From positions 1 to 26,893 of IMG/VR virus record IMGVR_UViG_3300044952_001491: a stretch of 26,893 bases of DNA; one strand, given 5' to 3'. Both the position numbers and the translations under genes were made by a program. Each line of letters begins with the position of its first letter. Within the stretch, counting starts at the first letter, position 1. This document shows positions 1 to 26,893 of the stretch, in pieces. This DNA is from a virus. Under the pieces are notes generated by a model, which saw only the letters and a program-made list of their open reading frames with translations, was not told where the DNA came from and did no database searches.

Positions 1-1
1 C

Positions 2-115
2 GAGTTAAGTGTGAAGAAATTCCGAATAGAACTAGCAAGAGTTGGACTCTTTGATAATCCAGTAGTCTATTATTCCCTGCGACTGATTAAATTCAATTCA
101 ATCTCTTTACTTTAG
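2..115 (+). CDS. 3' end of an unknown gene (partial)
   Basis: Frame 2 is open from the window edge to a TAG at 113-115 and gives 37 residues with protein-like composition, including KKFRIELARVGLFDNPVVYY. A perfect 9-bp stem-loop overlaps the stop codon, which fits a real gene end. No family is recognised and the start lies outside the window. It could be fortuitous, because 37 open codons is short. Confidence 0.4.
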   Translation, partial: ELSVKKFRIELARVGLFDNPVVYYSLRLIKFNSISLL

Positions 116-133
116 GATTTTTTTAATCCTAAA
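111..133. terminator. hairpin at the end of the partial gene
   Basis: TTTAGGATT (111-119) pairs perfectly with AATCCTAAA (125-133) across a T5 loop. The stop codon of the partial gene lies in the left arm. There is no U-rich tail on the plus strand, so termination efficiency is doubtful. It could also be only an end-of-mRNA structure. Confidence 0.35.
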
Positions 134-162
134 CGCCCAAAAGCCTTGATACACCTGACTTT

Positions 163-192
163 CAGGGGTTAAGAAAACACCACAGCGCCCCG
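163..192 (+). repeat. leader repeat A, copy 1
   Basis: About 30 bp containing AACACCACAG and CGCCCCG. It matches the leader at 756-786 apart from a few substitutions and a 2-bp indel. It lies upstream of the gene at 252, as copy 2 lies upstream of the gene at 802. In this copy the heptamer repeats follow directly after CGCCCCG, where copy 2 has its ribosome-binding site. Confidence 0.65.
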
Positions 193-220
193 TCAGTAAT
201 CAGTTATCAGTTATCAGTAA
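193..220 (+). repeat. TCAGTTA-type heptamer repeat, 4 units
   Basis: Four consecutive heptamers: TCAGTAA, TCAGTTA, TCAGTTA, TCAGTAA. This is the reverse complement of the ACTGATA array at 15651-15825, so the same repeat family occurs in both orientations. It sits between leader repeat A and the gene at 252. Confidence 0.8.
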
Positions 221-251
221 AAAGTAAACAGTAACTATTTAAGAGTAAAAA

Positions 252-551
252 ATGCCAGAATTCACTGGATCGATGTCAATTACGTTCAAAGTAACTATCA
301 GAGCCAAAAATCGAAAGGAAGCCGAATCTTTTTTCGATGGTACTTATCTTAATGCTTCAATTGAAACTAATGAGAATTCAGAGGTAAAAATATTAAGCGA
401 TAATACCGATTTGGATATCGAATATAATTGGGAGATAAAAGGAAACGCGGAAATCGAAAAAGCCTTATTAATTTATGAGGATTTGATGGATAAGCGGGCA
501 AAACTAGATCAACAGCTTGCTGACCTAGACAAACAGCTTGCTGACAGCTAA
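252..551 (+). CDS. hypothetical 99-residue acidic protein
   Basis: No family is recognised. The protein starts with a beta-rich stretch (MSITFKVTIRAKN), has an acidic middle, and ends in a charged helix with a short internal repeat (LDQQLADLDKQLADS) likely to form a coiled coil. ATG 252 is preceded at 7 nt by AAGAG, a weak ribosome-binding site. Its position downstream of leader repeat A parallels the small acidic gene at 802, but the two proteins show no clear similarity. Its place ahead of the endolysin and packaging genes suggests a phage accessory protein, which is inference only. Confidence 0.65.
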   Translation: MPEFTGSMSITFKVTIRAKNRKEAESFFDGTYLNASIETNENSEVKILSDNTDLDIEYNWEIKGNAEIEKALLIYEDLMDKRAKLDQQLADLDKQLADS

Positions 552-563
552 TAAAGTGATAGT

Positions 564-577
564 TCAGTTATCAGTAC
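564..577 (+). repeat. short heptamer repeat, 2 units
   Basis: TCAGTTA followed by TCAGTAC, the third site of the same heptamer family in the window. It lies between the gene at 252 and leader repeat B. Confidence 0.55.
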
Positions 578-579
578 GT

Positions 580-622
580 TTCTAGCTATTCGATACATTT
601 CACCATTTAGAGAGTTACTATG
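580..622 (+). repeat. leader repeat B, copy 1
   Basis: One 19-bp unit (588-606) followed by TTAGAGAG and the start ATGCTTTTCAAC. The block nearly matches the 3' end of the leader upstream of the gene at 1076, including the first twelve coding bases. Copy 2 carries three 19-bp units and this copy about one and a half. Confidence 0.65.
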
Positions 623-700
623 CTTTTCAACCCTAGCACGGCAAAAAAGCTGAAATCTAGGCTGGGTAAAAAATTTAATGTTTTTGAAAAATATTTTTAG
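620..700 (+). CDS. 26-residue basic mini-protein
   Basis: A short ORF from ATG 620 to TAG 698-700 encodes a Lys/Arg-rich peptide starting MLFNPSTAKKLKSRLG. The ribosome-binding site AGAGAG lies 5 nt upstream. The leader and first four codons (MLFN) are shared with the gene at 1076, so it is either a genuine small gene with a duplicated 5' region or the truncated relic of a duplicate. No function can be given. Confidence 0.35.
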   Translation: MLFNPSTAKKLKSRLGKKFNVFEKYF

Positions 701-718
701 AAATTTTCTCAAAACCCC

Positions 719-747
719 TTGACATATCCAAAGTACCACGGTAATAT
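719..747 (+). promoter_or_regulatory. sigma-70-type promoter
   Basis: TTGACA (719-724) is a perfect -35 box. A 17-nt spacer separates it from TAATAT (742-747), a 4/6 match to the -10 consensus. Transcription would start near 754-756, which is where leader repeat A copy 2 begins, so that repeat would be the 5' untranslated leader. It would drive the gene at 802 and possibly those at 1076 and beyond. Confidence 0.6.
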
Positions 748-755
748 AGAGATAT

Positions 756-786
756 AGGGGTAAAGAGAACACCACAGAGCGCCCCG
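756..786 (+). repeat. leader repeat A, copy 2
   Basis: Near-identical to 163-192 (AACACCACAGAGCGCCCCG core). It starts about where the promoter at 719-747 would initiate. Its GGGG and CCCC ends could pair. The ribosome-binding site GAAGGA of the gene at 802 follows immediately. Confidence 0.65.
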
Positions 787-801
787 AAGGAAAATGCAAC
801 C

Positions 802-972
802 ATGACTAACGAAACTATTTACAGTATTGACGATTTGTTTGATGGAATTAACGTTGAATTTGCCGATGATGATTTAGGAGAGCCTGATTATCAGGTGTCT
901 GCTGAAAGAGATGAGTTTATTTACGAAATGCTTGAGGGGAATGTCGCTGATTATAGCGAATACGGAGAATAA
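802..972 (+). CDS. 56-residue highly acidic protein
   Basis: ATG 802 has a good ribosome-binding site, GAAGGA (786-791), 10 nt upstream, and a promoter 55 nt further up. The product is strikingly acidic: 19 of 56 residues are Asp or Glu, with a DDD run, and few are basic. No family is recognised. Small acidic phage proteins are often DNA mimics or inhibitors of host DNA-binding proteins, but that is only a class analogy here. The presence of promoter, leader and ribosome-binding site makes expression likely. Confidence 0.6.
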   Translation: MTNETIYSIDDLFDGINVEFADDDLGEPDYQVSAERDEFIYEMLEGNVADYSEYGE

Positions 973-1005
973 TTTCTCGACCTGGGTAGGTCGCTAAACT
1001 GCCCA

Positions 1006-1062
1006 ATTCGACACATTTCTAACTATTCGATACATTTCTAACTATTTGATACATTTCACCAT
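1006..1062 (+). repeat. three tandem 19-bp iterons upstream of the SAP gene
   Basis: Units 1006-1024, 1025-1043 and 1044-1062 share ATT(C/T)GA(C/T)ACATTTC and differ mainly in the last six bases. The third unit matches the single unit at 588-606. The array ends 13 nt before ATG 1076, just ahead of the AGAGG ribosome-binding site. A regulator or RNA-binding site is possible. A 6-bp hairpin (CGACCT/AGGTCG, 978-993) lies just upstream. Confidence 0.7.
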
Positions 1063-1075
1063 TTAGAGGTTTACT

Positions 1076-1708
1076 ATGCTTTTCAACGCTAAAATCAACG
1101 AGGTTCAGTCCCAAGTTTCTGCTAATTCTTTAGAAATCGATGCGCTATTATTGCGGGTAGAGGAATTACGCGCCCAAAATTTAGCGATGGAAAATTACCT
1201 ACAACAGTTAGGTAGTGCGGAAAATGCGGCAGAAAGTGCGATCGAGCAGATCAAGACTGCTTTGATGATGATCAATGCGATTAGTCCGACGGAAGTGCAA
1301 ACATTTAAGGGTGCGATCAATTCTTTGTTTGATTGTGAGCGCCCGCAGTTAGCGGCTTGCAGTGAGCCTATTGAATCTGATCCCAAACCAAAACCAGAGC
1401 CAAAACCGCCTAGTATTGAAGCTGAGGCAGTAGTTGAACCGGAATCTTTTACTGAGGAATTCCCTATTGAGACTAAGGACGCAGATCCACTTGCTCCAAT
1501 CGAAATTGAGGAAAATGAACCTTATACAATTCGTGATGATTTAAAAGCTACTAAGGCACTATTTGACTTAAAGATTAATCAACTTCGCACCCTGTGCAAA
1601 CAACGCGGACTAAGCGCATCTGGAAGTTCTGGCGATTTGCGGCGGCGCATACTTACTGACAATATTACAGCGCAGGAGGTGGAAGATTTCCGTTCGAGTG
1701 TAGCGTAA
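1076..1708 (+). CDS. coiled-coil protein with C-terminal SAP-like domain
   Basis: Residues about 5-65 form a long heptad-patterned helix (QSQVSANSLEIDALLLRVEE), residues 95-150 are a Pro/Glu-rich linker, and residues about 168-197 match a SAP/HeH helix-extension-helix motif (INQLRTLCKQRGLSASGSSG followed by DLRRRIL). Such domains usually bind DNA. ATG 1076 has AGAGG 6 nt upstream. A perfect hairpin follows the stop, so the transcript probably ends there. A role in phage DNA organisation or regulation is inferred from the domain alone. The five N-terminal codons resemble those of the mini-ORF at 620. Confidence 0.7.
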   Translation: MLFNAKINEVQSQVSANSLEIDALLLRVEELRAQNLAMENYLQQLGSAENAAESAIEQIKTALMMINAISPTEVQTFKGAINSLFDCERPQLAACSEPIESDPKPKPEPKPPSIEAEAVVEPESFTEEFPIETKDADPLAPIEIEENEPYTIRDDLKATKALFDLKINQLRTLCKQRGLSASGSSGDLRRRILTDNITAQEVEDFRSSVA

Positions 1709-1716
1709 AAGTAATC

Positions 1717-1744
1717 AAGCAGGTAGTTTTAACTACCTGCTTTT
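1717..1744 (+). terminator. intrinsic terminator after the SAP gene
   Basis: AAGCAGGTAGTT (1717-1728) and AACTACCTGCTT (1731-1742) are perfectly complementary, and the transcript runs into TTTT at 1741-1744. It lies 9 nt after the stop codon of the SAP gene and 25 nt before the endolysin start. Confidence 0.75.
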
Positions 1745-1769
1745 AACAATCTAAGTTTTGGAGGTTCAA

Positions 1770-2444
1770 ATGACAATCGTTAAGGCAAATTTTGACACTT
1801 TTCTCAAAAAGACTCCAGACCAAGCTTCTAGCTTAAAAGCTGAAGAATTAGTTTTTGTGGAGAAAGATCGCACTTATCCCGTCGATCAGGTCTTGAGTCA
1901 GTCGGGATTACATATTCAGATTAAAGTTGGCTACGGCGCAGGTATTTGGTGGTTATTCAAGCCGCACTGGGATTTGTCTGCTTTGCCTAATACTTCGGTA
2001 GTGACGGCGGTTTTTCGGCTTCCTGTTTCTGTGAATCAATCTTCTAAGTTGATTGAGGGCCATTTAAATTTTTATCGGGGTGGCAATATAGAGATAGGTG
2101 TGGGGGCGACCAGTGGCGCAATCGGGTATCAGTATCGGGGGGCGGAAAAAATTAGAGGCAAAGGACAAATACCAGAAAGTCGTCTGTGGAAGATTAATAC
2201 TGGGGGTTATTGGCTTGATACGAGGGGAATTGAAGGAATGTTTTATCACATTACCCCTGACCCCTACAAAGGTAATGGATTTGTAAGGGCGGAAATTGGC
2301 TTGCATCGAGATGCAAATGTGCCGGGTAGTGCTGGTTGCATCGTAGTTACAAATAGCCAAATGTTTAATGAGACTATCGTGCCTTATTTGGCGGCTTTAC
2401 ATCGAGAGCAGAAATCGATTGATTTAGCGGTCGAGCATAAATAG
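1770..2444 (+). CDS. putative endolysin / cell-wall enzyme, L,D-transpeptidase-like
   Basis: The start is ATG 1770, with GGAGG (1760-1764) 5 nt upstream; an in-frame TTG at 1758 would overlap that site and is rejected. The 224-residue product begins with a segment (FDTFLKKTPDQASSLKAEEL) like the SH3-like N-terminal domains of cyanobacterial cell-wall enzymes. The C-terminal part carries H179 and C190 in LHRDANVPGSAGCIVV, the His...SxGC arrangement of YkuD/Tlde1-type cysteine enzymes that act on peptidoglycan. No signal peptide or membrane segment is seen, so release would need a holin. It stands alone between two hairpins. The enzyme class is likely; the bond cleaved is not determined. Confidence 0.6.
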   Translation: MTIVKANFDTFLKKTPDQASSLKAEELVFVEKDRTYPVDQVLSQSGLHIQIKVGYGAGIWWLFKPHWDLSALPNTSVVTAVFRLPVSVNQSSKLIEGHLNFYRGGNIEIGVGATSGAIGYQYRGAEKIRGKGQIPESRLWKINTGGYWLDTRGIEGMFYHITPDPYKGNGFVRAEIGLHRDANVPGSAGCIVVTNSQMFNETIVPYLAALHREQKSIDLAVEHK

Positions 2445-2468
2445 CAAGGCTCCGAACATTACAAAGGT

Positions 2469-2493
2469 AAGGGGATTTTTAAAATCCCCTTTA
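2469..2493 (+). terminator. hairpin after the endolysin gene
   Basis: AAGGGGATTTT (2469-2479) pairs with AAAATCCCCTT (2481-2491), followed by only a short T stretch. It lies 25 nt after the endolysin stop codon. In folded form the A/T base of the loop would open, leaving a G/C-rich stem of about 8 bp. Confidence 0.55.
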
Positions 2494-2536
2494 GAGGTTA
2501 CAATGAATCTTAACCCCTACTAGAGATTGAAACTAA

Positions 2537-2570
2537 GTAAGCTAAATCTCTTAAACTAAAGATAGCTTAC
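2537..2570 (+). promoter_or_regulatory. stem-loop upstream of the late HTH gene
   Basis: GTAAGCT (2537-2543) pairs with AGCTTAC (2564-2570), and ATCT/AGAT can extend it inward. It ends 17 nt before ATG 2588, in the place where an operator or leader structure of the packaging operon would sit. No ribosome-binding site is visible between it and the start. Confidence 0.35.
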
Positions 2571-2587
2571 CCTCCCTTTTTCTTGCC

Positions 2588-2950
2588 ATGCCTAGCATCC
2601 GTGACAAGATCGACTATTTAACCGCCATTGCCGAGCAACGGCCTTTAACTCGTTCTGATTTTTCTGCTTCCAGTGAGATTCTTTATGGCAAAAGCCGTTC
2701 TGCCCCAAGCAACAAAAGATCAGCTACTTTTGTAACAAGTCCTGATCTACGCCAAAAGGAACACACGTTAAAATCAACCCCACCGCCCCGATTTAGTCCT
2801 GGGGAGGTTGAGGTGATTAGGGAATTGTATCAAAGCGGCGGGGTTGATTATGAGGATTTGAGAAATTGGTTAGGAGTGGCTAAAAGTACAATCTGTCACG
2901 TCATCGCAAGGAAAGGAGCTTACCGGCGCAATTTTGCCACGGACTATTAA
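2588..2950 (+). CDS. HTH DNA-binding protein at the head of the packaging operon
   Basis: This 120-residue protein has a polar, low-complexity N-terminal half and a C-terminal helix-turn-helix region (residues about 69-113) containing FSPGEVEVIRELYQSGGVDY followed by a DLRNWLGVAKSTICHVIARK-type recognition helix. It overlaps the next gene by one base (TAATG), so they are translationally coupled. The position just before the small terminase fits a late-gene regulator or an accessory packaging protein, and phage proteins with this fold do both. No Shine-Dalgarno sequence precedes ATG 2588. Confidence 0.65.
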   Translation: MPSIRDKIDYLTAIAEQRPLTRSDFSASSEILYGKSRSAPSNKRSATFVTSPDLRQKEHTLKSTPPPRFSPGEVEVIRELYQSGGVDYEDLRNWLGVAKSTICHVIARKGAYRRNFATDY

Positions 2951-3453
2951 TGCCTACTTCTTTTGAGATTGCCAAACAGACAGGGATTCCAGATCGCACG
3001 ATTCGGTATTGGCAAGCGCAGGGAATTGTGCCTAAGTCAGGAGAAATGCTCGAAATTCTGACTGCAATAATTCATTATCAAAAAGAGAATAGTTCTAACA
3101 AGGAAAAAAAGGGCGCTCTCTACGAGGAGGAAGTGCGGTTGACTAAGGCGCGGGCTGATAAGGTAGAATTAGAAGTCGCTGAAAAAGAAGGCACTTTAAT
3201 TAAAGTGTCGGAAGTGGTAAAAGTTTGGTCTGATTATATTCTTGCTTGCCGGGCTAAGTTGCTGTCAGTACCGACAAAATTGGCTTATGAATTGGCCGGA
3301 GAAAGCGATCCTTTGGCTATAGAAAGTATATTAAGAGAGGTAATCGATGAAAGTCTAGTAGAATTAGCGAGGCCAGAATTTGAAGGAAGCCCAACAGCTA
3401 CTAATGCAGACGGCGATGGCGTTTCAGCCACCGCCGAGGTTGACGCTGAGTGA
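2950..3453 (+). CDS. terminase small subunit, Nu1-like
   Basis: The protein should recognise the phage packaging site and load the large terminase. Residues 1-30 are a winged-helix/MerR-like DNA-binding motif (EIAKQTGIPDRTIRYWQAQG). Residues 55-85 are a charged helix (YEEEVRLTKARADKVELEVA), and residues 85-135 match the helical part of phage lambda gpNu1/DUF1441-type proteins. The length of 167 residues is normal for the family. The start is coupled to the upstream stop, and its last 74 nt overlap the large terminase in another frame. The Ala/Thr-rich C-terminal tail is encoded in that overlap. Confidence 0.85.
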   Translation: MPTSFEIAKQTGIPDRTIRYWQAQGIVPKSGEMLEILTAIIHYQKENSSNKEKKGALYEEEVRLTKARADKVELEVAEKEGTLIKVSEVVKVWSDYILACRAKLLSVPTKLAYELAGESDPLAIESILREVIDESLVELARPEFEGSPTATNADGDGVSATAEVDAE

Positions 3454-5242
3454 TTGGGCTGATACTTACCGGCGATTATCCCCAGAAAGTAGTGCCGAAC
3501 CGGGCCAGTGGCGGACGGCACGAACTCCCTATCTTAGAGAGATTATGAACTGCATTGGCACTTGTGAGCGGGTGATATTTATCAAATCGTCTCAGGTGGG
3601 CGGGACGGAATTAATTAATAATTTGGTGGGATATTTTATCCATCAGGATCCGGCTCCGATTCTCAGCATTAATCCTACTTTGGAGATGGCGGAAACGTGG
3701 TCAAAAGATCGGCTAATGCCCATGTTGCGAGATTCGCCGGCTCTGGTGGGGAAGATTGATACTCGATCGCGTAAATCGGGAAACACAATCCTGACCAAAA
3801 AGTTTCCGGGGGGACACATAACTATGGCGGGGGCTAATTCCCCCTCTAGTTTAGCTTCCCGGCCTGTGCGGGTGGTGGTTTGTGATGAAGTAGATCGTTA
3901 TCCTTTTAGTGCGGGATTTGAGGGTGATCCGGTGGAGTTGGCGGTTAAACGGACGACGACTTTCTGGAATCGGCGCGTGGTATTGGTTTCCACGCCGACG
4001 ATTCGAGGGGCATCTCGGATCGAGAGCGAATACGAGCGATCGGATAAGCGTCGCTATTTTATCCCCTGTCCTCACTGTGGCTATGAGCAGCATTTAGTTT
4101 GGGGTCAAGTGAAATGGGAACCGGGAGACCCAGAAGGCGCTTGGTATGAGTGTATTGATTGCGGCAAGAAAATTGAGCATCGGCACAAGCAAGCTTTTTT
4201 AAGGGCTGGTCGCTGGATTGCAACGCAATCTGGCTCAAAAGTGGCTGGATTTCACATCAATGAGCTTTATTCTCCTTGGAAATCTTTCGGGGATGTGGCT
4301 AAGGATTTTCTTAAGGCTAAAGATGATCTGCAATTGCTTAAAGTGTGGGTTAATACTTCTCTGGGTGAATCTTTTGACGAGGCCGGGGGCGAGGGGATTG
4401 AGTGGCAGCATTTAAGCAATCGAGCCGAGCCTTATCAACCCCTGACGGTTCCCCACGGAGGACTGTTGGTCACGGCGGGGGTTGATGTGCAGGGAGATCG
4501 ATTATCAGTGGGGGTTTATGCTTGGGGTCCGGGGGAGGAAAGCTGGTTAATTTATTCGATCGAACTTTACGGCGATCCGACCGAGGCAAAGGTTTGGGAG
4601 GATTTAGACGTTTTGCTTTTATCAAAGTTTACTCATGCAGGCGGGTCTGAGTTGGCAATTACGGCAGCGGCGATCGATTCTGGGTTTAAGCCAAATGAGG
4701 TTTACAATTTTGTTCGTCGTCGGGCTGGGCGTAATCTTTATGCGGTTAAGGGGATGTCCACGGCCGGGAAGCCGGTGATTGGTAAACCTACTTATCAGGA
4801 AGTCACTTATAAGGGTCAGGTGCTTAAAAAAGGTGTCCGGTTGTGGCCTGTGGGGGCTGATACTGTCAAGGGGATTATTTACAGTCGCTTGCAATTAAAA
4901 AATTACGGGCCGGGCTATATCCATTTTCCCATTGGCTTAGATTCAGAATACTACGAGCAGTTATGCGCTGAAAAGCTACAAACTAAGTACGTCAAGGGTT
5001 TTCCGCGTCAAGAGTGGGTTAAAATTCGCTCTCGTAATGAGGCTTTAGATTGCTTGGTTTACGCTTACGCAGCCGCTACTGCTTTGGGGATTGCGCGAAT
5101 CGATTGGAATAAATTAAGGGAGTCTTTGACCCCGCAAATTGAGGAAAAATTAGAGGAAGTTGTGGACTTGCCAAAGGTTCGAGAGCAAAATAAATTTCAA
5201 TACCCGAGATCCAAAAAGGGCAATTTTGCGAGTAGTTGGTAA
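3380..5242 (+). CDS. terminase large subunit, lambda GpA family
   Basis: This is the ATP-driven DNA translocase and nuclease that fills the prohead. Residues about 63-77 carry the adenine/Walker A-type motif (IFIKSSQVGGTE), 164-174 the Walker B (VVVCDEVDRYP), and 207-214 the LVSTPT coupling segment. A CPHC...CIDC zinc-ribbon insert lies at about 229-261. The nuclease part begins at VTAGVDVQGD, with AAIDSGF and NEALDCLVYA motifs. At 620 residues it is family-sized. The start is uncertain: TTG 3380 has GAGG 7 nt upstream, while ATG 3404 and ATG 3416 are alternatives. All lie inside the small terminase gene. Confidence 0.95.
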   Translation: MKEAQQLLMQTAMAFQPPPRLTLSDWADTYRRLSPESSAEPGQWRTARTPYLREIMNCIGTCERVIFIKSSQVGGTELINNLVGYFIHQDPAPILSINPTLEMAETWSKDRLMPMLRDSPALVGKIDTRSRKSGNTILTKKFPGGHITMAGANSPSSLASRPVRVVVCDEVDRYPFSAGFEGDPVELAVKRTTTFWNRRVVLVSTPTIRGASRIESEYERSDKRRYFIPCPHCGYEQHLVWGQVKWEPGDPEGAWYECIDCGKKIEHRHKQAFLRAGRWIATQSGSKVAGFHINELYSPWKSFGDVAKDFLKAKDDLQLLKVWVNTSLGESFDEAGGEGIEWQHLSNRAEPYQPLTVPHGGLLVTAGVDVQGDRLSVGVYAWGPGEESWLIYSIELYGDPTEAKVWEDLDVLLLSKFTHAGGSELAITAAAIDSGFKPNEVYNFVRRRAGRNLYAVKGMSTAGKPVIGKPTYQEVTYKGQVLKKGVRLWPVGADTVKGIIYSRLQLKNYGPGYIHFPIGLDSEYYEQLCAEKLQTKYVKGFPRQEWVKIRSRNEALDCLVYAYAAATALGIARIDWNKLRESLTPQIEEKLEEVVDLPKVREQNKFQYPRSKKGNFASSW

Positions 5243-5244
5243 GT

Positions 5245-5829
5245 ATGTTGATTGTTCCTAAGTCTATTACTATTGGCGATCGCTTGATTTGGCGGCACTG
5301 CAACCTGCGGGGAGTTGATCCCGAAACAGGAAATTTTGTGAATTTTGACCCAGTAATTTATCAGTTGAGCTGGTCGTTTCGCGCCGTAGCTTTGATTAAT
5401 GGCAATTCCAGTTTGGATGTAATTGCCACTAATGATAATGGCGAATTTTTGACGATTATTGATAACACTAACCTGTTAGGCGCGGGAACTTACTATTATC
5501 AGGCTTATATTACTAAAGATATTTGGAGAAAAACTATTCAGTCAGGGGCTGTGGAAGCGGTAATAAATTATGCCGCTTCTCTTGATTTTGACGGCCGCAA
5601 TCAATTGGAAAAGGATCTGGAAATTATTAATCAGGCAATTCGAGCGGTAGTGTCGGGGGGAGTGCAATCTTACTCGATCCAAGGGCGTTCCTTGTCTAAA
5701 TTATCTTTGTCTGAATTGATCTCTTTGCGAGATAGTTATCGGGGTGAACTGCAAAGAAAACAAGCAGCAGAAGCGGTTTTACGGGGGGAAGCTAATCCCC
5801 GGCGGGCTTTTGTACGGTTTGGAAGATAA
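5245..5829 (+). CDS. head-tail joining protein with gpW-like C-terminus
   Basis: The last 70 residues (INQAIRAVVSGGVQSYSIQG, then SLSKLSLSELISLRDSYRGE) match the gpW fold: a small alpha/beta protein that joins the filled head to the tail, here between terminase and portal as in lambda. The lambda protein is about 68 residues, whereas this one has about 120 extra N-terminal residues of beta-rich sequence (SITIGDRLIWRHCNLRGVDP) that may be a separate domain. ATG 5245, 2 nt after the terminase stop, is preferred over in-frame TTG 5236. There is no clear ribosome-binding site, so coupling is likely. Confidence 0.75.
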   Translation: MLIVPKSITIGDRLIWRHCNLRGVDPETGNFVNFDPVIYQLSWSFRAVALINGNSSLDVIATNDNGEFLTIIDNTNLLGAGTYYYQAYITKDIWRKTIQSGAVEAVINYAASLDFDGRNQLEKDLEIINQAIRAVVSGGVQSYSIQGRSLSKLSLSELISLRDSYRGELQRKQAAEAVLRGEANPRRAFVRFGR

Positions 5830-5920
5830 TGAACAAATAGATTAACCTGTAAACCTTTTAGCCGTAAAGCTAAAAATAGTCTAATTATAGCCGTTAAAAA
5901 AGTTAATTCCATTAATTGCG

Positions 5921-5970
5921 GCAAGGTTTGAAAGTAAATTAAAGAAAATTCTCCGTGGGGAATTCCCCAC
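5921..5970 (+). repeat. 50-bp pre-gene element, copy 1 (GGGGAATTCCCC palindrome)
   Basis: It matches 13268-13317 at 45 of 50 positions. Both copies end in the palindrome GGGGAATTCCCC (here 5957-5968, extending to a perfect 16-bp GTGGGGAATTCCCCAC) and both lie 10 nt or less from a start codon without a Shine-Dalgarno sequence: the portal ATG here, the tail tube ATG there. The rest of the 5830-5979 gap shows no gene. Confidence 0.85.
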
Positions 5971-5979
5971 CGACACTGC

Positions 5980-8900
5980 ATGACTTGGTGGTGGCCGTTT
6001 GGCAAAAAAGAAGAAAGGAAAGAGCAAAAACGGATTTATCAAGGGGCGATTTATAATCGCCTAACTTCTGATTGGCTTGCTTCTTCTACCAGTGCCGATA
6101 GTGAGATAGTTTCCAGCATCCGAACCCTGAGAAATCGGGTTCGCAGTCTTTGTCGTGATAACGATTATGCTAAGGGCGCGGTCAGAACGATTTGTAACAA
6201 CATTGTGGGAAAGGGTATCCCCTTACAAGCCAAGGTTAAGCAAAAACGCGGCGAGAAATACGATGAGCGCATAAATAAAGAAATTGAGGCACTTTGGGAA
6301 GAATGGGGAAGTGCGGAATTTTGCGATTGTGCCGGCAAATTAGATTTTTCTGATATTGAAAGATTGGCGATGCGATCGCTAATAGAGTCGGGGGAAGTAT
6401 TAATCAGATTAGTGCGTAAGAGCTTTGAAGATTCGCCAGTGCCATTAGCTTTGGAGTTGATTGAATCAGATCAATTGGCCGATGATCAATGGTCTGGCAC
6501 GGCGGAAAATGGCAATGAGATCAGGATGGGGGTAGAGATTGATAAGTGGGGCAGACCCGTCGCCTATCACCTTTACGAAAAGCATCCAGGGGATTTTCAG
6601 TTTACCAGTTCGGTAGGACAACGGTTAATTAGGGTTCCAGCCAGCGAAATTATTCACCTGTTTATTTGTGATCGACCAGGGCAGACCCGTGGGGTTCCTT
6701 GGTTCCATAGTGCTTTGACTACTTTTCGGCACGTTGGAGGTTACACCGAGGCTGAGTTGGTGGCAGCCCGGGCGCAGGCTGCGGTGATGGGATTTATCAC
6801 TACGCCGGACACGGATGTTTATGCTCCGGAAGAAATGGCCGGACAGCGAGTGACCAGTTTGGAGCCGGGGGCGATCGAGGTTTTGAATCCAGGAGAGTCT
6901 TTTGAGGGATTTGCCCCCACCCGTCCCAATCAGGGTTTTGATGCTTTTATCAGGATGATGCTGCGGGGGGTGGCGGCGGGGATTGGGCTATCCTATGAGG
7001 CTTTAAGTCGGGATTTCTCTAATACCAGTTACTCCTCGGCCCGAACGTCTTTGATGGATGAGAGGGATAATTATCGGGTGATTCAGTCGTGGTTAATCCG
7101 GCGATTGCACAAAAGAATTTACAAAAAATGGTTAGATTTGGCGGTTTTGTCGGGTTCTTTAAAAATTGGTGATTATGAATTAAACCGGCGATTTTATCAA
7201 AAGGCGAAGTTTACGCCCCGAGGGTGGCAGTGGGTTGACCCACAGAATGAAATTGCTGCCAATAAAGAGGGGGTCAAGGCGGGTTTTGTGTCAATCACGG
7301 ATGTGGTGGCGCAGCAGGGCTTGGATGTGGAGGATGTGCTGCAGGAACAAAAGCGAATTCTTGATCTGGCTAAAGATTTGGGCTTGAGCTTGGATGTACT
7401 GGCAGAAGGGGGTGAGCAGGAGCCTCCCCCTCCGGCAGAGGGGATGACTCCTGTCCGTATCATGCCAGAACAGCAAAGAAGTGAAGATTTTATAGTAGGA
7501 GATTACACCGTAACAAGTTTACTTGAATATCGATCTTTACAGCAAATGGGCGTGGATATCTTTTTTGATATTCTGCCAGGACTGACCCGCACTTTTAGCC
7601 CACGAAAAAGGGCAAAAAATTGTAAAAAAGGCATTGCTCGTGGGGATACCTGTATTGCTAAAAATAGAGTCTGCAAACAAAATTTCCCCCCAGCAGTAGC
7701 CGCGCAAATACCACCAGCTAAAGCGAAAACTAAAAAAAGTGAAGATTTTATAGTAGGAGATTACACGGTGACAAGCATATTTGAATATCGATCTTTACAG
7801 CAAATGGGCGTGGATATCTTTTTTGATATTCTGCCAGGACTGACCCGCACTTTTAGCCCACGAAAAAGGGCAAAAAATTGTAAAAAAGGCATTGCTTGTG
7901 GGGATACCTGTATTGCTAAAAATAGAGTCTGCAAACAAAATTTACCCTCAGCAGTAGCATCGCAAGTACCACCAGCTAAAGCGAAAACTAAAAAAGCGGC
8001 GGGGGGTGCGACGGCTGCCCCAGATGCACCCGCATCAGCCCCCGCACCAGCCCCTGCATCAGCACCAGCACCAGCCCCCGCACCAGCCCCTGCATCAGCA
8101 CCAGCACCAGCACCAGCACCCGCACCCGCACCAGCAGCTGCCGCTACTCCTCAAACAACAGTTTCAAAAGGGGCTGATCCAAATTTACAAAAAACTTTAG
8201 ATACTTACCAAAAAAAAGCAAAGAATTTGCAAAAAGAAGTTGTTCCTGGTTCAAACGAAGAAAGTATACTTAAAGCCTCGGAAGCATCTTGGTCTCAAAT
8301 TAAAAGAGCAAATAAAGCTGGTCAAGATGTAGTCTTTTTGAAAGATGAAAATGGTGACGTAGTGGCGGCTGCTTCTTTAAAGCAAAAAACCGATGCTGGA
8401 ATAACCGCTACTTACATTGATTATGTTGCTGTGCGCCCTGATAATTTACCAATATCATCAAACGATAACATTAAAGTGCCTGGGGCGGGCAAACAATTAC
8501 TAGATCAGATCATTGCAGAGGCTCATTCTCAAGGCAAAGATGTGGCTGTAGACGGATTCAAGTCACCTGGTTTAATTGATTATTTTGAAAATGAGGGATT
8601 TTCTGATTCAGGAAAAGTCAATAAAAAAGACAAGTTGCCAATTTATGTTAATCCCGCCGCACCTGCGTCTGCTGCTTCTGATGCGACATCAACCTCTGAT
8701 CCTGAAAAGCTCAAAACCCCATCACAGAACGCATCATCAAGCGACTCGGCATCGCCAGCATCTCCGACTCCTGAATTTGTGCCTAAAGGCATTTACACTC
8801 AAGCCGAGTATGATTCGCTAGATACGGAGCATAAAAAACGACTTTTTAGAATTGCGGCAGGGTCAGTGGATGATCGCCCTCTAAGCGAACAAAAAAGCGG

Positions 8901-9540
8901 TGATAAACGTTTGTTGTATTTCAATAAAACAAATTCTCAACAAACAAAAGTATCTGCTCTTCTTAAGAGTAATCCAAATTTAACTAAAGCAGAAGCCGAT
9001 GCAGTTGCTCACTGGGTTAACCATGAATATAAAACTGTAAATCAATCAATTTATGCCCCAAACTCTCTTTCGCCTAGAGATAAAATAATAGGCGAAGCGG
9101 GTGCAATCCGAACCAGTCAAGCACTTCGGAAAATGCCGCCAACCACAGATAAAGAAATTAGAAAAATAGCAGAAGAGCGGGGAGAGCCATCAGAATTGGC
9201 TAAAGATAAAAAGCTTCGGAGACACATAAAAAATGTGCCTGATCTTGATGCTTTTTTAGCTCCTTACGAACAGGCGCAAAAATCTGGTAAACCCTATCTT
9301 GAGCCAACGGTTTTTGCTACCACTGCTAAAAAAAATCTTGATTTTTTTGAAGGTGGCGCACAAGCAACTTTTGTGATTAAAGCCAAATTAGACGGAACTG
9401 GATCAGGGCGAACTGTGGATCAGTACAAAAATGAAGCCTGGGAAGGAGAAGTCCTTTACCCCAGTTTTACTGGTTTTAAGGTGAATAAAATTACTAGGCA
9501 ACAAGGAAAACCTGTTATTATAGAAATGGAAGAACTTTAG
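5980..9540 (+). CDS. portal protein fused to duplicated Cys modules, GNAT-like and ADP-ribosyltransferase-like domains
   Basis: Residues 1 to about 490 are a lambda-family portal (RNRVRSLCRDNDYAKGAVRT early; YEALSRDFSNTSYSSARTSL later), the twelve-fold ring through which DNA enters and leaves. Family members are roughly 500 residues; this one is 1186. Two near-identical 86-residue modules follow (501-672), each with a FSPRKRAKNCKKGI...DTC...VCKQN cysteine motif, then a Pro/Ala linker (about 673-725). Residues about 726-900 look like a GNAT acyltransferase (ATYIDYVAVRPD; GAGKQLLDQIIAEA; IDYFENEGF). The final 250 residues resemble an ADP-ribosyltransferase: TVFATTAKK fits the STT strand and EAWEGEVLYP the ExE motif; the catalytic Arg was not assigned with confidence. 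Portal C-termini face the capsid interior, so these domains may be carried with the DNA. No Shine-Dalgarno sequence precedes ATG 5980. Confidence 0.85.
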   Translation: MTWWWPFGKKEERKEQKRIYQGAIYNRLTSDWLASSTSADSEIVSSIRTLRNRVRSLCRDNDYAKGAVRTICNNIVGKGIPLQAKVKQKRGEKYDERINKEIEALWEEWGSAEFCDCAGKLDFSDIERLAMRSLIESGEVLIRLVRKSFEDSPVPLALELIESDQLADDQWSGTAENGNEIRMGVEIDKWGRPVAYHLYEKHPGDFQFTSSVGQRLIRVPASEIIHLFICDRPGQTRGVPWFHSALTTFRHVGGYTEAELVAARAQAAVMGFITTPDTDVYAPEEMAGQRVTSLEPGAIEVLNPGESFEGFAPTRPNQGFDAFIRMMLRGVAAGIGLSYEALSRDFSNTSYSSARTSLMDERDNYRVIQSWLIRRLHKRIYKKWLDLAVLSGSLKIGDYELNRRFYQKAKFTPRGWQWVDPQNEIAANKEGVKAGFVSITDVVAQQGLDVEDVLQEQKRILDLAKDLGLSLDVLAEGGEQEPPPPAEGMTPVRIMPEQQRSEDFIVGDYTVTSLLEYRSLQQMGVDIFFDILPGLTRTFSPRKRAKNCKKGIARGDTCIAKNRVCKQNFPPAVAAQIPPAKAKTKKSEDFIVGDYTVTSIFEYRSLQQMGVDIFFDILPGLTRTFSPRKRAKNCKKGIACGDTCIAKNRVCKQNLPSAVASQVPPAKAKTKKAAGGATAAPDAPASAPAPAPASAPAPAPAPAPASAPAPAPAPAPAPAAAATPQTTVSKGADPNLQKTLDTYQKKAKNLQKEVVPGSNEESILKASEASWSQIKRANKAGQDVVFLKDENGDVVAAASLKQKTDAGITATYIDYVAVRPDNLPISSNDNIKVPGAGKQLLDQIIAEAHSQGKDVAVDGFKSPGLIDYFENEGFSDSGKVNKKDKLPIYVNPAAPASAASDATSTSDPEKLKTPSQNASSSDSASPASPTPEFVPKGIYTQAEYDSLDTEHKKRLFRIAAGSVDDRPLSEQKSGDKRLLYFNKTNSQQTKVSALLKSNPNLTKAEADAVAHWVNHEYKTVNQSIYAPNSLSPRDKIIGEAGAIRTSQALRKMPPTTDKEIRKIAEERGEPSELAKDKKLRRHIKNVPDLDAFLAPYEQAQKSGKPYLEPTVFATTAKKNLDFFEGGAQATFVIKAKLDGTGSGRTVDQYKNEAWEGEVLYPSFTGFKVNKITRQQGKPVIIEMEEL
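7480..7995 (+). repeat. 258-bp tandem duplication inside the portal fusion gene
   Basis: Copy 1 (7480-7737) and copy 2 (7738-7995) run in frame with a period of exactly 258 bp, or 86 codons, and are almost identical, so the duplication is recent. One difference changes a cysteine codon: copy 1 reads GCTCGTGGGG (Ala-Arg-Gly) where copy 2 reads GCTTGTGGGG (Ala-Cys-Gly). Confidence 0.95.
8014..8145 (+). repeat. Pro/Ala linker minisatellite
   Basis: In-frame degenerate GCACCAGC repeats, partly organised in 36-bp higher-order units, encode a run of alternating Ala and Pro with some Ser. This is a typical extended flexible linker separating the Cys modules from the GNAT-like domain. Such tracts change length easily. 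Confidence 0.85.
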
Positions 9541-9549
9541 GGAAAAAAT

Positions 9550-9843
9550 ATGGATCCACGCTTAGAAAAATCGGTTAAGAGCTTGTTTAGAGGATTAGTT
9601 GCTGGGGATGGCGATGTTTATTCGCGGATGGCTTCGAGTCATGAGGGAGCTACCGCGCCTTATCCTGAGCCTTTAGCGGGAATTGTCAATGCTATTAAAG
9701 CAGATTTTGATCGGGGCAAATTTTCCAATTTAGCAACGCGGGATGATTATGCAGAAGCAATAGTCCCTTATTTTGAAAGCTTTGTTTTGTTATATAATCC
9801 TAATGATTTTGAGTTAAAAGAGGATGAAGCTGAAGATGAATGA
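9550..9843 (+). CDS. hypothetical 97-residue acidic protein next to the portal fusion
   Basis: No family is recognised. The product is acidic, especially at the C-terminus (LKEDEAEDE), with probable helices around LEKSVKSLFRGLVAG and YAEAIVPYFESFVLLY. ATG 9550 lies 9 nt after the portal stop, with AGGGAA upstream. It overlaps the next small gene by 8 nt. It sits directly after the predicted ADP-ribosyltransferase-like domain and could protect the producing cell from it. That reading rests only on position and charge; a head accessory protein is equally possible. Confidence 0.65.
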   Translation: MDPRLEKSVKSLFRGLVAGDGDVYSRMASSHEGATAPYPEPLAGIVNAIKADFDRGKFSNLATRDDYAEAIVPYFESFVLLYNPNDFELKEDEAEDE

Positions 9844-10036
9844 AGCACAGCAAGCCGTATTACCTATAATTGAATCGGTTTACACCGATGGAGTCGATGC
9901 TATTGGTGAGCCGTCTTTATCTGATGATGAAAGATTTATCATTGTTCAGTTTCAAGATGGGGAAAAGCTATTAGAAGCTAAAATTAGTGATACGGATATT
10001 GAGATTAAAATGCTTAATCCTGAACAATCGGATTGA
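9836..10036 (+). CDS. hypothetical 66-residue acidic protein
   Basis: No family is recognised. The sequence alternates helix (EAQQAVLPIIESVYTDG) and short strands (FIIVQFQDGEKLLEAKISD) and is acidic. ATG 9836 overlaps the previous stop by 8 nt; an in-frame ATG at 9824 would add four residues but has AGAGG touching it. The pair of small acidic genes between portal and capsid is where lambda-like phages often keep accessory or decoration genes. Confidence 0.55.
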   Translation: MNEAQQAVLPIIESVYTDGVDAIGEPSLSDDERFIIVQFQDGEKLLEAKISDTDIEIKMLNPEQSD

Positions 10037-10069
10037 GTTTGAGAACAGAATAGATATTTATTTATCAAG

Positions 10070-11884
10070 TTGCCCGTGAGAACTATAGAAATTCCTAAAT
10101 CGCTAACCCGTTCATCCTATTTGTTACCGCTGTCGCTTCGCGAGCGTTCCCCCTTTGAGGAAACGGGTGATAATACTATTTTTAGTTTTTCCTCTGAGTA
10201 CCCAGTAGATCGGGGGTGGGGGGTGGAGATTTTAGATCACGCTCTCAGTTCGGTAGATTTGTCACGAATGGCCACGGCCAATTTGCTGCTAAATCACGAT
10301 CGCTCGATTATTTTGGGAGCGATCGAACGGGTTTGGATTGATTCAGTTCAAAAAAAGGGTTACTGCAAAATCCGTTGGTCAAATCGTTCGGAGGTGCAAG
10401 GCTATAAAGAGGACGTAGCTAACGGCATTATCAGAAACGTCTCTTTTGGGTACAACGTCTTGAAAACAGTACCTTTAAACGACAAAGGTAGTTATCGGGT
10501 AACTAAATGGCAACCCTTCGAGGTGTCGTTAGTATCCGTTCCCGCTGATTATACGGTGGGTTTTGGCCGCGCTAAAGGGTTTGAGGGTACGATTTCTTTA
10601 AATGTTGAGAGTTGCAATATGGACAGAGAATTGGAAAAAGAAAGAATTTTGGGAATTCAGGAATTGGTGAGAAGCTATGGATTCCCAGAATTGGGGCAAC
10701 GAGCGATCGAAGAAGATATGGATATCGAAGACGCTCGATCGCTTTATCTAGCTCGTTTGGGTGAGCAAATGAATCCAGTGGCGGGCGCTGTCAATCCTTT
10801 GGGTTTATCGACAAAAGAGGGTAAATCTTATTCGATTTTGCGGGCGATAAATGCTTGTCTTACCAACGATTGGACTAAAGCTGGTTTTGAGCGAGAATGT
10901 TCTAGAGAAATCGCCAAGCGAGCCGGGAAAGAAACGTCGGGTTTTTTCCTGCCAGTGCGAGATGTCAGAATGGAAAGCTACCGCGCCACATACCAAGTTG
11001 GCACGGCTGCCACTGGCGGCAACACTGTCGAAACCAGTTTAATGGCGGAAAATTTTATTGATGTTTTGCGAAACAAATTGGTGATTCGATCGCTTGGTGC
11101 TACTGTGATGAGCGGGTTGCAAGGAAACGTGGACATTCCGGGGCAAGATGCCATTACCCAGACTTACTGGGTAGGGGAGAGCGGAGCAATCACTCAGTCT
11201 GAGGCAACTTTTCGTCAAGTGCCTTTGCGCCCCAGAACGATCGCCGCTCGGTCTCAAATGTCTCGATTAATGTTGTTGCAAAGTTCCATTGACATTGAAC
11301 AGTTTGTTAGGAACGATTTTGCGGCGGTTATGGCGCGGGGAATTGATCAAGCGGCTATTCGAGGCACGGGAACAAATGGGGAACCAAGGGGAATTTTAAA
11401 TTTAACTGGCATTGGTACGGTGGCACTAGGAACTAATGGAGGTGCGCCAACTTATTCCAGCATCATCGCTCTGATGCGCGAACTAGAAATAGATAATGCT
11501 GATATGGGGGCGCTTAGTTGGCTAACCAATCCTCTTGTTAAGAGCCGGCTGATGCTGACTCCTAAGCAAGCCTCTGGGGTAGAGGGTAATTTTATTTTGT
11601 CTGACCCTGGCCGATCCTTAATGGGTTATCAGTTTGCTTGCACTAATGCCGTACCGAGTAATCTAACTAAAGGAACTGGGACAAATCTTTCCCCTTTAAT
11701 CTTTGGCAATTTTAACGATCTAATAATTGGAGAATGGGGATCAGTGGAAATATTGGTCAATCCCTACGGGGCGGGTTATAACACTGGGGATGTTGATATC
11801 CGAGTCATGCAAACCATTGACGTTGCTTTCCGGCAAGTGGTTTCGTTTGCAGCAATTACTGATATGATCACTACTTTACCTTAG
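10070..11884 (+). CDS. fused prohead protease and HK97-type major capsid protein
   Basis: The N-terminal domain (about residues 1-185) is an HK97-type U35 serine protease, with H76 in LLLNHDRS, S125 in IIRNVSFGYN and the EVSLVSVPADYTVG strand. After a helical segment (about 200-250) comes the HK97-fold capsid protein (about 285-604): FFLPVRD, QGNVDIPGQDAITQTYWVGE, GIDQAAIRGTGTNGEPRGIL, and the C-terminal DVAFRQVVSFAAITDM. The protease should cut itself and the scaffold-like linker away during maturation. Such fusions exist in other phages. The start codon is TTG 10070 or GTG 10076, neither with a strong ribosome-binding site. Confidence 0.93.
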   Translation: MPVRTIEIPKSLTRSSYLLPLSLRERSPFEETGDNTIFSFSSEYPVDRGWGVEILDHALSSVDLSRMATANLLLNHDRSIILGAIERVWIDSVQKKGYCKIRWSNRSEVQGYKEDVANGIIRNVSFGYNVLKTVPLNDKGSYRVTKWQPFEVSLVSVPADYTVGFGRAKGFEGTISLNVESCNMDRELEKERILGIQELVRSYGFPELGQRAIEEDMDIEDARSLYLARLGEQMNPVAGAVNPLGLSTKEGKSYSILRAINACLTNDWTKAGFERECSREIAKRAGKETSGFFLPVRDVRMESYRATYQVGTAATGGNTVETSLMAENFIDVLRNKLVIRSLGATVMSGLQGNVDIPGQDAITQTYWVGESGAITQSEATFRQVPLRPRTIAARSQMSRLMLLQSSIDIEQFVRNDFAAVMARGIDQAAIRGTGTNGEPRGILNLTGIGTVALGTNGGAPTYSSIIALMRELEIDNADMGALSWLTNPLVKSRLMLTPKQASGVEGNFILSDPGRSLMGYQFACTNAVPSNLTKGTGTNLSPLIFGNFNDLIIGEWGSVEILVNPYGAGYNTGDVDIRVMQTIDVAFRQVVSFAAITDMITTLP

Positions 11885-11941
11885 AGCGGTTAAAGCAGGG
11901 TTTAAAACTTTGTTTGCAGTTTAAAGTACAAATCAAAAAAT

Positions 11942-11970
11942 TTGTGATATATTGATTGTGGTAGTAGAAT
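11942..11970 (+). promoter_or_regulatory. possible promoter downstream of the capsid gene
   Basis: TTGTGA (11942-11947, 4/6) and TAGAAT (11965-11970, 5/6) are separated by 17 nt. Transcription would start inside the hairpin at 11973-12013. It might serve the small genes from 12132. It lies in the 247-bp gap after the capsid gene, which otherwise holds two hairpins. Confidence 0.3.
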
Positions 11971-11972
11971 GA

Positions 11973-12013
11973 TTAAAAAATCCCCTGCGTTTTTCGGCGG
12001 GGGGTTTAAAAAA
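11973..12013. terminator. A/T-flanked G/C hairpin, possibly bidirectional
   Basis: AAATCCCC-type and GGGGGTTT-type arms surround a central GTTTTTC loop. Read on the minus strand the arm is followed by six T residues, a better terminator than on the plus strand, which has only TTT. No minus-strand gene needs it nearby, so it may stop antisense transcription or mark a recombination remnant. Confidence 0.4.
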
Positions 12014-12075
12014 TCTAGATTACCTTATTAATAAATAAATTTTTCACTGCCAACGAGGAAGTAATGGTCATGGTG

Positions 12076-12103
12076 GAAGCCTGAGAGGGTTTCTTCTTTT
12101 TTT
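12076..12103 (+). terminator. weak stem with strong T tract
   Basis: GAAGCCT (12076-12082) pairs with AGGGTTTC (12086-12093) using two G-U pairs, followed by TTCTTTTTTT (12094-12103). It could end part of the head-gene transcript before the small genes at 12132. Confidence 0.4.
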
Positions 12104-12131
12104 GTGTAAAATAAAAGCAGTAGGAGGGCTT

Positions 12132-12230
12132 ATGCAAAATAATAAACCAGAAATCGAAGTTAAGCATTTTAAATTAGATGCGCGGAACGAAGAGTTACAA
12201 CGAACGAGAGAAATCTGGGCAGGTCTATGA
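12132..12230 (+). CDS. 32-residue small protein
   Basis: ATG 12132 has an excellent ribosome-binding site, TAGGAGGG (12121-12128). The product (MQNNKPEIEVKHF...WAGL) is helical and charged, with no recognised family. Its stop overlaps the next start (ATGA), so it is the first cistron of a coupled run of small head-completion genes. The strong initiation site is the main reason to accept such a short gene. Confidence 0.55.
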   Translation: MQNNKPEIEVKHFKLDARNEELQRTREIWAGL

Positions 12231-12394
12231 AAGTTAAAGTCCGTGAGTCTTTTAATGTCAAATTGGGCGATAAAATTTACAATTCGGGGGAAGAAATTGA
12301 CGTTACTCCGAACGAATTGGAGCTTATCGCTCATCAGGTGGAATTAATTAATAATCGCAGGGAGAAAAAAGATGTCGGAGACCTACAAAGTTAA
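12227..12394 (+). CDS. 55-residue small phage protein, paralogue of the next gene
   Basis: ATG 12227 overlaps the preceding stop by 4 nt. The product has a beta-rich half (VRESFNVKLGDKIYNSGEEI) followed by a helix (TPNELELIAHQVELI). This YNxG...EL.L..H pattern recurs in the next protein, so the two look like tandem duplicates. The last 23 nt overlap the next gene in another frame. Proteins of this size between capsid and head-tail connector genes are common in siphophages; the function is unknown. Confidence 0.55.
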   Translation: MKVKVRESFNVKLGDKIYNSGEEIDVTPNELELIAHQVELINNRREKKDVGDLQS

Positions 12395-12584
12395 ATATGG
12401 GCGAACAATTTACCACGAAAATCAACAGTATAATGGGGGGGATATTTTAGAACTGCCAACGGAATTAGCTTTGCATCATGCGGCCAACATTGAGGTGTTT
12501 AAGGTGTATAAGCCTCAAGATGTGTCTTTTTTTGATGAGGCTACCCCACGGGAAGCAATTAGCGATGCTGAACGAGAATCTTGA
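12372..12584 (+). CDS. 70-residue small phage protein
   Basis: ATG 12372 has AGGGAG 7 nt upstream. The beta-rich N-terminal part (KVKYGRTIYHENQQYNGGDI) and following helix (LPTELALHHAANIEVF) parallel the preceding 55-residue protein, and the acidic C-terminal tail is extra. Its end overlaps the FII-like gene by 20 nt. It is probably a small head or neck accessory protein. Confidence 0.6.
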   Translation: MSETYKVKYGRTIYHENQQYNGGDILELPTELALHHAANIEVFKVYKPQDVSFFDEATPREAISDAERES

Positions 12585-12840
12585 TACTTTTCTTGACCTT
12601 GATGATTTTGCCGTTACCGCTACTCTTAATGGGGTGGCGGTGAAGGTTATTTTTGATAATACTTTTGCCGCTTTTGAACTAGGAGCAGAGGGGCGATCAA
12701 TTACGGCTTTAGGTAAATCTAGTGATTTGATTAATGTTTCCCACGGGGATGAAGTTAGCATAAATCAGGTTGATTATTCAGTAGTAGGCGTGCAACCCCA
12801 AGGCGACGGCGCTTTTACTTTATTAATTTTAAAACAATGA
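12565..12840 (+). CDS. head-tail joining protein, lambda gpFII-like
   Basis: In lambda, FII binds the portal/gpW end of the filled head and gives the tail its docking site. This 91-residue protein shows the family's beta-barrel pattern: an opening strand (TLNGVAVKVIFDNTFAAF), then a HGDEVSINQVDYSVVGVQPQ segment like the lambda GDTLTIGEENFWVDRV region, then a closing strand. ATG 12565 is chosen because upstream codons in this frame are unprotein-like and overlap another gene; GGGAAG lies 9 nt upstream. The next gene overlaps it by ATGA. Confidence 0.75.
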   Translation: MLNENLDTFLDLDDFAVTATLNGVAVKVIFDNTFAAFELGAEGRSITALGKSSDLINVSHGDEVSINQVDYSVVGVQPQGDGAFTLLILKQ

Positions 12841-13265
12841 AAACTCTAGAGATTCTGACAAAAATCGGCGAAAGACTGACAGGGATTACTATCGCTAACG
12901 GATATTCTACTGATTTGGGTAAGGTGATTACTTATTTTGAGGATATTGATTCTGAGTACAACAAAGAAGGATTTAATTATCGTGATATTGATAACGAGTT
13001 TTTTGCTCTTAAAAACAATTATCACGAAGCTGTAATGCCAGTGGAAATAGAGGCGATCCTTTTTGGCGAAAATGTTCTTGAGCTAGGGTGTCAGGCAATC
13101 AGTGATATCTTGAAAGCGATTGCAAGTGATCCCACTTGGTCTGGGTGTGCGATCGATACTGTCCTCAAAGAAAGATTCAAAGCTGTGGAAACAAAAGGCA
13201 GAAAAGCAGTAAAAGTGGGGGTAACGATTGATATTATCTATCGTTTTCCAAAATGGTTTATTTAG
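12837..13265 (+). CDS. probable tail terminator / minor tail protein
   Basis: The 142-residue protein begins with KIGERLTGITIANGYSTDLG, a start typical of siphophage tail terminator or gpU-like proteins encoded between the FII-like joiner and the tail tube. The middle has an alternating strand-helix pattern and the end is beta (VKVGVTIDIIYRFP). Such proteins cap the finished tail tube and dock it to the head. It is coupled to the FII-like gene by a 4-nt overlap. The call rests on N-terminal pattern, length and gene order. Confidence 0.65.
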   Translation: MKTLEILTKIGERLTGITIANGYSTDLGKVITYFEDIDSEYNKEGFNYRDIDNEFFALKNNYHEAVMPVEIEAILFGENVLELGCQAISDILKAIASDPTWSGCAIDTVLKERFKAVETKGRKAVKVGVTIDIIYRFPKWFI

Positions 13266-13267
13266 CA

Positions 13268-13317
13268 GCAAAGTTTGAAAGTATAATAAAGTAAATTCTC
13301 CGTGGGGAATTCCCCAG
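13268..13317 (+). repeat. 50-bp pre-gene element, copy 2 (GGGGAATTCCCC palindrome)
   Basis: It is 45/50 identical to 5921-5970 and fills the gap between the tail terminator and tail tube genes. The palindrome GGGGAATTCCCC is at 13304-13315, ending 10 nt before ATG 13326. No Shine-Dalgarno sequence is seen. A GTG within the palindrome's left arm (13302) is in frame with the tail tube and could be an alternative start. Confidence 0.85.
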
Positions 13318-13325
13318 TAATACTA

Positions 13326-14081
13326 ATGGTTGTAGAAAGCAGATATTTTATCGGGCAAGGTAAAGTTTACGCCGGCGTGCGAAGTTGTGCTGGAGGGGTA
13401 ACGAATGGGTTTCGGTATTTAGGTAATTGTCCGTCACTGACAATAATGCACAATGTAGAGTACGTTAAGCACATTGAAAACACGACAGGGCAAAGAAACA
13501 CGGATCTAGAACTACCGCAAACAAGAGAAGTGATGGCGCAAATCACAATAGAATCGTGGGATTTAAATAATTTAGCTTTGCTTCTTTTTGGCACGGCTAA
13601 TAAAATTACAGGAACGACAGTTAGTAACGAAACCGTGCGTTGTCCAAGTGCTAAAGGATCTTGGGTTCCATTAGCAAATATTAACTTAACCAGTTTCACT
13701 AGCTTAGGAAGCTTAATTAAAGATACGGATTATACCGTAGATTTAAAGGCTGGCATGATTTACTTTATTCCTACTGGAGGGGCAACGATTGATACTAATT
13801 ATGAGGCTTCTTATATTTTTGGTGATAGCGAAAAAATAATTGCTTTAAATCAAAATCCACAAGAGTATTGGCTACGTTTCGCAGGATTAAATACAGTAGA
13901 AAACAATACGCCAGTAGTAATCGACGCTTTTCGAGTCAAATTTAGAACGACTGAAGAGCTTCAACTAATAACTCAAGAGGTGACACCCATGCAGGTGCAA
14001 GCCACAATTTTATTTGATTCAGCGCAGGCTGATGGACCTTTTTATCGAATTCGTCAATCTCAGGTAGTGCCTTGTGTTTAA
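13326..14081 (+). CDS. major tail tube protein
   Basis: The product should polymerise into the tail tube around the tape measure. Its 251 residues begin with a typical tube-protein opening (FIGQGKVYAGVRSCAGGVTN, then FRYLGNCPSLTI), continue with an alternating beta pattern (DLELPQTREVMAQITIESWD) and include an Ig-like insert around TDYTVDLKAGMIYFIPTGG. Size and place between tail terminator and tape measure agree. ATG 13326 is preferred over in-frame GTG 13302, which lies in the repeated palindromic element. The next gene overlaps by 8 nt and starts with GTG. Confidence 0.8.
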   Translation: MVVESRYFIGQGKVYAGVRSCAGGVTNGFRYLGNCPSLTIMHNVEYVKHIENTTGQRNTDLELPQTREVMAQITIESWDLNNLALLLFGTANKITGTTVSNETVRCPSAKGSWVPLANINLTSFTSLGSLIKDTDYTVDLKAGMIYFIPTGGATIDTNYEASYIFGDSEKIIALNQNPQEYWLRFAGLNTVENNTPVVIDAFRVKFRTTEELQLITQEVTPMQVQATILFDSAQADGPFYRIRQSQVVPCV

Positions 14082-14658
14082 TGATGCAGATCGGCGACGG
14101 GCAACGAGAGAATTTTTTAGCTCTCAAATCAAAGATTTAAAAGCGGCTGATCGTGCGGTTTTGCGGGCAACTGCCAGAACATTACAAAGGGAAATTCGCG
14201 GGCAATTACGAAAATTCAAGCGCGGACCGACGGGAACGGGAGGTTTTCAAAAAGCCGTTAAGATTTACGATTTGCCGCCCTCTGGCTCGCTTCCTTTGGC
14301 TAGTTTTGTTCGGCTAGGAGTGCCTTTTATGGATGCTTTCGAGGAGGGCAAAAATATCACGGGAAATCCCAGCTTGATTATTCTGCTTAATACGGGTGCG
14401 GCGGCAGGTTTTAAGCGAATAACTAAAGGTAATTCTTGGTCTAAGGTTTGGGAGCAAATCAAGAGTCGTGTGCGGCTTTTCCCCGTTGCTACGGGAATGA
14501 TTATTGCTGTAGAGATAAATGGGCAAAATGTGCCGATTTACAAAATACAAAAAGCTGTCACCGTTCCCAAAAAAATATCTTTTTTTGAAACAGCGGAAAA
14601 GTTAAGCGCAAAAATGGCTGAAGAAGTTTTAAGATTACTAGAAGGAGGTGTGGTATGA
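14074..14658 (+). CDS. DUF6441-like minor tail protein
   Basis: GTG 14074 is the only reasonable start, with AGGT 8 nt upstream, overlapping the tail tube stop. The 194-residue protein has a basic N-terminal helix (LRATARTLQREIRGQLRKFK), a middle FEEGKNI...LLNTGAAAGF segment and a C-terminal part containing VPIYKIQKAVTVPKKISFF. These resemble DUF6441 phage proteins, also encoded just before the tape measure in other siphophages. Their exact role is not established. The next gene starts within its stop (ATGA). Confidence 0.6.
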   Translation: MFNDADRRRATREFFSSQIKDLKAADRAVLRATARTLQREIRGQLRKFKRGPTGTGGFQKAVKIYDLPPSGSLPLASFVRLGVPFMDAFEEGKNITGNPSLIILLNTGAAAGFKRITKGNSWSKVWEQIKSRVRLFPVATGMIIAVEINGQNVPIYKIQKAVTVPKKISFFETAEKLSAKMAEEVLRLLEGGVV

Positions 14659-15068
14659 TTAATCTGCTTTTATCTGTTTTACTCGTTACCACGCCGCCTA
14701 ATTTGCCTGTTAATACTAATTCTCCTATTCCTGTTTATGTCACTTCATCTGCTGAAAACCAGTTTAATTTAGGCAAATTTCTAGAAGCAAACTGGTTCAT
14801 TCTCGCAACCTTGATTGCTGCTTTATCGCAGCTACACATGAGTGTTCGAGAGATTAAGCAGGAATTTAAATATATTAAAAATAAACTGGAAGAAACGCAA
14901 GAGACGACAAAAAATTTTGTCTCTAAAGAAGATTTAGAAAATATAGTCAGAAAGCAAAGATTTGTTCTTTATACAATTGATAAATTGATAGATTTTATTA
15001 ATGATAAACCAAAGCTATCAAAAGAAGAGTTTCTAATAAAACACGATTTCGACGATTACCAAAACTAA
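14655..15068 (+). CDS. small membrane protein with coiled coil
   Basis: The 137-residue protein has a hydrophobic N-terminus (residues 2-12, possibly a signal or membrane segment), a second membrane segment at about 46-62 (NWFILATLIAALSQL), and then a long charged helix (VREIKQEFKYIKNKLEETQE) predicted to be coiled coil. It is translationally coupled to the upstream tail gene. A membrane protein is unexpected inside the tail-tube to tape-measure block. It could be a holin, a spanin-like or superinfection-exclusion protein, or a membrane-facing tail accessory. No family is recognised. Confidence 0.6.
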   Translation: MINLLLSVLLVTTPPNLPVNTNSPIPVYVTSSAENQFNLGKFLEANWFILATLIAALSQLHMSVREIKQEFKYIKNKLEETQETTKNFVSKEDLENIVRKQRFVLYTIDKLIDFINDKPKLSKEEFLIKHDFDDYQN

Positions 15069-15078
15069 GAGGTTAAAT

Positions 15079-15528
15079 ATGTCACCAGATCAAGAATTGC
15101 AAGTATTATTTCCTGCCATAGAAATCAATGGAATTACTGTCAAACCTTTTAAGTTTAAAGATTTTCGATTAGTTTTAGGTATTGCCAAAAAATATATCGA
15201 AATATTTAGCACTCTCAAAGATTCAACCGCCGTGATAATGACAATGCTTGATCGAGGGGAAGATGCTTTAGATGATTTGGCTAAATTGGCTAATTTAGCT
15301 ACTGGATTAAGCCTAGAAGAAATTGGCGAGCTAGAAGGTGATAAAGCGATGGATTTGTTTTTTGCGGTTTTTGAGATAAATTTCGATTTTTTTATTCAGA
15401 AGTTGACCGAGGGAGCCGAAAAAATAGCGGCAAGACTAGCAACGAAGGGTGGGCTATCCAAATCACCAGACTCCTTTGCGCTGGACACCGACTCTCGGAC
15501 ATTGGAGAGTACAGCAAAGCCCAAATAA
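15079..15528 (+). CDS. tail assembly chaperone, gpG-like
   Basis: Siphophage tape measure proteins are held by two chaperones made from overlapping frames. This 149-residue zero-frame product has the usual position, size and helical pattern (FKFKDFRLVLGIAKKYIEIF; LANLATGLSLEEIGELEGDK; FFAVFEINFDFFIQKL). AGAGG lies 6 nt before ATG 15079. Its final 30 residues after about ATKGG are low in structure, while the -1 frame over the same bases looks more protein-like, consistent with a programmed frameshift producing a gpGT-type fusion. Confidence 0.8.
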   Translation: MSPDQELQVLFPAIEINGITVKPFKFKDFRLVLGIAKKYIEIFSTLKDSTAVIMTMLDRGEDALDDLAKLANLATGLSLEEIGELEGDKAMDLFFAVFEINFDFFIQKLTEGAEKIAARLATKGGLSKSPDSFALDTDSRTLESTAKPK

Positions 15529-15662
15529 AATTATTTTTGGATGCGGCTAATTATCTGGAAGCTGAGGAAAGAAAAGCTAATATTGTTGATAGAGCTTTAA
15601 GTTTTAGAGGCGACAATCAAAATATCAAAAAAGCGATTAAAGATTTATCTACTGATGACTGA
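15375..15662 (+). CDS. -1 frame extension (gpT-like part of a gpGT fusion)
   Basis: The -1 frame relative to the chaperone gene is open from 15375 to a TGA at 15660-15662. From about 15450 it encodes WAIQITRLLCAGHRLSDIGE, then YSKAQIKLFLDAANYLEAEE and a charged helix, like the C-terminal T domains of other siphophage GT proteins. No start codon with a ribosome-binding site serves it alone, so it should be made by -1 slippage from the gpG-like gene. The last codons and stop fall in the first two units of the heptamer array. Confidence 0.65.
   Translation, partial: DKFRFFYSEVDRGSRKNSGKTSNEGWAIQITRLLCAGHRLSDIGEYSKAQIKLFLDAANYLEAEERKANIVDRALSFRGDNQNIKKAIKDLSTDD
15387..15393 (+). other. candidate -1 frameshift slippery site
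   Basis: Seven T residues read T TTT TTT in the zero frame (GAT TTT TTT ATT), an exact X-XXY-YYZ heptamer. An A6 run at 15419-15424 (GAA AAA ATA) is a second candidate closer to where the -1 frame starts to look coding. No pseudoknot was assessed. Confidence 0.4.
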
Positions 15663-15825
15663 TGACTGATAACTGATAACTGATAACTGATAACTGATGA
15701 CTGATAACTGATAACTGATAACTGATGACTGATAACTGATAACTGATAACTGATAACTGATAACTGATGACTGATAACTGATAACTGATAACTGATAACT
15801 GATAACTGATAACTGATAACTGATA
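15651..15825 (+). repeat. ACTGATA heptamer array, 25 units
   Basis: Exactly 25 consecutive 7-bp units, 20 ACTGATA and 5 ACTGATG, fill the space from the end of the gpT-like frame to the base before the tape measure ATG. On the other strand the units read TATCAGT, the repeat behind the LSVISYQ peptides annotated in many cyanobacteria. The array holds no Shine-Dalgarno sequence. Stops occur in all plus frames. Confidence 0.97.
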
Positions 15826-18800
15826 ATGGCAACTCGCACTTTAGGGATTAAGTACACTTCTGAGGGATTGGCGGCAGTAACGGGCGCTTTGCAGAAGGTT
15901 TCCTTCGCTTTTGATGAGGCATTATCAAAAGCACAGGATACGGTAGAGGAAGCGATTAAGGCCTCTCAAGAGGCTCTAAAAGCTAACGATGCAGATGCTT
16001 TTGCCGAAGCGGAAAAGAAGAAGGCTTTAGCCGCAAAACAGACGGCTAATTTAGTCAAAAATGCCTATCGAGAATTGGGGGTGCAAGCCGAGGCGGATAT
16101 TAAATCGCTTAAAGAGCAGGCAGTTTCGGCATTTGAGGCGATTAAAAATAGCGGGGTGGCCAGCGCTCGGGATATTGCTGATGCTCAAAAGCAGTTAGAC
16201 CGACGACTAGAGCAGTTAAACGCCCAGCTTAAGGACAGTTCCAATCGTTGGGAACGTGTCACCGAGTCGATTAGCGGTGCTAAGTTAGCCTTATCTTCTT
16301 TTGTGGGGAATCTTGCCGCTAATACGGTTACGGGGGCTTTTAACTCGATAACTGGTTCGATCACGGGTTTTTTTAGGGGATTATCAGCCGCAATTCAAAG
16401 AGCGGGGATTCAGACCGAAAATCTCAAGGCTCAATTAAAAACGATCGAAGGGAGTGCGGATGCGGCGGAGGCTGCTTACGCTAAAATCGCCAAATTTGCC
16501 CAAACCACGCCCTACGAACTGGAACAGGTGACGCAGGCTTATGTTTCGCTGGCTAACCGGGGAATGAAACCTACGGAGGAACAATTGCAAGCAATTGGCG
16601 ATATGGCTGCAAGCCAACAAAAGCCACTGCAGCAGTATGTAGAGGCGATTCTGGACGCAATGACCGGGGAAAATGAACGCCTAAAAGAATTTGGGATTAA
16701 GGCGGCTAAATCAGGGGATCAGGTTAGTTTTACCTTTCGTGGGGTGACTAAAACCGTACAGGCAACGGAAAAATCAATATTAGACACATTGCTATCTCTA
16801 TCTAAAATGGATGGGGTGATGGGGGGAATGAATGAACGGGCTAAAACTACTGAGGGCAAATTATCAAACTTAACGGATGCTTTACAGGCAGTTTATGTAA
16901 AGCTTTTTAACGCTATCCTGCCGGCTCAACAGGCGCTAATTGAGTCGTCCACTGGTATCATCGCTCCCTTGGCTAAACAAGAAGATTTATATAAAGCAAT
17001 TGGCGATCGAGCTAAAGAATTATCGGATTATTTAAAAGCCAATCCCGAAATAATTGAAGAAATTCGCAGGCAATTACAAGAGGGGATGCTGCTGGTATTT
17101 AATTCAGTTTCGGCGACGGCCAAACAAATTCTTGATTATTTAAAAGCCAACCCAACTGCGATCGAGGATGCGATCAAAGCAATGGGGACTTTGCTGAATA
17201 TTACCAAAGAGTTGTTAAGTGTATTGGGATTTGTTTTAAAAGGGTATCAAGCAATTGCGGATACTGTTCGGGTTATTAATCAAGAAATGCCAACCAATAA
17301 ATTGATTGGTCCGGCTGACGTGGCACAGCGAATTAAATCGGCTGGAGGGAGCGATGCTGATGTACAAAGAGTTTTAAAAAGAATACAAGAAGAAACGAGC
17401 GATTTGAGCATAGTGGACACCATAATGGGCGTTAACACAGATAAAATACAAGCTGTGGTAATGCGAATTTTAGAGGAAGAACTAAAGCGATTAAAACCCG
17501 ATTATGATTATGGTCCATTGACCAGGGGAGCTTCCTTAAAACCTTTACCCGTTCCTGCCCCCCCACCCAGTAGATCGGGCGCGTCACTCCCACCACCACC
17601 ACCTTCTAGTTCAATTACTTCACTGCGACCATCTTCTAGTTCAACTACATCTGGGTATGCAAAAGGATTTGAGCGCCTATCGGATTTAGAAGTGTTTCTA
17701 AACAGTAATCCTCTTTTTGCCAATAATCCCACGGCACGGGCTGTGGCGCTTGCAATTGCGGCAGGAGAAGTTGGGTCTGCGTGGCTCAAAGAGACCTCTA
17801 ATATAAATCTTTTTCGTGGCAGAGGTGGCACGGGTAACGCTATGCAGGGATTCGCTCAATTCAATACTCGCTATTTTAAAAATATTGACAATCCAGTTAA
17901 TTATCTTGATCTTTTGGCAAAAATGCTTACTGGACAATCTACTTTGCCCACGGGACAAGGTAGATTAAATATTAAGGAATTAGAAAATTTAATTGCTGGT
18001 GGTCAGATTTCAACTCCGCAGCAGTTCTTGGCTTACCTACAAAAAGCGATGCCAATCGCTAATTGGGAGGGTTTGTTCGGACCGGGCGGGCAAAGAGTAT
18101 TGCAAAGTCGCGTTTTAGATGTGCAGTTAAATCGCTTGGCTAATAATATTCCGAATAATCAGATTAGAAATTTTGAAGAGGAAAAAAATAGAGCGCAAAG
18201 TAGAGCGCAAAGTGTTGACCAACTGGCAAGAGATGTTGCAAAATTAACACAATTAATGGGAGGCAAAGTTTCTAAGATTGCTTTACCCCAAAACCTATTT
18301 GGTGAAATTACCCCACCGACTGAGTTTATGGGAATGCGACTTGGTAGCTCCACTGTTGGGGTTGGTATTCCTTCAGTAAATCTTGACCTTTTCTTGGCAA
18401 CTTTGACTAAAAATCAAGAGGCAATAGAAGCCGCTACGGAAGCTTTAAAATTAGGAATAGAAAGATTTGCTACAGCAACGCTGCCCAGTTTTAGTGAAAT
18501 CACACCACCGCCTGAATTTGAGGGGTTTTCTTTTGGCAGTTCCACTGTTGGGGTTGATGCCCCAGTAACATACCCTGATCGCATGATTGAAATGGCCGAA
18601 AATGCTCGGTTAGCCATGGAGCGGTTAAATGCCATGGTGGCTGTATTCGCCGAGACTGGAACGGTGGGAGTAGAAAAATTGGCCACGGGGTTTGAGAATC
18701 TGGGAAAAACAGTTACCGACGTAGCCCAGAATGCTTTTGGTCGGTTTTTCCAAGACGTGCTAACCGGGCAAAGATCCGTGGGCGACGCTCTACTCGATCT

Positions 18801-19296
18801 GCTATCTTCTTTCTTAGATAATATTGCCAATATGTTTGCTTCGATCGCCACTAATAGCCTTTTTAATTGGATCGGTGGGTTGTTTGGTGGGGGTGGGGGT
18901 TTTTCTTTTGGGGGGTTATTCAACGGAGGGGGTGGGAATATCCCTGACATCTTTAGCGGGGGGGCTACTTTTAGCACGATGGCTTTACCCGGTTTTGCTA
19001 AAGGAGGGCGGGTTTTTGGTTCGCCTGGTATCGATAAATTAGTAGCCCGATTATCTAATGGCGAGTTCGTGATTACTGCTGATGCGGTAGATTATTGGGG
19101 GGATGATTTCTTAAATTCGGTTAACAGCAAAAAATTGCCTGATTTAAATTTTAATACCTCGGCTAATCCTCAAAAAAACCAACAAAACACGACAATTATT
19201 AACAATAACGTTAACGTTTCGACTCCTGATTCAGGTGGGTTCAAGCGCAGTGAGCGGCAAATCGGACGGCAGCTTTCCGAGTATTCGTCAAGGTAA
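15826..19296 (+). CDS. tail tape measure protein with internal lysozyme-like domain
   Basis: This protein sets tail length and is probably ejected into the cell. The 1156 residues start with coiled coil (1-150), followed by the conserved tape measure domain (about 194-385: YAKIAKFAQTTPYELEQVTQ; DGVMGGMNERAKTTEGKLSN). After helices and a Pro/Ser linker (about 575-605) comes a domain (about 611-765) with a Glu in ALAIAAGEVGSAW and the segment NAMQGFAQFNTRYF, resembling lysozyme/transglycosylase folds. Two ITPP.EF...GSSTVGV repeats (about 826 and 891) follow, then the Gly-rich C-terminus with FAKGGRVFGSPGIDKLVARL. ATG 15826 directly follows the heptamer array and has no Shine-Dalgarno sequence. 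Confidence 0.92.
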   Translation: MATRTLGIKYTSEGLAAVTGALQKVSFAFDEALSKAQDTVEEAIKASQEALKANDADAFAEAEKKKALAAKQTANLVKNAYRELGVQAEADIKSLKEQAVSAFEAIKNSGVASARDIADAQKQLDRRLEQLNAQLKDSSNRWERVTESISGAKLALSSFVGNLAANTVTGAFNSITGSITGFFRGLSAAIQRAGIQTENLKAQLKTIEGSADAAEAAYAKIAKFAQTTPYELEQVTQAYVSLANRGMKPTEEQLQAIGDMAASQQKPLQQYVEAILDAMTGENERLKEFGIKAAKSGDQVSFTFRGVTKTVQATEKSILDTLLSLSKMDGVMGGMNERAKTTEGKLSNLTDALQAVYVKLFNAILPAQQALIESSTGIIAPLAKQEDLYKAIGDRAKELSDYLKANPEIIEEIRRQLQEGMLLVFNSVSATAKQILDYLKANPTAIEDAIKAMGTLLNITKELLSVLGFVLKGYQAIADTVRVINQEMPTNKLIGPADVAQRIKSAGGSDADVQRVLKRIQEETSDLSIVDTIMGVNTDKIQAVVMRILEEELKRLKPDYDYGPLTRGASLKPLPVPAPPPSRSGASLPPPPPSSSITSLRPSSSSTTSGYAKGFERLSDLEVFLNSNPLFANNPTARAVALAIAAGEVGSAWLKETSNINLFRGRGGTGNAMQGFAQFNTRYFKNIDNPVNYLDLLAKMLTGQSTLPTGQGRLNIKELENLIAGGQISTPQQFLAYLQKAMPIANWEGLFGPGGQRVLQSRVLDVQLNRLANNIPNNQIRNFEEEKNRAQSRAQSVDQLARDVAKLTQLMGGKVSKIALPQNLFGEITPPTEFMGMRLGSSTVGVGIPSVNLDLFLATLTKNQEAIEAATEALKLGIERFATATLPSFSEITPPPEFEGFSFGSSTVGVDAPVTYPDRMIEMAENARLAMERLNAMVAVFAETGTVGVEKLATGFENLGKTVTDVAQNAFGRFFQDVLTGQRSVGDALLDLLSSFLDNIANMFASIATNSLFNWIGGLFGGGGGFSFGGLFNGGGGNIPDIFSGGATFSTMALPGFAKGGRVFGSPGIDKLVARLSNGEFVITADAVDYWGDDFLNSVNSKKLPDLNFNTSANPQKNQQNTTIINNNVNVSTPDSGGFKRSERQIGRQLSEYSSR

Positions 19297-19299
19297 ATC

Positions 19300-20160
19300 A
19301 TGAAAACTATAGCTAATTCTTTACAATCAGTTTTAAGTTCGCAGGTGCGATCGATTACTCGCTGCCTGTTAATCACCCGTAGGGATGGGCAATCTTTTGG
19401 CTTTACGGAATTAGATCAAGATTTAACTTTTGCAGGAATAACTTTTAAATCTTTTGGGGGATTAGATCCCACAGCGATTCAATCTGATCTAAGTTTTGAC
19501 CCTAACAATATTGAGTTTGCTTCTTTTTTGACAACAGACGGCATAAAAGCCACGGATTTAATGCTAGGGCTTTTTGATTATGCTAGAGTACGTTTTTTCA
19601 TGGTAAATTATCTTGATTTGCCGACAAGTTTTACTGAGTCGCCGCCTAAATTTTTGGCTTTACCTGTGCGGGTTTTAGGCAAGGTGAAATTTACTGATAA
19701 TAATTTTACGGCGGAGTTGATGGGACTGACTCGATTTTTAGAAGGGCGGATCGGAGACGTGACCTCTAAAACTTGCCGGTATGAGTTTGGTGATGCGCGT
19801 TGTGGGGTTAATATTTCTACTTTTGAAACTAATATTGCAGTTACTACCAATCGAGATATTTTAAGCTTTTATACCACTTGGAATGGGGAAAATGATCGGT
19901 TTACTGGTTCTAAAGCCACTTGGCTATTAGGGGCTAATTCAGGGGTAGAATTTACAATTATTAAGCAATTAGGGAATACTTTCTTTTTGTCCGCACCATT
20001 GCCTGTAGACCCTAGTGGTGGTGATACTTTTTTGGCGATTCCTAATTGCCAAAAAAGTTTTGATAATTGTAATAGTTTTAACAATAAGCTAAATTTTGGT
20101 GGGGAAAATAAATTACCTGGATTAGATGCCCTAATATCAACGGAAAATCAAGATGGATAA
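19300..20160 (+). CDS. tail hub protein, DUF2163 / phage BR0599 family
   Basis: The 286-residue protein matches the GTA/siphophage hub family related to lambda gpL. The N-terminal DUF2163-like part contains RRDGQSFGFTELDQDLTFAG, and the C-terminal BR0599 part has TCRYEFGDARCGV and a PNCQKSFDNCNSFNNKLNFG segment ending in PG. The conserved cysteines may bind an Fe-S cluster or metal, as reported for gpL; this is inferred. It begins 3 nt after the tape measure stop and overlaps the NlpC/P60 gene by 8 nt, the usual order in GTA-like tail tips. Confidence 0.85.
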   Translation: MKTIANSLQSVLSSQVRSITRCLLITRRDGQSFGFTELDQDLTFAGITFKSFGGLDPTAIQSDLSFDPNNIEFASFLTTDGIKATDLMLGLFDYARVRFFMVNYLDLPTSFTESPPKFLALPVRVLGKVKFTDNNFTAELMGLTRFLEGRIGDVTSKTCRYEFGDARCGVNISTFETNIAVTTNRDILSFYTTWNGENDRFTGSKATWLLGANSGVEFTIIKQLGNTFFLSAPLPVDPSGGDTFLAIPNCQKSFDNCNSFNNKLNFGGENKLPGLDALISTENQDG

Positions 20161-20596
20161 AAATTTAATTATTGAAAAAGCAAGGGAGTTTATTGACACC
20201 CCTTACGAGCATCAAGGAAGGCTTAAAGGAATTGGTATTGATTGCTGTGGATTAATTATTTGCGTAGCCCATGAGTTGAAAATATCTGATTACGATATTG
20301 GACAATACGACCGATGGGCGGATGGAGTGGATTTAATACGAGAATTTACCTCGGAATGTAACCAAGCGACCGATTGGGGGCCAGGGGATATTTTACTTTT
20401 TACAATTGGCAAAATCCCCCGGCATTGTGGGATAGTTGGGAGTAAAGACGGTAACGTAACTTTGATTCATGCCTATTCTACTATAGGCAGATGCGTAGAG
20501 CATAACTTGGATAAAGTTTGGTTAGACAGAATATTTCAGGGCTTTGCTTTTAAATCAAAAGATCTATACCAAACAAATGCTTTTTTGCAATCGTGA
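20153..20596 (+). CDS. NlpC/P60 family tail-tip peptidase
   Basis: The 147-residue protein has the family's catalytic pattern: C31 in GIGIDCCGLI, H91 in GKIPRHCGIVG and a third polar residue near LIHAYST. Such proteins, related to lambda gpK, sit at the tail tip and cut peptide cross-links of peptidoglycan for DNA entry. The length is normal. It is coupled to the hub gene by an 8-nt overlap. Its last 20 codons lie opposite a minus-strand zinc-ribbon ORF, so the present C-terminal tail may be a replaced end. Confidence 0.9.
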   Translation: MDKNLIIEKAREFIDTPYEHQGRLKGIGIDCCGLIICVAHELKISDYDIGQYDRWADGVDLIREFTSECNQATDWGPGDILLFTIGKIPRHCGIVGSKDGNVTLIHAYSTIGRCVEHNLDKVWLDRIFQGFAFKSKDLYQTNAFLQS

Positions 20597-20694
20597 CAGT
20601 AAAATTGTAAATTAAAAGCGTGAGTGTAAGAAAGTTGATAAATTCTATTTCCGTAGCATTTAGGACAATGTTTGCCAGTGGGTTTATCTGCCAT
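20536..20694 (-). CDS. 52-residue zinc-ribbon protein, antisense to tail genes
   Basis: On the minus strand ATG 20694 opens 52 codons ending in TGA at 20536-20538. Residues 9-39 contain HCPKC and, 19 residues later, YCHDCKKAFVW: a complete four-cysteine zinc ribbon similar to those in transposase N-termini and small regulators. It spans the 96-bp gap between NlpC/P60 and the next gene and runs into the NlpC/P60 3' end. Its ATG overlaps the plus-strand ATG 20693 (CATG). No Shine-Dalgarno sequence is visible. Four correctly spaced cysteines in 52 codons are unlikely by chance, but expression is unproven. Confidence 0.5.
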   Translation of the reverse strand: MADKPTGKHCPKCYGNRIYQLSYTHAFNLQFYCHDCKKAFVWYRSFDLKAKP

Positions 20695-22333
20695 GTTTAG
20701 TGAAGAAAGATTGGATTTAGGATACGATTATGGCACGGTGGCGACGATTACCACCAAAACCTCTATTATTGAATCTAAAAACGGCAAGGAACAAAGAACG
20801 CCACAATGGTATCAGCCATTGCTTCAATTTAATATTGGAAAAAGATCAGAAATTAACAATCAACTAGATCAACTTATTGCTTTTTTTCAGGCGCGTAAAG
20901 GTGCTTATGAAGGTTTCCGATTTAAAGATTGGAGTGACTATCAGTTTAGCACAATAATTACTCTAAATGCTAATAAACAAGCCCAGTTATTTAAGGCTTA
21001 TTCTGTAGCAGGATTCACGGTCAAGCGGCCTTTGATCAAAATTGTACCCGAATCAATTCTGGTTTCGGTGGGGAATTCCCCAGTGACGACGGGATGGACT
21101 GTAGATTTTAACACTGGCATAATTACCTTTGATCAAATCCAGACAGAGTTAATCCAAGTGTCAGGAGAATTTGATGTACCCGTGCGATTTGCTACTGATG
21201 AAATCAATTTGAGATTTGAAGCTTTTGAGGCTTGCGAGCCAGAATCAAACCTTAAGCTTTTTAGTTTGGAAAATTTAAATTTAACCGAAATACGAATCAA
21301 TCCAACGCTTGCTCTATCTCTTGATCAGATACCCCAATCTCTTGATCATCAGATTAATTTGGGATACGATTACGGCACAATTGGCGGCGTTGAGTTTGCT
21401 ACTAAAATTAATCAATTAGTATCAGGCCAGGAGCAAAAAATCAGCGACTGGACTACCAATCGGGGAAATTGGGAGGTGGGGGCGCGAACCCTGATCAAAT
21501 CTGATTTAGATTATTTAATTAGTCTATTTCGGGTGTGCCGGGGAAAAGCAGTTGGGTTTGAGTATTTTGATTGGGGAACTGAAAGCCAAATAAATGTTAG
21601 GTTTGGCGAAGACGCGATCGCTTTTCGGTTTGATGCTTACGAGCAAGGTACGGGTCGAGTAATTTTTAATCTTGCGGGCGTGCCGTTGGTGGGATTCGTC
21701 AACAATGTTTTCATCGGATTAACCTCTGGCACAGGGTTAGCTGGAATTGATCCCACCGGATCGCGTCACCGAATTTTAGAGTTTACTTTCAATGGTCAAA
21801 ATCTGTTTGGAAATTTGCAGATTAACGGTAACGCTTCGATGGTGGCGGGCAATATCCTTCAGTTAACTCCCGCCGCTAACAGTCAAGCGGGTTCGGCTTT
21901 TTGGAAAAGCGCGTTAAGTTCAGCAAGGATTAATCAGGATTGGTCGGTATTTTTTGTTTACGAAATTATCGAAAATTCGCGCTATGACGGGATAACGTTT
22001 TTAATTACCTCAAGCGGACCCAAATCCCTTGCGGGGGGCGGGGCGATCGGTTATTTTGGGATTAAATCGATGGTTGCTGTCGAATTTGATACTTTCAAAA
22101 ATAATGAATACGGAGATCCCAACAACAACCACATTGCCATAACGACGGACGGGGAAGGTTTTGCCCCTATTATTCTAGCCACTCAAAGCTCACCAGGTCT
22201 TGATTTGGTGGGACAACGGTGGGTGTGGATCGATTATGTTAATTCGCAGTTGCGGGTGTTTATTGCCAGTAGCAATAGCAAACCGAGTTCGCCGATTTTA
22301 ACCCATTCCGTGGTGCTTTCTAGCTTGCTTTAG
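20693..22333 (+). CDS. distal tail protein (DUF2460-like, duplicated) with C-terminal legume-type lectin
   Basis: Residues 1 to about 205 match the DUF2460 distal tail family (RLDLGYDYGTVATITTKTSI, FFQARKGAYEGFRFKDWSDY). A second, diverged half-copy starts near residue 219 (INLGYDYGTIGGVEFATKIN) and runs to about 345. The rest is an L-type lectin: AVEFDTFKNNEYGDPNNNHI aligns with concanavalin A with all acidic, Asn and His metal ligands kept (E, D, N, D, H at the same spacing). It probably binds host surface glycans. It ends at WVWIDY...SVVLSSLL, earlier than most L-type lectins. ATG 20693 fits the family start; TTG 20672 with AGGA 6 nt upstream would add seven residues. Confidence 0.85.
   Translation: MFSEERLDLGYDYGTVATITTKTSIIESKNGKEQRTPQWYQPLLQFNIGKRSEINNQLDQLIAFFQARKGAYEGFRFKDWSDYQFSTIITLNANKQAQLFKAYSVAGFTVKRPLIKIVPESILVSVGNSPVTTGWTVDFNTGIITFDQIQTELIQVSGEFDVPVRFATDEINLRFEAFEACEPESNLKLFSLENLNLTEIRINPTLALSLDQIPQSLDHQINLGYDYGTIGGVEFATKINQLVSGQEQKISDWTTNRGNWEVGARTLIKSDLDYLISLFRVCRGKAVGFEYFDWGTESQINVRFGEDAIAFRFDAYEQGTGRVIFNLAGVPLVGFVNNVFIGLTSGTGLAGIDPTGSRHRILEFTFNGQNLFGNLQINGNASMVAGNILQLTPAANSQAGSAFWKSALSSARINQDWSVFFVYEIIENSRYDGITFLITSSGPKSLAGGGAIGYFGIKSMVAVEFDTFKNNEYGDPNNNHIAITTDGEGFAPIILATQSSPGLDLVGQRWVWIDYVNSQLRVFIASSNSKPSSPILTHSVVLSSLL
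21065..21087 (+). repeat. 23-bp inverted repeat, left copy (with GGGGAATTCCCC)
   Basis: It is identical over 23 bp to the reverse complement of 26234-26256. It contains TGGGGAATTCCCCA at 21069-21082. It lies inside the distal tail gene and encodes SVGNSPVT in frame. It and its partner enclose the lectin end of this gene and the whole minus-strand tail-tip gene. Confidence 0.9.
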
Positions 22334-25300
22334 TATAAAAACCTAAAATTGCCATTATTCCAAAGATAATCATCTTCAGCATTAGTAGTTAGTCTATTCC
22401 AGCGATAAATATATTGAAGTCGTCCTTGAAATGTAAAATTGTCAAAAACCAAATTTTCGTTTCTTCTCGCTCCGATATAAAAGTGAATATTAAAAGGACT
22501 AGGGGGAGAAGCGGAAAAGGTTTCAGTAGAACTTAAAACATTGTTTAGTTTGCCTGTTACTGTTAAATTATTAGCGTTGTATTTGCTTATAAATAAATAC
22601 CAAGTGTTCAATTGAATGTTGTTGTCAAAATTTAAATTCTGTCCTGATCGCATATATTCATAATAAAGAACTAATCTTTCTGGATTAGTTACCCTCAAAA
22701 TTAGTTGATTAGCTTCCCTTCTTGCAAAGTATTCGTCTTTTGCTAACACAAAATCAGCAGTAAAATCAGTAAAAGATGCGGGAGTTCTGTATAGATAAGC
22801 TATGGTGTGGGTTCTGCGAAAATCTCCTTTTTCGTCGGTTCCGTTAGGATAAAATAAATTGTTAAAGATGTTCATCCCAGACAAAGCTAAACTGTCTAAA
22901 ATTCCACCACTGGTTAAACTAGGATTGCCGTTTTGAGAAAGCAGATTGCTGTTAGTTTTAACATCTTTCCTGACATTATTGCCGCTTCTAAATTCAAATC
23001 CCCAAATTAAATCATTTTTCAAAACATTTAAAATTGGGTCTTCGTTACTACCAGTCAGGAACTTGGTAATATGTAAAGTTAATCCCACGTCGGTAGCTGA
23101 ACTACTAGCAACATTGAATCTCACTTGCGCGCCTTGAGTGACAAAATTATTGGCTGTGGCAGCACTAATAACTAAGCTGGTGGAAACAGCTAAATTAGAT
23201 AATCCGCTTACGGGCGCTCCGTTGATTTCTAAAGCGCCGTTGGCATTTCCCGTGGTGCTTTGTAAAGCAATCCTGTCAATTCGATAGGAAAAAGGCGCAG
23301 CAACGTCAAGAAAATAAGGTTTTGCGTTTAAATTATCAAAATGGCGGGTAATTAAATCACCATCAGCAGATTGTAATAATTCAGGAATGATGACGGTGAT
23401 ATCCGTCCGGTTTTCAGTCGGATTATCTACCGCCGTCACCGCATCCCCGATAAAGTTAAGGGTCTGCCGGCTGCTAACTGCGGTTCCTTCTTCTTGCACT
23501 GTTAAGGCAACTACGGTGATATCTGTCCGGTTTTCAGTCGGATTATCTACCGCCGTCACCGCACCCCCGATAAAGTTAAGGGTTTGACGACTGCTGACCG
23601 CGATTCCTTCTTCCTGTACCGTTAGGGTCGAGGGTTGCACGATCGTGAAATCGATCGCACTTTCCCCGACACCCAATGGAGCGGTAACTCTGATTTTGCC
23701 AGTAGTCGTTCCAACGGCAACGACGGCGGTGATTGTAGTGTCGCTGACCACGGTAAAACTTTGAGCGGCAATCTCATTAAAACTGACGGCCGTAGCTCCG
23801 GTAAAACCCATCCCGGAGATTGTCACCGTGACTCCGATCGCTCCCTGCCGAGGAGAAAAATCGTCAATGCTTACTTGAAAAGCTTTCCCCTGAAAAACTA
23901 AAATCACGGGGGCTACATCGGCTAGGGTCTGGCCAGGGGACACAGCTTTAAAGTAAAAAGTTTTGCCAATATCAGATCGTTGGGCGGGCAGATTAAGTTT
24001 ATAGCCTGAAAGCAGGTAAAACGTCTCGTTAGCGGCGTGGGTTTGGGGAGTGTTGTTTATCCCACGGGTAAAAGGTGCGCTTAACTCAAAAATCTTGTCG
24101 GTTCCTTGATTCCCCGTCAAAGTTGCGTTTTGAAAGTCAACAATTTCAGCGCCAATGAGCGATCGATTTCTACCTTCTAAAAACAAAGCCTCGGAAATTG
24201 AAGCAAGGGAAGCGTGAAAGGGAACGCGCACGCTGACGGTAGTGCCATTAAAAATCGTCTGACAGGTTCCAAGAATAGATCTAGTCACAAAAGTATCAAC
24301 AAAATTGTAGGTGACACCCAAATCTGTAGAAATGTACAAATTAGCATTTCTCCAGTTGGCATCGCCATCAGCGAACGCATACAGTCCAGGTGTATCTGTG
24401 GAATAGGCCAAAGGGATATCCAGTACCCGCAAAATAGTAGGAGAAACGGTAAAGAGCGGGGTGTTAGTGGGGGGTGGGGGTGTGGGGTCGGGAATTGGGG
24501 AAGGCTCAAAATCCGGCTCGTCAACTAAAGTCTGATCCCACCCGTAAACGGCTGAGTTGTAAGTCCAGGTTTTAGCCAAAACTAGATAATTAGCCCCAAT
24601 TTCTATCTGGGTAATTTGTACCTGCTTTTGTCTGCCAGCGATTTCTAGCGCAAAAATGTCCCCTGGTTCAAAGTAAGAATATTTAGGGGGCAAAGATAAG
24701 GTTTGAGTTTTTGATCGCGTCCAGGCAATCCAGAGAAGCTTATTCGCAATATTTTTGGCATCGGATTCGCTCAAAACTCCGGGATAATCGATCGTCACCC
24801 TATTAATGTGAGTAGCCGTAGGGAAAGATACCGAGCGGGCGATGCCCTCTAAAAGATTATTGTTTTTATCAAAATATTTGATCTCAATTTGAGTGGGAAG
24901 ATCAGTTAGTTCGCGGGCTTCCTCTTGGTAAGAATTGGGGCGCTCGCCATCTTCCTCAAAAGCTCCTAGTTCTGAGTCCATTAAAAAAGTCCCAGTTGAT
25001 CTAAACTGATTTTGAAATTTTAAAACTAAGCCGTTATCGACTAAATCAAAAAAGTGGATATTTTGCAGTTGAGTCAATTGTTCTGCGATCGTAGACTGAT
25101 TGTCTATTTGATAGCCGTCAATGAGTATATTGTCCAGTTCGCTAGTATCCAAATCGGATTCTAATAAAAAGGGAGATTCTAAGCAAAGATCATTAATCAC
25201 ATCAGCAAGGGAAGGATCGCCATTGCGGACTAAGGCCGAGCATTGAGGATAAGCATTACCAAATTCAGCTAAGGGTAAGTCCTCACAGACTAAAATCGTT

Positions 25301-25818
25301 CGATGCCGGTAAGGGATTGCTAAATTATTAAGCTTGACTTGTAGAAGTGAGTCAATCTGTTGATTGTCATCTCCGTGATAAATCCTGAAAGTACAGCCAG
25401 AACTTTCTAGAATTGGCTGTACCTGTCCGTTTTTCCAGACAAGCTTGCTATTAAATCGGATTTCATTAACCTGAGTAGTTTTTCCACACAAAAGATAGGC
25501 ACAACTACCCCAATAGGTATAAGTGCGCTCTGTAGTAACGGTTGTCGTTCCTCCGCCACCTTTGCCACCCTGATTTTGTCTGGTGACGGATTCTGAGACT
25601 CTTTCCTCTGGGGGAAAATCAGCGTAAAGAAGAATTCCCCCCACCCGACCCTGTCCCCAGACTTTTGAAATAGAATCGCCCTCGGAAGCTCTAGGCCGGG
25701 TAAAATTATCTTGCTTATTGCGCTCAACTTTATTGCGGATTACCCGGCTGGGAGCAAATAAAGCAGATAGAGCGCTTGCTCCTAAACTTACGGCTGCCCC
25801 GATCAAAACATTGGTCAT
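22330..25818 (-). CDS. gpJ-like tail tip / host specificity protein with TIG and LamG-like domains
   Basis: The 1162-residue protein starts with a hydrophobic segment (4-22) and motifs of GTA-type host specificity proteins (FTRPRASEGDSISKVWGQGR; RTYTYWGSCAYLLCG). A Pro-rich linker lies near 433-455. A TIG/IPT domain spans about 653-727 (QGAIGVTVTISGMGFTGATA), followed by two 40-residue beta repeats (729-808, AVSSRQTLNFIG...AVDNPTENRTDI). The last 230 residues resemble a LamG/concanavalin-like fold (TWYLFISKYNANNLTVTGKL). It is the only large structural gene on the minus strand; its stop overlaps the convergent distal tail gene stop. A terminator abuts the start codon and no Shine-Dalgarno sequence is present. 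Confidence 0.85.
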   Translation of the reverse strand: MTNVLIGAAVSLGASALSALFAPSRVIRNKVERNKQDNFTRPRASEGDSISKVWGQGRVGGILLYADFPPEERVSESVTRQNQGGKGGGGTTTVTTERTYTYWGSCAYLLCGKTTQVNEIRFNSKLVWKNGQVQPILESSGCTFRIYHGDDNQQIDSLLQVKLNNLAIPYRHRTILVCEDLPLAEFGNAYPQCSALVRNGDPSLADVINDLCLESPFLLESDLDTSELDNILIDGYQIDNQSTIAEQLTQLQNIHFFDLVDNGLVLKFQNQFRSTGTFLMDSELGAFEEDGERPNSYQEEARELTDLPTQIEIKYFDKNNNLLEGIARSVSFPTATHINRVTIDYPGVLSESDAKNIANKLLWIAWTRSKTQTLSLPPKYSYFEPGDIFALEIAGRQKQVQITQIEIGANYLVLAKTWTYNSAVYGWDQTLVDEPDFEPSPIPDPTPPPPTNTPLFTVSPTILRVLDIPLAYSTDTPGLYAFADGDANWRNANLYISTDLGVTYNFVDTFVTRSILGTCQTIFNGTTVSVRVPFHASLASISEALFLEGRNRSLIGAEIVDFQNATLTGNQGTDKIFELSAPFTRGINNTPQTHAANETFYLLSGYKLNLPAQRSDIGKTFYFKAVSPGQTLADVAPVILVFQGKAFQVSIDDFSPRQGAIGVTVTISGMGFTGATAVSFNEIAAQSFTVVSDTTITAVVAVGTTTGKIRVTAPLGVGESAIDFTIVQPSTLTVQEEGIAVSSRQTLNFIGGAVTAVDNPTENRTDITVVALTVQEEGTAVSSRQTLNFIGDAVTAVDNPTENRTDITVIIPELLQSADGDLITRHFDNLNAKPYFLDVAAPFSYRIDRIALQSTTGNANGALEINGAPVSGLSNLAVSTSLVISAATANNFVTQGAQVRFNVASSSATDVGLTLHITKFLTGSNEDPILNVLKNDLIWGFEFRSGNNVRKDVKTNSNLLSQNGNPSLTSGGILDSLALSGMNIFNNLFYPNGTDEKGDFRRTHTIAYLYRTPASFTDFTADFVLAKDEYFARREANQLILRVTNPERLVLYYEYMRSGQNLNFDNNIQLNTWYLFISKYNANNLTVTGKLNNVLSSTETFSASPPSPFNIHFYIGARRNENLVFDNFTFQGRLQYIYRWNRLTTNAEDDYLWNNGNFRFLY
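23393..23632 (-). repeat. 120-bp tandem repeat in the tail tip gene
   Basis: Two in-frame copies with a 120-bp period encode paired 40-residue beta repeats of a type common in tail fibres (VQEEG...SRQTLNFIG...NRTDITV). The copies are about 85-90% identical at DNA level, so the duplication is fairly recent or kept by gene conversion. Confidence 0.9.
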
Positions 25819-25844
25819 AAAAAAAAGCGGCGGAGAAAACCGCC
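25819..25844 (-). terminator. intrinsic terminator touching the tail tip start codon
   Basis: On the minus strand GGCGG, loop TTTTCT, CCGCC, then GC and eight T residues run straight into ATG 25818. This is a textbook terminator in the place where a ribosome-binding site should be. Either it regulates the tail tip gene, or it ends the upstream minus-strand transcript and marks a rearranged junction. Confidence 0.85.
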
Positions 25845-25902
25845 TAATGAACCAGACCGTTAATATTTTTATATTTTATTGTCAAACTCAAGGCAAGCCG
25901 TC

Positions 25903-25928
25903 GATTAAGGATATCTATATTCTTAATC
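25903..25928. repeat. 26-bp near-perfect palindrome
   Basis: GATTAAGGATAT (25903-25914) and ATATTCTTAATC (25917-25928) pair at 11 of 12 positions plus one G-T, around a 2-nt centre. It lies between the small minus-strand gene and the terminator before the tail tip gene. It could be a protein-binding or recombination site. Confidence 0.55.
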
Positions 25929-25931
25929 TCT

Positions 25932-26114
25932 TCAATCCCTAATAGGGGGTAAATCGACAGCTAAACGACAAGAATTCTTGCATCCGTAACAAAAGAATCT
26001 TGGTGGTGGTTTTACATTGGAACCACCCGTGGGAGGTTTACCCGGGAGTCTATCAATTTTAGCTTGATAGCCACCTTTGTTTTGCTCAACCCGTCGTTTT
26101 TGTTTTTCTGACAT
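25932..26114 (-). CDS. 60-residue basic protein with Cys-containing C-terminus
   Basis: The N-terminal half is Lys/Arg/Gln-rich (MSEKQKRRVEQNKGGYQAKI), followed by a Pro/Gly linker and FFCYGCKNSCRLAVDLPPIR, whose three cysteines could bind metal. No family is recognised. ATG 26114 follows the stop of the upstream fragment by one base. Ribosome-binding is weak. The codons for Cys-Lys-Asn-Ser-Cys contain the palindrome CAAGAATTCTTG, also found at 26223-26234. It may be a small phage or host protein of the minus-strand operon. Confidence 0.5.
   Translation of the reverse strand: MSEKQKRRVEQNKGGYQAKIDRLPGKPPTGGSNVKPPPRFFCYGCKNSCRLAVDLPPIRD
25967..25980. repeat. GACAAGAATTCTTG element, copy 1
   Basis: A 12-bp perfect palindrome (CAAGAATTCTTG) with flanking GA. 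The second copy at 26221-26236 extends to the 16-bp palindrome GACAAGAATTCTTGTC and is followed 3 nt later by GGGGAATTCCCC. Both palindrome classes share a GAATTC centre. Confidence 0.75.
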
Positions 26115-26290
26115 TTAAGTTACTTCTGTTTGATCCTGCCAAAATTCAATATAACGAATTTCCTCTGCATTAATCAAAATTCCTGCGCTTCTGGGGACTG
26201 AGGGTTACAGGCTTTGGCTCGACAAGAATTCTTGTCACTGGGGAATTCCCCACCGAGATTATCTGGGTAAATACCACTGCAAATTACTGC
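26115..26290 (-). pseudogene. frameshifted remnant of a small Cys-containing protein
   Basis: Minus-strand frame from 26290 encodes CSGIYPDNLGGEFPSDKNSC and then RAKACNPQSPEAQEF before a TGA at 26174-26176. The adjacent frame continues with LINAEEIRYIEFWQDQTEVT to a TAA at 26115-26117. One extra T in the TTTT run at the junction would join them into a coherent product. No normal start codon is present in the open part, so the 5' end is lost or lies in another frame overlapping the membrane protein gene. The repeat palindromes at 26221-26256 fall inside the remnant. Confidence 0.45.
26221..26256. repeat. double palindrome; right copy of the 23-bp inverted repeat
   Basis: GACAAGAATTCTTGTC (26221-26236) is followed after 3 nt by GGGGAATTCCCC (26240-26251). 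Positions 26234-26256 are the exact reverse complement of 21065-21087. This is the fourth GGGGAATTCCCC in the window, after those at 5957, 13304 and 21070. Confidence 0.9.
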
Positions 26291-26453
26291 CTATTGAGGC
26301 TCCTTGCACGAATAAAATTAAAATACCTAAAACTTGAATAAAAATTGCTAATAAAGCAAAAATCCGAATAAAGATTGAATTATTGCGGTAAATCATCTCA
26401 ATACACCGCGCTACTGCATAAAATCCAATCATTGCACCAATAATGGGAATCAT
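26259..26453 (-). CDS. 64-residue protein with two membrane segments
   Basis: Residues about 2-22 (IPIIGAMIGFYAVARCIEMI) and 28-50 (FIRIFALLAIFIQVLGILIL) are hydrophobic helices joined by a short basic loop, giving a small hairpin membrane protein. Similar two-helix proteins of unknown role are common in cyanobacteria. It lies between the HTH gene and the tail tip gene on the minus strand, so a holin is possible. AGAGA about 10 nt upstream of ATG 26453 is a poor ribosome-binding site. The stop lies 3 nt from the palindromic inverted repeat. Confidence 0.6.
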   Translation of the reverse strand: MIPIIGAMIGFYAVARCIEMIYRNNSIFIRIFALLAIFIQVLGILILFVQGASIGSNLQWYLPR

Positions 26454-26467
26454 TTAAAAATCTATCT

Positions 26468-26545
26468 CTAATTTTTCAGTAGCATAAGAACTTTTCCTAG
26501 TTTTTCACGCCCTTTTTTGGTGATCACAGGAACTTTGGTTAACAT
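26468..26545 (-). CDS. 25-residue basic mini-protein
   Basis: ATG 26545 opens MLTKVPVITKKGREKLGKVL plus five residues, ending at TAG 26468-26470. AAAAGG lies 3 nt upstream, closer than usual. It fills the gap between the HTH gene and the membrane protein gene. The composition is plausible for a small basic peptide, but the length alone gives little support. Confidence 0.3.
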   Translation of the reverse strand: MLTKVPVITKKGREKLGKVLMLLKN

Positions 26546-26559
26546 AGACCTTTTCCAAT

Positions 26560-26790
26560 TTAACTCGCTTGAACATTATCGGATTCTTGAAGATACAACA
26601 TCCAAAAATGAATTTGAGCATGAGTAGGCAAGGCTTTGATGATTTGAAAAGCTCTGGAAGCTAAAACGTCGCTATGTCCTCGACGGTAGCGAGATAGCTC
26701 ATGTTGATTCATTCCAGCTTTTTCCGCAATTTCAGCCGCTTTTAGCTTAAATTTTTTGAGGGTTATATCTAAAGCAACACGAGCATCCAT
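26560..26790 (-). CDS. Cro/CI-like HTH DNA-binding protein
   Basis: The 76-residue protein is almost entirely one XRE-type helix-turn-helix domain: KAAEIAEKAGMNQHELSRYR is the scaffold and recognition helix pair, followed by the family's fourth helix (ASRAFQIIKALPTHAQIHFW). Its size fits a Cro-like or small repressor protein. It heads the minus-strand gene set that includes the tail tip gene. Inverted repeats lie in its upstream region, so autoregulation is likely. ATG 26790 follows an A-rich stretch without a Shine-Dalgarno sequence. Confidence 0.8.
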   Translation of the reverse strand: MDARVALDITLKKFKLKAAEIAEKAGMNQHELSRYRRGHSDVLASRAFQIIKALPTHAQIHFWMLYLQESDNVQAS

Positions 26791-26805
26791 TTTTTTTCGT
26801 TAAAC

Positions 26806-26862
26806 GTTATCTGCTGCTAACATAACAAAATATTTTCTATTTAGACAATATCTACCTAGGTA
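26806..26862 (-). promoter_or_regulatory. candidate promoter and operators of the HTH gene
   Basis: On the minus strand TTGTCT (26843-26848) and TATGTT (26819-26824) form a weak -35/-10 pair with an 18-nt spacer. GTTAT (26806-26810) and ATAAC (26822-26826) are inverted around the -10 region, and the 10-bp palindrome TACCTAGGTA (26853-26862) lies just upstream of the -35. These could be sites for the HTH protein itself. The bases to the window end show no gene that can be called. Confidence 0.35.
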
Positions 26863-26893
26863 TATTTTTAGGGTAAACTAAAAATGTTACCTG

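Follow-up and report, generated by a model that had tools for sequence, protein, structure and literature searches.

A lambda-family portal protein extended by a swappable cassette of putative effector domains in a probable cyanophage

Introduction

What might a phage portal protein do with some 700 residues beyond its portal core? This question is raised by a gene of an uncultivated virus (IMG/VR record IMGVR_UViG_3300044952_001491, whose 26,893 nucleotides are referred to as the window). The original prediction, made from the sequence alone, had described a portal that continues in one frame through two cysteine modules, a Pro/Ala linker, a GNAT-like fold and a C-terminal domain resembling ADP-ribosyltransferases (ARTs), and had drawn an analogy to effectors packaged in phage heads. 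Of these, T4 Alt and the P1 Dar proteins are internal head proteins delivered with the DNA; they are separate proteins, whereas the window encodes an extension of the portal itself.

Related designs have been described. According to the passages of Iyer et al. (2017; PMC5512222) on which we draw, the polyvalent proteins of phages and conjugative elements comprise ARTs, GNAT domains that typically adjoin an ART, DdrB-like ParB domains and metallopeptidases; simple architectures are fused to MuF or portal proteins and thought to be packaged and injected, and polyvalent proteins are scarce in cyanobacteria. Fusions of ARTs to phage head or portal proteins are likewise mentioned in an excerpt of a second source (PMC9503650). 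Besides, MuF proteins form polymorphic toxins (PMC5576092), and Bxa is a MuF-ART protein with two immunity proteins (PMC11699363).

Results

The fusion gene runs from 5980 to 9540 on the plus strand (as do all features named below) and encodes 1186 aa in one frame with zero internal stops. Its N-terminal part is a lambda-family portal (residues 1-487, 5980-7440): Phage_portal_2 (PF05136) covers residues 26-369 with an E-value of 3.7e-114, above the cut-off, and the match to the portal profile phrog_21 (E 1.2e-114) extends to residue 483. The large terminase gene lies upstream, and downstream follows a gene for an S78 prohead protease fused to an HK97-type major capsid protein (10070-11884; PF04586, E 4.6e-8; PF05065, E 5.5e-41). 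Past a junction placed at 7441-7474 by blastn breakpoints, two leader modules (7475-7732 and 7733-7990) form a 258-bp direct tandem repeat of 95% identity. The Cys motif of the first copy (7621-7674, CKKGIARGDTCIAKNRVC) has one of its four cysteines changed to arginine, and that of the second (7879-7932, CKKGIACGDTCIAKNRVC) is intact (C-x2-G-x2-C-G-x2-C-I-x5-C). A Pro/Ala linker of 12-bp repeat units (8001-8154) leads to the GNAT-like domain (residues 726-891, 8155-8652), which has a PGAGK loop of the GxGK type at residue 834, and a second low-complexity linker (8653-8781) to the ART-like domain (residues 935-1186, 8782-9537), with FATT starting at residue 1112 and EGEVLYP at 1155. Pfam and PHROG profile scans of the 1186-aa protein returned no match to a MuF domain.

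We rejected a frameshift or misassembly masking a stop, as the fusion is present in other assemblies. Two records from two other metagenomes (L010 and L011) encode portal, one Cys module, GNAT and ART in a single 1071-aa frame, their ART being 90% identical to that of the window, and two records from one metagenome (L008 and L002) each align with one half of the window gene at 99.96%. Outside a short linker, the other two plus-strand frames are full of stops, the fusion frame having none. Together, these observations make a hidden stop or frameshift unlikely, and the predicted single-frame succession of domains is borne out by the reading frame, the profiles and the independent assemblies. GC content at third codon positions is 0.49 in the portal but 0.24-0.30 across the Cys modules, GNAT and ART, which suggests that the C-terminal part has a different history from the portal; omega for the portal is 0.05 (window versus L010 and L014).

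Residues 726-891 are predicted to adopt a GNAT fold. Acetyltransf_1 and Acetyltransf_10 reached E ~0.01 in hmmscan, and a single-family search with Acetyltransf_1 yielded E-values of 7.9e-4 (window) and 6.0e-6 (homologous domain of L017), in each case below the curated cut-off. A structure model of the region (pLDDT 63.5) retrieved GNAT folds or related Fem folds throughout the best 50 Foldseek matches listed (best E 9e-4, probability up to 1.00, TM just 0.3-0.4), and VIA matches reached Z-scores of up to 7.2; no sequence relative of the region was found in the PDB. Of the acetyl-CoA loops compared with R/Q-x-x-G-x-G/A, that of L017 (RVLGAG) fits and those of the window (KVPGAG) and L010 (DKPGAG) lack the R/Q, the residue before xxGxG thus being K, D or R. 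Omega for the domain is 0.27-0.46. The GNAT-like fold claimed at the outset is thereby supported, through the fold matches together with the sub-threshold HMM matches, and we regard the domain as a putative enzyme.

The C-terminal domain is probably ART-like, with putative activity. ADPrib_exo_Tox matches it below threshold, as it does in all four homologues (best E 1.4e-4, with 21.7 bits where the cut-off is 23.4), a single-family search for the ART family gave E 9.1e-5, and the NCBIfam XopAI model aligns across the C-terminal ExE region, again below threshold (E 2.9e-4). The ExE motif itself (E1155-G-E1157) is invariant in the four homologues. FATT stands where ARTs of the R-S-E class have STS, no catalytic arginine was assignable in the alignment of the four homologues, and the ART of one relative (L006) lacks 19 residues, the LRRHI region included. 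The structure model of the region has a pLDDT of 44, and no sequence relative was found in the PDB. Omega ranges from 0.33 to 1.1, the latter value in one pair. Searches found no copy of this ART in phages and plasmids, and two weak marginal matches among 386 cyanobacterial genomes. Thus, the predicted ART-like identity is supported by two independent sub-threshold models and the invariant EGE, whereas its hallmark motifs are imperfect, with FATT in place of STS.

A scan of viral contigs with the portal core yielded 80 loci. Portals 97-99% identical to that of the window carry differing C-terminal cassettes, namely Cys-GNAT-ART (L010, L011), Cys-GNAT-DUF3626-ART-PolyVal (L017) or Cys-ParB-like (L009, L013, L014, L015). 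At 61-65% portal identity, the cassettes are Cys-ParB-like (L022, L023, L025-L027) or Cys-HExxH (L020, L126). The DUF3626-ART-PolyVal call rests on a profile match, that of ART-PolyVal in L017 being above the cut-off (E 8.3e-8). The HExxH proteins had no Pfam match, and "zincin-like" here refers to their HExxH motif and PHROG neighbours. Both HExxH and ART cassettes match "minor head protein" PHROGs, and the ParB-like cassette of L014 matches positions 1011-1330 of phrog_21 (E 3e-62), the portal profile itself spanning a ParB-like region. Among portals below ~50% identity whose frames were inspected, no such extension was found; L028 and L029 have a different short tail, and the portals of Synechococcus phage S-LBS1 and of L088 lack an extension.

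The same effectors also occur detached from the portal. L005 and L006 encode the GNAT-ART in a gene of its own that follows a ParB-like gene, and in L014 the Cys-DUF3626-ART-PolyVal protein is a separate gene behind the portal-ParB fusion; L005 has a frameshift after the portal, which indicates that the effector extension is not always portal-attached. The window matches L013, L014 and L015 up to position 7471 and then reads into the leader of a standalone effector (position 8807 in L014), so that its portal looks as if the ParB cassette had been cut out and the following effector of an array attached in its place. A conserved N-terminal part combined with exchangeable C-terminal effectors is the pattern of polymorphic toxins, and by its sequence the portal extension is a swappable cassette of putative effectors.

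Small genes accompany the cassettes. Behind the window gene lie orf97 (9550-9843), a candidate immunity gene seen solely beside this ART, and orf70 (9824-10036), a core gene of 70 aa that is present with every cassette. In a presence matrix, whose DUF3626-ART-PolyVal rows denote DNA presence only (in L014 and L017), orf97 occurs only with this ART, orf182 (182 aa) only with ART-PolyVal and orf105 (105 aa) only with HExxH effectors. All six IMG/VR records with orf97 relatives have this ART (in L007, the contig start leaves just its last residues beside orf97), both records with orf182 have ART-PolyVal, and orf105 follows HExxH in every record reaching that far, L126 included. As these records are in many cases closely related, they represent few independent events; HExxH-orf105 pairs occur in no fewer than four diverged lineages. 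ART plus orf97 in the window and ART-PolyVal plus orf182 in L017 are exchanged as units between GNAT and orf70, and L010 and L011 differ by HExxH plus orf105 as a unit. The ParB-like cassette is without a linked small partner gene. We rejected orf70 (omega 0.02) as an immunity gene for the ART, given that it occurs alongside all cassettes. The effector-specific small ORFs are arranged like toxin-immunity pairs and are candidates for immunity genes. Cassette exchange, detached effector copies and linked small genes had all escaped the original prediction.

The Cys module precedes each of the effectors; its K, C, G, CG, CI and C positions are invariant in 11 sequences, and in the proteins scanned no convincing Pfam, PHROG or NCBIfam match covered it. 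It was found in 50 viral loci, where it precedes kinase domains (S-CBWM1 and L145), HExxH proteins, lipase-like proteins and an ART-like match to a "minor head protein" (L158), and it is also part of some proteins with signal-peptide-like starts (L129-L140). L145, L158 and S-CBWM1 have two to several Cys-module genes in a cluster. Homology links the orf70 family to a domain that precedes the Cys module in gp019 of Nodularia phage kac65 and in L135, hhalign giving a probability of 95.8% (E 6.8e-9) for orf70 and the N-terminal domain of Cys-module effectors. One cyanobacterial genome (G283) encodes a Mu-type portal with a fused InPase domain and, behind it, an 881-aa protein comprising an orf70-like N-terminal domain, a Cys module and DUF3626; in both kac65 and G283, leader and DUF3626 effector thus adjoin Mu-type portals unrelated to the present one. 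Only 3 of the 386 cyanobacterial genomes have the module (E <= 1e-4), and because of this rarity it looks phage-borne in cyanobacteria.

The host is likely cyanobacterial. The closest portals from phages of known host are those of the Synechococcus phages S-LBS1, S-CBS3 and S-CBS1 (44-46%), and the nearest genome match is an Acaryochloridaceae MAG (63%). A dispersed repeat at ~15651-15826 matches many cyanobacterial genomes at 85-98%. Long DNA matches to genomes were strong for this repeat and for low-complexity sequence only, and short weak ones occurred in genomes with related portals.

Discussion

We consider it reasonably likely that the extension is a polymorphic effector cassette which rides on the portal, is packaged with the DNA and reaches the host at infection. 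Portal C-termini make up a crown or barrel inside the capsid (PMC12810830, PMC10575957), and on this ground the cassette should lie in the capsid lumen. The Cys leader and its variable effector, here GNAT plus ART, would be anchored to the lumenal face of the portal ring and become packaged together with the phage DNA; the S78 prohead protease encoded at 10070-11884 would perhaps release them, or they might come free as a minor processed form. Having entered the host at infection, the ART, and possibly the GNAT, could modify host proteins or other targets to the advantage of the phage, along the lines of T4 Alt or P1 Dar, or the cassette might act as a MuF-type toxin. Meanwhile, orf97 would shield the producing cell from the ART. 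The window gene itself would stem from recombination between the portal and a standalone array effector downstream, with the ParB cassette of its relatives deleted.

This reading draws on the exchange of cassettes on 97-99% identical portals, on the units of ART and orf97-type genes, on the breakpoint at 7471 and on the correspondence of the domains with published polyvalent and head-delivered proteins. Against it count the sub-cut-off ART and GNAT matches, FATT, the missing clear arginine and the ART omega of 1.1, as well as the L005 frameshift, the loss of 19 ART residues in L006 and the extra load on the twelve portals. By our own estimate, the latter amounts to ~0.9 MDa or ~1% of the volume of a lambda-sized capsid and should be tolerable. 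No protease site was identified in the fusion protein.

Could the cassette instead serve the cell that makes it? As a prophage toxin-immunity or superinfection-exclusion device in the producing or lysogenic cell, it would use the portal gene, which is strongly expressed, as promoter and carrier. The effector-linked small ORFs suggest a need for protection in just that cell, the relative S-LBS1 carries an integrase (PMC6157547) and MuF toxins are associated with temperate phages (PMC5576092). Nevertheless, we find such a role unlikely, since the effectors are encoded in the late head operon as extensions of a ring protein, and since the ParB-like domain recurs in P-SCSP1 and MedDCM phages within large late proteins, by gene order between tail and fibre genes, an interval that would be the place of ejected internal proteins. 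Slightly less probable still is a structural role, in which the extension would be packaged as a tether or would aid assembly, its enzyme-like folds being catalytically dead. The imperfect ART motifs, the variable GNAT loop residue and the L006 deletion speak for it, yet a structural part would hardly be swapped between unrelated folds on near-identical portals or bring a small ORF along, and the portals of S-LBS1 and L088 do without an extension. Least convincing is a decaying remnant, a deletion derivative in which an effector that once stood alone became accidentally attached to the portal, as the 7471 breakpoint, the tandem duplication with one Cys lost, the absent HExxH gene and the GC3 shift could suggest, because the frame is open across ~700 residues in several metagenomes, the GNAT omega is 0.27-0.46 and fusions with different effectors have arisen repeatedly (portal-ParB; portal-HExxH in L020 and L126).

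Returning to delivery with the DNA, the initial analogy with head-packaged effectors is supported, and the domains are those of published polyvalent and head-delivered proteins. With polyvalent proteins, as presented in the passages cited, the window shares its domain types (ART, GNAT beside ART, and the ParB and metallopeptidase domains of its relatives) and the fusion to a portal; what differs is the swapping of cassettes on near-identical portals with linked small ORFs, and the Cys leader. MuF toxins and Bxa are alike in having a head-associated N-terminus, a variable toxin domain that may be an ART and a small ORF directly downstream, whereas here the carrier is a portal or a Cys-leader protein in which no MuF domain was found, and immunity is putative. 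Compared with the fusions in the excerpt of PMC9503650, the present one joins a GNAT-ART pair, through a Cys leader, to a lambda-type portal. The arrangement had been expected to be unusual; a portal plus ART alone is less so in view of the fusions noted in those portions of PMC5512222 and PMC9503650. The kind is hence already known, and what is probably new is that a portal carries polymorphic effectors in probable cyanophages: in the open-access literature searched, we found no description of cassette exchange on near-identical portals with linked genes, of the Cys/orf70 leader, or of such systems in probable cyanophages.

More tentatively, and with less confidence than we place in delivery by the portal, the orf70-like domain and the Cys4 module may constitute a cyanophage leader for delivering head effectors, used by effectors of many unrelated kinds (ART, DUF3626, ParB-like, HExxH, kinase, alpha/beta hydrolase) next to portals of unrelated types, with a dedicated small partner gene for several of these effectors. 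In the present lineage, it would have been fused repeatedly to the portal, turning the ring into a twelve-copy effector carrier.

In summary, phages that are near-identical except for one effector domain and one small gene amount to a natural experiment, in which the role of head-delivered toxins and immunity conferred by downstream ORFs become directly testable. The range of polyvalent and polymorphic effectors is thereby extended to probable cyanophages, for which such effectors had been described as scarce, and the shared leader suggests a way to recognise such effectors.

In L005 and L012, two of the viral loci related to the window by portal core or Cys module, a frameshift lies directly after the portal core (1925-1979) and separates it from the ParB-like cassette, leaving a portal of 504 residues. 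The ADP-ribosyltransferase-like domain of L006 (3351-4049) carries an in-frame deletion, such that 19 residues are missing while the reading frame is kept. In the HExxH effector frames of L005 (5239-6612) and L011 (9706-11079), the Cys module is encoded upstream of the earliest ATG, GTG or TTG, and the frames overlap, in a different frame, with the 3' end of an orf70-type ORF (homologous to the small gene found with every cassette). This arrangement may reflect either a frameshift or an unusual start. Linked to the HExxH effectors is the orf105 family (L005 6612-6926 and homologues), whose C-terminal tail is strongly conserved and of the NFPP-GA-S type.

Within the window itself, the intergenic stretch immediately upstream of the tape-measure gene (15651-15826) shares 85-98% identity with a repeat present in several copies each in many cyanobacterial genomes and is a MITE-like repeat within a phage record. 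Further downstream, the C-terminal third of a DUF2460 tail protein (20672-22333) forms a legume-lectin-type domain (PF00139, E 8.7e-21). A large tail protein with Phage-tail_3 and Rcc01698_C matches (22330-25818) is kin to gene-transfer-agent tail proteins. It is encoded on the (-) strand, opposite to the remaining structural genes of the window.

The Cys module also occurs in other contexts. Three large phage contigs (L145, L158 and L143) encode two to several clustered Cys-module proteins, some carrying kinase domains; the kinase gene of L143 is the same as in Synechococcus phage S-CBWM1. Besides, the same module directly follows signal-peptide-like starts in L129-L140, where the proteins are encoded by genomes of isolates or by prophage regions; this position is a hint of extracytoplasmic disulfides or metal binding.
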